A stretch of 64,000 nt of DNA from Lachnospiraceae bacterium (GTDB lineage Bacteria > Bacillota > Clostridia > Lachnospirales > Lachnospiraceae): NCBI GenBank assembly GCA_017935565.1, contig JAGBHK010000045.1, forward strand, positions 62,001 through 126,000, written 5' to 3'. This document shows, in pieces, positions 1 to 64,000 of the stretch; within the stretch, counting starts at the first letter, position 1, and every line of letters starts with the position of its first letter. The position numbers and the translations under genes were made by a program. The notes below the pieces were generated by a model. It worked only from the letters and a program-made list of their open reading frames with translations. It was not told the origin of the DNA and did not search any database.

Positions 1-195
1 GTGTTTGGTGATGAGGAAGTCAAAGCTGAAATTTTCTGTGGAAAACATAAAAATATGGACGAAATAAAGCAGAATGTAAAAGATTATGTTAGAAGCATGA
101 ATCGTACATTACCACCATCTCATAAAATTAAAGATATAGTGTTTAACGATAATCCATTAAAAAAGAATTCAATGGGGAAAATATCAAGAATATAA
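1..195 (+). CDS. AMP-dependent acyl-CoA synthetase/ligase, C-terminal fragment
   Basis: This is the last 64 residues of a protein whose start lies upstream of the window, so the GTG at position 1 is not its start. The final residues read PLKKNSMGKISRI. This matches the A10 motif near the C-terminus of adenylate-forming enzymes (acyl-CoA synthetases, peptide-synthetase adenylation domains), where the lysine before the last segment contacts the acyl-adenylate. The stop codon is immediately followed by the -35 hexamer of the next promoter. The family assignment is reasonable, but the substrate cannot be told from this fragment. Confidence 0.7.
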   Translation: MFGDEEVKAEIFCGKHKNMDEIKQNVKDYVRSMNRTLPPSHKIKDIVFNDNPLKKNSMGKISRI

Positions 196-224
196 TTGAC
201 ATTCTTTTTGTTTTCACATAAAAT
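196..224 (+). promoter_or_regulatory. sigma-A promoter of the GH16 riboswitch leader
   Basis: TTGACA (196-201), a 17-bp spacer and TAAAAT (219-224). The -35 abuts the stop codon of the upstream gene. Transcription would start near 231, just upstream of the riboswitch aptamer. Confidence 0.7.
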
Positions 225-252
225 ATAATTAGGTATTGTGTGAAAAATTTAA

Positions 253-333
253 ACGAAAAGGCAAACTTATCGAAAGGTAGGGACGCAAAGCCAAGGGTCT
301 TAAGTGTATACTATGACAGCCGGTTATCGAAAG
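253..333 (+). promoter_or_regulatory. cyclic di-GMP-I (GEMM-I) riboswitch upstream of the GH16 gene
   Basis: Hallmarks of the GEMM-I aptamer are present in order: GGCAAA, a GAAA tetraloop closing the first hairpin, GGACGCAAAGCC, a second hairpin opening with GGGTCTTAAG, and CAGCCGGTTA at its 3' side. It lies between a promoter and an intrinsic terminator, which is the usual transcription-attenuating layout. The gene it controls is the secreted GH16 glucanase starting at 457. A copy that is identical through most of the first helix lies at 2266-2345. Whether c-di-GMP turns expression on or off is not decided by the sequence alone. Confidence 0.9.
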
Positions 334-354
334 CAATTATTATCGTGACTTATA

Positions 355-382
355 GACCTTGATTTATTATCAAGGTCTTTTT
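355..382 (+). terminator. intrinsic terminator of the GH16 riboswitch
   Basis: Perfect 9-bp stem GACCTTGAT/ATCAAGGTC with loop TTATT, followed by five T. It lies about 20 nt after the aptamer and about 75 nt before the GH16 start codon, so it is the probable expression platform. Confidence 0.85.
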
Positions 383-456
383 GCTTTAATAGCCTAAGTA
401 TTGTGCTTTGGTCTTTATTTGTCGTCATTTGCCTTTTCATAAGGATGGAGGGTTTT

Positions 457-2187
457 ATGAGACAAAAAGTATTAAGAAAGGCAGTTGCAGGGTTGCTAAC
501 ATTTAGTATGTTACCATTGCAATTGTTTGCAAGCGGTGGTAATGTTATTGCAGCTGAAACAGAAAGTGTTGATTCTTCAAAATGGAAACTTGTTTGGTCG
601 GATGAGTTTGATGGTGATTCATTAGATGAGAGTAAATGGATGTATAGATTAGGCTCTACATATAATGATGAGCAACAGTATTATAAGAAAGATAATGTTT
701 CTGTAAGTGATGGAACGTTAAAAATAACAGCGAAGAGTGAAGAAACTAATGGTTATCCATACACCTCGGGAAGAATAAGTACTGGTGGTAATGGGACTGC
801 TTTGTTTGCAACGAAATACGGACGAATTGAAGCAAAAATTAAATTGCCTAAGGGCACTGGGTTGTGGCCTGCATTTTGGATGATGCCAAAGGATAATGTG
901 TACGGAAGTTGGCCATTGTCTGGAGAAATAGACATTATGGAAGCAAGAGGTCGTTTAACAGGTGAAGTTAACGGTGGAATTCATTTTGGACAATCAGGTT
1001 CGAACAAGAATAGTTTAAGTGACACGTATACTTTTGCAGATGGAAGTGATATAACAGATTATCATGTATATGCTATTGAATGGAGTGAAAATGAAATTGT
1101 ATGGTTTGTAGATGATAATGAGTTTTACAGAACAAGTAACTGGTATACTATGAATGATGAGGGTGTTGTAGCAGAATATCCCGCTCCTTTTGACCAAGAA
1201 TTTTATATCATTCTTAATCTTGCGGTTGGTGGAACTTATGATAACTATAAAGAACCATCAGAAAGCGAATTGCCAGCAACCATGGAGGTTGATTATGTAA
1301 GAGTATACCATGATGTCGATGGTTACAATGAAGAAAATATTACAATGCCTAAAGGAACTAGAGATGATGAAGCTATGGCAGCAACACCAGTTTTTGAGAA
1401 CGGTAATCTGCTGTCTGATATTAATTTTGAAACAATAAATGAAAGTATTTTATATGCTAATAATACTGATATATCCTCTCATAATTGGTATTTGCTAACT
1501 AACAAATATTATTTGGGTGATGCAAATACAACAAAGAGTGTAATTGATGGAAATACATTTTTAAATATACATATACTTGATCCTGGAACGCAAGCTTATT
1601 CAGTTATGCTTGCACAATTACTTCCTTTGGCAAAAGGTTATGTGTATAAAGTAAGTTTCGATGCATATGGTTTGGATTCAGACAAAACAATAAAGGTAAA
1701 AGCATACGGCGAGGAACTTTACAGTAGTTCATATAAAGCTAAGTTGACGAATGAATTGCAACATTTTGAGTTTTCATTTCTTATGGAGAATGAAACCGAT
1801 ATGAATGCTCATTTAGAATTTGATGTGGGACAGTATGAAGGTGATGTTAGTATTGGCAATGTAAGAGTAGAAGTGCTTAATACATACGTTGAGTCGGAAA
1901 AAGCGTTAGAAAATGATGATATGACAGAAGTTGAAGAAGAAACAGAAGAAACAGAAGAAACAGAAGTATCTACAGAAGGTGTTATAGAAGAAACAGAAAC
2001 TGAGACAAAAGTACCTGATGAAGAAAATAATGAGGAAGAAGAAACTACAGGTTCTACAGAAGAAACTGATGAAAATGTAGATTCGTCCGATTCTTCAAAT
2101 TCAACTTCTCAAAACACAAATTCATCAAGTAGTAGCAAAAGACCTAGTTTAAAGGAACTTTTGGGATGGTTACTATTTGGAAAATAA
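457..2187 (+). CDS. secreted GH16 endo-beta-glucanase (laminarinase/lichenase type) with C-terminal module and acidic tail
   Basis: A 576-residue secreted enzyme. The start ATG at 457 follows GGAGG and gives a classic signal peptide (MRQKVLRK, a hydrophobic stretch, cleavage near residue 30-35). The GH16 domain spans about 38-290. It holds the catalytic EIDIME motif, with nucleophile E157, D159 and acid/base E162, and an FDQEFYIILNLAVGG strand typical of beta-1,3(4)-glucanases. Residues about 315-485 resemble a CBM4/9-type carbohydrate-binding module. The tail is rich in Glu/Thr and then Ser, ending KELLGWLLFGK. I see no LPXTG sorting motif, so any surface attachment would be by another route. 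A c-di-GMP riboswitch and terminator precede it, which suggests that secretion of the glucanase follows c-di-GMP levels. Whether it prefers laminarin or mixed-linkage glucan is uncertain. Confidence 0.9.
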   Translation: MRQKVLRKAVAGLLTFSMLPLQLFASGGNVIAAETESVDSSKWKLVWSDEFDGDSLDESKWMYRLGSTYNDEQQYYKKDNVSVSDGTLKITAKSEETNGYPYTSGRISTGGNGTALFATKYGRIEAKIKLPKGTGLWPAFWMMPKDNVYGSWPLSGEIDIMEARGRLTGEVNGGIHFGQSGSNKNSLSDTYTFADGSDITDYHVYAIEWSENEIVWFVDDNEFYRTSNWYTMNDEGVVAEYPAPFDQEFYIILNLAVGGTYDNYKEPSESELPATMEVDYVRVYHDVDGYNEENITMPKGTRDDEAMAATPVFENGNLLSDINFETINESILYANNTDISSHNWYLLTNKYYLGDANTTKSVIDGNTFLNIHILDPGTQAYSVMLAQLLPLAKGYVYKVSFDAYGLDSDKTIKVKAYGEELYSSSYKAKLTNELQHFEFSFLMENETDMNAHLEFDVGQYEGDVSIGNVRVEVLNTYVESEKALENDDMTEVEEETEETEETEVSTEGVIEETETETKVPDEENNEEEETTGSTEETDENVDSSDSSNSTSQNTNSSSSSKRPSLKELLGWLLFGK

Positions 2188-2212
2188 AAAATAAAAAAAT
2201 ATAAAAAAGTAG

Positions 2213-2241
2213 TTGACAAATATTAATATGTTAATTATAAT
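2213..2241 (+). promoter_or_regulatory. consensus sigma-A promoter of the orphan riboswitch
   Basis: Perfect hexamers TTGACA (2213-2218) and TATAAT (2236-2241) with an ideal 17-bp spacer. Transcription would start near 2248. This is among the strongest-looking promoters in the window, yet no sense-strand gene follows it for about 1.7 kb. Confidence 0.85.
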
Positions 2242-2265
2242 GTAAGAGTAAAAGTTAATTTTGAA

Positions 2266-2345
2266 TGAAAAAGGCAAACTTATCGAAAGGTAAGGACGCA
2301 AAGCCAAGGGTCTTAAGCAAATGCAATGACAGCCGGTTACCATTA
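2266..2345 (+). promoter_or_regulatory. second cyclic di-GMP-I (GEMM-I) riboswitch, apparently without a downstream sense gene
   Basis: It shares with the copy at 253-333 the GGCAAA segment, the GAAA tetraloop, GGACGCAAAGCC, GGGTCTTAAG and CAGCCGGTTA. The two differ by one base in the first helix and in the variable loop before ATGACAGCC. A consensus promoter precedes it and an intrinsic terminator follows. The next gene (2529-3782) is on the opposite strand. Read-through RNA would therefore be antisense to that SleC-like gene. It may be a free-standing c-di-GMP-responsive RNA or the remnant of a duplicated leader. Confidence 0.88.
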
Positions 2346-2367
2346 AGTGTGTAGGTATTGTTTATAT

Positions 2368-2395
2368 AAGGACCCGAAATTGCGGGTCCTTTTTA
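2368..2395 (+). terminator. intrinsic terminator of the orphan riboswitch
   Basis: 9-bp stem AAGGACCCG/CGGGTCCTT with loop AAATTG and a T-rich tail. It lies about 22 nt after the aptamer. Confidence 0.85.
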
Positions 2396-2451
2396 TTGTA
2401 TTTTAATATTGCTAACATCAACATAATTTATGTTTTTTCTCAATACTTACA

Positions 2452-2510
2452 GAAAAAGGTGTTGTCGTAATTATAGAAGTGAAGGGCTTGATTACGGCAG
2501 CGCCTTTTTC
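2452..2510. terminator. long hairpin between the orphan riboswitch and the SleC-like gene
   Basis: Two 20-nt arms (2452-2471 and 2491-2510) pair along their whole length with a 19-nt loop. The three imperfect positions are all G-U wobbles when read on the + strand but A-C mismatches on the - strand. The arms begin GAAAAAGG and end CCTTTTTC, so it can act as a terminator for the minus-strand gene that ends at 2529. The wobble pattern hints that the + strand RNA is the one whose folding is preserved. The rest of 2188-2528 holds only the riboswitch parts. Confidence 0.65.
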
Positions 2511-2528
2511 CGTTGTATAGGCATTTGA

Positions 2529-3782
2529 CTATAACTCACCAATTCGTGTTATTCCAACGTATATCTGGGATATTTTGTACCAAGTTTTGTAATCAATTAC
2601 ACCCGTTTGTGGTAAACCAAAAACACTTTGGAATGTTTTAACAGCATTACTGGTTGCTTGACCATAAATACCATCAGCTGTGATGGTTGGAATAGCGGAA
2701 TATACTTCGCTAATTGTGATTAACTGTTCTTGGGCCATCCTTACCTTATCACCAGAAGAACCAATAGTTAAGTCATACCCAGGATAAGAAGCAGGAATGC
2801 CAGCTATTTGCTCTGCAGTATTAATATATACATCTTCTCCATAATAGTATCTTAAAATCTCAATAGGTGAATAACCTTGATCGCCTAATGCTTTAGAACC
2901 CCATTGAGTCATCCAGTTTGGGCAAGAAACACGCTTGCCATCACAATATTGCGTTAATAATGGTTGTTTCACATTGGGTCTTGAAATGTAATTTTCAAAA
3001 ATATCATCTACAATATCTGAAATGTTTTCGTAAATATTCCTTCCATAAATCCATTTCTGGTCATAGGCAGTAGACGAAGTGATTGTAAAATCATATCCTT
3101 TGTTTCTATACCATTCCGTATAAATACGGTTCATAGTAAAAGACATAATTGCTAAAATATTTGCTATTATAGTACTTTCAGGCCATGTGGCATATATTTC
3201 ACTAGACGCAACATTTTTTATGTAATCAGGGTAGGATACATAGTAATTTTTAGCATTGGAGTTACTAGGAATGCCATCGTGAACAACAATTGTTTCGGGC
3301 ACAACGACTCGACTTAGTACAATTTCACCAGTTTCTGATATTGGTTTTATTTCAGATTCGGGATTTTTAGGTGGGTATTCACCATATAAGGTGTGTTCGG
3401 GTATAAATATATTATTTTCTGGATTGCCAGCTTCACTTCTTGTTAATCTAACACGCTGAATGGCGATAGTATCAGCTAGTATTTCTGTTCCAGTAATGAT
3501 TCCTTGTTCGTACCCGTCGGCATTTACGATGATATTGTATTCAGAATAAGGCCTTGTTGTGTTTTCTTCGTTGAGACTCAAGCTTATGTTTGGCGCAGGT
3601 AATTGTATAGGCTCTGTGTTACCGGAAATATCGGTGTTTATACTTTCTATTATCGTATCTGTACCATCATTATATCTTATTGAAATGTTTGCGTTTGCTA
3701 TTGGGTAATTTAAGTTGTTTGTGACTCTAATTATGAGGTAACCATAACTAGTATTGATGTTTTGCATAGTTTTAATTAACAT
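2529..3782 (-). CDS. SleC-like peptidoglycan hydrolase with C-terminal PG_binding_1 domain
   Basis: 417 residues, ATG preceded by GGAGG. The N-terminal ~110 residues look like a beta-rich carboxypeptidase-regulatory type domain (many N-P-A-N turns). The central part (~150-330) contains VVHDGIPSN, SEIYATWPE, MNRIYTEWYRNKGYDFTI and CPNWMTQWGSKALGDQGYSP. These segments resemble the SpoIID/SleC catalytic region of clostridial spore-cortex-lytic enzymes. The last ~75 residues are a PG_binding_1 repeat (GSSGDKVRMAQEQL, ADGIYGQATSNAVKTFQ). There is no obvious signal peptide, as expected for enzymes packaged in the forespore. The likely role is cortex or cell-wall peptidoglycan degradation during germination or sporulation. 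It is transcribed against the orphan riboswitch. The family is fairly sure, the spore role is inferred. Confidence 0.7.
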   Translation of the reverse strand: MLIKTMQNINTSYGYLIIRVTNNLNYPIANANISIRYNDGTDTIIESINTDISGNTEPIQLPAPNISLSLNEENTTRPYSEYNIIVNADGYEQGIITGTEILADTIAIQRVRLTRSEAGNPENNIFIPEHTLYGEYPPKNPESEIKPISETGEIVLSRVVVPETIVVHDGIPSNSNAKNYYVSYPDYIKNVASSEIYATWPESTIIANILAIMSFTMNRIYTEWYRNKGYDFTITSSTAYDQKWIYGRNIYENISDIVDDIFENYISRPNVKQPLLTQYCDGKRVSCPNWMTQWGSKALGDQGYSPIEILRYYYGEDVYINTAEQIAGIPASYPGYDLTIGSSGDKVRMAQEQLITISEVYSAIPTITADGIYGQATSNAVKTFQSVFGLPQTGVIDYKTWYKISQIYVGITRIGEL

Positions 3783-3848
3783 AAAACCTCCAGAAAAGAA
3801 ATTATAATTAATGTATATTCGTATAAATAAGAAATATTATCTTTATGA

Positions 3849-3877
3849 TTGAAAAAATCTGTAAAATAGCATATACT
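3849..3877 (+). promoter_or_regulatory. promoter of the aminopeptidase operon
   Basis: TTGAAA (3849-3854), 17-bp spacer, TATACT (3872-3877). It lies 50 bp before the aminopeptidase start codon. Confidence 0.7.
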
Positions 3878-3926
3878 ATATTAGTATGCGTATGCATAAT
3901 AATCGTTTAAATATGGAGGAAGAATT

Positions 3927-5309
3927 ATGAACAGAGAAAATGCATGGAAATCATATAAGCAGAAGCAGATTAAAGAGATGGACAAACTTGTAGCTGATTA
4001 CAAGGTTTTTTTGGATAATGGTAAAACAGAAAGAGAATGTGTTGTAGAGACTGTTGAAAGAGCGAAAAAAGCAGGATATAAGGATTTAGCAACACTTATT
4101 AAAGGAAATAAGAAGGTTAAAGCTGGAGACAAGGTATATATGACTTTTATGGATAAGTCAGTTGTACTTTTTAATATCGGTAAGAAGTCTATGATGGATG
4201 GTATGAATATTTTAGGTGCTCATATCGACTCTCCTAGAATTGATGTAAAGCAGAATCCATTATATGAGGATAGTGATTTTGCATACCTTGATACACATTA
4301 TTATGGTGGTGTTAAGAAGTATCAGTGGGTTGCACAACCACTTGCTATTCATGGTGTTGTTGTAAAGAAAGATGGCACAGTAGTGAATGTTGTAGTTGGT
4401 GAGGATTCAAAAGATCCTGTATTTTGTATTACAGACTTACTTATTCATTTATCAAGAGAGCAGCTTGAAAAGAGTGGCGCAAAGGTTATTGAAGGTGAAC
4501 AGCTTGACCTTATGATTGGCAGCAAACCACTAAATGGCGAAGAAAAGGATGCTGTTAAGGCAAATGTTCTTGCTATTCTTAAAGATAAATATGATATCGA
4601 AGAAGAAGATTTCTTGTCAGCTGAACTTGAGATTGTACCAGCTGGTAAGGCTAGAGATATGGGCTTTGATGCTAGCATGGTTATGGCTTATGGTCAGGAC
4701 GACAGAGTTTGTGCATATACATCTTTAGCAGCTATTTTAGATACAGATGAAGTTGATTATACAGCATGTTGTATCCTTGTTGACAAAGAAGAAATCGGTA
4801 GTGTTGGTGCCACAGGTATGCGTTCAGAATTCTTTAAGAATACTGTAGCAGAACTTCTTGACAGAATGGGTGAATATAGCGAATTGAATTTAAGAAGATG
4901 TCTTGCAAATTCAAGAATGTTATCATCAGATGTTAGTGCAGCATTTGACCCAATGTTCCCATCAGTGTTCGAAAAGAAAAATTCAGCATTTATGGGCAAG
5001 GGTATGGTGTTCAATAAGTTTACAGGTTCAGGCGGAAAGTCTGGTTCAAATGATGCAAATCCTGAATTTATTGCAAAGATTAGAAACATTATGGATAAGA
5101 ATAAAATCGCTTTCCAGACAGCAGAACTTGGTAAAGTAGATGCTGGCGGTGGCGGTACAATCGCATATATTATGGCTCTTTATGGAATGCAGGTAATTGA
5201 TTGTGGTGTTGCAGTACTTAATATGCATGCTCCATATGAAGTTACAAGTAAGGCTGATATTTATGAGACAAAGAAAGGTTATGAAGTGTTCTTAAAGAAC
5301 ATGAAATAG
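3927..5309 (+). CDS. apeB: M18 family aminopeptidase
   Basis: 460-residue cytosolic metallopeptidase of family M18 (aspartyl/aminoacyl aminopeptidases), which removes N-terminal residues from peptides as a large homo-oligomer. Metal ligands and catalytic segments are visible: GAHIDSPR (H99), GQDDRVCAYT (D258), DKEEIGS and, near the C-terminus, NMHAPYE (H434). The length is normal for the family. The ATG follows GGAGG. It is the first gene of a probable operon: the UDP-sugar pyrophosphorylase starts 8 bp after its stop and argS follows. Confidence 0.9.
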   Translation: MNRENAWKSYKQKQIKEMDKLVADYKVFLDNGKTERECVVETVERAKKAGYKDLATLIKGNKKVKAGDKVYMTFMDKSVVLFNIGKKSMMDGMNILGAHIDSPRIDVKQNPLYEDSDFAYLDTHYYGGVKKYQWVAQPLAIHGVVVKKDGTVVNVVVGEDSKDPVFCITDLLIHLSREQLEKSGAKVIEGEQLDLMIGSKPLNGEEKDAVKANVLAILKDKYDIEEEDFLSAELEIVPAGKARDMGFDASMVMAYGQDDRVCAYTSLAAILDTDEVDYTACCILVDKEEIGSVGATGMRSEFFKNTVAELLDRMGEYSELNLRRCLANSRMLSSDVSAAFDPMFPSVFEKKNSAFMGKGMVFNKFTGSGGKSGSNDANPEFIAKIRNIMDKNKIAFQTAELGKVDAGGGGTIAYIMALYGMQVIDCGVAVLNMHAPYEVTSKADIYETKKGYEVFLKNMK

Positions 5310-5317
5310 GTGTAAAT

Positions 5318-6544
5318 ATGAATTATGATTTGGCTTTTAATAAATTAAAGGAGTTCGGACAAGAACATGTTCTTGCATATTTTGACCAACTTTCTGAAAC
5401 AGAAAAAGCAGAATTATTACAGCAAATAGATGAAACAGATTTTTCTGTTGTAAGACTTGTTAATGGTGGTGCCAGTGAGGATGAAAAGGGAAAGATTTCA
5501 CCTCTTGGTGCTATGCAGATAAGTGAAATCGAAGAAAGAAAGCAGGAATTGAAAACTAAAGGTCTTGAAGTTATAAGAGCAGGTAAGGCAGCCGCAGTTC
5601 TTCTTGCTGGTGGTATGGGAACAAGACTTGGCTCAGATGCTCCAAAGGGAACATACAACATTGGTGAGACAAAACCTGTATACATTTTTGAGAGACTTAT
5701 TAGTAATCTTATGGATGTTGTCAATGAAGCAGGAAATTATATTCATCTTTTCGTTATGACTAGTGATAAAAATAATGATGCTACAATTTCATTTTTTAAA
5801 GAGCATAATTATTTTGGATATGATGTGAATTTTGTACATTTCTTTAAACAGGAAATGGCTCCTGCAGCTGATTATAACGGAAAAATTTATATGGAATCTA
5901 AGTATAAAATGGCTACATCTCCAAATGGAAATGGTGGATGGTTTGGTTCTATGGCAAAGTACGGAATGCTCGATATTGTAAAAGAAAATGGTATTGAATA
6001 TCTTAATGTATTTGCAGTAGACAATGTTTTACAAAGAATTCTTTCACCTGAATTTGTTGGTGCAGTTTTTGAAGGCGGATATGCAGTAGGCTCAAAGGTT
6101 GTAAGAAAAGCGGCTCCAGATGAAAAGGTTGGCGTTATGTGTCTCGAGGACGGCAGACCATCAATTGTAGAGTACTATGAACTTACAGAAGAAATGATGA
6201 CAGAAAAAGATGCAAATGGTGATTTGGCATACAATTTTGGTGTTATTTTAAATTATTTATTTAGAGTTAAGGACTTAATCGAAATAATGGAAAAATCAAT
6301 GCCATTACATATTGTTGAAAAGAAGATTCCATATATGGATGTCGAAGGAAATAACATATCTCCTGAAACACCAAATGGATATAAATTTGAGACATTGGTT
6401 CTTGATATGATTAAACTTATGGATAATTGTATTCCATTTGAAGTTGAAAGAAATAAAGAGTTTGCACCAGTAAAAAATAAAACAGGTGTTGATTCCGTTG
6501 AAAGTGCCAGAGCATTGCTTAAGGAAAATGGTATTGAATTGTAA
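5318..6544 (+). CDS. UDPGP-family UTP-sugar-1-phosphate uridylyltransferase
   Basis: 408 residues. The nucleotide-binding signature LLAGGMGTRLGSDAPKGTYN, at about residues 91-110, is that of the UDPGP type 1 family. This family includes eukaryote-like UDP-GlcNAc/UDP-GalNAc pyrophosphorylases and differs from bacterial GalU and GlmU. Other conserved parts are MTSDKN, FFKQEMAPA and PNGNGG. It should join UTP to a sugar-1-phosphate to make a UDP-sugar for wall or polysaccharide synthesis. The exact sugar is not decided by sequence. It is in an operon with the aminopeptidase and argS. Confidence 0.85.
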   Translation: MNYDLAFNKLKEFGQEHVLAYFDQLSETEKAELLQQIDETDFSVVRLVNGGASEDEKGKISPLGAMQISEIEERKQELKTKGLEVIRAGKAAAVLLAGGMGTRLGSDAPKGTYNIGETKPVYIFERLISNLMDVVNEAGNYIHLFVMTSDKNNDATISFFKEHNYFGYDVNFVHFFKQEMAPAADYNGKIYMESKYKMATSPNGNGGWFGSMAKYGMLDIVKENGIEYLNVFAVDNVLQRILSPEFVGAVFEGGYAVGSKVVRKAAPDEKVGVMCLEDGRPSIVEYYELTEEMMTEKDANGDLAYNFGVILNYLFRVKDLIEIMEKSMPLHIVEKKIPYMDVEGNNISPETPNGYKFETLVLDMIKLMDNCIPFEVERNKEFAPVKNKTGVDSVESARALLKENGIEL

Positions 6545-6571
6545 TATAAATATACGAAAGGAATTAGTAAA

Positions 6572-8341
6572 ATGAAGAAGTTATTAGACCTTCTTTCAGA
6601 AGGGTTTGAAAAAGCATTCGTAGAATGCGGATATGAAGAAAAGTACGGAAAGGTTACTATTTCTAACAGACCTGATCTTTGCGAATTTCAGTGTAATGGT
6701 GCTATGGCAGCTGCAAAGGCATACAAAAAGGCTCCTTTTGTTATTGCAGGCGAAGTAGTTGAGAAAATGCAGGGAAATGATGCGTTTGAAGAAATAACTG
6801 CTGTAAATCCAGGATTTATTAACTTGAAAGTTTCAAAGAGTTTTATCGCTTCGTTTGTTAAGGATATGAGTCTTGATGAATTGCTTGGTTGCGAATTAAA
6901 TGAAAATCCAAAGACAATAGTAGTTGATTACGGCGGACCAAATGTTGCAAAACCACTTCATGTTGGACATTTGCGTCCTGCAATTATTGGTGAAACTTTA
7001 AAGCGTTTATATCGTTTTAAAGGCGATAACGTAATTGGCGATGTTCATTTAGGTGATTGGGGTATGCCTATTGGTCTTATTATCGAAGAACTTCGTACAA
7101 GAAAGCCAGAACTTGTATATTTCGCGGAAGGCTTTACAGAAGATATGACAGAAACTGAGGCACCGTTTACTATTGCTGAACTTGAGGAAATATATCCTAC
7201 AGCCAGTGCTAAGTCAAAGGAAGACGAAGAGTTTAGAAATAGAGCAGAGCAGAATACTTTTGAATTACAGAATGGTAATGTTGCATACAGGGCATTATGG
7301 AAACATATTTTAAATGTATCAGTGACAGACCTCAAAGAAAATTACAAGAAATTAAATGTTGAATTCGACCTTTGGAAGGGCGAAAGTGATGCTTATGAGT
7401 TTGTTGATGAAATGGTTGAAAAAATGATAGCAGATGGCTTTGCATATGAAAGTCAAGGTGCTATGGTTGTAGATGTTTCAGAAGAAGGAGATACAAAAGA
7501 AATACCACCATGTATTGTTAAGAAGTCAAATGGTGCATCTCTTTATTCTACAACAGACCTTGCAACACTTGTACAGCGTGAAAGAGATTATCATCCAGAT
7601 GAGGTTGTGTATGTTGTTGACAAGCGTCAGGATATGCACTTTACTCAGGTGTTTAGAACAGCTAAAAAGACAGGCATTGTTCCTGAAAGCACAAAACTTA
7701 CATATAGAGGCTTTGGTACGATGAATGGAAAGGACGGCAAGCCATTTAAGACAAGAGATGGCGGTGTAATGCGTCTTGAAAATCTTATAGGTAATATTTG
7801 CGATGCAGTGTATGAGAAGATAAAAGAAGGAAGAGAGGTTTCTGACGATGAAGCTAGAAAGACTTCACAGATTGTTGGTTTGGCTGCTTTGAAATATGGT
7901 GATTTATCAAACCAGGCATCAAAGGATTATATCTTTGATATTGATAGATTTGCGTCGTTTGAAGGTAATACAGGACCTTATATTCTTTATACAATAGTAC
8001 GTATTAAATCTATTTTAAATAAGTTTTATGATTCTAAGATGGATGTTGCGACACAGGATATGAATAAAGATGCAGGTGAAGCAGAAAAGGCATTGATGCT
8101 CGAGGTTGCTAAATTTAATGCAGTAATTGATAATGCTTATGAGGAATCAGCACCACATAAATTGTGTGCATACATTTATGATTTATCAAATGCATTTAAT
8201 AAATTTTATCATGAGACATCTATTATGGGTGAAGAAGATGAAATTAAACAATCAGGATATATAAATCTTATCAACACAGTTAAGAGCATTTTAGAGACAA
8301 GCATTTACATCCTTGGCTTCGACGCCCCAGAGAAGATGTAG
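6572..8341 (+). CDS. argS: arginyl-tRNA synthetase
   Basis: 589-residue class I synthetase charging tRNA-Arg. The HIGH motif appears as HVGH (residues 130-133) inside DYGGPNVAKPLHVGHLRP. This is followed by VIGDVHLGDWGMPIG, typical of ArgRS. The N-terminal ~110 residues match the ArgRS additional domain 1 and the C-terminal ~120 the DALR anticodon-binding domain (KFYHETSI). No clean KMSKS is seen; the equivalent FGTMNGKDGKPFKTRDGG is usual for many ArgRS. Last gene of the apeB-UDPGP-argS run. A large palindromic element follows its stop. Confidence 0.95.
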   Translation: MKKLLDLLSEGFEKAFVECGYEEKYGKVTISNRPDLCEFQCNGAMAAAKAYKKAPFVIAGEVVEKMQGNDAFEEITAVNPGFINLKVSKSFIASFVKDMSLDELLGCELNENPKTIVVDYGGPNVAKPLHVGHLRPAIIGETLKRLYRFKGDNVIGDVHLGDWGMPIGLIIEELRTRKPELVYFAEGFTEDMTETEAPFTIAELEEIYPTASAKSKEDEEFRNRAEQNTFELQNGNVAYRALWKHILNVSVTDLKENYKKLNVEFDLWKGESDAYEFVDEMVEKMIADGFAYESQGAMVVDVSEEGDTKEIPPCIVKKSNGASLYSTTDLATLVQRERDYHPDEVVYVVDKRQDMHFTQVFRTAKKTGIVPESTKLTYRGFGTMNGKDGKPFKTRDGGVMRLENLIGNICDAVYEKIKEGREVSDDEARKTSQIVGLAALKYGDLSNQASKDYIFDIDRFASFEGNTGPYILYTIVRIKSILNKFYDSKMDVATQDMNKDAGEAEKALMLEVAKFNAVIDNAYEESAPHKLCAYIYDLSNAFNKFYHETSIMGEEDEIKQSGYINLINTVKSILETSIYILGFDAPEKM

Positions 8342-8347
8342 TACTAA

Positions 8348-8488
8348 GCCTGTCATGCAAAAATTTGAGGATAATGAGGGCGTGCAAGCTGGCTTGCTAA
8401 GCACGAATTATGCTTAAATTTTTATATGAAGGCACACTCTATGAGCGGATTGCGAAGCAAGAAGCGAATAGTGCGCCTGCATGACAGG
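8348..8488. repeat. 140-bp palindromic element predicted to fold as a three-way junction
   Basis: Outer arms CCTGTCATGC (8349-8358) and GCATGACAGG (8479-8488) are perfectly complementary. Inside are two more hairpins. One runs from AAAAATTT (8359) to AAATTTTT (8423) and includes GATAAT/ATTAT and CGTGC/GCACG. The other is GGCACACT/AGTGCGCC (about 8431-8477). It lies between argS and the next promoter and codes for nothing. No T tract follows, so it is not a standard terminator. Confidence 0.75.
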
Positions 8489-8500
8489 AGTAAAAAACTA

Positions 8501-8529
8501 TTTACTAAAATCAATTATTATATTATAAT
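8501..8529 (+). promoter_or_regulatory. promoter of the membrane microprotein gene
   Basis: TTTACT (8501-8506), 17-bp spacer, TATAAT (8524-8529), about 50 bp before the start codon at 8578. Confidence 0.65.
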
Positions 8530-8577
8530 ATAACAAGTTGATATTGAACTTAAGACGGAAAGAAGAGGTAAATTTAA

Positions 8578-8958
8578 ATGAGTCAGGAAAAAATTGACAA
8601 GTATAAAGAAGAGAAAGCCAACAGAAAGAAAAATCTTGCAAAGCAGAAGAGAAATATGATTCTTGGTAGAATTGCAGGCGTTCTTATTTTAGTGTTGCTT
8701 GTAGTATGGATTGGTTGGTCTGGATACAGAAACCACCAGGAAAAGAAAGAAATGGAGGCTCAGCAGGAGTCATTTAATGAATGGTTAAGTCAGTATATGG
8801 AAGATATGGAAGAATCTTCTAAAAACGCTGCTTCTGCTACAACAGATGAATCTGGTACTACAAAGGAAGGTGAATCAGGTTCTACAGATAAAGCTACAGG
8901 TGAAAGCAAATCAGAAACAGAAAGTTCTTCAGAAGAAGAAACTACAACACCACAGTAA
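8578..8958 (+). CDS. small single-pass membrane protein with acidic Ser/Thr tail
   Basis: 126 residues. A basic, Lys-rich N-terminus (1-28) is followed by one membrane segment (about 29-48, ILGRIAGVLILVLLVVWIGW). Then come a coiled-coil-like charged stretch and a low-complexity tail of Thr, Ser, Gly and Glu. By the positive-inside rule the tail would be outside the cell. It has its own promoter and a terminator directly behind it, so it is a single-gene unit. I do not recognise a function. Such proteins are common beside ppx/ppk-type housekeeping genes in gut Firmicutes. Confidence 0.75.
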   Translation: MSQEKIDKYKEEKANRKKNLAKQKRNMILGRIAGVLILVLLVVWIGWSGYRNHQEKKEMEAQQESFNEWLSQYMEDMEESSKNAASATTDESGTTKEGESGSTDKATGESKSETESSSEEETTTPQ

Positions 8959-8979
8959 TAAGTATGTAAATAATGACAA

Positions 8980-9007
8980 CCACCCACAAAGCGTGGGTGG
9001 TGTTTTT
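8980..9007 (+). terminator. intrinsic terminator
   Basis: Perfect 8-bp stem CCACCCAC/GTGGGTGG (8980-8987, 8993-9000), loop AAAGC, followed by TGTTTTTT. It separates the microprotein gene from the nucleoid-associated protein gene. Confidence 0.9.
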
Positions 9008-9032
9008 TGATAATATAGGAAGGAAAAAACAT

Positions 9033-10055
9033 ATGGATAAAGACAGAATAGTTCTTAGGGACACTATAGTACATATTTTAGATAGTACGGTTGGAATGCC
9101 AGTATTATCAGATGATAAATTAGATTTTGGCTCGGATTTTGGAGATTTTTTGAGAGAGCATATTTATAAGGTTTGGAAGAGCGATGATATAAAGAAATGT
9201 ACATTTGAGGAAACATCAAATGTTAATAATATAATTAGAACAGCAATTGAGACTGGAGAAGATTTTATTGAGACTAGTAAGAAAATTGCTACACTTTTAT
9301 ATGACATTATGAATTCGAATATAGATATTCCATCAGCTGATTTGATTATCACATGTTTTGAGATTCAGGATGTGGCATTTATGGGATTACTTAAAATGAA
9401 TTATAAGGAATCATATATGCATCAGACATTAAATAATGAGGGTAGTAATGTCAATAGTATTATTAAATACAAAGCGGCATTGCCATCGGAATCTCAAAAA
9501 TTAAGTGAAGCAGCAATTATTAATTTAGTTGATGGTTCTTTAAGAATACTTGAGAAGAAATATGAAGTTAACGGAAAGAAAACTAATTATTTTTCAGAAT
9601 TGTTTTTAAATTGTAGAACTACATTATCGCAGAAAGCAAAACTTGATATTGTAGAAAAGGCAGTGGAAGCAGTTCAAAAAGAGTTTTTTAATGAATCTGA
9701 ACAGTTTGAAGAAAAAATGAAAACAAAGAGCATAATACACGAGGAACTTATGAATGAAAATGAAGTTTCAGTTAAGGAGGTTATGACGAAGGTTTTTGAA
9801 GATAAGGTTGACCTTAAAGAAAAGTTTGAGGAAAAACTTGAAAAGTATCATATTAAACCAGAAGAGGTTATCAAACCACAGAATGATAACACTACAAGAA
9901 AATATGAGAAGCAACTTTTAAAGACTGATACAGGTATCGAAATAAAAATACCTATGGAACAGTATAACAGCAGTGATAGCATTGAATTTATAACAAATGA
10001 GGATGGAAGTATATCTGTGTTGATTAAAAATATAGGACATATAACATCCAGATAG
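9033..10055 (+). CDS. NdpA/YejK-type (NA37) nucleoid-associated protein
   Basis: 340 residues from the ATG at 9033, which follows GGAAGGAAAA. In-frame codons upstream would run through the terminator, so the longer reading is unlikely. The N-terminus (VLRDTIVHILDSTVGMPVLS) and the following helical region resemble the 37-kDa nucleoid-associated family (NA37) as found in Lachnospiraceae. The C-terminal region is charged and ends in an I-rich beta segment. It presumably binds DNA in the nucleoid. The assignment rests on overall resemblance, without a catalytic motif to anchor it. Confidence 0.6.
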   Translation: MDKDRIVLRDTIVHILDSTVGMPVLSDDKLDFGSDFGDFLREHIYKVWKSDDIKKCTFEETSNVNNIIRTAIETGEDFIETSKKIATLLYDIMNSNIDIPSADLIITCFEIQDVAFMGLLKMNYKESYMHQTLNNEGSNVNSIIKYKAALPSESQKLSEAAIINLVDGSLRILEKKYEVNGKKTNYFSELFLNCRTTLSQKAKLDIVEKAVEAVQKEFFNESEQFEEKMKTKSIIHEELMNENEVSVKEVMTKVFEDKVDLKEKFEEKLEKYHIKPEEVIKPQNDNTTRKYEKQLLKTDTGIEIKIPMEQYNSSDSIEFITNEDGSISVLIKNIGHITSR

Positions 10056-10064
10056 GCGGTTATT

Positions 10065-10880
10065 ATGATAGATATGTTGTGGTATATTGTATGGCCAGTC
10101 GTAATATTTATTGGAATAAATGTTAGCGTAAATGCAATATTTTCATGGATTATTTTAGGAAAAAATATATATGATTCGTCAGGAAGTTTGTCTTTTGGAA
10201 CTGATATTATGGAGGATAATTCGGTTATAATTATGCTTATAACTATGCTTATCGCTATACCAATAATGATTGTCCTCATGAAAAAAGACGAGGATAGAAG
10301 AGGCTTTTTAACATTCAAACAGCATTTTAAAAAGATTGATTTTAAAGGCTTTTTATGGCTTATTCCGTTGGGAATATGTATGTGTCTAGGCATCAGTAAA
10401 CTGGTTACGCTTTTTCCAATTGATAATATTTTGGGCAGTTATGAAAAGACCTTGGAAGGCTACAAGAATAGTGGTTTAGTTGTGAGAATATTGACATTAT
10501 GTATATTGGTTCCCATTGGTGAAGAATTAGTATACAGAGGTTTGTTTTATAAAAGGTTGAAAAAATACTACGAAACAACAATTGCGGCATATTTATCAGC
10601 TATTTTGTTTGGAGTTGCACATATGAATTTGGTTCAGGGAATATATGGCTTTATTTTGGCAGTGATAATAATATATGTCTATGAAAAATATAATACTATA
10701 TTTGCACCGATATTTTTGCATATTATGATAAACACAATGGCTTTAATTAGTGGTGAGTTTGATATCTTTTCAAAGATAAACGATGTGCTGATAGCAAAAC
10801 TGTTTTTTATGTTGGTAGAAATAGCAGGAATTGTTCTGTTTGTAAGAATTATTAGGGTAAAGAAACAAGAATTAACTTAA
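10065..10880 (+). CDS. CPBP family intramembrane metalloprotease
   Basis: 271 residues with about seven or eight hydrophobic segments. It carries the CPBP/Abi signature: EELVYRGLFYKRL (the EExxxR motif), LFGVAHM and, in a later helix, FLHIMIN. These supply the Glu and His metal ligands of the CAAX-protease/bacteriocin-processing family related to Rce1. It would sit in the cytoplasmic membrane. Substrates of bacterial members are mostly unknown; some give bacteriocin self-immunity. It starts 9 bp after the nucleoid-protein gene, so the two are probably co-transcribed. Confidence 0.85.
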   Translation: MIDMLWYIVWPVVIFIGINVSVNAIFSWIILGKNIYDSSGSLSFGTDIMEDNSVIIMLITMLIAIPIMIVLMKKDEDRRGFLTFKQHFKKIDFKGFLWLIPLGICMCLGISKLVTLFPIDNILGSYEKTLEGYKNSGLVVRILTLCILVPIGEELVYRGLFYKRLKKYYETTIAAYLSAILFGVAHMNLVQGIYGFILAVIIIYVYEKYNTIFAPIFLHIMINTMALISGEFDIFSKINDVLIAKLFFMLVEIAGIVLFVRIIRVKKQELT

Positions 10881-10905
10881 CAGAAAAACGGTAGTATGAT
10901 ATAAT
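10877..10905 (+). promoter_or_regulatory. promoter of pheA
   Basis: TTAACA (10877-10882), 17-bp spacer, TATAAT (10900-10905) with an upstream TGA that makes an extended -10. The -35 overlaps the stop codon of the CPBP gene. Confidence 0.75.
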
Positions 10906-10936
10906 TGAATGAGATTACGAAATTGGAGTGAAAATT

Positions 10937-12064
10937 ATGGATTTATTGCAAATTAGGGATGAAATTGATGTTATAGATAAGGAAATTGAACGCCTTTACG
11001 AAGAACGTATGAAACTTTGTGAAAACGTTGCAGAATATAAGATTGCCAATGGTAAAGCGGTTTTGGATACACAACGTGAAAAAGAAAAAATTGATAAGAT
11101 AAAATCGCTTGCCAATGGTGAATTTAATAAAAAAGGTGCAGAAGAACTCTTTAAACAGATTATGGCTATAAGTAGAAAGTTACAGTATCAGATACTCGCT
11201 AAACATGATATGCTTAGTCGTATTGAATTTGAAGAAGTTCCGGAAATAATAAAAAAGGGAGTAAAGGTTGTATATCAGGGTGTGGAAGGTGCTTATGCAT
11301 ATGAAGCAATGATTGAATATTTTGGTGAGGATGTTGATAATTATAACGTTCCTACATGGAAGGATGCTATGGAGGAAGTTAAATGTGGCAATGCAGACTA
11401 TGCAGTTATTCCTATTGAGAATTCAACAGCAGGAAGTGTTACACAGGTATATGACCTTCTTGCAAATTATGATAATTACATAGTTGGGGAAGTTGATATT
11501 ACTATCAAGCATCAGCTTCTTGGTGTTAAGGGAGCAAAACTTGAAGACATTAAGACGATTTATTCTCACCCTCAGGCTCTTATGCAATGTGATAGATTTC
11601 TTGATGAGAATAGACAGTTCAAGACAGTGAGTCTTCAAAATACTGCTGTAAGCGCAAAAAAAGTTAAGGATGACAATGATTTTACACAAGCAGCTATTGC
11701 TGGCAAAACAGCAGCAAGATTACATGGTCTTGAAATACTTAAGGCTGATATAAATGATAATGATAAGAATACAACACGTTTTATAGTACTTAGCAAGAAG
11801 AATATATATGCCAAATCAGCTAATAAAGTGAGCATATGTTTTGAACTTGCTCATGAAACAGGATCATTATATAATATTCTTTCTCATTTCATCTATAATG
11901 GTGTTAATATGTCAAGAATTGAGTCTAGACCAGTAGAAGATAAGAATTGGGAATATAGATTTATAATTGATGTTGAAGGAAATTTAAGCGAAGCGTCAAT
12001 CCAAAACGCGTTACGTAGTATAAAGGAAGAATCGATTAATTTCAAGGTGCTTGGAAATTATTAA
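10937..12064 (+). CDS. pheA: bifunctional chorismate mutase / prephenate dehydratase (P-protein)
   Basis: 375 residues. The ATG at 10937, eight bases after GGAG, is preferred to the GTG at 10928. Domains: an AroQ-type chorismate mutase (about 1-85; RDEIDVIDKEI, VAEYKIANGK); prephenate dehydratase (about 105-285) with GVEGAYAYEA, PIENSTAGSV and the NTTRF motif holding the catalytic Thr; and a C-terminal ACT domain with HETGSLYN and ESRP, the phenylalanine-binding motifs for feedback inhibition. It converts chorismate to phenylpyruvate for phenylalanine synthesis. It has its own promoter and may read into the DUF815-ppx-ppk genes. Confidence 0.93.
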   Translation: MDLLQIRDEIDVIDKEIERLYEERMKLCENVAEYKIANGKAVLDTQREKEKIDKIKSLANGEFNKKGAEELFKQIMAISRKLQYQILAKHDMLSRIEFEEVPEIIKKGVKVVYQGVEGAYAYEAMIEYFGEDVDNYNVPTWKDAMEEVKCGNADYAVIPIENSTAGSVTQVYDLLANYDNYIVGEVDITIKHQLLGVKGAKLEDIKTIYSHPQALMQCDRFLDENRQFKTVSLQNTAVSAKKVKDDNDFTQAAIAGKTAARLHGLEILKADINDNDKNTTRFIVLSKKNIYAKSANKVSICFELAHETGSLYNILSHFIYNGVNMSRIESRPVEDKNWEYRFIIDVEGNLSEASIQNALRSIKEESINFKVLGNY

Positions 12065-12084
12065 AATACAGGAGAACGAGAAAA

Positions 12085-13410
12085 ATGATTAATATAGAAC
12101 AGACATTAGTATACAGGAATTTTGAGTATAGTCACATTTTTTATGAGATGGGTTACATTATTAATGCATGTATGGAAAATGACGGATGTTTGCCATATTC
12201 TATGGATAAAAGGGAAACAATAAAAGAAGCATTTATGGTTGTTTCGGAACTTGTTTCGGTGGCGGATTCATTTGGTTTAGAAGGAAATTTATACCATGCA
12301 TTTTTAGCATTTTGTCTTGCAAATAATGAAAATGCATTTTCAATGTCATGTGAAATGTCTGGTCAAAGCGAAGGTTCAGTGAATAACTTAGCTTTTCATG
12401 ACTTTGCCATATTTAGAGAACTATTCTCAGTAGATATAGGGATGCTTGACAAAGTGTTAGATATTGAATGTTTCTCTTTATTGCTTGATTATAAGCACAA
12501 GGATGGTAATAGCAAGGTGTTTAATAAACGAATCCGTGATAGAATTTGTGAATTGGCAGTAAGCCTTGCGCGTTCAGGAAATATAATGGAATTCTATGGT
12601 TCAGTGGTTGATTTTTATAAGAAAAATGGAGTTGGTAAACTAGGACTTCATAAGGCTTTTAGAGTTATGACAACTAATGAAGGTATTCCATATCCTGCGC
12701 CAGTTATTAGCGTTGAACACACCTATTTAAATGATTTGGTTGGTTATGAGATTCAAAAGAAAAAACTTATCGATAATACAATAGACTTTTTGGAAGGACG
12801 AGAAGCAAATAATGTATTACTTTATGGTGATAGTGGTACAGGTAAGTCCTCAAGTATTAAGGCGATTTTAAATGAATATTATGACAGAGGACTTAGAATG
12901 ATTGAAGTGTATAAACATCAATTTAAGGAACTGTCACTTATTATAGAACAGGTAAAGGATAGAAATTATAAATTCATTATCTATATGGATGATTTGTCAT
13001 TCGAAGATTATGAAATTGAATACAAATATCTTAAAGCTATCATTGAGGGTGGACTTAGTAAACGACCAAAAAATGTGTTAATTTATGCCACATCTAACAG
13101 ACGTCATTTGGTTAGAGAAAAATGGAGTGATAAGGAAGATAGAAGAGAGGACTTACATACATCAGATACTGTTGAAGAAAAATTATCTCTTGTAAATAGA
13201 TTTGGTGTGACTATTTGTTATACTTCTCCAAGTAGAAAGGAATTTCAAAATATTGTAAGTATTCTTGCGGACAGATACAATGTACAGATGAGCAAGGAGG
13301 AATTGTATTTGGAAGCAAATAAATGGGAAATAAGCCATGGTGGTTTATCAGGAAGAACTGCACAGCAGTTTATTAATTATATTTTGGGACAAGAAGGTAA
13401 ATTAGAATAA
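12085..13410 (+). CDS. DUF815 family AAA+ ATP-binding protein
   Basis: 441 residues. The N-terminal half is helical and without recognisable motifs. The C-terminal half is an AAA+ ATPase with Walker A GDSGTGKSS, Walker B IIYMDDLSFE and sensor-1-like LIYATSNRRHL, the pattern of the DUF815 family. Its client is unknown. It lies 20 bp after pheA and 17 bp before ppx, so it is likely co-transcribed with the polyphosphate genes. A functional link to polyphosphate is only suggested by position. Confidence 0.85.
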   Translation: MINIEQTLVYRNFEYSHIFYEMGYIINACMENDGCLPYSMDKRETIKEAFMVVSELVSVADSFGLEGNLYHAFLAFCLANNENAFSMSCEMSGQSEGSVNNLAFHDFAIFRELFSVDIGMLDKVLDIECFSLLLDYKHKDGNSKVFNKRIRDRICELAVSLARSGNIMEFYGSVVDFYKKNGVGKLGLHKAFRVMTTNEGIPYPAPVISVEHTYLNDLVGYEIQKKKLIDNTIDFLEGREANNVLLYGDSGTGKSSSIKAILNEYYDRGLRMIEVYKHQFKELSLIIEQVKDRNYKFIIYMDDLSFEDYEIEYKYLKAIIEGGLSKRPKNVLIYATSNRRHLVREKWSDKEDRREDLHTSDTVEEKLSLVNRFGVTICYTSPSRKEFQNIVSILADRYNVQMSKEELYLEANKWEISHGGLSGRTAQQFINYILGQEGKLE

Positions 13411-13427
13411 TAGATGGAGGTTAATGG

Positions 13428-14888
13428 ATGGCAGTTACAAGGTTTGCAGCAGTAGATATTGGGGCATACAATGTCCAATTAAAAATCTTTGAGATTACTA
13501 AAGAGAAGGGCATTGTTAAAATTGATAATTTAAAAAAGGAAATGGAACTTGGTAGTGAGGTTTATAGAACAGGAAAACTTAGTTTTAAGACTATAGAAGA
13601 GTTATGCCAGGTTTTATATGAATTTCTTATGGTTATTAAAGGCTATAAGATTACAAACTATGCAATTGGAGCAACTAGTGGTATAAGAAGTGCTTCAAAT
13701 ATTAACACAATTCTAGACAGAATCAAGGTTAGAACAGGTTTTGAAGTTAAAGTTCTAAGTAATTCCGAACAGAGGTTTTTAAGTTTCAAGGCAGTGATTG
13801 CCTGTGAAAGCAGATTTGCTGAAGTTACCAACAAACCATCAGCCATTGTTGAAGTTGGTTCTACTAGTACACAGATTTCAATATTTGAAGATGGAGTTTT
13901 AATTGCGACAAACAATATTAGATTAGGTTCGATTAGAATCAGGGAATTAATTTCAGGTTTAAGTGAAGATAGTTCGCATACAGATGCATTAATAGAAGAA
14001 TTGTTAATGAATGATTTGCAGACGCTTACAAGATTATATCTTAAGGATACGAAGGTTGAGAACGTTATTGTAATTGGTGAAATATTAGCGGCTGATGTTA
14101 GGAAAAATCTTCCAAACTATAAGAATACAATATACTCAGCAACAGAATTTTTAAGTTATTCTACCAAGGCGCCTTGCATGAAGATATACAAGAAGATTGT
14201 GGAAACGTTCAAGGCTAAAAATGTTATTATATCGGATGTTGATATGTGTGATGCTATGGCAGCAGACTTTGCTCTTGATAATAAAAAAATTAAGGTGGCA
14301 CATAATTTCGATAACGATATTTTAGAGGAAGCAAGAAATATTTGTAAAAGGTATAATGGAAGTACAAAACACATTACGCTTTTATGCGAGCATACAGATG
14401 AAATTTTTGATATGATGAAAAAATATCATGGTCTTAACCAGCGTGATAAACTTATGCTTTCGATTGCAGCAATTTTACATGATTGTGGAAAATATGTTAG
14501 TATGAGATATGCAGCGGAGTGTTCGTATAACATTATTATGTCTACAGAAATTATTGGTCTTTCTCATAAAGAAAGAGAGTTAGTAGCAAATGTTGTAAAA
14601 TATAATACAACAGAAATCGGTGACGCAAGGGAACTTGGAATTAGCAATGAAGACTATTTGAAAATAGTAAAACTCGTGGCTATACTTAGGGTTTCTAATG
14701 CGATGGATAGAAGTCACAAGCAAAAATATAAGAATCATAAGATTGAAATAAAGGGAAATGAACTTCATATTATTGCAAATACAGAAGATGATATAACGTT
14801 GGAGAGCAGTTTGTTTAAGGATAAGGCAGACTTTTTTGAGGAAGTGTATGGTATTAAACCAATACTTAGAAAGAAGAAAGGAATGTAG
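13428..14888 (+). CDS. ppx: exopolyphosphatase / guanosine pentaphosphatase family protein with HD domain
   Basis: 486 residues. The N-terminal ~300 residues form the actin-like ASKHA fold of Ppx/GppA. They include VDIGAYNVQLKIFEI as phosphate-1 motif, IGATSGIRSASN, and VEVGSTSTQISIF as phosphate-2 motif. The C-terminal part has an HD domain with LHDCGKYVSM. It should release phosphate from polyphosphate ends or act on pppGpp. The ppk gene starts three bases after its stop, so the make-and-break enzymes for polyphosphate are translationally close. One caution: the Ppx motif usually reads DxGSN and here it is DIGAYN. Confidence 0.85.
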   Translation: MAVTRFAAVDIGAYNVQLKIFEITKEKGIVKIDNLKKEMELGSEVYRTGKLSFKTIEELCQVLYEFLMVIKGYKITNYAIGATSGIRSASNINTILDRIKVRTGFEVKVLSNSEQRFLSFKAVIACESRFAEVTNKPSAIVEVGSTSTQISIFEDGVLIATNNIRLGSIRIRELISGLSEDSSHTDALIEELLMNDLQTLTRLYLKDTKVENVIVIGEILAADVRKNLPNYKNTIYSATEFLSYSTKAPCMKIYKKIVETFKAKNVIISDVDMCDAMAADFALDNKKIKVAHNFDNDILEEARNICKRYNGSTKHITLLCEHTDEIFDMMKKYHGLNQRDKLMLSIAAILHDCGKYVSMRYAAECSYNIIMSTEIIGLSHKERELVANVVKYNTTEIGDARELGISNEDYLKIVKLVAILRVSNAMDRSHKQKYKNHKIEIKGNELHIIANTEDDITLESSLFKDKADFFEEVYGIKPILRKKKGM

Positions 14889-14891
14889 TGT

Positions 14892-16985
14892 ATGGGAGAT
14901 ATTTTTACAAATCGAGAACTTAGTTGGTTGGATTTTAATTATAGAATTTTGGGTGAAGCAAAGGATAAAGAAATTTTATTATTTGAAAGAATGAAGTTTT
15001 TAAGTATTACAGCTTCAAATCTTGATGAATTTTTTATGATTAGAGTTGCATCTTTAAAGGATATGGTTCATGCAAAGTATGACAAATTAGATATCGCAGG
15101 AATGACAGCAACAGAGCAGTTGAAAAGCATAAATGAAAAGACTCATGATTTTGTGGCAGCGCAGTATAACACATACAATCGCTCACTTATGCCACTTATG
15201 AAGGCTGAAAAACTGTATATCAAGAAACATGAGGACCTTAATAAGACACAGTTAAAGGCTGTTGAGAAATATTTCAATGATACAATTTATCCAGTTGTAA
15301 CACCGATGGCAGTTGATTCATCAAGACCTTTCCCGCTCATTAGAAATAAGTCGCTTAATATAGCAGCTTTACTTGAAAATGATGGAGAATTTGAATTTGC
15401 TACAGTACAGGTGCCATCAGTATTACCTAGATATTTTGTTATTCCATCGGATAAAGACGGTGAGGTTACGCTTATTCTTTTAGAGGAAATCATTGAAAGA
15501 TTTATTGATAAACTTTTCCTTAATTACAAGGTGGTTTGCGCGCATCCATACAGAGTTATGAGAAATGCGGACCTTACTATTGACGAAGAAGATGCGGCAG
15601 ATTTATTAAAGGAGATTCAAAAGCAACTTAAGAAACGTCAATGGGGTGAAGCAATCAGACTAGAAGTTGAAGATGGAATCGATAAGAGACTTCTTAAAAT
15701 ACTTAAGAAAGAATTAGACATTAAAGACGAAGATATATTTAAGATAAATGGTCCGATTGATCTTACATTTTTAATGAAGTTGTATGGACTTGAAGGATTT
15801 GAACATTTGAGTGATAAGAAATTTGTGCCAGTAAATCATCCTTCAATTAATCCAGATGATAATATATTTGACGTGATTAAGAATGGAGATGTCCTTTTGC
15901 ATCATCCATACCAGACATTCGACCCGGTTGTAGATTTTGTAAGAAGTGCAGCTGTGGACCCTAATGTATTAGCAATTAAACAGACATTATATCGTGTAAG
16001 TGGAAATTCGCCTATTATTGCCGCTTTGGCACAGGCAGCTGAAAATGGTAAGCAGGTATCTGTTTTAGTTGAATTAAAGGCTAGATTTGACGAGGAAAAC
16101 AACATCAACTGGGCAAAGATGCTTGAAAAAGCAGGATGTCATGTTATATACGGTCTTAAAGGTCTTAAAACACATAGTAAGATTACATTGGTTGTAAGAA
16201 ATGAAGAAGATGGTATCAAGAGATATGTTCATCTTGGTACTGGTAATTATAATGATGCAACTGCTAAATTATATACAGATATGGGTCTTCTTACTTGTAA
16301 AAATGCTATAGGCGAAGATGCAACAGCTGTATTCAACATGCTTTCAGGCTATTCTGAACCTGAAAACTGGAACAAACTTGCATTGGCACCATTATGGCTT
16401 AGAGATAAGTTTAAGGCTTTAATCAAGAGAGAAACGGAAAATGCAAAAGCAGGCAAGGAAGCTAAAATTGTAGCTAAAATGAATTCTCTTTGTGATAAGG
16501 AGATTATTAAACTTTTGTATGAAGCAAGTCGTGCAGGTGTTAAGATTGATTTGATTATTAGAGGTATTTGTTGTCTTAGAGCACAGGTGCCAGGAATGAG
16601 TGAAAACATAAATGTTCGCTCAATTGTAGGTACTTTCCTTGAACATAGTAGAATTTTCTATTTCTACAATGATGGTAAAGAAGAAGTGTATATGGCAAGT
16701 GCTGACTGGATGCCTAGAAATCTTGATAAACGTGTGGAAATTATGTTCCCAGTGGAAGATGAAGTGTTGAAGGAAGAAGTTAAGCATATACTTGACATTC
16801 AACTTGCAGATACATTGAAAGCACATGTAATGAATGCTGAAGGAGTATATGAGAAAGTGGATAAGCGTGGCAAGAAGCTTCTTGGAGCACAGAATTTCTT
16901 CTGCGAAGAGGCAAAAAAACGTGCAAAGAAAAAGAATCCTGTTAAGGCAAAAAGAACGTTTGAGCCTATGATGAATCCAAATTAA
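14892..16985 (+). CDS. ppk: polyphosphate kinase 1
   Basis: 697 residues, the usual PPK1 size. Visible features: the N-terminal TNRELSWLDFNYRIL; two phospholipase-D-like catalytic domains with KQTLYRVSGNSPI; GLKTHSKITLV, carrying the histidine that is autophosphorylated; the HLGTGNYND loop; and IRGICCLRAQVPG with EHSRIFYF. It polymerises the gamma-phosphate of ATP into long-chain polyphosphate, at the membrane in characterised bacteria. It follows ppx with a 3-bp gap. The C-terminus is basic (KKRAKKKNPVKAKR). Confidence 0.95.
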   Translation: MGDIFTNRELSWLDFNYRILGEAKDKEILLFERMKFLSITASNLDEFFMIRVASLKDMVHAKYDKLDIAGMTATEQLKSINEKTHDFVAAQYNTYNRSLMPLMKAEKLYIKKHEDLNKTQLKAVEKYFNDTIYPVVTPMAVDSSRPFPLIRNKSLNIAALLENDGEFEFATVQVPSVLPRYFVIPSDKDGEVTLILLEEIIERFIDKLFLNYKVVCAHPYRVMRNADLTIDEEDAADLLKEIQKQLKKRQWGEAIRLEVEDGIDKRLLKILKKELDIKDEDIFKINGPIDLTFLMKLYGLEGFEHLSDKKFVPVNHPSINPDDNIFDVIKNGDVLLHHPYQTFDPVVDFVRSAAVDPNVLAIKQTLYRVSGNSPIIAALAQAAENGKQVSVLVELKARFDEENNINWAKMLEKAGCHVIYGLKGLKTHSKITLVVRNEEDGIKRYVHLGTGNYNDATAKLYTDMGLLTCKNAIGEDATAVFNMLSGYSEPENWNKLALAPLWLRDKFKALIKRETENAKAGKEAKIVAKMNSLCDKEIIKLLYEASRAGVKIDLIIRGICCLRAQVPGMSENINVRSIVGTFLEHSRIFYFYNDGKEEVYMASADWMPRNLDKRVEIMFPVEDEVLKEEVKHILDIQLADTLKAHVMNAEGVYEKVDKRGKKLLGAQNFFCEEAKKRAKKKNPVKAKRTFEPMMNPN

Positions 16986-17000
16986 GGAGTTTAGTGTGAA

Positions 17001-17858
17001 ATGGCAGATATTGATTTAAGCAAATGTGTGGATTTACATGTACATTCAAATCATTCGGATGGTACCTATAGTGTAAAAGAATTAGTTTTATATGCGAAAG
17101 AAAAGGGACTTAAAGCCATCGCATTGACAGACCATGATACAGTTTCTGGTGTGGAAGAAGCATTAAATGAAGCTAAAAAAGTGGGTTTGCTTCTTGTTCC
17201 TGGAATAGAGATTTCTGCTGGAAACGGTAATTCTGAATTGCATATTTTAGGTTTAAATATTGACCATAAAAGTCAGGTTTTTGAAGATTTTATAGTAACC
17301 TGCAGAGAAAGTAGGGAACAGAGAAATTACAAAATGGCTGAGAAGTTACAAGAACTTGGGTTTGATGTATCCTATGATGTGCTTAAAGAAATGTATCCAA
17401 GCGCAACTGTTACAAGGGCACATTTTGCAAGATATCTTCATGAAAATGGAATGGTAAGCAGTAAGAAAGAGGCATTTGATAGATTTTTAGGTGATGGAAA
17501 GCCAGCATATACAACTAGAGAGCGAATTTCACCTAAAGATGCAATAGATATGATATTAAAGGCTGGTGGACACCCTGTGTTAGCCCATCCTCTTTTGTAC
17601 AAGATGGGATGGGATAAATTAGAAAGCCTATTTGATTATTTAAAGGGAATGGGACTTGAAGGGATTGAAGCTTTATATTCTTTAAATAGCAAGAGCGATG
17701 ATGTTCGTCTTGAAAAGATGGCTAAGAATCATGGTTTATTTATCACCGGTGGTTCGGATTTTCACGGAAGTAACAAGCCTGATATTGATTTAGGTGTAGG
17801 AAAGGGTAACTTACGAGTGCCAGAAGAAGTACTTAAGAATATTTTGGAGGAAGTATGA
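17001..17858 (+). CDS. PHP domain phosphoesterase (RNase AM/TrpH-like)
   Basis: 285 residues. The PHP motifs are clear: DLHVHSNHSDGT (metal ligands), ALTDHDTVSG, PGIEISA, VLAHPLLY and GGSDFHG near the C-terminus. Characterised relatives are 3',5'-nucleoside bisphosphate phosphatases and the 5'-to-3' exoribonuclease RNase AM (YciV/TrpH). It starts 15 bp after ppk behind AAGGAG and overlaps the next gene by 4 bp, so it belongs to the ppx-ppk run. Confidence 0.85.
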   Translation: MADIDLSKCVDLHVHSNHSDGTYSVKELVLYAKEKGLKAIALTDHDTVSGVEEALNEAKKVGLLLVPGIEISAGNGNSELHILGLNIDHKSQVFEDFIVTCRESREQRNYKMAEKLQELGFDVSYDVLKEMYPSATVTRAHFARYLHENGMVSSKKEAFDRFLGDGKPAYTTRERISPKDAIDMILKAGGHPVLAHPLLYKMGWDKLESLFDYLKGMGLEGIEALYSLNSKSDDVRLEKMAKNHGLFITGGSDFHGSNKPDIDLGVGKGNLRVPEEVLKNILEEV

Positions 17859-18787
17859 TTGACGTAAACGAATACGAAATATATAAAACAATTGAAGATT
17901 TACCAGTTAAAACAGTGTGCTTTGCTCCAGAAAAGGCAGTTGTTGTTAAAGGAGTAATTCAAATACTTCATGGAATGTGCGAGTATAAGGAAAGATATTT
18001 GGATTTCATAAAATATTTAAACGAACAGGGCTATATTTGTGTTATCAATGATATGCGTGGCCATGGTGAAAATGTCAGTTTCTTTAAGGAACTTGGATAT
18101 TTCGGTGAAGATGGTCATGAACTGATTATCAAAGATACTCATGCTGTTACAGTTTATATAAAAAACAATTTTCCTGATTTACCAGTGATTTTATTAGGTC
18201 ATAGTATGGGAAGTCTTATTGCCAGAGCGGTTTTAAAACAATACGATGACGATTATGATAAGGTAATTCTCATAGGTAGTCCGTCTAATCGTTTTGGGAA
18301 AACATTTGGTTTGTTTTTGGCAGAAGTATTAGGACTTGTAAGAGATGAAAAGAAAACCAGTAATCTTTTAGATATGCTGATTATGGGACCTTATTTTATG
18401 AAATATAAAGATGAGAAAGAAAAATATTCATGGGTTTGTTCTGATATGGACGTGGTCAAAGAGTACAGCGAAAATATGTATTGCAATTTTTCATTTACAA
18501 TTAATGGATACATTACATTGCTTAATATTATGAAAATGGTGTATTCAAAGAAAAATTGGAAAATGAAAAACAGAAGAATGCCTATTATTTTTATGTCAGG
18601 AGATGGCGACCCTTGTATGGGAAATGAAAAGGCGTTTAATAAAAGTGTCTCTTATTTAAAAGAGGCAGGTTACATACATGTTGAAAGCAAATTGTACGAA
18701 GGCATGAGACATGAAATTCTTAATGAAAAGGATAAAATGAAGGTTTATAAGGATATCGTGGATTGGCTAAAGGATGAGGAAGAGTAA
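17855..18787 (+). CDS. alpha/beta hydrolase, monoglyceride lipase/lysophospholipase type
   Basis: 310 residues with the Hydrolase_4 pattern: IQILHGMCEYKERY (oxyanion region), the nucleophile elbow GHSMGS, a likely acid in MSGDGDPC and the catalytic His in YEGMRHEIL. It has a cytosolic appearance and no signal peptide. It probably hydrolyses a lipid or other ester; the substrate is not predictable. ATGA overlap with the PHP gene shows translational coupling. Confidence 0.85.
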   Translation: MIDVNEYEIYKTIEDLPVKTVCFAPEKAVVVKGVIQILHGMCEYKERYLDFIKYLNEQGYICVINDMRGHGENVSFFKELGYFGEDGHELIIKDTHAVTVYIKNNFPDLPVILLGHSMGSLIARAVLKQYDDDYDKVILIGSPSNRFGKTFGLFLAEVLGLVRDEKKTSNLLDMLIMGPYFMKYKDEKEKYSWVCSDMDVVKEYSENMYCNFSFTINGYITLLNIMKMVYSKKNWKMKNRRMPIIFMSGDGDPCMGNEKAFNKSVSYLKEAGYIHVESKLYEGMRHEILNEKDKMKVYKDIVDWLKDEEE

Positions 18788-18804
18788 ATTGTGAGGTATA
18801 TTGG

Positions 18805-19380
18805 ATGACAGAGATACCTAGATATATTGTTAAAGATTTAAATTTTTTTGATAATTGGAAGATTGAAAAATCAAATGATAGTGATTTTGAATATTTGAAT
18901 AGGAAAACAAAGGTATTCAATGGAATGGAGATTGATAATAATTTATGCCAATATAAGTGTGTAAATTTAAAAACAGGAATAAGTTATTTTTTATATGATA
19001 TAAAAGAGATTAATGATGTGAGTTCTGACAAGAAAAAGATTGCATGGAATTATATTGGAAGACCAGTTTCGGAAGAATATAAAGAGGTAGTGCATTTAAT
19101 ACATTCATTTCATTATATAAATAAATCTGAAGATTATTTAAAAAGAGAGTATTATCCGAATATTTTCATAGGGGATAGAATAGTACATAATGGAATTTGT
19201 TTGTGGGACCCCAATACTAGTGGAAGTACTGCGTGTATTGTAAAAGAAGAATGTAGATTGGAAAAAGATGATTTTAGAATTGCAATGTTGTTGCTTGGTC
19301 ATTTTTTTCAAAATTATTCTGAGGGAAAGGATTTTAGAGGAGAGTTTCCAGAAGAGTTAAAGAAAATATTTGTGTTATAA
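18805..19380 (+). CDS. hypothetical protein, 191 residues
   Basis: I do not recognise this protein. It is soluble, rich in aromatic residues (Tyr, Trp, Phe), with no signal peptide or membrane segment. A central stretch reads YIGRPVSEEYKEVVHLIHSFHYI and a later one GICLWDPNTSGSTACIV. It follows the hydrolase by 17 bp behind a weak GTGAGG ribosome site and may be the last gene of that operon. Normal codon use and an unbroken 576-bp frame support it being real. Confidence 0.6.
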   Translation: MTEIPRYIVKDLNFFDNWKIEKSNDSDFEYLNRKTKVFNGMEIDNNLCQYKCVNLKTGISYFLYDIKEINDVSSDKKKIAWNYIGRPVSEEYKEVVHLIHSFHYINKSEDYLKREYYPNIFIGDRIVHNGICLWDPNTSGSTACIVKEECRLEKDDFRIAMLLLGHFFQNYSEGKDFRGEFPEELKKIFVL

Positions 19381-19449
19381 GGTATAAGCATTATAGATTT
19401 AGTCCATAATTATCAATATATTGAATAATATTTGGAATGGAGTATAATT

Positions 19450-19878
19450 ATGGATGCAAACACAATCGAACTTTTAAAAGAATGCAATAAAGGCAGTAAA
19501 ATGGCTATTGCAAGTATTGAGCAATTATTAGAAAAAATACAAAGTACTGATTTCGCAAAATTAGTTAAAGAGTATGACAAAGAGCATAAAGAAATAGAGG
19601 CGGAAACAACAAAATTGCTTAAGGAATGCGGTGAAGAGGAAAGTGAGCCAGGTGTGATGATTAGCACATTTTCTTATCTTTCAACTGAAATTAAAACTAT
19701 GGTTCATGATGATAAAAAGATTGCTAAATTACTTATGGATGGCTGTAATATGGGGATTCAATCTGTTAGTAAATATTTGAATAAGTATACAGAATCCGCA
19801 GATGATAGTGTGAAGGTAGCTAGAAAATTGATAAAAATAGAACAACACTTTATGGAAAGTGTGAAGGAATATTTGTAA
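19450..19878 (+). CDS. small helical-bundle protein of unknown function (ferritin-like length)
   Basis: 142 residues from the ATG at 19450, ten bases after GGAG. Nearly all-helical, with conserved-looking segments ANTIELLKECNKGSKMA, SYLSTEIKTMVHDDKKIA and DGCNMGIQSVSKYLNKY. The pattern is that of a four-helix bundle seen in uncharacterised Lachnospiraceae proteins. Glu and His are present, but I cannot place a di-iron site with confidence. A strong terminator follows. Function unknown. Confidence 0.7.
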   Translation: MDANTIELLKECNKGSKMAIASIEQLLEKIQSTDFAKLVKEYDKEHKEIEAETTKLLKECGEEESEPGVMISTFSYLSTEIKTMVHDDKKIAKLLMDGCNMGIQSVSKYLNKYTESADDSVKVARKLIKIEQHFMESVKEYL

Positions 19879-19887
19879 TAAATAGAA

Positions 19888-19931
19888 GCAAGAACTATTT
19901 AAAAATTCTTTTAAATAGTTCTTGCTTTTTT
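19888..19931 (+). terminator. terminator whose stem contains an SdpR-type operator palindrome
   Basis: Perfect 17-bp stem (19888-19904 with 19909-19925), loop ATTC, followed by T7. The inner part of the stem, CTATTTAAAA-N4-TTTTAAATAG (19895-19918), is the same palindrome found at 19951-19974 over the start of the next operon. It ends transcription of the helical-bundle gene and probably also serves as the upstream operator of the ArsR-family gene. Confidence 0.88.
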
Positions 19932-19974
19932 TGTATATCAATGTTAATATCTATTTAAAAGAAATTTTAAATAG
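19922..19974 (+). promoter_or_regulatory. promoter and operator of the ArsR/SdpI operon
   Basis: TTGCTT (19922-19927), 17-bp spacer and an extended -10 TGtTAATAT (19942-19950). The palindrome CTATTTAAAA-gaaa-TTTTAAATAG (19951-19974) directly covers the start site. With the copy inside the upstream terminator, the promoter is bracketed by two operators whose centres are 56 bp apart. This is what an autorepressor would need. Confidence 0.65.
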
Positions 19975-19987
19975 GTTGGTGAATATA

Positions 19988-20314
19988 ATGGCAATATGTG
20001 ATACATTGAAAGCATTTTCAGATCCAGTGCGACAGAAAATTATGGTATTACTAAAAGATGGTAAAATGACGGCTGGTGAACTTGCAAAAGAATTAAATAT
20101 AACCCCTGCAGCATTGTCATATCATTTGAAGATGTTGAAAAAAGCAGATTTACTTATGGAATATAAAGAGAAGAATTATATTTGGTACGAAATAAATACA
20201 ACATTGTTTGATGAATTAATATTATGGCTTAAGCAGTTTGGAGGGAAGAGTGATGAAAAAAATACTGTGGACGGTAACCTTCATTCCGTTGATGATAACA
20301 CTGTTTCTGGTTAG
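19988..20314 (+). CDS. ArsR-family autorepressor (SdpR-like)
   Basis: 108 residues from the ATG at 19988. The winged-helix fold is clear: LKAFSDPVRQKIMVLL, then GELAKELNITPAALSYHLKMLKKADLL as helix-turn-helix. No metal-binding cysteine motif is seen. The gene directly precedes and overlaps an SdpI-like gene by 62 bp, as sdpR precedes sdpI in Bacillus. It probably represses its own operon by binding the two palindromes upstream. Confidence 0.85.
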   Translation: MAICDTLKAFSDPVRQKIMVLLKDGKMTAGELAKELNITPAALSYHLKMLKKADLLMEYKEKNYIWYEINTTLFDELILWLKQFGGKSDEKNTVDGNLHSVDDNTVSG

Positions 20315-20933
20315 GTACTTGCCTGATAAAATACCTGGACATTATGATGCTATGGGAAATATTGATAGATGGGGCTCTAAATATGAGATATTGATTATGC
20401 CTATAGTAATAATTTTTATGACAGCATTTTGGCATATTTTAATATGGAAATTTGAAAATTCAATAAAAAAATCGAGCGATGATAAAATAATAAAAGGGTT
20501 GAAATCTAATATTAAAGTGCTATATATTGCTGCTTATCTTATGCTACTACAGTTTTTCGCAATACATATGTTTTTTGTATATTCAGCGTTTGAATCAACG
20601 GACGAAACAAAGGTAATGGTTGTAGATATAAATTATGTCATGAACATTATGATTGGAATTGTATTAGTTATTTTTGGAAATTATTTACCAAAGACTAGGA
20701 GAAATTCATTGGTGGGATTTAGAACATATATAACTATGAAAAGTGAACAAAACTGGAAGAAATGTAATAAATTCGCAGGTATAGTAATGATGATAGCAGG
20801 TATTGTTATTATATTTTTATCTTTAATTTTTGGAGAAAAAATGTCTACGATTCTTATGATATTAGTAATATTATTGGCGCTAACAGTTTCATTATTATAT
20901 GCATCAAAATGTGATGAAGGAGAGAAGGAATGA
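20253..20933 (+). CDS. SdpI/DUF1648 family membrane protein
   Basis: 226 residues from the ATG at 20253, nine bases after GGAGGG; the frame is +2 relative to the repressor gene it overlaps. About six membrane segments. The N-terminal region LPDKIPGHYDAMGNIDRWGSK is the DUF1648 signature, and NSLVGFRTYITMKSEQNWKKCNKFAG is the SdpI signature. In Bacillus SdpI gives immunity to the SdpC killing factor and sequesters SdpR at the membrane. No toxin gene is visible here, so it may act as a general sensor or immunity protein. Confidence 0.85.
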   Translation: MKKILWTVTFIPLMITLFLVRYLPDKIPGHYDAMGNIDRWGSKYEILIMPIVIIFMTAFWHILIWKFENSIKKSSDDKIIKGLKSNIKVLYIAAYLMLLQFFAIHMFFVYSAFESTDETKVMVVDINYVMNIMIGIVLVIFGNYLPKTRRNSLVGFRTYITMKSEQNWKKCNKFAGIVMMIAGIVIIFLSLIFGEKMSTILMILVILLALTVSLLYASKCDEGEKE

Positions 20934-21292
20934 AGACGGATACATTAAAAATGATTAGAGATATAGTGGTTATTATAGGAACTATTATTTATTTAGTTTT
21001 GTGGTGTGGATTACCGAAAGTTGTGGGGATTCATTTTGGAGCATCGTGTGTAGCTGATTCATATGGAAACAAAATGATTTTTTTACCAATGATATTATTG
21101 CCATTGTTGTCCTATTTGCCTATGAGTGATACGGTTGATATTGAGATACATGCGCCCGGATATGAGGAATTGTCAAAAGAATTTATGGAAGATGAAAAAA
21201 AGAAAGGTGCTATAAGGCAATTAGTTATAGGATGTCTTCTTGTCGGTGTTGATATATTTCTTTTGATTTTAGCTATGAGTAGTGTGAAATGA
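20930..21292 (+). CDS. small DUF1648-like membrane protein
   Basis: 120 residues, with membrane segments near residues 10-28, 45-60 and 93-115. It has a short WCGLPKVVGIHFGASCVADSYGNK segment reminiscent of the DUF1648 domain of the preceding protein. It overlaps the SdpI-like gene by ATGA and is the last gene of the three-gene operon. Function unknown, probably a partner of the SdpI-like protein. Confidence 0.7.
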   Translation: MKTDTLKMIRDIVVIIGTIIYLVLWCGLPKVVGIHFGASCVADSYGNKMIFLPMILLPLLSYLPMSDTVDIEIHAPGYEELSKEFMEDEKKKGAIRQLVIGCLLVGVDIFLLILAMSSVK

Positions 21293-21349
21293 TTGTGATA
21301 TGTGGGGAATCAGTATGGTGGGGGGAGAAATATAGGAAAAGTGAGAAAG

Positions 21350-21797
21350 TTACCCTACTACGAGAGTTTAGCAGGGCGAGAAGATAAGAAAAACAAGAAA
21401 TTCACCCCACCAGAGGGAGTTAGCGGGGTGAAAAAGTGAGAAACTATGTGAAACTCACCCCGCCAGAGGCAGTTAGCGGGGCGAGAAAGTGAGAAATAAG
21501 CCAAACTCACCCCGCTACAAGAGATTAGCGGGGTGAGAAATGAGAAACAGTGAGAAATTCACCCCGCAAGAGAGAGTTAGTGGGGTGAAAAGTGAGAAGC
21601 AGCGAGAAAGTCACCCCACCAGAGGCAGTTAGCGGGGTGAGAAAATGAGAAATAAGTCAAGTTCACCCTGCGAGAAGGTGCAGGCGGGGCAAGAAAGTGA
21701 GAAATAAGCCAAACTCACCCCGCTACAAGGGCTTATCGGGGCGAAAAGTAAGAAACAGCGGGAAACTCACCCCGCAAAAACAGGCAGGGTGGTTGAT
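21350..21797. repeat. nine-unit tandem array of hairpins with 52-bp period
   Basis: Units begin near 21350, 21401, 21454, 21506, 21558, 21610, 21662, 21714 and 21766, so the step is 51, 53 and then 52 bp six times. Each unit has a ~32-bp hairpin of the form TCACCCCGC-N14-GCGGGGTGA and a ~20-bp purine-rich linker (AGAAAGTGAGAAATAAG). Units differ by scattered substitutions in stems and loops. The GC-rich stems stand out in this AT-rich DNA. No ORF covers the array. It occupies the gap between the SdpI operon and the promoter at 21842. The ~50 bp before it (21293-21349) are G-rich and may hold a decayed unit. Confidence 0.9.
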
Positions 21798-21841
21798 TTT
21801 ATTATTTTCAAATATTTCTTAATTAGGCTCGCTTCATTTTC

Positions 21842-21870
21842 TTTACTAATCCTCTTTATTGTGGTAAAAT
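21842..21870 (+). promoter_or_regulatory. promoter of the PMMQGQ-repeat protein gene
   Basis: TTTACT (21842-21847), 17-bp spacer, TAAAAT (21865-21870) with TGG just upstream (extended -10). The leader would be about 170 nt long. Confidence 0.7.
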
Positions 21871-21884
21871 AATAGATATTATTT

Positions 21885-22044
21885 TTCGGAATGGAGATTA
21901 GTGTGAAAAATCACACTGATGTGCTGATTTTTCGCACGACTTTTTGTGTAGAAGCGACACAAAAAGCCCTGATGCGACAACAGAAATCACATATGCGAGT
22001 TTCTGTTGCGCGATTCCTTACGCTACGCTTCGGAATGGAGATTA
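21885..22044 (+). other. leader with a 16-bp direct repeat of the ribosome-binding region around palindromic DNA
   Basis: TTCGGAATGGAGATTA occurs at 21885-21900 and again at 22029-22044, where it is the ribosome-binding site of the gene starting at 22048. The 128 bp between hold three hairpins: GTGTGA/TCACAC; CTTTTTGTGT/ACACAAAAAG (21940-21966); CAACAGAAA/TTTCTGTTG (21978-22008). The first copy is followed by GTG-TGA, a start directly followed by a stop. This looks like a small palindromic insertion that duplicated the site. Confidence 0.65.
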
Positions 22045-22047
22045 AAA

Positions 22048-24402
22048 ATGGACAATCAGAATAATTTATTTAATACACCACAGAATGGTGTTCAGCCAAC
22101 AATGGAACAACCAGTACAGCCTGCTATGGAGCAGCCAGCGCAGCAACCTATGATGCAAGGCCAGCCTATGATGCAAGGTCAGCCTATGATGCAAGGACAG
22201 CCTATGATGCAGGGACAACCTATGATGCAGGGCCAGCCTATGATGCAGGGTCAGCCTATGATGCAAGGTCAACCTATGATGGGACAGCCTATGGCACCAC
22301 AGTATACTGAAGAACAGTTAAAGAGAATGTACAAAGGTGTTGAATTCCGTTCAGAGGAAGAGAAGGACCAGATTATTGAGATGGAAAAGGCTGCTGAAGA
22401 ATATTGCAATGACCTTTCAAATAAGACATATAAAGAATTGTTTGAGAAGAATCAGGAATGGAGTAAGTTGCCATCACAGATTTTTATGCCATTTACAATA
22501 AAGCTTATGTCTGAAATTGGCGGTAAAGAAGCAGCTGAAATTGAAGCGTATAAAGCTAAAATTGCAAATATTTCATTGGAAGAAGTAGAACCAATTCGAG
22601 TAGAAATTACTGAACAGCATTATTCAGATGCTGCATTATCTAATGTATTTGCGGTATTGTATGAGAGAAAGAGAACTTGTCAGGTAAATGTATTAGAACA
22701 GGAATTTGTTGGATATACATCATTATCAAGAACAGATTTGCAGCAACTTAGAGAAAAAGTTAATGCTTTAAATTTTGAGGCTGATATTGTAAGTGCATAC
22801 ATAAATAAAATTAATATTCAGTATGATGTTGTTGAACAGAATGAGTTGCAGAATATGTGTGCAAATGTTGACAACATGCAGATGAATGAACTTGAAGGCA
22901 TTATGAGAATGATTGTTAATGGAGGCTATCAGGAGAAATTTACTGCGCCTTATATTACAATGATTAATAATAGAATCGAAGTACTTCAGTATCAGGAATT
23001 AGAGAACTTAACAGCAGGCAAGGAGAATATGGATAAGGCAGCTCTTATGGCGTTGTATCAGCAGTTAGAACAAGGCGGATATAATCAAAAATTTGTTAAG
23101 AGATTCCTTGTGGATGTTCGTATGCTCATTGAAAATAGAAAGTATAATGAAATTGCAGCAGTGACAGCAAACGTTGGTGTTAGTGATGCGGCAACTGTCG
23201 AAGCAGTTTCACAGTCGGTTGAACAAAGCGGATGTAGTTCAACAATTCTTTGTGTGCCAAGACAGAAAATTGCAGAGAAAAAGTTTGAATTTGAAATGAA
23301 TGAGCTTATTGATACATGCAATAATTTTGATATGCTTACAAATGAACAGGCAGATAGTCTTATTATGACTGTAAGAGAAAAGAATGTTTCTGATATGAGT
23401 AAGAGCATTTATTTAGATAAGATTGCGCAGAGAAAGTACAATATTGCCCTTTCAGAGGTTAATAAACTTAGTGCATTTTTCGTGCAGACAGCAAACAAAT
23501 ATGGTATCGGTGGCGATGGAATTTTAGTCGCTTCTAAGTCTGATGCATTTATGAATGCATATAGAAGTTTGAAGGCGGCATATCCAAATAGTGGAGAATA
23601 TGATGTTCCAGCATTTATTATGTCTTCGCCAATTAATCTTTCTGTATCATATAGATTTGTTTATTTGAATGCAGGTAATAAGCAGGCGCTTGTAGATGTG
23701 AACAATATTAATGGATTTAGAACAGTTAAGAAATTGTTTGCAGAATCATTAGTTCTTGAACTTAGAGATGGTACAACAATTCCTGTATCAGGAAGTGTTA
23801 ATAAGCAGATTCTTCCTGTATTTACACAGATGCTTAATGAATTTATTGTAAATGTAAATAATAAAGTTTATATTGACTCATTTGGGGCACCAGTATTTAA
23901 TGTTGAACCATTGGATAAGTCTGTATATGATTGTAGCCAGAGAACATATCAGTTAACAACTGACACAATAAAAGCTTTAACAATAAATGATATGTGTGCG
24001 AATCCATTGATGGGTGAGATGGCTAAGGCAATGCATTTTGAAGCAAATAAGGATTGGGAACAGTATCAAATGAAAGTTAAGACAAACTATCCTGTTCAGG
24101 CTGATGAGAAATTGTTATTTGTTTATGACAAGACATTGTTAAATTCTGCAAAAGAAGGCTTTGCAGTTGGTGAAAATGCTATTTATGTAAAGAAGGGTAG
24201 CAATCCTGTTTATGCGATAGCTATGAAGGACGTGTTTGCTGTTAAATGTGACCCTTCTGGCAGAATGTTTATTGAAACAACAGGTCTTGATATAGTGGCT
24301 CTTGATATGGTAACTGCTAGCCCTAATGCGGTAATGTATATGGCATCAAAACTTGATGAATATGTAAATGCAATGCAGTTATTTGGAACTTTATATGCAT
24401 AA
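22048..24402 (+). CDS. protein of unknown function with N-terminal PMMQGQ repeat and C-terminal PH-like domain
   Basis: 784 residues from the ATG at 22048. Residues about 10-90 are Gln/Met/Pro-rich, with seven copies of PMMQGQ and a shorter eighth, likely disordered. The middle (~95-470) is helical, with several stretches of similar form (for example LQQLREKVNALNF, LEGIMRMIVNGGY, LMALYQQLEQGGY), suggesting a helical repeat. The last ~110 residues (DEKLLFVYDKTLLNSAKEGFAV, NAIYVKKG) resemble bacterial PH/YokE-type domains. No signal peptide or membrane segment. It overlaps maf by 8 bp. I do not recognise its function. It sits directly behind the 52-bp hairpin array. Confidence 0.7.
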   Translation: MDNQNNLFNTPQNGVQPTMEQPVQPAMEQPAQQPMMQGQPMMQGQPMMQGQPMMQGQPMMQGQPMMQGQPMMQGQPMMGQPMAPQYTEEQLKRMYKGVEFRSEEEKDQIIEMEKAAEEYCNDLSNKTYKELFEKNQEWSKLPSQIFMPFTIKLMSEIGGKEAAEIEAYKAKIANISLEEVEPIRVEITEQHYSDAALSNVFAVLYERKRTCQVNVLEQEFVGYTSLSRTDLQQLREKVNALNFEADIVSAYINKINIQYDVVEQNELQNMCANVDNMQMNELEGIMRMIVNGGYQEKFTAPYITMINNRIEVLQYQELENLTAGKENMDKAALMALYQQLEQGGYNQKFVKRFLVDVRMLIENRKYNEIAAVTANVGVSDAATVEAVSQSVEQSGCSSTILCVPRQKIAEKKFEFEMNELIDTCNNFDMLTNEQADSLIMTVREKNVSDMSKSIYLDKIAQRKYNIALSEVNKLSAFFVQTANKYGIGGDGILVASKSDAFMNAYRSLKAAYPNSGEYDVPAFIMSSPINLSVSYRFVYLNAGNKQALVDVNNINGFRTVKKLFAESLVLELRDGTTIPVSGSVNKQILPVFTQMLNEFIVNVNNKVYIDSFGAPVFNVEPLDKSVYDCSQRTYQLTTDTIKALTINDMCANPLMGEMAKAMHFEANKDWEQYQMKVKTNYPVQADEKLLFVYDKTLLNSAKEGFAVGENAIYVKKGSNPVYAIAMKDVFAVKCDPSGRMFIETTGLDIVALDMVTASPNAVMYMASKLDEYVNAMQLFGTLYA
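22147..22290 (+). repeat. 18-bp in-frame minisatellite encoding PMMQGQ
   Basis: Seven 18-bp units beginning CCTATGATGCA at 22147, 22165, 22183, 22201, 22219, 22237 and 22255, then a shortened unit at 22273. Units differ only at third positions. The number of copies could change by slippage without breaking the frame. Confidence 0.9.
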
Positions 24403-24976
24403 GGTTATATTGGCATCAAAATCACCTAGAAGAAGTGAACTTCTTAAACAGATAGGGATTGATTTTGAGGTGATGGTTAGCGATAAAGAAGAGGTTATCA
24501 CAAGTAACATTCCAGGCGAAGTTGTAAAGGAATTATCTTATCAAAAGGCAATGGATGTAAAGGAAAATTATTGTAAAAATAATGCTTGCGATTGCATTAT
24601 AATTGGAGCGGACACAGTTGTTGCTATAGAAGATAAAATTCTAGGTAAGCCTGTTGATGAGAATGATGCTGTAAATACATTGGTGTCATTATCAAATAAG
24701 GCGCATGATGTTTACACAGGTGTTACGATTGTTGTGAAAACAAACGATTCAGAGAGTGTTGATACATTTTATGTAAAAACTAAAGTTTATATGTATGATA
24801 ATTCAAAAGAGGAATTAGAAGCATATGTTAAAAGCGGCGAGCCGATGGATAAAGCAGGCAGCTACGGCATCCAGGGCTTAGGAGCTAAACTGGTAGAAAA
24901 GATAGATGGCGACTATAACAATGTTGTAGGATTGCCTGTATCTGAGATTTATCAAAGAATTAAACAATACTTATAA
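24395..24976 (+). CDS. maf: Maf-like nucleotide pyrophosphatase
   Basis: 193 residues from the ATG at 24395, giving the standard Maf N-terminus HKVILASKSPRRSELLKQIG. Other motifs: IIIGADTVVAIEDKILGKP, HDVYTGVTIV and GSYGIQGLGAKLVEKIDGDYNNVVGLP. Maf proteins hydrolyse non-canonical or excess NTPs (dTTP/UTP/pseudo-UTP) and are tied to septum control in Bacillus. It overlaps the preceding unknown gene by 8 bp and a terminator follows. Confidence 0.93.
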   Translation: MHKVILASKSPRRSELLKQIGIDFEVMVSDKEEVITSNIPGEVVKELSYQKAMDVKENYCKNNACDCIIIGADTVVAIEDKILGKPVDENDAVNTLVSLSNKAHDVYTGVTIVVKTNDSESVDTFYVKTKVYMYDNSKEELEAYVKSGEPMDKAGSYGIQGLGAKLVEKIDGDYNNVVGLPVSEIYQRIKQYL

Positions 24977-24991
24977 GTTAAAACTAACATA

Positions 24992-25025
24992 AAACGCTGT
25001 AAGTTGTGTGCTTACAGCGTTTTTG
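24992..25025. terminator. bidirectional terminator between maf and the AraC gene
   Basis: Stem AAACGCTGTAAG/CTTACAGCGTTT with loop TTGTGTG, T-rich on the + side and A-rich on the other. It serves the two convergent genes. Confidence 0.88.
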
Positions 25026-25031
25026 GTGTTT

Positions 25032-25835
25032 TTATATGGTGCTTTTTCTATATTGGTTAGGAGTTTTACCAATAACTTCTTTAAACTGACGAGTAAAATG
25101 TTCTTGATTTTCATAACCACATTTAGCGGCTACATCAGCAATAGAATCGGAAGCACTGTTTAACTGATAACAAGCGTATTCTATTCTTGCTTTAATAATA
25201 TCCTGCATAACTGGCACATCAAAAAGTTGTTTGTAAATGTGCTGGAAATAAGATGTACTGATATTTAATGATTTGGCCAACTCGTTTACGTTCTTTTTGG
25301 GGTCAAAAGAACCAAAGTTGTATATTGAATTACGAATATCAGTAAAACTTTCACGATATCTATTTAACTTGTCTGGAAGATTTTTCTCTGTATAAAGTAC
25401 ATCGTTAAATTTATACAATAAGGTTTTTAACTTCATTTCCAAGATGTCTTCATGAAAGTTGCCACTTTGACGAAATTCTAATGAAATATCCTTGATGTAG
25501 GCAGAAATTTCCTGACTACCCTGAACATACATTAATGTATTCAAAGGGATATTTAGTTTGTTTAAAAGAGCATACAATGGGCTATCATCGTCTTCATCTT
25601 TGAAATGAATAAAATCATTGATATAAGGACCTATATCACTTTTGTAATACTGAGGAACCTCCTTGTCATATAGAATAAAGGCAGGTTCATTTACAAATAC
25701 TAATTCGCCTTTTGATAATACCTCAACTGGGGTCTTGAAACACAAAAAAAGGAGTGATTTTGTTCCATTTGGACGGTCTACCTTTATTCCGTGCTCATGT
25801 GTATAATTATGACCAATAGTTCTAATTTTTAGCAA
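25032..25835 (-). CDS. AraC-family transcriptional regulator
   Basis: 267 residues. The N-terminal half is a cupin-like sensing region (KSLLFLCFKTPVEVL, LVFVNEPAFILYD). The C-terminal ~100 residues hold two helix-turn-helix motifs: NVNELAKSLNISTSYFQHIYKQLF and DSIADVAAKCGYENQEHFTRQFKEVIGKTPNQYRK, the classic AraC signature. No ATG lies in frame near the start. TTG at 25835, preceded by AAGGA, is the best start. The neighbouring genes suggest no obvious target. Many such clostridial regulators respond to sugars. Confidence 0.88.
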   Translation of the reverse strand: MLKIRTIGHNYTHEHGIKVDRPNGTKSLLFLCFKTPVEVLSKGELVFVNEPAFILYDKEVPQYYKSDIGPYINDFIHFKDEDDDSPLYALLNKLNIPLNTLMYVQGSQEISAYIKDISLEFRQSGNFHEDILEMKLKTLLYKFNDVLYTEKNLPDKLNRYRESFTDIRNSIYNFGSFDPKKNVNELAKSLNISTSYFQHIYKQLFDVPVMQDIIKARIEYACYQLNSASDSIADVAAKCGYENQEHFTRQFKEVIGKTPNQYRKSTI

Positions 25836-25988
25836 TTACGCGCACATCCTTCCGATCTGTAATAGTCATATGAATATCAATATTTTAGCATATACATAAG
25901 AAAAAATAAATTATTTTTGATAATTAGTTGATTTTTTTTCATTAATATCATAATATCTATGTATAAAATACGAGGAGCGATGCAAAAG

Positions 25989-26780
25989 ATGGTTAAATTA
26001 ATTGCGAGTGATATTGATGGCACTTTATTAACGGGTGAAATTAGAGAAATCTCTGAAAAAACTATTCAATTAATTGAAAAACTTAATAAAGAGGGAATAG
26101 TCTTTGTTGCAGCAAGTGGTCGTACCTATTCGAATTTGAAAAGATTATTTGCTCCGGTATGTGATGATATTATGTATATTTGTGAAAATGGAGCGCTTGT
26201 TAAATATAAGAATGAAACTTTGTTTAAGGCTGTATTTGAAGCAGATGTTGCTAGTGATATCATTGATGGGATTTTAAAAAAAGATAATTGTGAGGTTTTG
26301 ATTTCAGGCGAAAATACGTCATATCTTATTCCGAAGGAAGACTCATTTGTAGACCATATGAAAAATTTTGTTAAGAACGATGTGACGGTTGTTTCAAAAT
26401 TTGAAGATATCAAAGAACCAATATTAAAGATATCAGTGTACAATAAGTTCGGTGTTGATGATGTTTGTGACTATTTTGATAGCAAATGGAATGCTGTGGC
26501 GCAGTGTACGGTTTCAGGAAAATGTTGGCAGGATTTTGTTCCGCCAAATGTGGACAAGGGTAGTGCTTTAGAATTGATTCAAAAAAAATATTGTATCGAA
26601 TCAGATGTTACTATGTGTTTTGGAGATAATTATAATGACCTTACTATGTTTGAAAAGGCGCATTTTAGTTATGCAATGTCTACTGCTAAATCAGAGATTC
26701 GTGCAAGGGCTAGATATGTTACTATGAGTGTGGAATCTATATTGTCAGATGTTGAAAAGATGATTAATTTTAATTTATAG
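25989..26780 (+). CDS. Cof-type HAD-superfamily phosphatase
   Basis: 263 residues from the ATG at 25989, giving MVKLIASDIDGTLL; GAGGAG lies 11 bases upstream. HAD motif I DIDGTLL, motif II AASGRTYSN, and motif III/IV VDKGSALELI and CFGDNYNDLTMFEKA are present, with a type IIB cap. It should dephosphorylate sugar phosphates or similar metabolites. First of three closely spaced genes ending with a PrsA-like lipoprotein. Confidence 0.88.
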   Translation: MVKLIASDIDGTLLTGEIREISEKTIQLIEKLNKEGIVFVAASGRTYSNLKRLFAPVCDDIMYICENGALVKYKNETLFKAVFEADVASDIIDGILKKDNCEVLISGENTSYLIPKEDSFVDHMKNFVKNDVTVVSKFEDIKEPILKISVYNKFGVDDVCDYFDSKWNAVAQCTVSGKCWQDFVPPNVDKGSALELIQKKYCIESDVTMCFGDNYNDLTMFEKAHFSYAMSTAKSEIRARARYVTMSVESILSDVEKMINFNL

Positions 26781-26795
26781 AATGGAGAAATTATT

Positions 26796-27053
26796 ATGAT
26801 AAATGAAAAATATGCAAAAACTTTTTTGGATAATCAGGATAAATTGTTTGATGAACCAGTGGCAGAAACTATTGATGAAGCGATTGAGTTTTTAGAAGAT
26901 GTGATGGCTATTGTAGTTGATAATGTAGATGAACTTCGCGATTATTTTGAAGGTTGTGGCGTTGATACAGAAGATATGTCGGATGATGAATTGTTGGATT
27001 CTTTAGAAGTATTTAAAATGGACGATGGAAAACTCCTTATTGTGGAAGGTTAA
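26796..27053 (+). CDS. small acidic protein of unknown function
   Basis: 85 residues, strongly acidic (ETIDEAIEFLEDV, DTEDMSDDELLDSLEV), no signal peptide. ATG 15 bp after the HAD gene behind AATGGAG; the next gene starts 2 bp after its stop. Its position in a tight run of genes supports it. I cannot assign a function. Confidence 0.7.
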   Translation: MINEKYAKTFLDNQDKLFDEPVAETIDEAIEFLEDVMAIVVDNVDELRDYFEGCGVDTEDMSDDELLDSLEVFKMDDGKLLIVEG

Positions 27054-27055
27054 TT

Positions 27056-28042
27056 ATGAAAAAGATATTAGTGATTTTTACAGTAGTTATTTTATTTGCT
27101 ACGGTGTTATCTGGATGTAAGAAAAACATTGTAATTACTACTGGTTTCGAAGATGGCGATATAATGAAATTATCAGGCGAATCTGTAAGTGCTGGGGAAA
27201 TGATGGTTTTTCTTCTTGGCGAAAAGGAAAGCTATGATATAGGGCTTGATGAAGCATTTTGGGAAGTTAAATATGACGGAAAAACATTACTAGAACATTT
27301 TAAAGAAGATATTAAGGAAGAATTTATAAGTATTAATATTTTGGCCGAATTTGCAAGGTCTAAAAATATTTCGCTTAGCGATGAGGAAAGCGAAAGAATA
27401 AGCGATGCGACAGAGGTATATATTGAAAATTTTGGAGAAGACAATTTAAGTAAATATGGTATTACAAAAGGCGATGTAAAATCATTTATGGAAAAAAGAA
27501 TATTGGCTCAAAATGTATATATTGAGTTGATGGAAGATTATGATGTTGAAATCAGTGATGAGGAAGCTAGAGTGATGTATGCGGGATATATTTATCTTGA
27601 TGCAAGCGAAAACAAGGCAAATGAAGTTGCTGCTGAGATTTTACAAAAGGTAAAAGAAGGTGGCGATATGGAACAGGTTGCTGAAAAGTATAATTATGCA
27701 ACATTTAAAGAAGGTTATTTGTCTAGAGAGAATTTTACTGAAGAATCAAGAAAAATTATTTTTGAGTTAATGGATGGACAGGTTTCAGAGGTGATTTCAG
27801 AAAACGGTAGATTATATATTATTAAATGTATAAATGATTATGATGAGATAATGACGAATTCCAATAAAAGCGTTCTGATTGACAAAAAGAAGGCGGAAGA
27901 GTTCAACAAAGAGTATAACCCATTTGAAAAGGATATAAATATTGAATATAATACAAAATTGTGGGAAGAACTTGATATACCTAAGTTTGAAGATATTAAA
28001 AATATTAATATTGATAATATATTAGAAAAGCTTGCCGATTAG
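27056..28042 (+). CDS. PrsA/SurA-like lipoprotein (putative peptidyl-prolyl isomerase/foldase)
   Basis: 328 residues. A lipoprotein signal (KKILVIFTVVILFATVLSGC) ends in the lipobox LSGC at about residue 21. A SurA_N-type helical region follows. A parvulin-like segment lies in the C-terminal half (ASENKANEVAAEILQKVKEGG, MEQVAEKYNYATFKEGYLSRENF, ELMDGQVSEVISENGRLYIIK). It probably helps fold exported proteins outside the membrane. Its stop codon overlaps the stop of the convergent YfhO gene by 4 bp and sits in the shared terminator loop. Confidence 0.8.
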   Translation: MKKILVIFTVVILFATVLSGCKKNIVITTGFEDGDIMKLSGESVSAGEMMVFLLGEKESYDIGLDEAFWEVKYDGKTLLEHFKEDIKEEFISINILAEFARSKNISLSDEESERISDATEVYIENFGEDNLSKYGITKGDVKSFMEKRILAQNVYIELMEDYDVEISDEEARVMYAGYIYLDASENKANEVAAEILQKVKEGGDMEQVAEKYNYATFKEGYLSRENFTEESRKIIFELMDGQVSEVISENGRLYIIKCINDYDEIMTNSNKSVLIDKKKAEEFNKEYNPFEKDINIEYNTKLWEELDIPKFEDIKNINIDNILEKLAD

Positions 28043-28057
28043 TTTTCGGCAAGCTTT
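28027..28057. terminator. shared terminator lying across two overlapping stop codons
   Basis: Perfect 12-bp stem AAAGCTTGCCGA/TCGGCAAGCTTT (28027-28038, 28046-28057), with the two convergent stop codons (TAG at 28040-28042, TAA on the other strand at 28041-28039) in the loop. The last codons of both proteins are within the hairpin. Confidence 0.85.
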
Positions 28058-31053
28058 CTTTCTTTTTTCTTATATATTCTTTCGATTATATATATTGCGA
28101 ATATCAATATTATTGACACAATTGTTATCGCCAATCCAAGGTATAAACCATTAGGCGTATATTTAAATTCGATTGTATGAGTTCCTTCAGGAACATTAAC
28201 TGTTAATAATGCCTCGTTAAATGAACCAATTTCAGTTTTTTCACCATCAATATATACTGACCATCCTTTATCGTAGATAATGGATGTAAGCATTGTACCA
28301 TCTTCTTTAGCAGTTATTGAACCTTTGATATAAGTGTCATCGTAAGATTCAATTTCAAGTCCTTCATCATTTAAAGAATTAAATACATTATCGAAAACAT
28401 CTTGGTTAAATGCATACGCATATAACTGAAGGGATGAAACATCAGTGTCTGAAGTTGTAACGGTTACTTCTGTGTTTGCAGGAACATGTCCAATATGAAC
28501 GATTTGTCTGTGGTTTAATCCAGATGCATTTCCTGAAATACGAACATCTTCAAGGGCATTGTAGCCTGAATAACTGATTTTATCTACATAGTTTGTAACG
28601 TAAATATATAAGTCACAACTTTCTTCAACAGTAATAATCGAAGAAGCGCCACTTGATACGGCTGTGAGACGTTTGTAAAGTCCTTCATTTCCGCTAACTG
28701 TCATTGCAAAATTATTTTGAATCAAAAATGGATCATTTCCCGCGATGGCTAAATCATCTAGGCAATTTTCAGGAATCATATATCCTAAAGGCAATACATA
28801 ATCCAATTCATATAAATACTGGTTTTTGCTGCTAGCTTTAAGTGTCATCAAGTATGGGTCCATTCGTTCACCAACCGATATTACATAACGAACGGATAAC
28901 ATAGACGAGGTAAGTGGCGTATTACCATAGTATGAATATGCGTTGGTCGATTTCTCAAAACCAAATGAGCCGAGTAAGTCTGAAAAATGACCATTGGCTG
29001 TAGAGGAGAAAATCGAAACACCATGGTAATCATTCCAAGCAGCGTCATTTTTTGTTCTTCTTGTAAGTTTTTCGATTCTATAAAAATCATCGCTTTCAAC
29101 TGAATCAATTATATTTGATATATCTTCATTATCATTTAAGTAACTTGAATAACCTGTAAGTTTATATGCTGAGTCGACATTTGAACTGATAGCAGCTTCT
29201 GCGATACATACGATAACCAACATATAAATAGTAAATTGCTTGTAAATATGTTTATTTCTGTACATGTTTATAAGTAAGAGATAACATATCATAAAGAATA
29301 AACTTAAATATATGATTTTAAATGAAAATTCTTCGCCGTTTACATATAATTGCTCAATTAATATTAAAAATGCTAATGCACCGAAGAAGCAAGAATAAAT
29401 TTCCTTTTGCTTAAAGGATTTAATATGTGTTGCAGCTTCGTAAGTCATTGTTAATATTAAGAAAATATATATAAATGATTCACGGCATGGTAAACTATTT
29501 GGAAAATGAAGTCCATGCCATATAAAGTTTGGTATATTCATATTGAAACTTAACAATAAGAATAAAAGTAATGTTACTTTACCAACTTTTTCCTTGTGCT
29601 CAATTTTCTTTGATAAACAGTACAATGGAATCATAATAAATACAGCAACAGTACAATAAATATTTGGCTGATTTGCATTTAATATGGCTGGGTCAACGGT
29701 CATAAGTGAACGAGCAAGCATATCCATTACTGAAAAATAATTCTTCCATTGTGTAGGAAAGGCACTGTCGGCTGAAGCTGTGTAAGACAACGCATACAAT
29801 GCAGGTAAAAACATTACGGCACCTAATCCACCAGCTAAAAGTGAACCTTTAACAAAATGAAGTATTTTCACGCAAGAACCGTATAAAGTAATTTTCTTTT
29901 GTGAAAATAAAACTACAAAAAAGTACAATACCGAAAAAATGCAGAGCATAATTCCAATATAATAGTTTGAATAAATGGCAAATCCAAGACTTAGAGTATA
30001 TAAAAGCCATTTCTTTTTCTTTACGAGATTTTCGATTCCTAATGCAATCAATGGAAGCATTACTATGCAATCAATCCACATTATATTCCAACTAAATGCA
30101 GCCATATATGAAGATAATGCGTAAAATACTGAAATAGCAGTTATTGAATAATTCTTTTTATTAAAATGTTTTGCAATGTAGTAAGCAAAAGTTAATCCTG
30201 CTAAACCTGTCTTAAATACAATTAAAGCATCCATAGTTAAAAGTATATCGCCTTTTATTGCGATTGCGCCTAATAACATATTGATTGGACTAGCTAAATA
30301 ATAAGCAAATAGGGCAGTGAAGTTAACACCCATACCAATATTCCATGAATAGAATAATGAGCCACCTTCTGTAAGTTTTCTATATAATTCCTTATAGAAA
30401 GGAGCATACTGGTGATACATATCACTTCTTAAATATATAGAATCACCTATTGGAGAAATGCCTCTGCTTACAAATATTACACTTAAAACGAGAACAGGAA
30501 TGATAAATGCAAGGAAAAGTGGTCCGAGCAATGGCGGTATCTTGATTTTTGATTCCATTATAGCCTGTTCAGTTAAGTCATCCTCAGTTGCGTTATTAAG
30601 AGGTATATCGTCAATATCTGTAACATAATCCACAACATTAACTTCGGTTTCAGGTTTTTTCTTGAATATAAATAATTTGCTGAAAATATAATTTGAAACA
30701 ATAACAAAAACTGAAATCAGTAATTTAGCTATCATTACATTTAAGTTAATTATGCTAGCAAATGCAAGGAAGATATCTGTCACAATCAATGAGAATACTC
30801 TTGCTAAAATAAAACTTGGCAATTCGTGTTTTAAAACTGACAATCTGAAAGATTTAGATTCAAATACGAAGAGTTTATTAGTAATATAAGCAGTAGCTAC
30901 TGCGAAAATCCATGCAATGGTATTTGCAATAATTTCATTTATTGAAAAGATATAATATAATATAGCAACAACAGCGAAATCAACAACAGTAGTAAGCACG
31001 CCAAAAATTGTGTATAATATAGTCTCTTTATTTAAAAATTTCTTAAGATTCAC
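28039..31053 (-). CDS. GtrA-YfhO fusion: putative lipid-linked sugar flippase joined to a GT-C-type glycosyltransferase
   Basis: 1004 residues, GTG start behind AAGGAG, 2 bp after the stop of the glycosyltransferase gene. Residues about 1-135 are a GtrA/GtcA domain with four membrane helices (LYTIFGVLTTVVDFAVV, NKLFVFESK, FSKLFIFKKK). From about 170 on it is a YfhO-type protein with a dozen or more helices (ISPIGDSIYLRSDMYHQYAPFYKEL, the acidic periplasm-like loop) and a large C-terminal extracellular domain followed by a final helix. In Bacillus, CsbB, GtcA and YfhO work as separate proteins to put GlcNAc on lipoteichoic acid. Here two of the three are one polypeptide. The sugar and acceptor are not known. 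Confidence 0.85.
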   Translation of the reverse strand: MNLKKFLNKETILYTIFGVLTTVVDFAVVAILYYIFSINEIIANTIAWIFAVATAYITNKLFVFESKSFRLSVLKHELPSFILARVFSLIVTDIFLAFASIINLNVMIAKLLISVFVIVSNYIFSKLFIFKKKPETEVNVVDYVTDIDDIPLNNATEDDLTEQAIMESKIKIPPLLGPLFLAFIIPVLVLSVIFVSRGISPIGDSIYLRSDMYHQYAPFYKELYRKLTEGGSLFYSWNIGMGVNFTALFAYYLASPINMLLGAIAIKGDILLTMDALIVFKTGLAGLTFAYYIAKHFNKKNYSITAISVFYALSSYMAAFSWNIMWIDCIVMLPLIALGIENLVKKKKWLLYTLSLGFAIYSNYYIGIMLCIFSVLYFFVVLFSQKKITLYGSCVKILHFVKGSLLAGGLGAVMFLPALYALSYTASADSAFPTQWKNYFSVMDMLARSLMTVDPAILNANQPNIYCTVAVFIMIPLYCLSKKIEHKEKVGKVTLLLFLLLSFNMNIPNFIWHGLHFPNSLPCRESFIYIFLILTMTYEAATHIKSFKQKEIYSCFFGALAFLILIEQLYVNGEEFSFKIIYLSLFFMICYLLLINMYRNKHIYKQFTIYMLVIVCIAEAAISSNVDSAYKLTGYSSYLNDNEDISNIIDSVESDDFYRIEKLTRRTKNDAAWNDYHGVSIFSSTANGHFSDLLGSFGFEKSTNAYSYYGNTPLTSSMLSVRYVISVGERMDPYLMTLKASSKNQYLYELDYVLPLGYMIPENCLDDLAIAGNDPFLIQNNFAMTVSGNEGLYKRLTAVSSGASSIITVEESCDLYIYVTNYVDKISYSGYNALEDVRISGNASGLNHRQIVHIGHVPANTEVTVTTSDTDVSSLQLYAYAFNQDVFDNVFNSLNDEGLEIESYDDTYIKGSITAKEDGTMLTSIIYDKGWSVYIDGEKTEIGSFNEALLTVNVPEGTHTIEFKYTPNGLYLGLAITIVSIILIFAIYIIERIYKKKERKLAEN

Positions 31054-31055
31054 TT

Positions 31056-32018
31056 TTATTGCTCCTTTTTTCTATGATTATCAGTTAATGATATATTAGT
31101 GTCCTTAAGTATAAAAAGTGGACGATTCTTAACTTCGATATAAATGTTTGCAATATATTCGCCAAGTATACCTATAGAGATTAAAGTAATTCCACCAAGG
31201 AATATAACGGCAGAAAGAGTAGTAACATAACCAGCAACATCAATACCAAAGATAAGTGTTTTTACGATTGTAAATACAATGTATAAAAATCCAATGAGGG
31301 AGATGAAAAATCCCATTCCAGTAACAAAACGTATAGGTGCAATGGAAAATGTTGTTATACCTGTAACTGCGTATCTAAACAAACTTTTGAAACTCCATTT
31401 GGTTGTCCCAAGTGCACGTTCGACATTTTCATATGGTATCCATTTGGTTTTGAATCCAACCCAAGCAAAAATTCCTTTGGAAAAACGTTGTTTTTCAGAC
31501 ATAGACATAACTGCATCAACCATAGCTCTAGACATAATTCTATAATCAACGGCTCCCTGAACTAAATCAACGTCTGTTATTTTATTGCTTAATTTGTAAA
31601 ATGTACGAGAGAAGAAACTTCTAATTGGTGATTCACCTTCTCTGGTAGTTCTCATAGCTGCACAACAGTCATAGCCTTCCTCAATGTTTTTAATCATTTC
31701 AGGTATGAGGGCAGGTGGATGCTGTAAATCAGCGTCCATAACAATAACATAATCTGCAGTTGTGTATGAAAGACCGGCATACATACCAGCTTCTTTACCG
31801 AAATTTCTTGAGAAAGAGATATAAGAAACATTATCATATGTACTGCCTAATTCTTTTAATATTTCATAAGTTTTATCACGACTTCCGTCATCTATAAAAA
31901 TATACTTAAATGAATAGTTAGGGATTGTATTTATAACTTTTGTAGTTTCCTCGAAAAACATTTTTAACATTTCTTCTTCGTTATAGCAAGGAACTACGAT
32001 ATCTACTGTTTTGGTCAT
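31056..32018 (-). CDS. CsbB/GtrB-like polyprenyl-phosphate glycosyltransferase (GT2)
   Basis: 320 residues. GT-A catalytic domain (about 1-230) with VVPCYNEEE, IDDGSRDKT, SRNFGKEAGMYAG and the metal-binding VMDADLQHPP. Two C-terminal membrane helices (about 235-300) end in EYIANIYIEVKNRP, a signature of the DPM1/CsbB/GtrB family. It should transfer a sugar from a UDP donor to undecaprenyl phosphate on the inner membrane face. The product would then be used by the GtrA-YfhO fusion encoded 2 bp downstream. Confidence 0.9.
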   Translation of the reverse strand: MTKTVDIVVPCYNEEEMLKMFFEETTKVINTIPNYSFKYIFIDDGSRDKTYEILKELGSTYDNVSYISFSRNFGKEAGMYAGLSYTTADYVIVMDADLQHPPALIPEMIKNIEEGYDCCAAMRTTREGESPIRSFFSRTFYKLSNKITDVDLVQGAVDYRIMSRAMVDAVMSMSEKQRFSKGIFAWVGFKTKWIPYENVERALGTTKWSFKSLFRYAVTGITTFSIAPIRFVTGMGFFISLIGFLYIVFTIVKTLIFGIDVAGYVTTLSAVIFLGGITLISIGILGEYIANIYIEVKNRPLFILKDTNISLTDNHRKKEQ

Positions 32019-32097
32019 AGTTTATTCCTCCGTTAAAAATCACATAAATTAGTTTCACCATAATATTTAATTTTACTACAAAATGCCATAAAAATAA

Positions 32098-32420
32098 AGA
32101 GGTAAATCACATATGCTACAATTCACAAAGTACATTTTTATGGTGTGACAGATTTCTATTTATTTAATTAGCACTTCCGTATTACTAGAAGATTATTATT
32201 TTCCTAATCACTGCAAGATAATAATGCTATTAAACCTCGCATACACAAACTCACAAGCTATGCTTGCTCAAACAGTGTGTATGCGAGGTTACATTAATTA
32301 TCTTGTAGTGATTGGAAAATTAAATAATCTTCCAGATATACGTACCTGCTAATTAAATAAATAGAAATCCGTCACACATATAGTGTACTTTGTGAATTGT
32401 AAGATATGCGAATTACCTCT
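32098..32420. repeat. 323-bp near-perfect palindrome downstream of argG
   Basis: The ends AGAGGTAAATC (32098) and GAATTACCTCT (ending 32420) are inverted copies. The two ~145-bp arms match along most of their length. They include CAATTCACAAAGTAC with its complement near 32384-32398, and an apical 15-bp perfect stem, AACCTCGCATACACA (32233-32247) with TGTGTATGCGAGGTT (32276-32290). No ORF is contained. It fills nearly all of the 426-bp gap between argG and the GT2 gene (both on the minus strand). As RNA it would be a very long hairpin; as DNA it could extrude as a cruciform. Confidence 0.88.
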
Positions 32421-32444
32421 ATTATTTATTCGTATTTCAGATAT

Positions 32445-33662
32445 TTATTTGTTTAATTCTGCATTCTTCATACCACGAACTTTTAATGAGAGACCGAAGA
32501 GGTTGATGAAACCTTCAGCATCATGGTGGTCATATAAATCACCTGTTGTAAAGCTTGCAAGTGATTCATTATATAATGAATATGGAGAAGTAGAACCAGC
32601 TTTGATGATGTTACCCTTGTAAAGTTTCATCTTAACTTCGCCAGTTACATATTCCTGTGTTGATTCAATGAATGCCTGTAATGCTTCACGAAGTGGTGTG
32701 AACCATTTTCCTTCGTATACTACATTTGCAAACTTGTTTGCGATCTCTTTCTTAACTGAGATAGTGTCTCTATCGAGAATGAGTTCTTCTAACTGCTGAT
32801 GAGCTTCAAGTAAGATTGTTCCACCTGGTGTTTCATATACACCACGAGACTTCATACCAACAACTCTGTTTTCAACGATATCAACGATACCGATACCATG
32901 CTTACCACCTAATGTGTTCAATTCTCTAATAATATCAGAAGCCTTCATTTCTTTGCCATTTAATGCAACTGGAACACCTTTTTCAAACTTAAGTGTGATA
33001 TATTCGCCTTCATCAGGAGCTTTTTCTGGAGAAACACCTAAAACTAAAAGGTGATCATAGTTTGGTTCATTTGCTGGATCTTCAAGTTCAAGACCTTCGT
33101 GGCTGATATGCCATAAGTTACGGTCACGGCTATAACTTGAATCTGCTGAGAATGGAAGGTCAATACCATGTGCTTTACAGTATTCGATTTCATCTTCTCT
33201 TGACTGCATATTCCAAGTTTCATTGCATCTCCAAGGTGCAATAATCTGAAGATCAGGAGCTAATGCTTTAATACCAAGTTCGAAACGTACCTGGTCATTA
33301 CCCTTACCTGTAGCACCGTGGCAAATAGCAACAGCGCCTTCTTTTCTAGCTATATCAACAAGACATTTTGCGATAGTTGGTCTAGCCATAGAAGTACCAA
33401 GTAAATATTTATTTTCATATACAGCGTTTGCCTGAACGCAAGGAACAACATATTCATCAACGAATTCATCTGTTAAATCTTCTATGTATAATTTAGTAGC
33501 ACCAGAAAGTTTTGCTCTTTCTTCAAGTCCATCTAATTCATTGCCCTGTCCAACGTCACAGCATACGCATACAACATCGTAATCATAATTTTCTTTAAGC
33601 CATGGAATGATAGCTGTTGTATCAAGTCCACCAGAGTACGCTAAAATAACTTTTTCTTTCAT
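32445..33662 (-). CDS. argG: argininosuccinate synthase
   Basis: 405 residues, the normal length. N-terminal P-loop-like [10 protein letters not shown], then [27 protein letters not shown] and [17 protein letters not shown] are all signatures of ArgG. It condenses citrulline and aspartate with ATP to argininosuccinate. ATG preceded by GGAGG. It is divergent from argCJBD, with its own promoter overlapping ArgR-like sites. argH is not in the window. Confidence 0.96.
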
Positions 33663-33701
33663 AATAAAATATCCTCCATAGAATAATTAGTTTAACAACT
33701 A

Positions 33702-33736
33702 TTCATTAATATATACCCATATGTAAAAATATGCAA
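33702..33736 (-). promoter_or_regulatory. argG promoter with ArgR-like sites
   Basis: On the minus strand TTGCAT (33736-33731), 17-bp spacer, TATATT (33713-33708): the same hexamers as the argC promoter. Two imperfect ARG-box-like palindromes, TGCATATTTTTACA (33735-33722) and TATATATTAATGAA (33715-33702), lie about 20 bp apart, the second a weak match. Promoter confidence is higher than operator confidence. Confidence 0.65.
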
Positions 33737-33824
33737 GCACTTTTTTAAAAAACTTTTTTGAGCGCTAAACCTTGTAAAATAGGAAAAAATTAATCATACA
33801 CATAGAAAATGATAAAAAATAGTA

Positions 33825-33861
33825 TTGCATAATATTCATAAAAGGTGTATATTATGCAATA
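33825..33861 (+). promoter_or_regulatory. distal argC promoter with paired ArgR-like operators
   Basis: TTGCAT (33825-33830), 17-bp spacer, TATATT (33848-33853). Two palindromes, TGCAT-n3-ATTCA (33826-33838) and TGTAT-n3-ATGCA (33846-33858), cover the -35 and -10 with centres about 20 bp apart, two helical turns, as in paired ARG boxes. The spacing inside each box is one base shorter than the classic 14-bp form. The whole region is also an inverted repeat TATTGCATAATA/TATTATGCAATA. Confidence 0.65.
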
Positions 33862-33877
33862 ACAGTTCGAACATGCA

Positions 33878-34006
33878 AAAATGTTTTGACAAGTTACCCT
33901 CAGCAAGCAGCGAGTAAAACTCGCTATTTGCTGAGGGTGGGTTGGCAAAATATTTTTATATGGCGGACGCCATACGTAAGATAAAGCCCGAAGGGATTTA
34001 TCTTAC
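33878..34006. other. three consecutive hairpins in the argC 5' region
   Basis: Hairpin 1 (33878-33957) has arms AAAATGTTTTG/CAAAATATTTT and ACCCTCAGCAA/TTTGCTGAGGGT with inner AGCGAGT/ACTCGCT. Hairpin 2 (33959-33974) is TATGGC/GCCATA. Hairpin 3 (33976-34006) is GTAAGATAAA/TTTATCTTAC. They lie between the distal and proximal argC promoters, so RNA from the distal promoter would carry them. They may attenuate, or simply be palindromic repeats. Confidence 0.7.
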
Positions 34007-34043
34007 ACACATTCAATGTTTGTAAACATTTTTCAAATAACTC

Positions 34044-34071
34044 TTTACTTGTTTGGAAATTTGTTTATAAT
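34044..34071 (+). promoter_or_regulatory. proximal argC promoter
   Basis: TTTACT (34044-34049), 16-bp spacer, TATAAT (34066-34071), 38 bp before the argC start. A second promoter that would bypass the three upstream hairpins. Confidence 0.6.
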
Positions 34072-34109
34072 AGAAATGATAATTACATATTTAGAAAGGT
34101 TGATGTATT

Positions 34110-35153
34110 ATGATTAAAGTAGGAATTATTGGTTCAACAGGTTATGCAGGAGCAGAACTCGTTAGATTATTGATGGGACATAAAGAAGTAGAAATTAAGT
34201 GGTTTGGTTCAAGAAGTTATATAGATCAGGAATATGCAGATATTTTTCAAAATATGTTTGAGATAGTTGATGCAAAGTGCATGGATGATAATATGGAAGA
34301 ATTAGCCAATGCAGTTGATGTTATTTTTACAGCAACACCACAGGGTCTTTGTTCTACATTGGTTAATGAAGAAGTACTAAATAAAGTAAAGATTATTGAT
34401 TTAAGTGCAGACTTCAGAATTAAAGATGTAAATGTATACGAGCAGTGGTATGGCATTAAGCATGCAAGTCCTTCTTATATAGAAGAAGCTGTTTATGGTC
34501 TTCCAGAAATCAATAGAGATAAAGTAAAGAATGCAAGACTTATTGCTAATCCAGGATGTTATCCAACATGTACAATACTTTCAATATATCCATTGGCTAA
34601 AGAAGGCCTTATTGATATGGATACGTTGATTGTAGATGCAAAGTCTGGTACATCGGGTGCTGGTAGGGGCGCAAAAGTTGCAAATCTTTATTGTGAAGTA
34701 AATGAGAATATTAAGGCATATGGTGTGGCAAGTCACAGACATACACCAGAAATCGAGGAACAGTTAGGTTATGCAGCTGGTAAGGAATGTATAATCAACT
34801 TTACACCGCATCTTGTTCCTATGAACAGAGGTATTCTTGCAACATCTTACGCAAAACTCACACGTGAGGTTACATACGAAGAGGTTAAAGCTATATATGA
34901 TAAATATTATTCAAACGAACAGTTTGTAAGAGTACTTAAAAAGGACGTTGCTCCTGAAACAAGATGGGTTGAAGGAAGCAATTATGTAGATGTTAACTTT
35001 AAGATAGATCCAAGAACAAACAGAGTGATTATGATGGGTGCTATGGACAACCTTGTAAAAGGAGCAGCTGGTCAGGCAGTTCAAAATATGAACATTATGT
35101 TTGGTTTTAAAGAGAATGAAGGATTATGTCAGATTCCTTTATTCCCAGCATAG
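34110..35153 (+). CDS. argC: N-acetyl-gamma-glutamyl-phosphate reductase
   Basis: 347 residues. N-terminal NAD(P)-binding GIIGSTGYAGAELVRLL; active-site Cys in NPGCYPTC; SASGTSGAG-type segment AKSGTSGAGRGAK; HRHTPEIEE with the catalytic His. It reduces N-acetylglutamyl phosphate to the semialdehyde, the third step of ornithine synthesis. First gene of argC-argJ-argB-argD, the order common in Firmicutes. Confidence 0.96.
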   Translation: MIKVGIIGSTGYAGAELVRLLMGHKEVEIKWFGSRSYIDQEYADIFQNMFEIVDAKCMDDNMEELANAVDVIFTATPQGLCSTLVNEEVLNKVKIIDLSADFRIKDVNVYEQWYGIKHASPSYIEEAVYGLPEINRDKVKNARLIANPGCYPTCTILSIYPLAKEGLIDMDTLIVDAKSGTSGAGRGAKVANLYCEVNENIKAYGVASHRHTPEIEEQLGYAAGKECIINFTPHLVPMNRGILATSYAKLTREVTYEEVKAIYDKYYSNEQFVRVLKKDVAPETRWVEGSNYVDVNFKIDPRTNRVIMMGAMDNLVKGAAGQAVQNMNIMFGFKENEGLCQIPLFPA

Positions 35154-35169
35154 AAAGGATGGAATAATT

Positions 35170-36399
35170 ATGAAATTTATAGATGGCGGTGTTACAGCAC
35201 CAAAAGGTTTTAGTGCAGCAGGTATGCATGTCGGTATTAAAGCAAGCAATACTACAAAGAAAGATATGGCAATGGTTTATAGTGAAGCACCATGTAAGGT
35301 GGCAGGTACATTTACAACTAATGTAGTTAAGGCGGCACCAGTTGTATATGATATGAATCTTGTTGAAAATAGTCCTTTTGTTCAGGCGGTAGTTGTAAAC
35401 AGTGGCGTTGCAAATGCTTGTACAGGCGCAGAGGGTATGGGATATTGCAATGATATGTCTAAGGTTACTGCAGATGTATTGAATATTCCGAAGGAAGCAG
35501 TACTTGTAGCTTCAACAGGTGTTATTGGAAGACAGCTTCCAATGGATAAAATCAGTGAAGGTATTAAGATGCTTGCACCAAAGCTTGATAATACAAGAGA
35601 AGCAGCAAAAATGGCAGCTGAAGCTATTATGACAACTGATACTGTATCAAAGGAAATTGCAGTTGAAGTAGAGCTTGGTGGAAAGACTGTAACTATCGGT
35701 GGTATGTGTAAGGGTTCAGGTATGATTCACCCAAATATGTGCACAATGCTTGCATTTGTTATGACTGATGCGTGTATTTCGAAGGAAATGCTTACAAAGA
35801 TGGTTAAAGCAAACGTTAAAGACACATTCAATATGATTTCGGTAGATGGTGATACATCAACAAATGATACAATGCTTGTTATGGCTAATGGTATGGCAGG
35901 TAATTCTGAAATTACAGAGGAAAATGAAGATTACAAGGTATTGGCAGAGGCATTATTTGAAGTAAATAAGTATCTTGCAAAGAAGATGGCAGGTGATGGT
36001 GAAGGCGCAACAGCACTTTTTGAGGTGAAAGTTGTAGGCGCTGAATCTAAGGAGCAGGCTGTTACTATCAGTAAATCTGTTGTATGCTCTAGTCTTACAA
36101 AGGCTGCTATCTATGGTCATGATGCTAACTGGGGTAGAATTCTCTGTGCAATGGGTTATTCAGGTGCGCAGTTTGACCCTGAAAAAGTTGACATTTGGTT
36201 TGAAAGCAAGGCTGGAAAACTTAAAATTGTTGAAGATGGTGTTGATACTGGATATAGCGAAGAAGTTGCAACAAAGATTCTTTCAGAAGAAGAAGTTACA
36301 GCTATTTGTGATATTAAAATGGGAAGTTATGAAGCTACAGCTTGGGGTTGTGATTTGACATACGATTATGTTAAAATAAATGCAGACTACAGGAGTTAA
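35170..36399 (+). CDS. argJ: bifunctional ornithine acetyltransferase / N-acetylglutamate synthase
   Basis: 409 residues from the ATG at 35170, 16 bp after argC and behind AAAGGA. The autoproteolysis site KGSGMIHPNMCTMLAFVMTD is present; the Thr of MCTML becomes the N-terminal nucleophile of the beta chain. VNSGVANACTG and HDANWGRILCAMGYSG are also conserved. It recycles the acetyl group from N-acetylornithine to glutamate. Its presence with no argA or argE in the window points to the cyclic pathway. Confidence 0.96.
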   Translation: MKFIDGGVTAPKGFSAAGMHVGIKASNTTKKDMAMVYSEAPCKVAGTFTTNVVKAAPVVYDMNLVENSPFVQAVVVNSGVANACTGAEGMGYCNDMSKVTADVLNIPKEAVLVASTGVIGRQLPMDKISEGIKMLAPKLDNTREAAKMAAEAIMTTDTVSKEIAVEVELGGKTVTIGGMCKGSGMIHPNMCTMLAFVMTDACISKEMLTKMVKANVKDTFNMISVDGDTSTNDTMLVMANGMAGNSEITEENEDYKVLAEALFEVNKYLAKKMAGDGEGATALFEVKVVGAESKEQAVTISKSVVCSSLTKAAIYGHDANWGRILCAMGYSGAQFDPEKVDIWFESKAGKLKIVEDGVDTGYSEEVATKILSEEEVTAICDIKMGSYEATAWGCDLTYDYVKINADYRS

Positions 36400-36417
36400 G
36401 AAAGGATGTTACATACT

Positions 36418-37323
36418 ATGAACAATGTAGAAATGGAAAAATGGAGTCAAAAAGCTAATGTTTTAATTGAGGCGTTGCCTTATATTCAGAGATTTAATAG
36501 AAAGTACATCGTTGTAAAGTACGGTGGAAGTGCTATGGTTGATGAAGAATTAAAGAGAAATGTTATTAAGGATGTAACATTGCTTAAGCTTGTTGGATTT
36601 AAGCCTATCATCGTTCATGGTGGTGGTAAAGAAATCAGCAAATGGGTTGAAAAGACAGGCCATGAAGCTAAGTTTATCAACGGTCTTCGTGTGACAGATG
36701 CAGATACAATGGAAATTGCAGAAATGGTTCTTGGTAAAGTTGGTAAACAACTTGTAACAATGGTTGAAGAACTTGGTGTTAAGGCTATTAGTATCAGCGG
36801 TAAAGATGGTGAACTCTTAAAGTGCGTTAAGAAGTATTCTGACGGACAGGATATTGGATTTGTAGGAGATATTGTTGAAGTTAATGCAAAAATCATCTTT
36901 GATTTAATTGAAAAGGATTATCTTCCTATTATCAGCCCAATTGGTATTGGAGAAGATTTTCAGACATATAACATCAATGCTGATGATGCGGCTTGCGCTA
37001 TTGCAAAGGCTGTTCAGGCTGAAAAGATTGCTTTCTTAACTGATATTGAAGGCGTATATAAGGATTACAATGATAAGAGTACATTGATTTCAGAATTGCA
37101 TGTGGACGAAGCAAAAGAATTACTTGGTTCAGGCTTTATTGGTGGAGGCATGTTACCAAAACTCAATAATTGTATTGATGCTATTGAAAATGGTGTATCA
37201 AGAGTTCATATTTTAGATGGTAGAATACTTCATTCATTACTTCTTGAGATCTTTACGCATAAGGGTGTTGGTACAGCAATCCTTGGCAATAATGAAACAA
37301 AGTTTTATGTAGAGGAAAACTAG
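36418..37323 (+). CDS. argB: acetylglutamate kinase
   Basis: 301 residues from the ATG at 36418; an ATG at 36406 with AGGAG ten bases before it is an equally possible start (four more residues). Motifs: [41 protein letters not shown] and [11 protein letters not shown]. The N-terminal extension with a kinked helix ([18 protein letters not shown]) is the form found in arginine-sensitive, hexameric kinases. This suggests allosteric feedback inhibition. Confidence 0.95.
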
Positions 37324-37336
37324 GAAGGTGGCAAAT

Positions 37337-38524
37337 ATGATGACACAGAAAGAGTATATGGAGCAGGCCGAACTCGACCTTTTACATGCTTATAATAGAT
37401 TTAAAGTTGTGCTTGATAAGGGTGATGGTGTTTACCTTTATGACACAGATGGTAAAAAATATCTTGATTTTGCTGCAGGTATAGCAGTATTTGCACTTGG
37501 TTACAATAATAAAGAATATAATGATGCCTTGAAGGGACAAATTGATAAACTTATTCATACATCAAATTTGTTTTACAACGTACCTGCAATTGAAGCTGCA
37601 AAAAAGGTGAAGAATGCTACTGGACTTGACAGGGTTTTCTTTACAAATAGTGGTACAGAAGCTATTGAAGGCGCTATTAAACTTGCAAGAAAGTATGCTT
37701 ACAATAAGGATGGCAAGACTGACCATGAAATTATTGCTATGAATCATTCTTTCCACGGAAGAAGTTTAGGGGCGTTGTCTGTTACAGGTAATCCACATTA
37801 CCAGGAAGCATTTAAGCCACTTATTGGTGGTATAAAATTCGCTGAATTTAATGATTTAGAAAGTGTTAAAGCACTTGTAAATGAAAAAACTTGCGCTATT
37901 TTGTTAGAAACTGTTCAGGGTGAAGGCGGTATTTATCCGGGAACAGCCGAATTTATTGAAGGTGTAAGAAAAATCTGTGATGAAAATGACATTTTAATGA
38001 TTTGTGATGAAATCCAGTGTGGTATGGGTAGAACAGGTAAGATGTTTGCATATCAGCACTATAATGTGTTGCCAGATATTGTAACAGTTGCTAAAGCATT
38101 GGGTTGCGGTGTGCCTGTAGGTGCATTTGTGGCGAAGGAAAATGTTGCTGCTGCTATGGTTCCAGGTGATCATGGTACAACATATGGTGGTAATCCATTT
38201 GTTTGTGCAGCAGTTTCAAAAGTATTTGATATTTTTGAAAAAGAAAATATATTAGAAAATGTTAATAAAACATCCTTGTATTTAGAGGCTGAACTTGATA
38301 AAATAGTAGAAGAGTTTGATTGTGTAGAAGCAAGACGAGGCAAGGGCTTTATGCAAGGACTTGTACTTAATGTACCTGTGGGTGAAGTTGTTGCAAAATG
38401 TATCGAAAATGGATTGTTTGTTATTTCAGCAGGTAAAAATGTACTTAGATTTGTACCACCGCTTGTGATTACACAGGAAAATGTAGATGAGATGATAGGG
38501 ATTCTTAAAAAAGTACTTAATTAG
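37337..38524 (+). CDS. argD: acetylornithine aminotransferase
   Basis: 395 residues from the ATG at 37337, right after GGAAGGTGG; the GTG at 37328 overlaps that ribosome site and is less likely. Class III aminotransferase features: FFTNSGTEAIEGAIKLAR, HSFHGRSLGALS, DEIQCGMGRTGKMFAYQ, and the PLP lysine in TVAKALGCGVPVGAF. It makes N-acetylornithine. Last gene of the argCJBD operon. The carbamoylation step (argF) lies elsewhere. Confidence 0.94.
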   Translation: MMTQKEYMEQAELDLLHAYNRFKVVLDKGDGVYLYDTDGKKYLDFAAGIAVFALGYNNKEYNDALKGQIDKLIHTSNLFYNVPAIEAAKKVKNATGLDRVFFTNSGTEAIEGAIKLARKYAYNKDGKTDHEIIAMNHSFHGRSLGALSVTGNPHYQEAFKPLIGGIKFAEFNDLESVKALVNEKTCAILLETVQGEGGIYPGTAEFIEGVRKICDENDILMICDEIQCGMGRTGKMFAYQHYNVLPDIVTVAKALGCGVPVGAFVAKENVAAAMVPGDHGTTYGGNPFVCAAVSKVFDIFEKENILENVNKTSLYLEAELDKIVEEFDCVEARRGKGFMQGLVLNVPVGEVVAKCIENGLFVISAGKNVLRFVPPLVITQENVDEMIGILKKVLN

Positions 38525-38557
38525 CGTACTTGTATGCGCTTCGGAATGGAGAATGGT

Positions 38558-39808
38558 ATGTTAAAAAGATTTTTTGCTGTTATAGTTATGTGTGGCTTGT
38601 CATTAGCCATTATACTTTCGACTAGACAGTACAAAAGAGAAAAATTGGTGGAACAACAGCAGCAAAGTGTAAAAGAAGAAGAACCAGAGGATGTCAAGTC
38701 TTTTGATATATGGTACAACTATAACGGATATGAGCCATATTTGAAGTATGTTGCAGAAGAGTTTAAAAAAGAAACTGGTATTACTGTTAATCTTCAATGT
38801 ATAAGTGACTTAGGGTATGCTACCATTATTAATGAGAAAAGTATAAAAGGAAATGGTCCTGACTTATATATTTCAAGTATTGTAGATATAGAAAACTTGT
38901 ATCTATCAGGAGTTGTTTCGGTTGTTACAGATGACTCGTTGGTAAATGAAGATAATTACGCAAAAAAAGCTATTCAGGCAGTAAAATATGGTGAAAAAGT
39001 ATGTGGCTATCCATTAGGATATGAAGTAAGTGTATTAGCATACAATTCTAATTATATAAAAGAAGAACCAGCAACATTTGAAGATATTATGTCATATGTT
39101 GGGTATGATGAGGAAGGCGAGACTGATTTTTCGGGTATATCCAAAATATTAGATATGGAATCTGATAAAATGCTTTACAATTATGGATTCTTTGCTGAAT
39201 ACCTTCGTGTAGACAAGGATTTAGAGAATGGAAAACTTAATGTATCATTGAATTCAGAGGAAGCTAAGTCGGCAGCTGTAAAGTATGTTGCGTTAAAAGA
39301 ATATTTTGGTTTGAGCGATGAATCAAGAGCATATACAACTATTGTAAATGATTTTGCAGCAGGTAAATCATTGTTTGCAATATTAAATACACAGATTGTC
39401 GGAAATGAAGCATTTGCCGGTATCTCTTATGGCGTTATGCCAGTACCAGATTTTACAGCTGACTTAAAGGTTACACCTATGTCATATACAGAAGTATTAG
39501 TAGTTAATCAATATACTGATGATATGGAAAATGCAATGAAGTTTGCAAAAATGTTGTCTTATGATTATGCAGATGTTATGTATGAAAAGTGCCATATATT
39601 ATCTACAAAAAGAGGTATAGAATACAAAGACCCAATTGCAAACGAATTTTTTACAGCATATGAAGAGTCGACTTATTTACCAAAATATATGGAAACTGAA
39701 GATTTTTCATTACTTGTAAAAAACGCAATTAATCATATTTGGAAAGGCGAAACAATTGTAACAGTTTTAGACCAGTTACAACAAACCTTTGAGACAAAAA
39801 ACGAATAG
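38558..39808 (+). CDS. membrane-anchored extracellular solute-binding protein
   Basis: 416 residues from the ATG at 38558, six bases after GGAG. An N-terminal membrane anchor (LKRFFAVIVMCGLSLAIIL) lacks a lipobox cysteine, so it would stay as an anchor or be cleaved. The rest resembles family 1/8 sugar-binding proteins of ABC transporters (FDIWYNYNGYEPYLKYVAEEFKKETGI, GNGPDLYISS, GYPLGYEVSVLAYN). No permease or ATPase gene is adjacent, which is unusual. It has its own terminator. Confidence 0.8.
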   Translation: MLKRFFAVIVMCGLSLAIILSTRQYKREKLVEQQQQSVKEEEPEDVKSFDIWYNYNGYEPYLKYVAEEFKKETGITVNLQCISDLGYATIINEKSIKGNGPDLYISSIVDIENLYLSGVVSVVTDDSLVNEDNYAKKAIQAVKYGEKVCGYPLGYEVSVLAYNSNYIKEEPATFEDIMSYVGYDEEGETDFSGISKILDMESDKMLYNYGFFAEYLRVDKDLENGKLNVSLNSEEAKSAAVKYVALKEYFGLSDESRAYTTIVNDFAAGKSLFAILNTQIVGNEAFAGISYGVMPVPDFTADLKVTPMSYTEVLVVNQYTDDMENAMKFAKMLSYDYADVMYEKCHILSTKRGIEYKDPIANEFFTAYEESTYLPKYMETEDFSLLVKNAINHIWKGETIVTVLDQLQQTFETKNE

Positions 39809-39823
39809 AGAGATGGATTATGA

Positions 39824-39856
39824 GCCCTATAATTACAAAAATTATAGGGCTTGTTT
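39824..39856 (+). terminator. intrinsic terminator
   Basis: Perfect 11-bp stem GCCCTATAATT/AATTATAGGGC (39824-39834, 39840-39850), loop ACAAA, then TTGTTTTTT. It ends the solute-binding protein gene. Confidence 0.92.
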
Positions 39857-39926
39857 TTTAAGCTATATTAAGGTAAAATTATAGGGTAGTGTGTAGAATT
39901 TCTTGTTTAGGCAAGGAGTGATACGT

Positions 39927-40490
39927 ATGAATATAAAAACAAAAGTATTAATGGTTATGATAACTATTATTAGTATGTGTGGTTTAAGTGCTTGTGATAA
40001 AAAAGAAGCGCAGGACTTGATTGTATCCGATGAAGATGGATACGATGTATCCACAGATGTTTCACATGAGAATAAAATCTGTGTTTATATTGTTGGGGAG
40101 GTTATTAATCCAGGAGTGTATATGTTTGATGAGGAAGTCAGAGTAAATGATGTGGTTCAATCAGCTGGTGGTTTTACTGAAAATGCCGCGAAGGAATACA
40201 TTAATCTTGCGAAAAAAGTAGTTGATGGCGAACAGATAATTATCTATTCTATCGAAGAAATTGAAAGCAGTTTGATGTCGCAGAATTCTGGTGGCAAACT
40301 TGTGAATATTAATACGGCAAACAAAGAGTTATTGATGACATTGCCTGGAATTGGAGAGAGTAGGGCAAAAGATATTATTAATTACAGAGAAAAGAATGGC
40401 AGTTATTCAAGTATTGAGGACATTATGAAAGTGTCTGGAATAAAAGAGGCTGCATTTGATAAGATTAAAGAATTAATAACAGTAAATTAA
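39927..40490 (+). CDS. comEA: ComEA-like DNA-binding competence lipoprotein
   Basis: 187 residues from the ATG at 39927 behind AAGGAG. A lipoprotein signal ends in LSAC. Then comes an SLBB domain (ICVYIVGEVINPGVYMF, VNDVVQSAGGFTENAAKEYINLAKKV) and a C-terminal helix-hairpin-helix (VNINTANKELLMTLPGIGESRAKDIINYREKNG). It binds double-stranded DNA at the outer membrane face for uptake. comEC lies four genes downstream, with regulatory genes in between. Confidence 0.9.
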   Translation: MNIKTKVLMVMITIISMCGLSACDKKEAQDLIVSDEDGYDVSTDVSHENKICVYIVGEVINPGVYMFDEEVRVNDVVQSAGGFTENAAKEYINLAKKVVDGEQIIIYSIEEIESSLMSQNSGGKLVNINTANKELLMTLPGIGESRAKDIINYREKNGSYSSIEDIMKVSGIKEAAFDKIKELITVN

Positions 40491-40503
40491 GAATGGAGAA
40501 AAA

Positions 40504-41190
40504 ATGTACAGAGTATTAGTTGTTGACGATGAAAAAGTAATCGTTAAGGGTGTAAAATTTAGTTTGGAACAGGATGGTATGGATATAGATACCGCTTATG
40601 ATGGAGAGGAAGCATTAGAGAAAGTCAGAGTTAATGAATACGACATTATTCTGCTTGATTTAATGTTGCCAAAATTAAGTGGATATGAAGTTTGTCAGAA
40701 AATTAGAGAATTTTCAGATGTGCCTATTATTATGCTTACAGCAAAAGGCGAGGATATGGATAAAATATTAGGATTAGAATATGGTGCAGATGACTATATT
40801 ACTAAACCATTTAATATTTTAGAAGTTAAGGCAAGAATAAAGGCGATTATTAGAAGAAATACAAAGACTGGAATTAAAATAGAAGAAGGTAAAGTGTTGA
40901 TTAAGGGTGCCTTAAAAATGGAACTTGACGGAAGAAGAGTATTTATTATGGGACAGGAAATCAATCTTACAGCTAAAGAGTTTGTTTTATTGGAACTTCT
41001 TCTTACAAATCCAAATAAAGTATATAGTAGAGAAGAATTATTAAATCTTATATGGGGATATGAGTATTCCAGTGATGCAAGAACAGTAGATGTTCATGTC
41101 AGAAGACTTAGAGAAAAGATAGAGGCAAATCCTAGTGAACCTAGATATGTTCATACAAAATGGGGTGTAGGTTATTATTATAAAGGATAA
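40504..41190 (+). CDS. OmpR/PhoB-family response regulator
   Basis: 228 residues. Receiver domain with VVDDEK, phosphorylation site D52 in IILLDLMLPK, MLTAKG and DDYITKPF. C-terminal winged helix with LTAKEFVLLELLL, WGYEYSSDARTVDVHVRRLREKIE and WGVGYYY. It starts 13 bp after comEA and 6 bp before its cognate histidine kinase. Its placement inside the com locus suggests local control of competence genes; this is inference. Confidence 0.94.
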   Translation: MYRVLVVDDEKVIVKGVKFSLEQDGMDIDTAYDGEEALEKVRVNEYDIILLDLMLPKLSGYEVCQKIREFSDVPIIMLTAKGEDMDKILGLEYGADDYITKPFNILEVKARIKAIIRRNTKTGIKIEEGKVLIKGALKMELDGRRVFIMGQEINLTAKEFVLLELLLTNPNKVYSREELLNLIWGYEYSSDARTVDVHVRRLREKIEANPSEPRYVHTKWGVGYYYKG

Positions 41191-41196
41191 TGAATA

Positions 41197-42627
41197 ATGA
41201 AAAAAAGGAAAAATAAGATACCTAAGTTTCTTCGAAGTTTTCGTTTTATCATTGTGTTATGTGTTATTTTGCTTGGATTTGTTCCAGTATTGATACTTAA
41301 AAACATTATGTTAAATGAGTATAAAATGAGCTTAGTTAATGACAGAATAAGTAAAATTAAGAATATCACGCTGGTGTTAGAAAATGATATCAACAGGGTG
41401 GATTATTTGTCGTCTAAAGAAACTAAAGATATTGATAGTCAAGTTAGTCAGATTACAGGCTTATATAACTGTAGAATTCTAATCATTGATAGTAATTTGA
41501 AAATCTTATACGATACATACAGAGCAGATACTGGCAAAGTGTGTATTTATACAGGTGTTACCGAATGTATAAGAGGAGAGGATTACTATCGTTATTCATC
41601 TAAAGACAAGGATATCGAAGTGTGTGAAAAGGTAAAGAAAAGCGATAATAGTAATGGCGCAATATTGATGTCAATATCAACTAATGACATTGATACGATT
41701 GTTACAGTTGCTAATGAACGAATAAACATTATTATTATCATTGTTTTTGTTATTGTTTTACTTGTTGCCTTTTTATTTGCCTTGTATTCAACAAAACCGT
41801 TCAAAAAATTTGAAAAATCAATTAATAATATTAAAACAGGAAATTTTGATGTAGCCCTTGATACGAGAGGATATTCGGAACTAGATAGTATTGAAGAAGC
41901 TATAGAACATCTTTTCCAACGAATGCAGGTGTTAGACCAGTCCAGAGATGAATTTGTATCTAACGTTTCGCATGAATTGAAAACACCGATTACATCTATA
42001 AAAATTTTAGCGGATTCGTTGGTTGCCAGCGAAAATGTTCCAGAAGAGATGTATAGGGAGTTTATGACAGATATTGTTTCTGAAATTGATAGAGAAAATG
42101 ATATAATAACAGATTTGTTAGCACTTGTTAGAATGGATAAAAAGACAGAGAAATTTGTATTTGAATCAACTAATATAAATGATGTTATAGAGGTTGTGTT
42201 AAAGAGACTTAGACCAATAGCGGCAAAAAAGAATATTGAATTAATATTTGAAAGTTTTAGACCTGTAATAGCGGAAGTTGACCAGGTGAAACTATCAATA
42301 GTAATTTCGAATATTGTTGAGAATGCTATTAAGTATAATGTAATGGACGGATTTGTAAGAGTTTCTTTAAATGCTGACATAAAATATTTTTATATAAAAG
42401 TTGAGGACTCGGGGATTGGTATACCTAGTGAAGCGCAGGATAGGATTTTTGACCGTTTCTATAGAGTTGATAAAGCAAGATCAAGGGAAACAGGAGGAAC
42501 AGGACTTGGACTTGCTATCACGGAAAGTGTTGTTAAACTTCATAAAGGAGAAATCAAACTTCACAGTAAAGAAGGAGAGGGAACAACTGTGAATGTAAGA
42601 ATTCCTTTAAATCATGTTACTGATTAA
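41197..42627 (+). CDS. sensor histidine kinase
   Basis: 476 residues. Membrane helices at about 12-32 and 172-197 flank a ~140-residue extracytoplasmic sensor. A HAMP-like linker follows. The HisKA motif FVSNVSHELKTPITSI has its phosphorylated His at 259. The ATPase domain shows NIVENAIKYN, DSGIGIPSEA, FDRFYRV and GGTGLGLAIT. Partner of the response regulator encoded just upstream. The stimulus is unknown; the kinase architecture is PhoR/WalK-like. Confidence 0.93.
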   Translation: MKKRKNKIPKFLRSFRFIIVLCVILLGFVPVLILKNIMLNEYKMSLVNDRISKIKNITLVLENDINRVDYLSSKETKDIDSQVSQITGLYNCRILIIDSNLKILYDTYRADTGKVCIYTGVTECIRGEDYYRYSSKDKDIEVCEKVKKSDNSNGAILMSISTNDIDTIVTVANERINIIIIIVFVIVLLVAFLFALYSTKPFKKFEKSINNIKTGNFDVALDTRGYSELDSIEEAIEHLFQRMQVLDQSRDEFVSNVSHELKTPITSIKILADSLVASENVPEEMYREFMTDIVSEIDRENDIITDLLALVRMDKKTEKFVFESTNINDVIEVVLKRLRPIAAKKNIELIFESFRPVIAEVDQVKLSIVISNIVENAIKYNVMDGFVRVSLNADIKYFYIKVEDSGIGIPSEAQDRIFDRFYRVDKARSRETGGTGLGLAITESVVKLHKGEIKLHSKEGEGTTVNVRIPLNHVTD

Positions 42628-42649
42628 ATATTGAAAAGGATATTTGGTT

Positions 42650-43636
42650 ATGAATAGAAAAAAATGGATTAGCATTTTATTGCTTATATGTATATGTGCT
42701 ACTTCCGTATTGATGGGAAGTTGCGATAAAAAAAGTGGAAAAATATTGAGTGGAAATTCGCAGGTTGTATTGGACGAAGATGAATATTTTATTTATTATC
42801 TTGATAAAGATAATACTTCGTTACAGTACAAAATACTTGAATGCGATGATGTAAACGATTCAACAGAAATGGCAAAATTGTTTATGGATGAAATGTCAGA
42901 TTTGATGAAGAAAAACATTTCAGAAGGAACAGTAATTTCGAAATTGAACAGCATTGAAGTAAATAAAAGTATTGTGACGTTAGACTTCGACAAGGATTTT
43001 ACAAAAAATGAAATTTTGACAGGAATACTATATAGGGCATGTATTGTTTTGACTTTAACTCAAATTAAAGGGGTTGAATATGTCAAGATTACCGAAGTAG
43101 GTCAGACAATTATTGATGAAAATGGAAATGCGCTAAATATGTTAAAAGCAGCGGATTATGCTAATTTTAAAGATGGTTTCCCTTATACGCAAAAAGAAGT
43201 TGAATTGGTATTATATTATGCAAATACTGACAATACAATGCTTAAGAAGAAAAATGAAAAATGTGTATATGATTATACCGTTTCTTATGAGGAATTTGTA
43301 ATTAATAAGCTTATTGAAGGGGTTACAGAAAAAGATGTTGAAAATGGATACAAAACCACATTGCCAAAAGGTACAGTTATAGATTTTGTTTATACAAAAG
43401 ACGGAGTTTGTTATGTGGATTTTGATGAATCTATTATGAATAAAGTAAGAACAACATCTACGGAGTTAATACTATATTCGATAATTAATTCATTGACGGA
43501 ACAGGCGTATGTAAGTAAAGTACAGTTTTCTGTTGAAGGGGAAAGCAACATAAAACTATACAATGAATTTGATTTGAGTGAGCCATTTACAAGAAACGTG
43601 GATTTGATTATTAAGGAGAGTGGAGAAAATCAATAG
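42650..43636 (+). CDS. GerMN-domain lipoprotein
   Basis: 328 residues from the ATG at 42650. Lipoprotein signal (ISILLLICICATSVLMGSC). Two GerMN-type domains: SVEV-like NSIEVNKSIVTLDFDKDFTKN, and then TLPKGTVIDFVYTKDGVCYVDFDESIMNK. GerMN domains occur in sporulation/germination proteins and in lipoproteins encoded next to two-component systems such as LpqB of MtrAB. Here it is also directly behind a histidine kinase, so it may modulate the kinase from outside the membrane. Confidence 0.85.
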   Translation: MNRKKWISILLLICICATSVLMGSCDKKSGKILSGNSQVVLDEDEYFIYYLDKDNTSLQYKILECDDVNDSTEMAKLFMDEMSDLMKKNISEGTVISKLNSIEVNKSIVTLDFDKDFTKNEILTGILYRACIVLTLTQIKGVEYVKITEVGQTIIDENGNALNMLKAADYANFKDGFPYTQKEVELVLYYANTDNTMLKKKNEKCVYDYTVSYEEFVINKLIEGVTEKDVENGYKTTLPKGTVIDFVYTKDGVCYVDFDESIMNKVRTTSTELILYSIINSLTEQAYVSKVQFSVEGESNIKLYNEFDLSEPFTRNVDLIIKESGENQ

Positions 43637-43692
43637 ACTGGTTATTTTTATTGCGACCGGTTTGTTATTTGGAGAGATTTTTGGAAAATTTA

Positions 43693-45966
43693 ATGTTGAA
43701 ATTTTTTTGGGGCTTTATTTTGGTGCCCATAATTATTCCAGTATGTATAAAAAGTAGGAACGAAAAGGCTGAAATATGCCTTGTGTTGCTACTTTTTTTA
43801 ATTAGTTTATTTTTAGGAAAAACTTTGTATGTTGATAAGTCTGATTTACTTAAAAGTTATGATTTAATGTCTGATGGTGAGATAGTAGAATTTACAGGTG
43901 AAGTGGTCAATATATGGATTACTAAGGACGAGGTAAAAGTTGAAGTAGAGGCAACTAATGATGGTGTACGTGCATTATGTTATTTTGAAGAATTTCCATA
44001 TAAATTAGGGAGTAAGGTTGTTATTAGGGGAGAAAAAAATACAATTAAGGAAGCTACAAATTTTGGCGAGTTTGACCTTAAAAAATATTATAATTCTAAA
44101 GAAATTTTTATATGTATATCAAAATGTAATATAGTTGACAAAGAGGAAGCATATAGCGAAATTAAGCAAGTTTTTTTTGAAATTAGACAAGGTCTGAAAA
44201 AGTCTATTTCTAGTTTATGCGATAAAGAAGAAGCGGGAATTTTATGTGCTATGCTTTTCGGCGACAAGGAATCTTTAGAGGATGATATTAAGAATTTATA
44301 TACGATAACGGGAATAGGTCATATATTGGCCATTTCGGGATTACATATTTCGTTAGCTGGCGGTGCTGTGTATAGATTTTTAAGACGTTTTATGCGACAG
44401 GGAGCAGCATTTACTATATCTTCAATCATGATGATTTGCTTTTGTTGTATTTCTGGAGAAAGCACATCGACTGTGCGTGCTGTTATTATGTATATTATCG
44501 GGATTTTTGCGAAAGTAATTGGACGCAAATATGACATAAAAAATGCTATGGCAGTCAGTATGATATGGATATTGCTTGAAAATCCGTTAAGTATCGATAA
44601 TGGTGGTTTTATTTTGTCGTTTGTTTCAGTTTTTGGTATTGCATATATCTTACCAATGATAAATGAAATTTGTGGTGATTATACGAAACTAAAAGGAAAA
44701 AAAGGGATGGAGTTATTTAAAGCGAAGGTGATAAATTCCTTTGTTTCGTCGACCGTACTATATTTTGTAACACTTATGTGTATGTCTGCGTTATATTATG
44801 AAGTTTATGTGTATTCAATCATAGCGAATGCATTGCTGTTACCTATGATGGGAGTCCTTGTTATTTGTGGATTTTTGGGTGGGGTTGTATATTATATTTG
44901 TGTTCCATTTGGAAAAGTTTTTATCAGTCTTAGTGTGATTTTATTAAATATATATGAATTTGTGTGTGGAATCGTTTCAAAGTTTCCAAAAAATATTTGG
45001 GTTACAGGACATAAGTCATTACTTGAAATAATGATTTATTATGTTGTGCTTTGTATAACCGCAATTATATGTGCTTTTATGAAACGAAAAAATAAGCGGC
45101 CTCAAGATATAATTGGGATTATGATTGCTGGACTTATTTTTTTAGTGGCACTGGTTTATGTAAAACCTAAATATGAATTTAATATTACATTTGTCGATGT
45201 GGGACAAGGGGATTGCATTTATATTGAAAGTCCGGATGGAAAAAACTATATAATAGATGGTGGAAGTAGCAGTGAAAGTAGCATTGGTGAATATAAAATC
45301 GCGCCATATCTTAAGTACAGAGGAAGAAACAACATAGATGTTATGTTTGTTACTCATCCTGATGTGGACCATATAAGTGGGTTGATTGAGATTATTGAGG
45401 GAAATGAGATAGGCATTGATAGTATTGTCTTTGGAAAGGTAAAGTTGGAAGATAATAAGAACTACAAGGAGTTATGTCAGTTGGCTAAATCTGAAGATAT
45501 TTTGATATCTTATATATCCGAGGGAGACATTGTTGGCACAGATTTATTAAAGTTTAGGTGTATTAGCCCATTGGAAGCGCAAAAGTATGAGGATATTAAT
45601 GCGTCTTCTATTGTATTGTTAGGCGAATATAAAGACTTTTCGTTTATGTTGACGGGCGATATTGGTGAAAGTGAAGAACAAAGTGTAATGGTTGGTGCTT
45701 ATAAAGATGCTATACGCGATATTGATTTGTTAAAGGTAGCTCATCATGGTTCTAAAAATTCTTCCTGTGAGGAGTTTGTAGAATGGGTAGACGCAAAAAT
45801 GGCTGTAATCTCTTGTGGTGAGGGAAATTTATATGGTCACCCGTCGCCATCTGTTGTGGATAGATTTCAAAAAAAAGGAACTAAGTTACATTTGACAATG
45901 GAATCAGGGATGATTTGTGTGAATGAAATTGAGGGAAAATATATAGTTGAGTCATATGGTAAATAA
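43693..45966 (+). CDS. comEC: ComEC/Rec2 DNA uptake channel, 5' end apparently frameshifted
   Basis: 757 residues from the ATG at 43693. A DUF4131-like OB region comes first. The Competence domain follows, with GDKESLEDDIKNLYTITGIGHILAISGLH and many membrane helices. The C-terminal metallo-beta-lactamase-like domain has FVDVGQGDCIYIESPDG, THPDVDHISGL and HHGSKNSS. It forms the channel for single-stranded DNA entry. The expected N-terminal helix lies in the previous frame (from GTG 43620: INRLVIFIATGLLFGEIFGKF) and would join this frame if the T7 run at 43702-43708 were T6. The ATG at 43693 has only a distant GGAG. It may be a real frameshift, a slippage site or a sequence error. Confidence 0.85.
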   Translation: MLKFFWGFILVPIIIPVCIKSRNEKAEICLVLLLFLISLFLGKTLYVDKSDLLKSYDLMSDGEIVEFTGEVVNIWITKDEVKVEVEATNDGVRALCYFEEFPYKLGSKVVIRGEKNTIKEATNFGEFDLKKYYNSKEIFICISKCNIVDKEEAYSEIKQVFFEIRQGLKKSISSLCDKEEAGILCAMLFGDKESLEDDIKNLYTITGIGHILAISGLHISLAGGAVYRFLRRFMRQGAAFTISSIMMICFCCISGESTSTVRAVIMYIIGIFAKVIGRKYDIKNAMAVSMIWILLENPLSIDNGGFILSFVSVFGIAYILPMINEICGDYTKLKGKKGMELFKAKVINSFVSSTVLYFVTLMCMSALYYEVYVYSIIANALLLPMMGVLVICGFLGGVVYYICVPFGKVFISLSVILLNIYEFVCGIVSKFPKNIWVTGHKSLLEIMIYYVVLCITAIICAFMKRKNKRPQDIIGIMIAGLIFLVALVYVKPKYEFNITFVDVGQGDCIYIESPDGKNYIIDGGSSSESSIGEYKIAPYLKYRGRNNIDVMFVTHPDVDHISGLIEIIEGNEIGIDSIVFGKVKLEDNKNYKELCQLAKSEDILISYISEGDIVGTDLLKFRCISPLEAQKYEDINASSIVLLGEYKDFSFMLTGDIGESEEQSVMVGAYKDAIRDIDLLKVAHHGSKNSSCEEFVEWVDAKMAVISCGEGNLYGHPSPSVVDRFQKKGTKLHLTMESGMICVNEIEGKYIVESYGK

Positions 45967-45977
45967 TTTGCCATTTG

Positions 45978-46006
45978 TTGCATTTTATCTGTTTTTTTGA
46001 TATAAT
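45978..46006 (+). promoter_or_regulatory. promoter of the chemoreceptor gene
   Basis: TTGCAT (45978-45983), 17-bp spacer, TATAAT (46001-46006), about 50 bp before the start codon at 46055. Confidence 0.8.
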
Positions 46007-46054
46007 AGATGCAATTGATTAGTGTGAGAATTTAGATAATAGGAGGCTGAAATT

Positions 46055-47533
46055 ATGAATCTTGCTGAAAAAAAGAATGCTGATATTAGTAGAAATAAGA
46101 CTGCATTGATTGGAATATGTACAATGAATGTTGTTATCGCGATAGCATACTTGATGGAGGTAATAAAAGAAACTCGTACGATTTTATCATATTTAATCGT
46201 ATTGGCGTTGTGCTTGATACCGAGCATTATGTCAGTGATTACATATTTGAAGAATAAGGATTCTATATCAGTTAGATATATAAGTGGTATTGGTTTCTCT
46301 TTATTGTATACATATGTAATGTTTACATCAAAAACTGATTTAGCGTTTTGTTATATTATAGTTGCATTAGTGATTTTGGTTGTGTATGTAGATTTGAAAT
46401 TTACATCTATTCTAGGGATATATGCATTGGTAGTTAATATAGCAGTTATAGTTAAAAAGGTTATTGATGGAACATTTGATACTACAGCGCTTACCAACGC
46501 AGAAATTATTGTTGCGTGTTTGTTATTAACATTTATTTTTATTACAATGGCAGTTAAGAAGATATCTAAAATCAATGAAGCTATTGTTGATAAAGCAGAT
46601 GAAGCAAGGAATAAATCGGAAGAATTGCTTGAAAAAACTTTAAATGTTGCAAATTCAATAACAGTAAATATTGAAAATGCAACTAATGAAACAAAGGCAT
46701 TAAAAATGGCCATTCAAGATACTCAAAATGAAATGGAAAAATTAAATTCGGGTACTGATAACACTTTGACAGCTATTCAGTCGCAAAAAGAGAGTACAGA
46801 AAAGATAGGATTGCAAATTCAAGGCGTTGAACAATCAGTTAATTCTATTTTAGATGATGTTCAAAATGCTGAGAATAACCTTAATGAAGGTAATGAAATA
46901 ATCGAAGATTTATTACATCAGGTGAAGATATCTGAAGAGTCAAACGGCTTGGTTTCTGAGGAAATGCAGAAATTAAAAGACTGTACTGACAAGATGCAAG
47001 ATATTATACAGTTGATTAGTACAGTTGCCAGACAAACATCTATGTTGGCACTTAATGCTAGCATTGAATCAGCAAGGGCAGGAGAAGCAGGAAGAGGTTT
47101 TGCGGTGGTTGCTTCACAGATTTCGAGCCTTGCAGCACAGACAAATGAAGCGACTACGGATATAAATGGATTGATAGCTAATATTACAGAATCAGTAGGA
47201 AGTGTAACAGGGGCAATGGATAAATTGCTTGAAAGCAGTAGTTTGCAGAATCAATACGTTGAAGAAACGGTTGCTAGTTTTGATAAGATAAGGGAGAATA
47301 CACAAGGTATTTCATCACAAACTGTTCAATTGAAGGAGATGGTAGATGTAGTACTAGAAGCCAATGAACAGGTAAGTGTAAGCATTGGAAATGTATCGAA
47401 TCTTACAGGTGAGATTGTTGATAGTGCAGATGAAACTTTAGAGTTGTGTAATTCAAATTTAGATAGCATTGCTAAGGTTTCAGATATAATGCATAATCTT
47501 GAAGAAACAGCAAAAAAATTGATAAATGAATAA
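46055..47533 (+). CDS. methyl-accepting chemotaxis protein with polytopic membrane sensor
   Basis: 492 residues; ATG behind AGGAGG. The N-terminal ~170 residues form about six hydrophobic helices, without the usual large periplasmic sensor. A coiled-coil signalling domain follows. Its tip IQLISTVARQTSMLALNASIESARAGEAGRGFAVVASQISSLA is the hallmark of MCPs. It may sense through the membrane or an attached protein, as in HemAT-unlike '6TM' receptors. It is a single-gene unit with promoter and terminator. No che genes are nearby. Confidence 0.9.
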   Translation: MNLAEKKNADISRNKTALIGICTMNVVIAIAYLMEVIKETRTILSYLIVLALCLIPSIMSVITYLKNKDSISVRYISGIGFSLLYTYVMFTSKTDLAFCYIIVALVILVVYVDLKFTSILGIYALVVNIAVIVKKVIDGTFDTTALTNAEIIVACLLLTFIFITMAVKKISKINEAIVDKADEARNKSEELLEKTLNVANSITVNIENATNETKALKMAIQDTQNEMEKLNSGTDNTLTAIQSQKESTEKIGLQIQGVEQSVNSILDDVQNAENNLNEGNEIIEDLLHQVKISEESNGLVSEEMQKLKDCTDKMQDIIQLISTVARQTSMLALNASIESARAGEAGRGFAVVASQISSLAAQTNEATTDINGLIANITESVGSVTGAMDKLLESSSLQNQYVEETVASFDKIRENTQGISSQTVQLKEMVDVVLEANEQVSVSIGNVSNLTGEIVDSADETLELCNSNLDSIAKVSDIMHNLEETAKKLINE

Positions 47534-47541
47534 AAAATATG

Positions 47542-47573
47542 GAAGTGAACACGACGATTGTTCACTTCTTTTG
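47542..47573 (+). terminator. intrinsic terminator after the chemoreceptor gene
   Basis: 10-bp stem GAAGTGAACA/TGTTCACTTC (47542-47551, 47559-47568), then TTTTG. The T tract is short, so termination may be partial. Confidence 0.75.
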
Positions 47574-47593
47574 TGAAAATGGAGGATTAAAAA

Positions 47594-49984
47594 ATGAGCA
47601 AATGGCAAAGAGTTTATTATCAACCAAACCTTCCACTTGGTGAGGATGGAACAAAAGTGACTGCATGTAAGGAACATATTGAATTATCAAAAACTGCAGC
47701 AAAAGAAGGTATGGTTCTCTTAAAAAATAATGAGGGTGTGTTACCTATCGCGAAAGGTACAAAATTAGCGCTTTTTGGAAAAGGTACTTTTGACTACGTA
47801 AAAGGTGGTGGCGGTAGTGGTGATGTTACTGTCTCATACATAAGAAATCTTTATGAGGGTTTTAAGGGCCTTGGGGATGTTGTAGAAATCTATGAGGAAT
47901 TATGTGATTTTTATCGTGAAGATGTAAAGAAGCAGTATGCGGATAATAAGGAACCTGGAATGACGAAGGAACCTAATATTTCCGATGAAATGTGTGAAAA
48001 AGCAAGAAATTTCACAGATACTGCCGTAATTACTATTTGCCGTTTTTCAGGAGAAGGTTGGGATAGAAAATCCACATATGATAAAAAAGAAGATAATGCG
48101 GATGAACTCTTTGAAAATGGCGATTTTTACTTGTCTAATGCTGAAACGGCTATGGTAGAACAGGTCAAAAAATATTTTGACAAAATTATTGTAGTTCTCA
48201 ATGTAGGCGGAATGGTTGACAGTGAATGGTTTATTAATGATGAAAAGATTAAATCGGTTTTGGTTGCATGGCAAGGCGGAATTGAAGGCGGTAGTGCAAC
48301 TGCAGAGTTGTTGTGCGGTATTGGTAATCCATGTGGAAAATTGGTTGACACATTTGCTAAAAGATTAGAGGATTATCCTTCCTCATACAACTTCCATGAA
48401 TCTGAGGATTATGTGGATTATACCGAAGATATATATGTAGGATATAGATATTTTGAGACAATCAATGGTGCAAGTGAAAAGGTAAATTATCCATTTGGTT
48501 ATGGTTTGTCATACACGAAATTTTCTTGGTCTGTAACTTCTGCATATGAGGAAAAAGGTAAAATTAATGTTAATGTAAATGTTACAAATACTGGAGATGT
48601 AGCAGGTAAAGAAGTTATTCAAATATATGTAGGTGCACCGCAAGGCGTGCTTGGAAAAGCAAGAAAAAGTCTTGTTGCTTTTGATAAGACAAAATTGCTT
48701 GAAAGTGGTGAAAGTCAGCAATTGACCTTGACATTTGATGTAAACTCAATGGCATCTTATGACGACCTTGGTAAGGTGTGTAAATCTGCTTATGTACTTG
48801 AAAAAGGCGACTATGAGTTTTATTTAGGAAATTCAGTGAGAGATGCAGAAAAGATAGATTATGTGTATAGTTTAACTGACAATGTAATTGTGGAACAATT
48901 ATCTGCTAAATTGGTGCCAACATCATTGAGTAAGAGAATGCTTGCGGATGGAAGTTTTGAAGAATTGCCAATGTCTACGCCAAATGACCCAAATGCCACA
49001 GAATTTGTGAGAATGACTAATGAAGAGGCTGATGGTCTTATTCCTGATACAAGATATGTGAAGGGAATGTATTGCTGGGGCGCGCCTGAAAGAATGAGAA
49101 AAATGGATTTTCTTGATGTGTACGAAGAAAAAATGTCTGTCGATGAATTTTTAAGTAAAATGTCAGATGAGGATGTTGCACATTTACTTGGCGGACAGCC
49201 AAATACTGGTGTTGCCAATGTTTTCGGTATTGGAAATATGCCAGAATATAAGATTCCAAACATTATGACAGCGGATGGTCCTGCGGGACTTAGAATTCAA
49301 CCACAATGTGGTATTAATACAACAGCATTTCCTTGTTCTACACAGGTGGCATGTACATGGAATAGGGAACTTGCTTATAAAATAGGTGAGGCAGGAGCAA
49401 AGGAAGTTAAGGAAAACAATATCGCAATGTGGCTTACACCTGCTATAAATATACATAGAAGCCCTTTATGTGGTAGAAATTTTGAATATTATTCAGAAGA
49501 CCCATTTGTGGCAGGTACAATGGCTGGCGAAATGGTTAAGGGTATTCAGTCGCAGCACATTTCAGCGTCAGTTAAGCATTTTGCATTAAATAATAAGGAA
49601 ACTAACCGTAAAGATAGTGATTCTAGAGTATCAGAAAGAGCTGCTAGAGAGATTTATCTTAAGGCTTTTGAAATTATTGTTAAGAATGCAAAGCCATGGT
49701 GTATTATGTCTTCATATAATATAATTAATGGACATCGTGCTTCTGAAAACAAGGAACTTCTTACAGATATATTGCGTGAAGAATGGGGCTACGAAGGTAT
49801 GGTTACTACTGACTGGTGGGCGTATTCAGAGCATTACAAGGAAGTATTGGCTGGCAATGATGTAAAAATGGCCTGTGGTTTCCCACAAAGGCTTAAAGAA
49901 GCTTTGGATAAAGGATTGATAACAAGAGCAGACATGGATAAATGTGCAAAAAGAGTGCTCGAGTTAATATTGAAGATTGATTAA
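47594..49984 (+). CDS. GH3 beta-glucosidase with reversed domain order
   Basis: 796 residues, cytosolic (no signal peptide). The usual C-terminal GH3 alpha/beta sandwich comes first (about 30-300: AAKEGMVLLKNNEGVLPI, VVLNVGGMVDSEW, NYPFGYGLSYTKF). A fibronectin-III-like domain follows (about 305-420). The TIM-barrel domain is last (about 510-796: TADGPAGLRIQ, LTPAINIHRSPLCGRNFEYYSEDP, SVKHFALNN, VTTDWWA). The catalytic nucleophile is D740 in TTDWW. This reversed order is known from Butyrivibrio and Ruminococcus beta-glucosidases. It should cleave cello- or laminari-oligosaccharides inside the cell and complement the secreted GH16 enzyme. Confidence 0.92.
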   Translation: MSKWQRVYYQPNLPLGEDGTKVTACKEHIELSKTAAKEGMVLLKNNEGVLPIAKGTKLALFGKGTFDYVKGGGGSGDVTVSYIRNLYEGFKGLGDVVEIYEELCDFYREDVKKQYADNKEPGMTKEPNISDEMCEKARNFTDTAVITICRFSGEGWDRKSTYDKKEDNADELFENGDFYLSNAETAMVEQVKKYFDKIIVVLNVGGMVDSEWFINDEKIKSVLVAWQGGIEGGSATAELLCGIGNPCGKLVDTFAKRLEDYPSSYNFHESEDYVDYTEDIYVGYRYFETINGASEKVNYPFGYGLSYTKFSWSVTSAYEEKGKINVNVNVTNTGDVAGKEVIQIYVGAPQGVLGKARKSLVAFDKTKLLESGESQQLTLTFDVNSMASYDDLGKVCKSAYVLEKGDYEFYLGNSVRDAEKIDYVYSLTDNVIVEQLSAKLVPTSLSKRMLADGSFEELPMSTPNDPNATEFVRMTNEEADGLIPDTRYVKGMYCWGAPERMRKMDFLDVYEEKMSVDEFLSKMSDEDVAHLLGGQPNTGVANVFGIGNMPEYKIPNIMTADGPAGLRIQPQCGINTTAFPCSTQVACTWNRELAYKIGEAGAKEVKENNIAMWLTPAINIHRSPLCGRNFEYYSEDPFVAGTMAGEMVKGIQSQHISASVKHFALNNKETNRKDSDSRVSERAAREIYLKAFEIIVKNAKPWCIMSSYNIINGHRASENKELLTDILREEWGYEGMVTTDWWAYSEHYKEVLAGNDVKMACGFPQRLKEALDKGLITRADMDKCAKRVLELILKID

Positions 49985-50016
49985 AGACAGTATTAATTAG
50001 CGAAGGGTAAAGAATT

Positions 50017-51801
50017 ATGAATTATAAAATTGAAGAAGGTTTATTAATAATTGATAATGATGGTGTGGAATATAGATTTGATGCCCATGGTGAAAAACCT
50101 CGTCCGTCTATGTTGGGATTAGGTATAAGTGCTGGTGGAAAGCATTGGTCAAATCGTGACCCTGAAATTAAATTAGAAAAACATTCAAGTGTGCAGGATG
50201 TTACGTTGGGAAATGACCTTGTTGCTTGGTATATTCAAGAGTTTATTCCAGATGGAATAGATTACAAAATCAGCAAAAATGCAAAAATATATATAGGCGT
50301 GTTAAGTACTGGTGAACATAAACTTATCTATAAAGGCGAGTGTTATGGTGATATGTGCTTTGATGATAGAATCTTGTATTTTAATATGGGGAACAAGATA
50401 GCATCTGTCAATGTTGATAACGGAGAAGTTCAGGTATTATTTAAACATTCTGGGATAAAGAAAAATGGAACTGAACTAAAAGTAACGGATAAACGTATCT
50501 TTTATACCCATTGGACAAAGGATAAGAATTATTTGATGTGGTATGATAGACAAACAAAAGAAATTATTAATCCGCATATCGATACATATAAGTATTATAT
50601 ACTTGATGATAACACAATCATATTTCAGTCGTTGTATCATACTTGGATATGTGATATGCAAGATATGAAAAAGAGCAGATTTTTTTCATCCAAAAAGAGA
50701 ACAGAAATACTTAAGTTAATTTGTAATCAGTTAGAAATACCTCTTGAAAATTATAAGCAAGAGTTAAATATTGAATTAAAAGATTTTAATGAGGGAAGGT
50801 TATATTTTAAATGTGAATCTAGGTATGAATCAGTAGAGCAAGAACTTTTATACGATGAGAATAAGTGGGATGCATTTGGCAAAATGTTACCATTTCATAT
50901 AGAAGCGGAGGCCTCTTGCGATACGAAAACTGATAATATAAGCGTAAAATTGCCAGAAAATACAGTAAGTGTATTGATCGAAAATACGACAACACATCCA
51001 CAACTAAAAGCTGAACATGGGCTTAGTCTGGCAATATATTATAAATGTAGATTGTATATATTGGATACTGGCTCTTCAGGGGACTTTTTTGAAAATGCCA
51101 GAAGGATGAGTATATATGCAAGAAGAAGTGAGATGGTTGTATTATCTCATGGGCATTATGACCATGCAGGTGGATTGCAGACGTTATTTGGAGAGGAAAA
51201 AGATGTATATGTATGTGCAATGAAGTCTGCGATACAAAAATATTATTCTGGTTCTGGTGGGAATATTCATGAGATAGGAATACCTCAAGATATTATTGAC
51301 GAGTATGGAGATAGATTTATATTTATCGAGGAAAATGTAAAAATTGGAAGAGATATATATTTGATACCACATGCTACCAAAAATTTGAATAAAATTGGTG
51401 AGAAAGCAAAGCTTTACAAAATGGTTAATGATGAACTTGTGCCAGATGATTTCTCGCATGAACTAAGCCTAGTACTTGACTCTGAAAAAGGACTTATAAT
51501 ATTTAACAGTTGTTCGCATGCGGGAATTGTAAATATAATAAAAGAAATAAGAGAGTTATGGCCTGACGAGAAAATATATGCTTTCTTTGGTGGCCTCCAC
51601 ATGAAAGGAAAATGTGGCGATGAAATAATTTGCACATTTTCGGAAGAAGAGATAAAAGAAATAGCTGAGTATTTAAATTCGGTTGGTTTACAAAAACTAT
51701 ATACTGGACATTGTACGGGCGAACCGGCGGTTAAATTATTAAAGAAATATTTAGGAGATAAGGTGGAGGTAATGTCCACAGGAATGAGAATATGTATTTA
51801 G
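50017..51801 (+). CDS. metallo-beta-lactamase-fold hydrolase with N-terminal DUF5050-like propeller region
   Basis: 594 residues. Residues about 1-290 are beta-rich with repeated 'x-I-Y-x-G' strands (KLIYKGECYGDMCFDDRILYF, KVTDKRIFYTHW), like DUF5050/propeller-like regions. Residues ~310-594 are an MBL-fold domain with the metal-binding motif LSHGHYDHAGGL, FNSCSHAG, GGLHM and the C-terminal TGHCTGEPA. This domain form resembles the RFAP-synthase/pterin-phosphate group of MBL proteins. No signal peptide. The substrate is not known. It overlaps the next gene by 10 bp. The fusion is unusual to me. Confidence 0.75.
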   Translation: MNYKIEEGLLIIDNDGVEYRFDAHGEKPRPSMLGLGISAGGKHWSNRDPEIKLEKHSSVQDVTLGNDLVAWYIQEFIPDGIDYKISKNAKIYIGVLSTGEHKLIYKGECYGDMCFDDRILYFNMGNKIASVNVDNGEVQVLFKHSGIKKNGTELKVTDKRIFYTHWTKDKNYLMWYDRQTKEIINPHIDTYKYYILDDNTIIFQSLYHTWICDMQDMKKSRFFSSKKRTEILKLICNQLEIPLENYKQELNIELKDFNEGRLYFKCESRYESVEQELLYDENKWDAFGKMLPFHIEAEASCDTKTDNISVKLPENTVSVLIENTTTHPQLKAEHGLSLAIYYKCRLYILDTGSSGDFFENARRMSIYARRSEMVVLSHGHYDHAGGLQTLFGEEKDVYVCAMKSAIQKYYSGSGGNIHEIGIPQDIIDEYGDRFIFIEENVKIGRDIYLIPHATKNLNKIGEKAKLYKMVNDELVPDDFSHELSLVLDSEKGLIIFNSCSHAGIVNIIKEIRELWPDEKIYAFFGGLHMKGKCGDEIICTFSEEEIKEIAEYLNSVGLQKLYTGHCTGEPAVKLLKKYLGDKVEVMSTGMRICI

Positions 51802-52319
51802 TTTCAATATATTTTGATGAAAAAACTGAAAAATGGATAAGAAAATACATAAGCGATGTGGCTAAAAAAACTAATAACACCTTTATGGTTAACAATAATG
51901 TTCCGCCGCATATAACTATTGCTGCATTTGAAACTGACAAAGTAGATGATGTAATTAGTAAGATGGAAAGTGTGAAAAATGGCATAAAAAGCGGAAGTAT
52001 TACATGGGCTTCGGTGGCTACATTTTTACCGTCAGTTATTTATTTGGCGCCTATATTGAATGAATATTTGCATGGGTTATCGGTAAATGTTAATAATGTT
52101 ATTAGCAGTGTGGATGGTGTGAAATTGAGTGATAAATATCAACCATTTAATTGGATACCGCACACAACTATTGGAAAAAAACTTGCTAAAGAAGAAATGA
52201 AAATTGCATTTGAGGTTTTGCAAAATTCCTTTGGTATGTTTGATGGCAGAGTTGTAAAGATTGGAGTTGCTAAAACCAATCCATATGAAGAAATATTTAA
52301 TTGGGAATTGAGAGAATGA
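51792..52319 (+). CDS. 2H phosphoesterase superfamily protein (2'-5' RNA ligase-like)
   Basis: 175 residues with the two HxTx-type motifs of the 2H fold: PPHITIAAF and WIPHTTIGKKL, about 95 residues apart. Such enzymes act on 2',3'-cyclic phosphates or 2'-5' linkages of RNA and nucleotides. The gene overlaps the MBL gene by 10 bp and the following membrane protein gene by 4 bp, so the three are probably translated from one message. The biological role is unknown. Confidence 0.82.
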   Translation: MYLVSIYFDEKTEKWIRKYISDVAKKTNNTFMVNNNVPPHITIAAFETDKVDDVISKMESVKNGIKSGSITWASVATFLPSVIYLAPILNEYLHGLSVNVNNVISSVDGVKLSDKYQPFNWIPHTTIGKKLAKEEMKIAFEVLQNSFGMFDGRVVKIGVAKTNPYEEIFNWELRE

Positions 52320-53287
52320 TGAAACTAAAACACAAACAAATACTGGTAAATACAATAAAAATAGTTTTGGCAGCAGTGATATCTATATTGGTTGCACATT
52401 TTATAGGCCTTAATTATGCAATATCAACAGGTATTGTCGCAATGCTTACGATACAGCCAACAAAAAGGGAAACCATTGAGACGGCGATTGGAAGATTTGT
52501 GGCATTTATTATAGCGCTTATCATTGCTTTTATAAGTTTTAAACTTTTTGGTTTTACAATATTTGCATTCTTTGTTTATTTGTTGTTTTTTGTGGTTGTG
52601 TGCCAAATATTTGGATGGACAAGTGCTATGACAATGAATTCCGTGTTGATATCGCACTTTGTATCTGCTAAAGATATGGGAATGGCCACGGTTATTAATG
52701 AAGTTTTGATATTTGTTATCGGTGTAGGTACTGGTATTATTGCAAATATGCATCTTAGAAAAAATGTTGATTATATTGAAGAACTAAAAGAGACAACAGA
52801 TGAACATATTAAAACAATTCTTAAGCAAATGGCCAACGGAATTGTAGACCACAATGTATCTGAAGATAATAATGAATTATTTTTTGAACTTCGAAATCAT
52901 ATTAGAAATGCTAAAAATGTTGCAGAAGAAAACTATAAGAATCAGTTGAGACGAAATGATATATTTGATTTAGAGTATATTAGAATGCGCGACAGGCAGT
53001 ATCATGTTTTAGTTGAAATGTATAAGTTTGCAAGACATTTGGATGCAACACCACATACAGCCAAAAAACTATCGGATTTTATGCTTGAAATGTCGGTTTC
53101 TTACCACAGGGATAATACTTGCGAAGTTTTAATGGAACATTTTGTGGAAATGGATAAATATATGAAAGCCGCACCATTGCCAGTTGAACGAAATGAGTTT
53201 GAAAATAGAGCAACATTGTTTGGGCTTATGAGGCATATGGAAGAATTTTTACAGTTAAAGATGGATTTTGTAAAGAAATTTATGTAA
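52316..53287 (+). CDS. aromatic acid exporter/FUSC family membrane protein
   Basis: 323 residues from the ATG at 52316 (a second ATG directly follows it). The N-terminal half has about six membrane helices with AISTGIVAMLTIQPTKRETIETAIGRFVAFI, the ArAE_1 signature. The C-terminal half is a soluble helical domain (ELFFELRNHIRNAKNVAEENY, RQYHVLVEMYKFARHL). It is similar to Bacillus YgaE/YqjA-like proteins. Probably an export or membrane-stress protein; the transported compound is unknown. Confidence 0.82.
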   Translation: MMKLKHKQILVNTIKIVLAAVISILVAHFIGLNYAISTGIVAMLTIQPTKRETIETAIGRFVAFIIALIIAFISFKLFGFTIFAFFVYLLFFVVVCQIFGWTSAMTMNSVLISHFVSAKDMGMATVINEVLIFVIGVGTGIIANMHLRKNVDYIEELKETTDEHIKTILKQMANGIVDHNVSEDNNELFFELRNHIRNAKNVAEENYKNQLRRNDIFDLEYIRMRDRQYHVLVEMYKFARHLDATPHTAKKLSDFMLEMSVSYHRDNTCEVLMEHFVEMDKYMKAAPLPVERNEFENRATLFGLMRHMEEFLQLKMDFVKKFM

Positions 53288-53311
53288 TTAGTATTAGGAG
53301 AAACGAAAAAA

Positions 53312-53770
53312 ATGAAACTTACAACTCTTTGTTATATTGAAAAAGATGATAAATACCTTATGCTTCATAGAGTGAAGAAGGAAAATGATGTAAACCATGA
53401 TAAATGGATTGGAGTAGGTGGGAAATTTGAAAGGGATGAAACACCTGAAGAATGCTTGCTTCGCGAAGTTAAGGAGGAAACAGGACTTACGCTTACAAAG
53501 TTTGCTTATCGTGGATTGATTACATTTATATCTAATGAATGGGAAACTGAGTATATGCATTTGTTTACTGCAAGTGAGTATGAGGGTGAGTTGACCTTGT
53601 GTGATGAAGGTGAACTTGTTTGGGTAAAAAAATCCGAATTAATGAATCTCTCATTGTGGGAGGGAGACAAGATTTTCCTGAAGAGATTGGAGGAAAGCAA
53701 GGATTTCTTTACCTTGAAGCTTAGATATGAAGGGGATGAGTTGGTGGAAAGTAAGATGTGGGAATATTAA
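53312..53770 (+). CDS. Nudix hydrolase, MutT/8-oxo-dGTPase type
   Basis: 152 residues. The Nudix box is complete: GGKFERDETPEECLLREV followed by KEETGL. The preceding YLMLHRVKKENDVNHDKWIGVGGK and the tail ELMNLSLWEGDKIFLKRL fit 8-oxo-dGTP diphosphatases of Firmicutes (MutT/YtkD type). It would clean oxidised nucleotides or hydrolyse other nucleoside diphosphate-X compounds. It lies 24 bp after the ArAE gene behind AGGAG. A strongly promoted RNA gene follows it. Confidence 0.9.
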   Translation: MKLTTLCYIEKDDKYLMLHRVKKENDVNHDKWIGVGGKFERDETPEECLLREVKEETGLTLTKFAYRGLITFISNEWETEYMHLFTASEYEGELTLCDEGELVWVKKSELMNLSLWEGDKIFLKRLEESKDFFTLKLRYEGDELVESKMWEY

Positions 53771-53812
53771 TGCGTAGGAACAATAAAAGGATAAAAATGA
53801 ATTAAAAGGATG

Positions 53813-53841
53813 TTGACAGAACTTTAATCATCAAATATACT
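53813..53841 (+). promoter_or_regulatory. strong promoter of the structured RNA
   Basis: TTGACA (53813-53818), 17-bp spacer, TATACT (53836-53841). Transcription would begin at about 53848, directly at the first hairpin of the RNA. Confidence 0.85.
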
Positions 53842-53848
53842 AGATATA

Positions 53849-53990
53849 GGAGAAGCGTGCTTCTCTAGGTGGGCTAACACCATAATCTGAAATTGGGGAC
53901 CACGAAAGTGGATGTTGACGAGCAACACTAAAACTCGATTTGCGACCACGAAAGTGGATGTTGGCAGACAACACTAAAATTAGCCAGATT
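53849..53990 (+). ncRNA. candidate novel structured RNA (riboswitch-like or free-standing)
   Basis: From its own promoter the RNA shows: hairpin GAGAAG-CGTG-CTTCTC (53850-53865); hairpin GGTG-GGCTAA-CACC (53868-53881); and two 36-nt repeats 46 nt apart (53898-53933, 53944-53979). Each repeat has a GAAA-capped stem CCAC-GAAA-GTGG and a stem TGTTG-N5-CAACA followed by CTAAAA. The repeats differ almost only in the N5 loop. The loops find complements outside their stems: GGCTAA with TTAGCC (53980-53985), CGAG (53919-53922) with CTCG (53934-53937), and CAGA (53965-53968) with TCTG (53886-53889). A terminator follows at once. I match it to no RNA family with confidence. It occupies most of the 311-bp gap before the next ORF. 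Confidence 0.75.
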
Positions 53991-54035
53991 GGAGAGAATA
54001 TGTAACACAATGGTGCTACTTTCTCTCCTTTTTTT
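53991..54035 (+). terminator. intrinsic terminator of the structured RNA
   Basis: Stem GGAGAGA/TCTCTCC (53991-53997, 54022-54028), with an inner GTAACAC/GTGCTAC stem, and a run of seven T (54029-54035). The 5' end of the RNA, GGAGAAG (53849-53855), could compete for TCTCTCC and act as an anti-terminator. Confidence 0.88.
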
Positions 54036-54081
54036 GTGTGGAAAAGGAGTATATGAAGTTTTTATAAGGAGGCAGGAATAT

Positions 54082-54285
54082 ATGTTTAAATATACATTAT
54101 TACATAATATAAAGGAATTAACTATGAATCCCTCGCAAGTATTAGCCGTTTTTTCTAAAGATAAAAGCGAAGTAAAATATAAAACAATTCGTCATGTGGC
54201 AAAAGGGATTAATTTGTTTAATATAAACTTACCGCAGCAAATAAAGGAAAAACTATCATTAGAACAGTATATTCCTAAATCATAA
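54082..54285 (+). CDS. small hypothetical protein downstream of the structured RNA
   Basis: 67 residues from the ATG at 54082, seven bases after GGAGG. The frame is open further upstream, but this would run through the terminator, so the ATG at 54082 is preferred. Basic and helical (FKYTLLHNIKELTMNPSQVLAVF, HVAKGINLF). No recognisable domain. If the RNA before it is a riboswitch, this is the first gene it controls, followed by the ferredoxin gene. Confidence 0.5.
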   Translation: MFKYTLLHNIKELTMNPSQVLAVFSKDKSEVKYKTIRHVAKGINLFNINLPQQIKEKLSLEQYIPKS

Positions 54286-54326
54286 AAGTAAATGAATATA
54301 AATCTATGGTAATGTTTAAAAACTAA

Positions 54327-54335
54327 TGATATAAT
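54327..54335 (+). promoter_or_regulatory. extended -10 promoter of the ferredoxin gene
   Basis: TGaTATAAT at 54327-54335, about 35 bp before the ferredoxin start codon. The -35 is weak (TGGTAA, 54307-54312), as often with extended -10 promoters. Confidence 0.5.
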
Positions 54336-54369
54336 ACAGAATATGTTAATATTGTGAGGAGATATTCTT

Positions 54370-54546
54370 ATGAAATATAAGATTTTAGCGTCATGCTTGG
54401 GATGCAAACAGTGTTTTCGCATCTGTCCAGTAGGGGCGATTACAAAGGGACCAATGAAAATTAATGATGATAAGTGTATAAAATGTGGTGAGTGTTTTAG
54501 GAGATGTCCAAGCAAGAAAATAATTGAGGTGAAGGAAAATGTGTGA
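54370..54546 (+). CDS. 2[4Fe-4S] ferredoxin
   Basis: 58 residues from the ATG at 54370 behind GAGGAG. Two complete cluster motifs: SCLGCKQCFRICPVGAI (C9, C12, C15, C19) and KCIKCGECFRRCPSKKI (C36, C39, C42, C46), each CxxCxxCxxxCP. It is slightly more basic than typical clostridial ferredoxins. It carries electrons in the cytosol at low potential. It overlaps the HIT-Nudix gene by 8 bp, so the two are translated together; this coupling is unusual. Confidence 0.9.
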   Translation: MKYKILASCLGCKQCFRICPVGAITKGPMKINDDKCIKCGECFRRCPSKKIIEVKENV

Positions 54547-55327
54547 CTTTTGTAAAATTATAAACAAACAATTATCGGCTCATATCGTATATGAAAACAA
54601 CAATCTAATTTCATTTTTAGACATTGACCCTATTCATGAAGGTCATGTATTGATTGTGCCAAAAGAACATGTGGATTCCATAGAAAAGTTATCTGAAAAA
54701 GTTCTAATAGACATTATGAATGTGGCTAAAGATATTGTAAAAGCATTAAAGGATATATATGGTATTGAAGGGTATAGTATAATGCAAAATGGTGGTAAGT
54801 TTTGTGATTATGGACATGCTCATTTTCATGTATTTCCAAGGTATGAAAATGATGGATTTGGATGGACATATCCCGAAGGCGATGCGGAATATTCAGCAAG
54901 AGTAGCGAAACAGATTCGTGAGAAAGTGATGAAGATTACATATCACAACATAGAAGATGTGAATGATGAAGAAATAAAAATTGCTGTTATTGTGGCAAAA
55001 CATAAAGGTAAGCTCGTCTTATGCAAACATAAGGAAAGAGATACATGGGAAATGCCAGGGGGACATAAAGAATCTGGTGAAACTATAATTGATGCTGCAA
55101 AACGTGAACTATATGAAGAAACAGGCGCTAAGAAATTCACCTTGAAACCATTGTGTGTGTATCATATTACAAAGTACGCATTGCTATGCTATGCAGATAT
55201 TGATGAATTCGAGGATTTGCCTAAAAGTGAGATGGAAATTGTACAGTTTTTCGATGATTTACCAGAGAACATGACATATCCAATCACACATCCTGAGTTG
55301 TATAAGAAAGCAATGGAATTGAAATGA
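54539..55327 (+). CDS. HIT-Nudix fusion hydrolase
   Basis: 262 residues with two nucleotide-hydrolase domains. The HIT domain (about 1-125) has DFCKIINKQLSAHIVYE and HxHxH in GHAHFHVFPR (H93, H95, H97). The Nudix domain (about 140-262) has the box GGHKESGETIIDAAKRELYE followed by ETGA. HIT proteins cleave nucleoside phosphoramidates, adenylates or Ap4A. Nudix enzymes cleave nucleoside diphosphate-X bonds. Together they could clear two-sided dinucleotides or adenylated products. I do not know a characterised protein of this architecture. Coupled to the ferredoxin gene by an 8-bp overlap. Confidence 0.88.
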   Translation: MCDFCKIINKQLSAHIVYENNNLISFLDIDPIHEGHVLIVPKEHVDSIEKLSEKVLIDIMNVAKDIVKALKDIYGIEGYSIMQNGGKFCDYGHAHFHVFPRYENDGFGWTYPEGDAEYSARVAKQIREKVMKITYHNIEDVNDEEIKIAVIVAKHKGKLVLCKHKERDTWEMPGGHKESGETIIDAAKRELYEETGAKKFTLKPLCVYHITKYALLCYADIDEFEDLPKSEMEIVQFFDDLPENMTYPITHPELYKKAMELK

Positions 55328-55346
55328 ATATAAGGAAAAAATAAAA

Positions 55347-56378
55347 ATGAAAAAACTACTAAAACCTAGCAAACTTAATAAAGGCGATACCATAGCAACA
55401 ATCAGCCCAGCATGGGGCTGTGCTGGTTCTAATCGTGTTAAATGGAAATATGAGTTAGGTGTCAAACGATTGGAAGAATTGGGCCTAAGTGTTGTTGCTG
55501 CACCAAATTCCTTAAAAGGAACTAGCTTTCTTAAAGAAAACCCAGAAGCCAGAGCAGAGGATTTGATGTGGGCTTTTGAGAATAAGGAAGTAAAGGCAAT
55601 AATTGCTAATGTTGGTGGAAATGATTCTGACAGAATTCTTCCATTTCTTTCAAAGGAAATTATAATAGATAACCCTAAAATATTATGTGGATATTCAGAT
55701 GTTATGAATTTGCATTTGTATTGTTATAAGCAAGGATTGTCTACCTTTTATGGAGACAATTTATTGACGACGATCGCAGAAGCGAAAGAATGGAATGGAT
55801 ATAGTAAGTTTTGGTTTGAAAAAGTGTTGTTTGACAATTCATTAATAGGTGAGATTTGTCCAGCAAAGCATTGGTCAGATTCTCATAATAATTATACGAA
55901 TCATGATTATGTAAAGAAATATAATAATAACACTGGATATGTAAAAATTCAGGGAGAAGGAATTGCTAGAGGAAAGTTGTTTGGCGGACATAGTGGATTG
56001 ATGGAAATTGAAGAAAAATGTGAAATTGCGCTGAATAAGGAGGATTTCAAAGATACTATTTTGTTTTTTGAAGAGATACCTGAATTTTCTACTGAGAAGC
56101 ACATTCGAGGATTTTTTGATTGGCTTGGGAGAAAAGGATATTTGCAAATTATTAATGGAATCATAATAGGAAAAATTATGGAAAATGAGAAATTTGAACC
56201 GATAGCGGATATTATTAGAGAAATTGTTTCTGATAAGTATGGATTGAAAAGTATGCCGATTATGTATGGCTTAAATATTGGGCATACATCTCCGATTTGT
56301 GTTTTGCCATATGGTGTTGAGGCTGAAGTGGATATAAATAGTTTAAAGTTTTCTATTTTGGAAAATGGTGTGGTATAA
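55347..56378 (+). CDS. S66 family serine peptidase (LD-carboxypeptidase/MccF-like)
   Basis: 343 residues, cytosolic. The catalytic triad can be placed: Ser in LCGYSDVMNLHLY, Glu in ILFFEEIPEFS, His in GLNIGHTSPICVLPYGVEAEVD. The N-terminal KLNKGDTIATISPAWG is typical of family S66. Members either trim muropeptides (LdcA) or cleave acyl-nucleotides such as microcin C (MccF). The neighbouring HIT-Nudix gene, also aimed at nucleotide adducts, makes the MccF-like role attractive but unproven. Confidence 0.88.
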   Translation: MKKLLKPSKLNKGDTIATISPAWGCAGSNRVKWKYELGVKRLEELGLSVVAAPNSLKGTSFLKENPEARAEDLMWAFENKEVKAIIANVGGNDSDRILPFLSKEIIIDNPKILCGYSDVMNLHLYCYKQGLSTFYGDNLLTTIAEAKEWNGYSKFWFEKVLFDNSLIGEICPAKHWSDSHNNYTNHDYVKKYNNNTGYVKIQGEGIARGKLFGGHSGLMEIEEKCEIALNKEDFKDTILFFEEIPEFSTEKHIRGFFDWLGRKGYLQIINGIIIGKIMENEKFEPIADIIREIVSDKYGLKSMPIMYGLNIGHTSPICVLPYGVEAEVDINSLKFSILENGVV

Positions 56379-56462
56379 AAGGTCTTAATTTGCCTAAAAA
56401 TGCATTTTTATATCTAAATAGATAATGTAAAATATAAGAAAAGATATAAGGAGGTTGTCGTT

Positions 56463-56735
56463 ATGGGTACAAATGGTTTATTTATGGAAAATGCGCAAAA
56501 GAAAAATAGTATGGGTGTAGGTGAAAGCGTTGCAGAAGGAGTGATTGAAGGCGCTCTTGAAATTGGTGCTGAGGCAGCAGAAGAAGGAATTGGTGGAGTT
56601 ATAGGTGGAGTGCTTGAGGGGATTGATGATTTACCAGCGTTGGCTATTGTAGGAATTGTTATTGGTGTGCTAGTTGCAATTGGTGGATTATTTGTTGGAA
56701 TATTTAAATTGGTGAAATCGATTAAAAGAAGATAA
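56463..56735 (+). CDS. small glycine-rich membrane protein
   Basis: 90 residues, ATG behind a strong AAGGAGG. The first half is Gly/Ala/Glu-rich with heptad-like spacing (GVGESVAEGVIEGALEIGAEA). The second half has one strongly hydrophobic helix (about 60-82, AIVGIVIGVLVAIGGLFVGIF) and a basic end KSIKRR. It may form an oligomeric or amphipathic assembly at the membrane. No known family comes to mind. Its own leader and a terminator behind it suggest a monocistronic gene. Confidence 0.65.
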   Translation: MGTNGLFMENAQKKNSMGVGESVAEGVIEGALEIGAEAAEEGIGGVIGGVLEGIDDLPALAIVGIVIGVLVAIGGLFVGIFKLVKSIKRR

Positions 56736-56750
56736 TAGGTTAATGTGAAT

Positions 56751-56785
56751 AAGGTGCTAACCCATATGAGTTAGCACCTTTATTA
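56751..56785. terminator. bidirectional terminator between the small membrane protein gene and mgsA
   Basis: Perfect 11-bp stem AAGGTGCTAAC/GTTAGCACCTT (56751-56761, 56770-56780), loop CCATATGA, T/A-rich on both sides. Shared by two convergent genes. Confidence 0.9.
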
Positions 56786-56787
56786 TA

Positions 56788-57261
56788 TTACACCACAGTT
56801 TCAGCTCTGTTCTTCACTGTGTTTTTAAAGTTCTCGATTTCATGAACATATTCTTTGTCCATATATGATGAGTGGATTAAGAAATCAGCTGTAGCAATAT
56901 TATTGGCAATAGGAATGTCATAAACCTGCGCAATTCTAAGAAGTGCTTTAACGTCTGGGTCATGTGGTTGAGCTGCCAATGGGTCGGAAAAGAAGATAAT
57001 CATATCAATCTTTCCTTCAACGATTTTTGCGCCAATCTGCTGGTCACCACCTAAAGGACCACTATTATAGCCTTTTACAGGGATGCCTACGCGATCTGTG
57101 ATTACACGAGCTGTGGTACCTGTTCCGCAAAGTTTATGCTTTTTAAGGATTTCTTTGTTAGTTTCGCACCAATTAAGCATATCTTGCTTCTTTCCATCAT
57201 GGGCAATAAGAGCAATACTTTTCTGTTCCTTTATAGTCATTGTTAAGTGATTAATATCCAT
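56788..57261 (-). CDS. mgsA: methylglyoxal synthase
   Basis: 157 residues, ATG behind GGAGG. Motifs: LIAHDGKKQDML, CGTGTTARVI, YNSGPLGGDQQIGA and FFSDPLAAQPHDPDVKALLRI, which hold the catalytic Asp and His residues of MgsA. It converts dihydroxyacetone phosphate to methylglyoxal and phosphate, a bypass of lower glycolysis used when sugar phosphates pile up. It has its own promoter. Confidence 0.95.
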   Translation of the reverse strand: MDINHLTMTIKEQKSIALIAHDGKKQDMLNWCETNKEILKKHKLCGTGTTARVITDRVGIPVKGYNSGPLGGDQQIGAKIVEGKIDMIIFFSDPLAAQPHDPDVKALLRIAQVYDIPIANNIATADFLIHSSYMDKEYVHEIENFKNTVKNRAETVV

Positions 57262-57294
57262 TCTTTAGTCCTCCGTTTCATAGTGTCTGATTAT

Positions 57295-57323
57295 AGTATA
57301 ATTCATTTATTAAATAATAACAA
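57295..57323 (-). promoter_or_regulatory. mgsA promoter
   Basis: On the minus strand TTGTTA (57323-57318), 17-bp spacer, TATACT (57300-57295), 34 bp before the mgsA start. Confidence 0.65.
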
Positions 57324-57357
57324 TAGAAAATAAAGTTTAATAACTTCAATTCGCATA

Positions 57358-57386
57358 TTTACTGAAATTTGTATTTGTGATAAAAT
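57358..57386 (+). promoter_or_regulatory. promoter of the diguanylate cyclase gene
   Basis: TTTACT (57358-57363), 17-bp spacer, TAAAAT (57381-57386) with an upstream TGA. Its layout is almost the same as the promoter at 21842-21870. Confidence 0.65.
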
Positions 57387-57426
57387 AATATTAGTTGTTT
57401 TGTGAATTATAGGAGAGGGTGTTTTT

Positions 57427-59328
57427 ATGAAAATTAGGAAAATCATTTCAAAATATATGATAGCGACTACCTTGATGTTAGTTGTTGTAATTCTTGTATT
57501 TGTTATTTTATCACATATATTAACTGAACAGAGGCAGGCGAAAGAAAGGGCGCAGTCTGTATTTTTAGAGGTTGAGTCGATTTTAAAGGAAAATCAGAAG
57601 GAGTTAGAGGAAGTAGAGAAACAGTATTCTCAAACTTGTTTATATAATGCTGAAACTATCGCATATATCATTGAAAATGAGAATGTGGTTTTAGAAGATG
57701 TAGAAGAATTAAAAAAGATAGCCAAGATGGTTCAGGTGGATGAAATACATATATTTAATAAAACAGGAGAGATATATGCAGGAACCCATCCAGAATATTA
57801 TGGTATTAATATGAATTCTGGTGAGCAAATAGGTTTCTTTTCGCCTATGTTGGAAGATAAGGCGCTTAAGCTATGTCAGGAAATTACACCTAATACAGCA
57901 GAAGGTAAGTTAGTACAGTATTCTGCAGTGTGGAGTAAAAATGGCGAATTTATTGTCCAGGTAGGTATGGAACCGATAAATGTTTTTAAGGCTACTGAGA
58001 AAAATGAATTGTCGCATATTTTCTCTCATTTGAGAGTAGATGCAGGCGTTGATTTATATGCCATTGAAAAGGACACTGGAGAGATTGTTGGTTCTACAGC
58101 ATCCGAGGACATTGGAGTGCATTGCTCTGAAATAGGTTTCGATTATGAGAAAATTGTAAAAAAGAGTGAAAGTGTACATATGACCATTAAGGGAGCAAAT
58201 TCATACTGTGTATTTACTGAAATGGGAGAACTATGGATAGGAAGAGTGGTTTCAAATGATATATTATATAATGAGATACCTTTATCGGTAGCGGAAATCG
58301 GGTTTGGAATCGTGGTTGCAGCATCTATTTTGGGATTCGCTGTTATATGGTATATAAATAAATACATTATTAAGGGCATATATAATATTAATGATAAATT
58401 AAGTTTAATAGGCGAAGGAAAACTTAATGAGAGTGTTGATGAAAATTCGTCACTTGAGTTTTCTGAATTAAGCAGTCATATTAATTCTATGGTTAATAGG
58501 TTATTATTGACAACTGATAAGATGTCGTATGTTTTGAATAGAACAAATATGAACATTGGTGTTTATGAATATAATGATAAGATGGAAGACGTCCGCTTTA
58601 CAGAACGTGTACCTAGAATTTTGAAACTAGATTTGCGAGAAGAGAAAAAATTAAGGACGGATAAGAGATTATTTTCGGAGTGTATTGATAAAATAAAGAA
58701 CAATCCGTACTCGGATGAAGAAAAGGATATATTTCATTTTAAAAACAGATATATTAGATTGGAAGAGATAAACGAAAACGGAAATGTTTTAGGCATTATT
58801 ATTGATATAACCGATAGTATTGAAAGACGAGTTAAACTGGAAATGGAAAGAGATAGAGATGTCTTAACCGGTTTATACAATAGAAGAGGCCTTGAAAATA
58901 TACTTTCGAAATTGTTCAAAGAGCCAGATATGTTGGGATATGGTGCATTAATTATGATTGACACTGATGGTTTAAAAGATATTAATGATAATTACGGTCA
59001 CGAAAAAGGTGATATTTTCCTTAGAAAGGTTGCTGGTGTTATAGGAACATATGGCGTGAAGAAAGGAGTATCTGCAAGACTTGGTGGGGATGAATTTGTA
59101 CTCTTTTTATATGGTTATGAAAAAGAAGAAGATGTGCTCAATGACATAAATACGCTTAAGTATATACAGGAGAAGAGTTCGGTACATTTAGACATGGATC
59201 TGATTGTTCCACTTAGTTTTTCATTTGGATATGTATTAACAAAGGGAAATGCAGATTATGAAAGTATGTTACAGGAAGCAGATGAATTAATGTACATAAA
59301 TAAAAGAGAACGAAAAGAAAATAGGTGA
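57427..59328 (+). CDS. membrane diguanylate cyclase with Cache-like sensor, HAMP and GGDEF domain
   Basis: 633 residues. Membrane helices at about 12-33 and 288-312 enclose a ~250-residue extracellular Cache-like sensor (VDEIHIFNKTGEIYAGTHPEYYGI). A HAMP-like linker and a PAS-like segment follow. The C-terminal GGDEF domain has DVLTGLYNRRGLENIL, MIDTDGLKDINDNYGHEKGD and RLGGDEFVLFL (GGDEF at 553-557). The signature is intact, so it should make c-di-GMP. I see no RxxD inhibitory site five residues before GGDEF, so product inhibition may be absent. It could supply the riboswitches at the start of the window. Confidence 0.9.
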   Translation: MKIRKIISKYMIATTLMLVVVILVFVILSHILTEQRQAKERAQSVFLEVESILKENQKELEEVEKQYSQTCLYNAETIAYIIENENVVLEDVEELKKIAKMVQVDEIHIFNKTGEIYAGTHPEYYGINMNSGEQIGFFSPMLEDKALKLCQEITPNTAEGKLVQYSAVWSKNGEFIVQVGMEPINVFKATEKNELSHIFSHLRVDAGVDLYAIEKDTGEIVGSTASEDIGVHCSEIGFDYEKIVKKSESVHMTIKGANSYCVFTEMGELWIGRVVSNDILYNEIPLSVAEIGFGIVVAASILGFAVIWYINKYIIKGIYNINDKLSLIGEGKLNESVDENSSLEFSELSSHINSMVNRLLLTTDKMSYVLNRTNMNIGVYEYNDKMEDVRFTERVPRILKLDLREEKKLRTDKRLFSECIDKIKNNPYSDEEKDIFHFKNRYIRLEEINENGNVLGIIIDITDSIERRVKLEMERDRDVLTGLYNRRGLENILSKLFKEPDMLGYGALIMIDTDGLKDINDNYGHEKGDIFLRKVAGVIGTYGVKKGVSARLGGDEFVLFLYGYEKEEDVLNDINTLKYIQEKSSVHLDMDLIVPLSFSFGYVLTKGNADYESMLQEADELMYINKRERKENR

Positions 59329-59336
59329 CTATAATT

Positions 59337-59837
59337 ATGAAATATATTGAAAATGATATTAGAGATGACTATAAAAAATTGACAAAGTTATTGGTTGAGA
59401 AACAAATAACTATAACCACTATGGAAAGTGCAACATCAGGACAAATAGCCTCATTGATTACTGATACAGAAGGGGCGTCTGCCATATTTAAAGGTGCATT
59501 CATAACATATAGCAATGAAGCAAAGATTATGCAAGGCGTTTCTAGTGAAATAATCGAAAAATATACTGTTTATTCAAAGGAAACAGCGAGGGCGATGGCA
59601 AAGGTTTGTCGTGAAAAATATGGCGCGAATATAGGCATTGGTGTTACAGGGACTATGGGAAATATAGACCCAGCAAATGAAAATGCATCTGTTCCAGGAC
59701 AGGTGTATTTTTCTATTGATTTTAATGGCTCTATAAATGACTATTATGTAGAGTTACCTTGGCAGGAGTCAAGGCTTATGTACAAACTTGCAGTGGCAAA
59801 AGAAGTGTGTGAAGTATTATTGACAATGATATATTAA
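59337..59837 (+). CDS. pncC: CinA C-terminal domain protein, nicotinamide-nucleotide amidase
   Basis: 166 residues from the ATG at 59337, behind AGGTGA; the GTG at 59325 is a weaker alternative. Stand-alone CinA-C/PncC domain: TTMESATSGQIASLIT, GAFITYSNEAK, ARAMAKVCREKYGANIGIGVTGTMG, VYFSIDF. It deamidates NMN to nicotinic acid mononucleotide in NAD recycling. It starts 8 bp after the diguanylate cyclase gene and ends 13 bp before the GH120 gene. Confidence 0.88.
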   Translation: MKYIENDIRDDYKKLTKLLVEKQITITTMESATSGQIASLITDTEGASAIFKGAFITYSNEAKIMQGVSSEIIEKYTVYSKETARAMAKVCREKYGANIGIGVTGTMGNIDPANENASVPGQVYFSIDFNGSINDYYVELPWQESRLMYKLAVAKEVCEVLLTMIY

Positions 59838-59850
59838 TGGAGGAAAAACT

Positions 59851-61782
59851 ATGAATAGAGTTTATTATGTATCAAAGGATGGTTCGGATTTTAATGTTGG
59901 AACAGAGGAACATCCGTTTTTAACAATTCAAAAGGCAGCAGAGGTTGCGATAGCTGGGGATACAGTTATAGTTCGCGAAGGTGTGTATAGAGAATGGGTT
60001 AAGCCTAGACTTGGTGGACTTAGCGATAATAATAGAATTACATATATGGCAGCAGAGGGCGAGAAGGTTGTTATTAAAGGCTCTGAAATTGTAAAAGGTT
60101 GGGAAAATGTCGAAGGAACCGTGTGGAAAGTTGAGATTGCCAATAGTTTCTTTGGAGAATATAATCCTTATGCGACCGAAGTTGAGGGTGACTGGCTTGT
60201 TGCACCTAGGGAAAATAAGGTACATACTGGGGATGTGTATCTTAATGGAAAGTCATTTTTTGAAGCAATTTCTTACGAAAAGGTTGTTAATCCTGATAAA
60301 TGGACTGCAAGTGTATACGAGACCTGGGGAAACTGTGAAGAAAAACTTGTTAATCCAGATGCTTCAATTTATCGTTGGTATGCTGAGGTTGGACACGAAA
60401 ATACAGTGATTTATGCTAATTTTCATGGAGCAAATCCAAATGATGAATGTGTTGAAATTAATGTAAGAAGATCTTGTTTTTTCCCTGAAAGAACAGGTAT
60501 TAACTATATTACTGTTAAAGGTTTTGAAATGGCACAGGCAGCCACTACTTGGGCTCCGCCGACTTCATTGCAATATGGAATAATAGGTCCACATTGGAGT
60601 AAAGGATGGATTATTGAAGACAATATTATTCATGATTCGAAATGCAGTGGTATAAGTCTTGGTAAGGAAGGTACAACTGGGGATAATGAATTTAGAAAAT
60701 GGATGAGAAAGCCTGGCTATCAGTATCAGATGGAGGCTGTATTTAAGGCTCTTGCAATCGGTTGGAGTAAGGAAACCGTAGGCTCTCATATAGTTCGAAA
60801 TAATACGATTTATGATTGTGGACAGAATGGTATCGTGGGACATTTAGGCTCTGCTTTTAGCGAGATTTACGGAAATGAAATATATAATATTGGTGTAAAA
60901 CATGAATATTATGGTCATGAATTAGGTGGCATAAAATTCCATGGAGCTATTGATACCTATATACACAATAATTACATTCATCACTGTACTCTTGGTACTT
61001 GGCTTGATTGGCAGGTGCAAGGCATAAGAGTAAGTTCAAATATTTATGTTAATAATAATAGGGACTTTTTTATAGAGGTTACTCATGGACCATATTTGGT
61101 TGATAACAATATATTTGCGGATGAATATACATTTGACAATGCAGCACAAGGTGGTGCCTATGTCAATAATTTAGTGTGCGGATTTTTAAATCATTATCCT
61201 GTTCTTAATCGCCCAACGCCATATCATTTCCCACATTCGACAATGGTGGCAGGTGTAGTGCCAACATATGGCGGTGATGACAGATGGTTCCAAAATATTT
61301 TTGTAGGTGGCACAAAGGCGGATAGACATTATGGTACGGCTGAATATAATGGCTCTACAACTTCTATGGATGAGTACACATTGGAAGTTCAGAAAAAGGG
61401 ATTTGGATACATTGAACATTTTGAGTGGACAAGGCAACCAGCGTATATTGACAGAAATGTATATTTAGAGGGCGCATTGGCATTTGAAAGGGAAGAAAAT
61501 AATGTTGTGTCAAACGCAAGTGCTAAGATTGATATTGTGAATGAAAAAGATGGTGTTTACTTATATATTGATATGCCAAAAGAAGCATTGAACATGGAAT
61601 GTAAGGCTATTTGTAGTAAAGATTTACCAATAACTCGTATAACAGAATGTCGTTTTGAAAAACCTAATGGTAAGGATGTTGTTATAGATAAGGATTTGCT
61701 TGGAAATGCATATGATGCAAATGTCAATGCAGGTCCTATTCAAGGCTTGAAAGAAGGTTTAAATAAAATAAAAGTGTGGTAG
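59851..61782 (+). CDS. GH120 beta-xylosidase (intracellular)
   Basis: 643 residues, no signal peptide. A right-handed parallel beta-helix: YYVSKDGSDFNVGTEEHPFLTIQKA at the start (DUF1565-like), then repeated IxxNxI turns (WIIEDNIIHDS, HIVRNNTIYDCGQNGI, EIYGNEIYNIG). D386 in TWLDWQVQG and E409 in FFIEVTHG are 23 residues apart. I recall the same spacing for the nucleophile and acid/base of the characterised GH120 xylosidase. It should release xylose from imported xylo-oligosaccharides. ATG behind GGAGG, 13 bp after pncC. Confidence 0.9.
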   Translation: MNRVYYVSKDGSDFNVGTEEHPFLTIQKAAEVAIAGDTVIVREGVYREWVKPRLGGLSDNNRITYMAAEGEKVVIKGSEIVKGWENVEGTVWKVEIANSFFGEYNPYATEVEGDWLVAPRENKVHTGDVYLNGKSFFEAISYEKVVNPDKWTASVYETWGNCEEKLVNPDASIYRWYAEVGHENTVIYANFHGANPNDECVEINVRRSCFFPERTGINYITVKGFEMAQAATTWAPPTSLQYGIIGPHWSKGWIIEDNIIHDSKCSGISLGKEGTTGDNEFRKWMRKPGYQYQMEAVFKALAIGWSKETVGSHIVRNNTIYDCGQNGIVGHLGSAFSEIYGNEIYNIGVKHEYYGHELGGIKFHGAIDTYIHNNYIHHCTLGTWLDWQVQGIRVSSNIYVNNNRDFFIEVTHGPYLVDNNIFADEYTFDNAAQGGAYVNNLVCGFLNHYPVLNRPTPYHFPHSTMVAGVVPTYGGDDRWFQNIFVGGTKADRHYGTAEYNGSTTSMDEYTLEVQKKGFGYIEHFEWTRQPAYIDRNVYLEGALAFEREENNVVSNASAKIDIVNEKDGVYLYIDMPKEALNMECKAICSKDLPITRITECRFEKPNGKDVVIDKDLLGNAYDANVNAGPIQGLKEGLNKIKVW

Positions 61783-61842
61783 ATTTATAATAAAAAACAT
61801 TGTATAATTGACTAAATTGATGTTAGAAAAGGGCAATGATTG

Positions 61843-62814
61843 ATGAAAAAGATTAATGAAGATATAAAAAATAATACATACAAAACTGTATATCTTCTAT
61901 ACGGTGAGGAAGAATATTTAAAAAAGCAGTATAAGAATAAGTTTATTGAAGCTATTTGTGCTGGAGATACTATGAATTATTCATATTACGAAGGTAAAGG
62001 CATTGATTTAAAGGAACTTATGAATACAGCCAATACATTTCCTTTTTTTGCGGAACGTAGATTATTGGTTATTGAGAATTCTGGGTTTTTTAAGAGTTCT
62101 AATGATGAGTTAGCTGAATTTTTATCCAATGTGATTGATACCACATGTATTGTGTTTATAGAAAATGAAGTGGACAAGCGCAATAAGGTGTTTAAAACTG
62201 TTAGTACAAATGGCTACGTCTGTGAAATGGGGATTCAAAATCAAGCTACTCTTGAAAGTTGGATAGCGGCAACTGTTAAAAAGAATGGCAAAACTATTTC
62301 GAAATCAGCGATTATGCGTATTCTTGATGCAGTAGGAACGGATATGGTTAATATTAGTACCGAGTTAGATAAGTTATTGGGTTATACTTATGGTAGGGAT
62401 TCCATTGAATTGAGTGATATTGATGCGGTTTGTTCGGTGTCTATTAATGCTAAAGTTTTTGATATGGTAGATGCATTGTCTGCACATAATAGGCAAAGGG
62501 CAGTTGAGATTTATAAGGATTTGATTGCGTTAAAAGAACCGCCTATGAGAATTTTGTTTATGATTATGCGCCAGTTCAATATTATGCTTATGGTTTCTGA
62601 ACTTAAAGATAAAGGCACAGATTATAAGGATATTGCTTCAAAAGCTGGGTTGCAGCCATTTATTGTGACTAAGGTTATTAAGCAATTAGGAAATTTTGAT
62701 AAAAAGACTTTAAAAGAAGCGATGGATTATGGTCTACAGTTGGAAGAAGATTTTAAAAACGGACGTATCGCTGAAAGTGTAGCGGTAGAGATGTTGTTGA
62801 TAAAGTATTCGTAG
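61843..62814 (+). CDS. holA: DNA polymerase III subunit delta
   Basis: 323 residues from the ATG at 61843. HolA signature regions: YLLYGEEEYLKKQYKNKF at the N-terminus, FFAERRLLVIENSGFFK, and the C-terminal PPMRILFMIMRQFNIML and FKNGRIAESVAVEMLL. It is part of the clamp loader in chromosome replication. The neighbouring rpsT and gpr are the common clostridial context. Its stop codon lies in a TTCGTAGGC word that is repeated twice downstream. Confidence 0.92.
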   Translation: MKKINEDIKNNTYKTVYLLYGEEEYLKKQYKNKFIEAICAGDTMNYSYYEGKGIDLKELMNTANTFPFFAERRLLVIENSGFFKSSNDELAEFLSNVIDTTCIVFIENEVDKRNKVFKTVSTNGYVCEMGIQNQATLESWIAATVKKNGKTISKSAIMRILDAVGTDMVNISTELDKLLGYTYGRDSIELSDIDAVCSVSINAKVFDMVDALSAHNRQRAVEIYKDLIALKEPPMRILFMIMRQFNIMLMVSELKDKGTDYKDIASKAGLQPFIVTKVIKQLGNFDKKTLKEAMDYGLQLEEDFKNGRIAESVAVEMLLIKYS

Positions 62815-62815
62815 G

Positions 62816-62945
62816 CCACAGAGCATTCGTAGGCTAGCGCCTACTCATGCTCAGTGTTCGCCAATTGTTTACGTAATGCGCCACAGACCATTCGTAGGCT
62901 AGCGCCTACTCATGCTCAGTATTCGCCATATGTCTACGTAATGCG
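62816..62945. repeat. two tandem 65-bp repeats behind holA
   Basis: Copy 1 (62816-62880) and copy 2 (62881-62945) differ at only a few bases. Both contain GTAGGCTAGCGCCTAC, a perfect 16-bp palindrome, and end ACGTAATGCG. The word TTCGTAGGC also spans the holA stop codon just before copy 1. Non-coding. Confidence 0.9.
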
Positions 62946-62950
62946 CCTCT

Positions 62951-63013
62951 AAGAAATAAAAAAAAGAGCAAACCTCTTTACAAGTAAAGGTTGTGCTCTT
63001 TTCTTTATTTCTT
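62951..63013. terminator. bidirectional terminator between holA and rpsT
   Basis: A long inverted repeat: AAGAAATAAA at the left edge with TTTATTTCTT at the right, then AAGAGCA/TGCTCTT and AACCTCTTTA/TAAAGGTT around CAAG. A- and T-rich on either side, it serves both convergent genes. Confidence 0.9.
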
Positions 63014-63040
63014 GATGCGACTTCGTCGCATGGCTCATTA

Positions 63041-63304
63041 CTAGTCCATCTTGTTAACAGCTGTAGCTAATCTTGAAACCTTTCTTCCTGCTGTGTTCTT
63101 GTGGTATACGCCCTTTGAACAAGCCTTTTCGATTTCTGATGTAGCAGCCTTTAAAGCTTCTGCTGCAGCAGCCTTATCATTTGCTGCGATAGCTGCGTCT
63201 ACCTTCTTAATAGAAGTTTTAACCTTAGACTTGATAGCCTTATTCTTTGCTGTTCTGATTGCTGTTACTTCGATTCTTTTCTTTGCTGACTTAATATTAG
63301 CCAT
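63041..63304 (-). CDS. rpsT: 30S ribosomal protein S20
   Basis: 87 residues, the standard size. The start is the ATG at 63304 (MANIKSAKKRIEV), eight bases after GGAGG; an upstream ATG is out of place relative to that site. Rich in Lys and Ala, with SIKKVDAAIAA-type helix and HKNTAGRKVSRLATAVN near the end. It binds 16S rRNA early in 30S assembly. The ~110-nt leader contains the inverted repeat CTGCGC/GCGCAG, and GATTTCTT/AAAGAAATC. Autoregulation of S20 is known elsewhere, but I cannot show it here. Confidence 0.96.
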   Translation of the reverse strand: MANIKSAKKRIEVTAIRTAKNKAIKSKVKTSIKKVDAAIAANDKAAAAEALKAATSEIEKACSKGVYHKNTAGRKVSRLATAVNKMD

Positions 63305-63412
63305 TGTAATTACCTCCACATATTTGCGATTTAAGATTTCTTTGAGAGAGTAAGAAATCCCAGTAATTCCTGCCTGCGCTTAGACTAATGCGGACAACGC
63401 GCAGACACAAAT

Positions 63413-63441
63413 AGTTTACTAGTTCTGGATAGTTTTGTCAA
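63413..63441 (-). promoter_or_regulatory. rpsT promoter
   Basis: On the minus strand TTGACA (63441-63436), 17-bp spacer, TAAACT (63418-63413). Strong, as expected for a ribosomal protein gene. It points away from gpr. Confidence 0.85.
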
Positions 63442-63530
63442 CTGAATTTTGCATAAAATTACAAAGAATAATAAATCTTATAGTTGTTGATACTAAAATC
63501 AATAAAATAGGAATGGAGACCAAGTATAAT

Positions 63531-64000
63531 ATGCAATATAAAAACGAAAAAAATAGCAAGCAACGAAATATATATCACAACATTCAGCATAATATTAATT
63601 ATGTTCAGGCAAGGACAGATTTAGCACTTGAAAACAGAGAAAAATTCGAAGGTACAAACACAGAGGTACAAGGCGTTATTTTAAGAGAGAAGCAATTGAC
63701 ACATGATATAAAACTTACAAAGGTTGATATTGTCAATAACGAAGGTGCAAAAGCAATGAATAAGCCGGTGGGAACATATATTACTATTGAATCAGAGAAC
63801 TTGCTTTCAAACGACATTGAATTTTTAAGAAAAATGAAAAGAGTATTGGCAAAAGAAATTAAAAGTATGTTACCAAAAACAAAAAATGCGAATATATTAG
63901 TTGTAGGATTGGGTAATAGAGAGGTTACTTATGATGCTTTGGGACCGATTGCGGTATCATATGTGGAAATAACAAAACATATCAATGATTACTTTGGAAA
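63531..64000 (+). CDS. gpr: GPR germination protease, N-terminal part
   Basis: The first 156 residues are in the window; the gene continues beyond it. ATG at 63531 after GGAATGGAG (12-base spacing). Family features: VQARTDLALENRE, where the RTDLA-E segment is the autoprocessing/prosequence region, and NILVVGLGNREVTYDALGPIAVSY. GPR degrades small acid-soluble spore proteins at germination, so this organism has the sporulation gene set or a recent ancestor did. The usual word in the family is TPDALGP; here it is TYDALGP. Confidence 0.9.
   Translation, partial: MQYKNEKNSKQRNIYHNIQHNINYVQARTDLALENREKFEGTNTEVQGVILREKQLTHDIKLTKVDIVNNEGAKAMNKPVGTYITIESENLLSNDIEFLRKMKRVLAKEIKSMLPKTKNANILVVGLGNREVTYDALGPIAVSYVEITKHINDYFG

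What the first reader, a model, noticed from the sequence alone, without database searches (positions are those of the whole stretch)
53849..54035. Compact, terminated RNA with two near-identical stem modules and three interlocking loop-tail pairings
A TTGACA-17-TATACT promoter starts directly at a ~190-nt non-coding RNA that ends in a strong terminator. Two 36-nt modules (CCAC-GAAA-GTGG plus TGTTG-N5-CAACA-CTAAAA) repeat every 46 nt, and the only real differences are in the N5 loops. These differing loops have complements elsewhere: loop CGAG with its own tail CTCG; the GGCTAA loop of the upstream hairpin with the tail of module 2 (TTAGCC); the CAGA loop of module 2 with the tail of the upstream hairpin (TCTG). 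Conserved stems with changed but complementary loops are a mark of a selected tertiary fold. GGAGAAG at the 5' end can compete with the terminator. This could be a riboswitch for the small ORF, ferredoxin and HIT-Nudix genes, or a free-standing sRNA. The TAATCTGAAA...GGGGACC part slightly recalls the c-di-AMP (ydaO) aptamer, but the rest does not.
Basis: partly seen in the sequence, partly recalled or inferred. Interest (0 to 1): 0.8.

Follow-up and report, generated by a model that had tools for sequence, protein, structure and literature searches.

The report
Orphan pseudoknot RNA, probable toxin antidote
This small bacterial RNA folds into interlocked repeated knots and, judged by its relatives, is most likely the antidote half of an undescribed RNA-and-nuclease toxin-antitoxin system, whose toxin gene here is only a stump; it awaits experimental proof.

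Summary
Rfam 15 has no match. A covariance model built here (R1) finds relatives in Lachnospiraceae, Oscillospiraceae, Clostridiaceae and phages. All three loop-tail pairings covary: 98.5% of 1,947 cells paired, 194 two-sided changes against 49 shuffled. The riboswitch reading fails: the small downstream ORF is the last ~63 residues of a PBECR4 nuclease (Pfam PF18813). Of 118 relatives with enough downstream DNA, 77 have this nuclease or its debris directly downstream; 41 do not. All 30 PBECR4 loci first fetched have an RNA upstream: this one in 13, Rfam's orphan 'drum' RNA in 17. Promoter, repeated pseudoknots, terminator, predicted RNase: the layout of type III toxin-antitoxin systems, but the toxin is not ToxN-like. 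Toxin-less copies lie in or near phage tRNA arrays, and beside drum RNA in two phage contigs, like antitoxin mimics. Best reading: an RNA antitoxin, orphaned here, of an undescribed type III-like system. Toxicity, neutralisation and binding are inferred.

The parts
53813..53841 (+). sigma-70 promoter TTGACA-17-TATACT
   Evidence: 11/12. In 117 distinct RNAs, 48 have a promoter with at most 1 mismatch within 110 nt upstream, against 1 in one set of shuffles; the -10 mostly ends 26-30 nt before stem A, as here (26).
53849..53866 (+). 5' hairpin GGAGAAG-CGTG-CTTCTCT; a hairpin of other sequence lies here in the bacterial homologues looked at; none is seen in the phage tRNA-array copy L105
   Evidence: fold; homologues, by eye
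53868..53889 (+). module A: stem GGTG/CACC, loop GGCTAA, tail TCTG
53900..53937 (+). module B: hairpin CCAC-GAAA-GTGG, stem TGTTG/CAACA, loop ACGAG, linker CTAAAA, own tail CTCG
53946..53985 (+). module C: hairpin CCAC-GAAA-GTGG, stem TGTTG/CAACA, loop GCAGA (CAGA pairs with tail A), linker CTAAAA, tail TTAGCC (pairs with loop A)
53991..54035 (+). rho-independent terminator (GGAGAGAA...TTCTCTCC, T-run)
   Evidence: stem of 9 by the scan; among the 117 distinct RNAs a stem of at least 6 plus T-run in 82, shuffled 14
54053..54067 (+). likely residual start of the lost toxin gene: ATG AAG TTT TTA TAA (MKFL*) behind AAAAGGAG; compare MKFTKEAAK in L052
   Evidence: inference
54082..54285 (+). 67-aa ORF, C-terminal remnant of a PBECR4 nuclease
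   Evidence: 49% identity over 63 aa to the PBECR4 gene behind the homologous RNA in L002; own HMM E = 1.1e-13 (L060); no Pfam hit of its own beyond a chance one

Best explanation
The RNA is the antitoxin of a type III-like toxin-antitoxin system, orphaned in this genome. In the full locus (seen in relatives) one promoter makes the RNA; a terminator stops most transcripts so that RNA is in excess; some read-through makes the PBECR4 nuclease. The RNA folds into pseudoknot modules, each a hairpin whose loop pairs with a tail: B with its own tail, A and C with each other's tails, which closes the array. These modules probably bind the nuclease and hold it inactive; when the RNA is lost, for instance after phage shut-off of host transcription, the freed nuclease would cut RNA and stop growth. 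Here the toxin has lost all but about its last 63 residues, while promoter, RNA and terminator remain. Shown: structure, covariation, gene linkage, co-divergence of RNA kind and toxin clade, toxin decay. Inferred: transcription, termination, toxicity, RNase activity, RNA-protein binding, release by phage.
For: (1) Linkage: 77 of 118 RNAs with enough downstream DNA (132 less 14 near contig ends) have PBECR4 directly downstream, same strand (52 intact, 13 split, 12 fragments); without identical copies 75 of 113. In same-family genomes 19 of the 30 R1 loci fetched (32 hits) have it; the two hits without loci lie beside PBECR4 places. (2) Converse: the 30 PBECR4 loci that one search returned (of 72 places; best place in each of 30 genomes) all have an upstream RNA, 13 this one (11 of them used to build R1), 17 drum. 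(3) Pairing is strict: R1 goes with one PBECR4 clade, drum with another (43 of 43, 21 of which trained the HMMs; one split, SH-aLRT 100, in 56 proteins). (4) Promoter and terminator are conserved. (5) Tandem modules in variable number, 2 to 4. (6) Toxins decay while RNAs persist. (7) Toxin-less phage copies in or near tRNA arrays and beside drum RNA (L246, L265), like pseudo-ToxI of phage phiTE (PMC3475682, passages including the abstract). (8) PBECR domains are predicted RNases (PMC5512222, section 19).
Against: No experiment. 41 of 118 RNAs have no PBECR4 downstream. The toxin is not detectably related to ToxN by sequence (hhalign probability 1.3%). No structure could be predicted, so the fold rests on Pfam's name. 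Loop B does not always prefer its own tail: of 58 distinct sets it pairs fully with its own tail only in 27, with tail A as well in 22, with tail A only in 7, with neither in 2. Of 20 weaker PBECR4 places looked at, 3 (L274, L276, L281) have no RNA leader by eye, and most others carry leaders unlike this RNA or drum; 9 of the 72 places were neither fetched nor hit by an RNA model.
Confidence: 0.8

Rival explanations
1. A cis-acting leader (attenuator) that controls transcription of the PBECR4 nuclease without binding the protein.
For: It sits between promoter and terminator of the nuclease gene.
Against: Toxin-less copies persist (41 of 118) and phages carry it in or near tRNA arrays, in L105 without visible promoter or terminator, which points to action in trans.
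Confidence: 0.1
2. The RNA is a guide, cofactor or scaffold that makes the PBECR4 protein an active RNP effector rather than inhibiting it.
For: Strict RNA-protein pairing fits any RNP; AbiF, which has an RNA partner, has structural links to ancestral Cas13 (PMC12373285, passages including the abstract).
Against: No variable guide segment is apparent: loops and tails vary mostly in complementary pairs. Orphan RNA with a dead toxin is expected of an antitoxin rather than of a cofactor.
Confidence: 0.06
3. A metabolite riboswitch for the small ORF, ferredoxin and HIT-Nudix genes.
For: Position upstream and compact fold.
Against: The downstream ORF is a toxin remnant; other RNAs are followed by PBECR4 or by unrelated genes; no Rfam riboswitch match.
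Confidence: 0.02
4. Not exclusive of the best reading: in this genome the RNA is still useful although the toxin is gone, as a trans-acting antidote against incoming PBECR4 elements.
For: Promoter, all three pairings and terminator are intact; RNAs without toxin are common (41 of 118).
Against: Cannot be told from a recent loss: BLASTN found no relative in the seven other same-genus genomes (one fragment of 29 nt at E 0.02).
Confidence: 0.35

Closest known systems
Type III toxin-antitoxin systems ToxIN / CptIN / TenpIN
   Same: Promoter, tandem pseudoknot RNA, terminator, then an RNase toxin gene; repeat number varies; toxin-less phage copies (PMC5086642, PMC3475682, PMC4627078: passages seen).
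   Different: Toxin is PBECR4, not ToxN-like by sequence (hhalign 1.3%). The modules add a hairpin, and the first and last modules exchange tails. The ToxN loci of this same genome carry other repeats without R1 match.
AbiF with its ncRNA RCd22 (Rfam abiF motif RF03085)
   Same: Repeated structured RNA upstream of a toxin of another family than ToxN, neutralising in cis and trans (PMC12373285, passages).
   Different: AbiF is another protein family; the window RNA matches no Rfam family.
drum RNA (Rfam RF02958)
   Same: Lies upstream of PBECR4 in 17 of the 30 PBECR4 loci fetched; 24 of 30 drum hits have PBECR4 downstream.
   Different: R1 finds none of the 17 drum loci at E up to 1, and the drum model does not find this RNA; partner of another PBECR4 clade.
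pseudo-ToxI of phage phiTE
   Same: Toxin-less phage-encoded antitoxin-like RNA (PMC3475682, passages).
   Different: Several phage copies of this RNA lie inside or beside tRNA arrays.

Membership tests
Type III toxin-antitoxin | tandem pseudoknot RNA repeats upstream of the toxin gene | tested here: met
   (in relatives; in the window only a toxin remnant follows)
Type III toxin-antitoxin | single promoter, terminator between RNA and toxin | tested here: met
   (by sequence only)
Type III toxin-antitoxin | toxin homologous to ToxN/CptN/TenpN | tested here: not met
   Pfam gives PBECR4; hhalign against three ToxN-family proteins of this genome 1.3%. CptN and TenpN sequences were not compared, nor folds.
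Type III toxin-antitoxin | RNA neutralises the toxin by direct binding; toxin processes the RNA | not testable with these tools
   needs experiment
PBECR4 (PF18813) | downstream protein matches the Pfam model above its cut-off | tested here: met
   For the homologues scanned: 48.8-159.5 bits, cut-off 27. The window remnant alone does not match but matches the homologues.
drum RNA RF02958 | match to the covariance model | tested here: not met
   No hit up to E = 5
ydaO/yuaA c-di-AMP riboswitch | match to the covariance model | tested here: not met
   No hit up to E = 5 to any Rfam family

The most novel reading that the evidence does not exclude
PBECR4 nucleases are the toxins of a broad, undescribed class of RNA-neutralised toxin-antitoxin systems with at least three unrelated antitoxin RNAs: this tail-swapped pseudoknot array, the orphan drum RNA, and a tandem-pseudoknot RNA seen in L272, L277, L278, L280 and L282. 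Phages fight back with toxin-less copies of these RNAs placed in or near their tRNA arrays, down to a single pseudoknot module, or with both RNA kinds side by side.
Probability: 0.6. Interest if true: 0.92.

Novelty: new variant of a known kind. Interest (0 to 1): 0.85.

Why it matters
If true, it adds a toxin family and new RNA folds to the RNA-neutralised toxin-antitoxin systems, gives the orphan drum RNA a testable job, and offers a new example of an RNA-level arms race: phages carrying antitoxin-like pseudoknots among their tRNAs. It makes direct tests possible (toxicity, rescue in trans, compensatory loop-tail mutants).

Tried and rejected
Rfam at gathering and at E up to 5: nothing for the RNA. 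BLASTN of the RNA in phage and plasmid records: one weak short hit each (E 0.6 and 0.04). ydaO likeness, riboswitch reading and terminator competition: rejected (see text). The minimum-energy closing stem is not kept in L002. PADLOC and NCBIfam gave no model for the seven PBECR4 proteins tested; no solved relative by sequence, only matches at E 0.3-0.4. tblastn of one R1-type PBECR4: one phage record (phi1605), no plasmid. PBECR4 is rare in the phylum at large: 3 of 398 genomes, one of them (L238) of the window's own family; L236 and L238 have drum upstream (L238 exactly at the 43-bit cut-off), L237 an unmatched RNA-like leader. Papers: two that I asked for by DOI, which I recall as the drum RNA paper (Weinberg 2017) and the type III survey (Blower 2012), are not held (nothing seen). 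'Not in print' rests on searches only; most subscription papers and bioRxiv are not in that library.

Results against, restated: 41 of 118 RNAs lack PBECR4. Two of 119 genome loci that matched the DNA pattern (L160, L222) gave no R1 hit. The pattern itself fixed loop C as CRGR and tail C as TYARY, so those letters could not vary freely (tail A, loop A, loop B and tail B could). The number of further pair types does not exceed shuffles. Loop B pairs fully with tail A in 29 of 58 sets, for the split. Of the 13 phage RNAs within 300 nt of a tRNA, 6 (L240, L245, L250, L253, L256, L261) score only E 0.04-0.37 with R1 and were accepted by eye, with spans set by hand for some; L112/L115 and L250/L253 are near-copies. 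Random places in the same stretches give 6.1 of 36 on average (max 14 in 5,000 draws), against 13 of 36 seen. Four of the 40 viral loci without an R1 hit (L239, L247, L251, L259) were left out of that count. In one search the promoter scan of weaker PBECR4 leaders was not informative (16 of 20 against 13 shuffled); terminators were (17 against 5), but the scan misses two that I accepted by eye (L282, L283) and finds one each in L276 and L281, where I saw no RNA.

Full report
OBSERVATION. The window has a consensus promoter (53813-53841), an RNA of about 190 nt with two 42-nt repeats 86% alike and 46 nt apart, and a terminator ending at 54035. Its folding energy is z = -3.84. No Rfam family matches, even at E up to 5.

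RELATIVES. A BLASTN search of 61 genomes gave one full-length relative, L002, 69% identical. The other ten hits outside the window's own genome were short; two of them turned out to overlap RNAs of this kind in G014 (L012 and L004). A covariance model, R1, built from the window and 11 homologues, found 32 hits in 28 of 299 same-family genomes, the training sequences included. By record title 70 of the 119 are Lachnospiraceae, 17 Clostridiaceae, 9 Oscillospiraceae, 5 other families, 18 without a family.

STRUCTURE. In the 12 sequences 26 pairs are formed in 99.4% of cells, and 12 pairs change on both sides (0 of 500 shuffles). In 80 distinct rows, 98.5% of 1,947 cells pair; 194 cells change on both sides against 49.1 in shuffles; sliding the partners by 1-3 columns drops pairing to 21-53%. 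That alignment was fitted to R1, whose structure holds the three stems but none of the loop-tail pairs. Among 58 distinct sets of loops and tails (112 complete rows of 133), loop A with tail C is fully paired in 47 (shuffled mean 16.9), loop B with tail B in 49 (12.9), loop C with tail A in 57 (40.5); as cross-checks loop C with tail B is fully paired in 4, but loop B with tail A in 29. Loop B pairs fully with its own tail only in 27 sets, with both in 22, with tail A only in 7 and with neither in 2; in the window it pairs with its own tail only. Examples of change: CAGA/TCTG becomes CGGA/TCCG, and CAAG/CTTG in phi1605; GGCTAA/TTAGCC becomes GGTTGA/TCAACC; CGAG/CTCG becomes CAGG/CCTG or GGAG/CTCC. 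The P1 hairpins change sequence but remain: a stem of at least 4 in 123 of 127 C modules and 99 of 101 B modules, against 59% and 64% in shuffles. The array has 2 modules (for example L064, L066), commonly 3, or 4 (L062) (by eye). Each module is a hairpin whose loop pairs with a tail. B mostly uses its own tail; A and C swap tails and so close the array.

THE GENE DOWNSTREAM. L002 has a gene right after the terminator whose two pieces both match PBECR4 (PF18813; 48.8 and 66.8 bits, cut-off 27); it carries one in-frame stop. The window's 67-aa ORF (54082-54285) aligns with its C-terminus at 49% identity over 63 residues and hits the profile of R1-linked PBECR4 proteins at 1.1e-13. In front of it lies ATGAAGTTTTTATAA behind a ribosome-binding site (54053-54067), probably the old start of the gene (inference). 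So the toxin gene here is mostly deleted. No PBECR4 match was found elsewhere in this genome (81% complete), and there is one R1 copy.

LINKAGE. PBECR4 occurs in 56 of 299 same-family genomes, at 72 places. All of the 30 loci returned (the best place in each of 30 genomes) have an RNA directly upstream: R1 in 13 (11 of these were found by eye and trained R1), drum RF02958 in 17. Of R1 hits, 19 of the 30 loci fetched (32 hits in all) have R1-type PBECR4 downstream, one of them by a 38-residue stretch at E 0.0007 (L064); of drum hits 24 of 30 have drum-type PBECR4 downstream; the better-scoring profile always agrees with the RNA (43 of 43; 21 of the 43 are proteins that trained the profiles). 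One R1 hit (L067) has PBECR4 only on the opposite strand. In the larger set 77 of 118 RNAs with enough downstream DNA (132 less 14 near contig ends) have PBECR4: 52 intact, 13 split, 12 fragments; 41 have none. Without identical RNA copies it is 75 of 113. The protein tree splits once, exactly by RNA kind (56 proteins, SH-aLRT 100); the two clades are homologous (hhalign 95.6%), and the R1 clade is not detectably related to ToxN (1.3%).

OTHER PBECR4 GENES. Of the 42 other places, 13 lie beside an RNA hit; I fetched the upstream DNA of 20 more; 9 were not looked at. Of the 20, two have weak R1 hits (L284 35 bits, L287 22 bits), one a sub-threshold drum hit (L288). By eye 17 of 20 show promoter, RNA, terminator, gene; three do not (L274, L276, L281). 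A scan finds a terminator in 17 of 20 (one shuffle each: 5; not quite the same 17) and 21 loop-own-tail pseudoknots against 4.1 in shuffles, a few of them terminator hairpins. Five (L272, L277, L278, L280, L282) share a third RNA with tandem loop-tail pseudoknots (by eye; the scan recovers its first pseudoknot in L272, L277, L278 and L280).

PHAGES. Of 40 viral contig stretches that match a looser pattern, 36 had an RNA span that I could set. Nine have PBECR4 in the held stretch, and no tRNA was found in those. Thirteen lie within 300 nt of a tRNA gene, none with PBECR4 in the held stretch; at R1 E up to 0.01 these are L105, L106, L112, L113, L115, L257 and L264, and the other six are weak matches judged by eye. 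In L105 the RNA sits 3 nt from tRNA-Ile and 3 nt from tRNA-Thr, with no promoter or terminator visible. L250/L253 abut tRNA-Pro with loop-tail pairs of new sequence, and L241, L245, L249, L256 and L261 hold a single module (by eye). L246 and L265 carry a drum RNA and an R1 RNA (45.5 and 41.2 bits) side by side. L257 has a ROOL RNA next door. The known parallel is pseudo-ToxI of phage phiTE, which mimics ToxI and lets the phage escape (PMC3475682: passages including the abstract).

INTERPRETATION. Layout, repeated pseudoknots, variable repeat number, toxin decay with RNA persistence, strict partner choice and phage copies are what an RNA antitoxin predicts. PBECR domains were proposed to be RNases from sequence (PMC5512222, section 19 read); the phrase 'RNA antitoxin' does not occur in that paper. 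The AbiF system shows that a toxin of another family can be neutralised by an upstream structured RNA (PMC12373285, passages including the abstract). That PBECR4 is toxic, that it is an RNase, and that the RNA binds it are inferences. It works like type III, but membership in the ToxN-based families fails on the toxin.

NOVELTY. No Rfam family; no PADLOC or NCBIfam model for the seven proteins tested; no paper with 'PBECR4' or 'PF18813' in the library; the two passages seen on drum RNA give no function (listing). bioRxiv and most subscription papers were not searched.

Noticed in passing
L013-L042 (17 loci), L073-L102: The Rfam RNA 'drum' (RF02958) lies directly upstream of PBECR4 nucleases (24 of 30 drum hits in 299 genomes), which suggests that it is an RNA antitoxin too.
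   Followed up: partly
L246 6039-6470; L265 628-1023: Two phage contigs carry a drum RNA and a relative of the window RNA side by side, without PBECR4 in the held stretch.
   Followed up: partly
L105, L106, L112/L115, L113, L257, L264: Toxin-less copies inside or near phage tRNA arrays.
   Followed up: partly
L272, L277, L278, L280, L282: A third RNA with tandem loop-tail pseudoknots upstream of PBECR4, without Rfam match.
   Followed up: partly
L270, L271, L273, L283, L286: Further unmatched RNA leaders of PBECR4 genes, possibly more classes.
   Followed up: no
L266, L267, L268 (own genome): Three ToxN (PF13958) loci in the window's genome, with ToxI-like repeats, e.g. three GAGAGYTCCTRCCGTT units in L267.
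   Followed up: partly
window 250-331 and 2263-2344: Two c-di-GMP-I riboswitches.
   Followed up: no
L235: Erysipelothrix phage phi1605 carries RNA plus PBECR4 next to type III restriction-modification genes.
   Followed up: partly
L229 downstream of 6469: RNA followed by what looks like an N-terminal toxin remnant (not hit by the HMM), then ORFs that look like a type I restriction methylase (by eye).
   Followed up: no
L257 1904-2467: A ROOL RNA lies beside a copy of this RNA and tRNA-Met in a phage contig.
   Followed up: no
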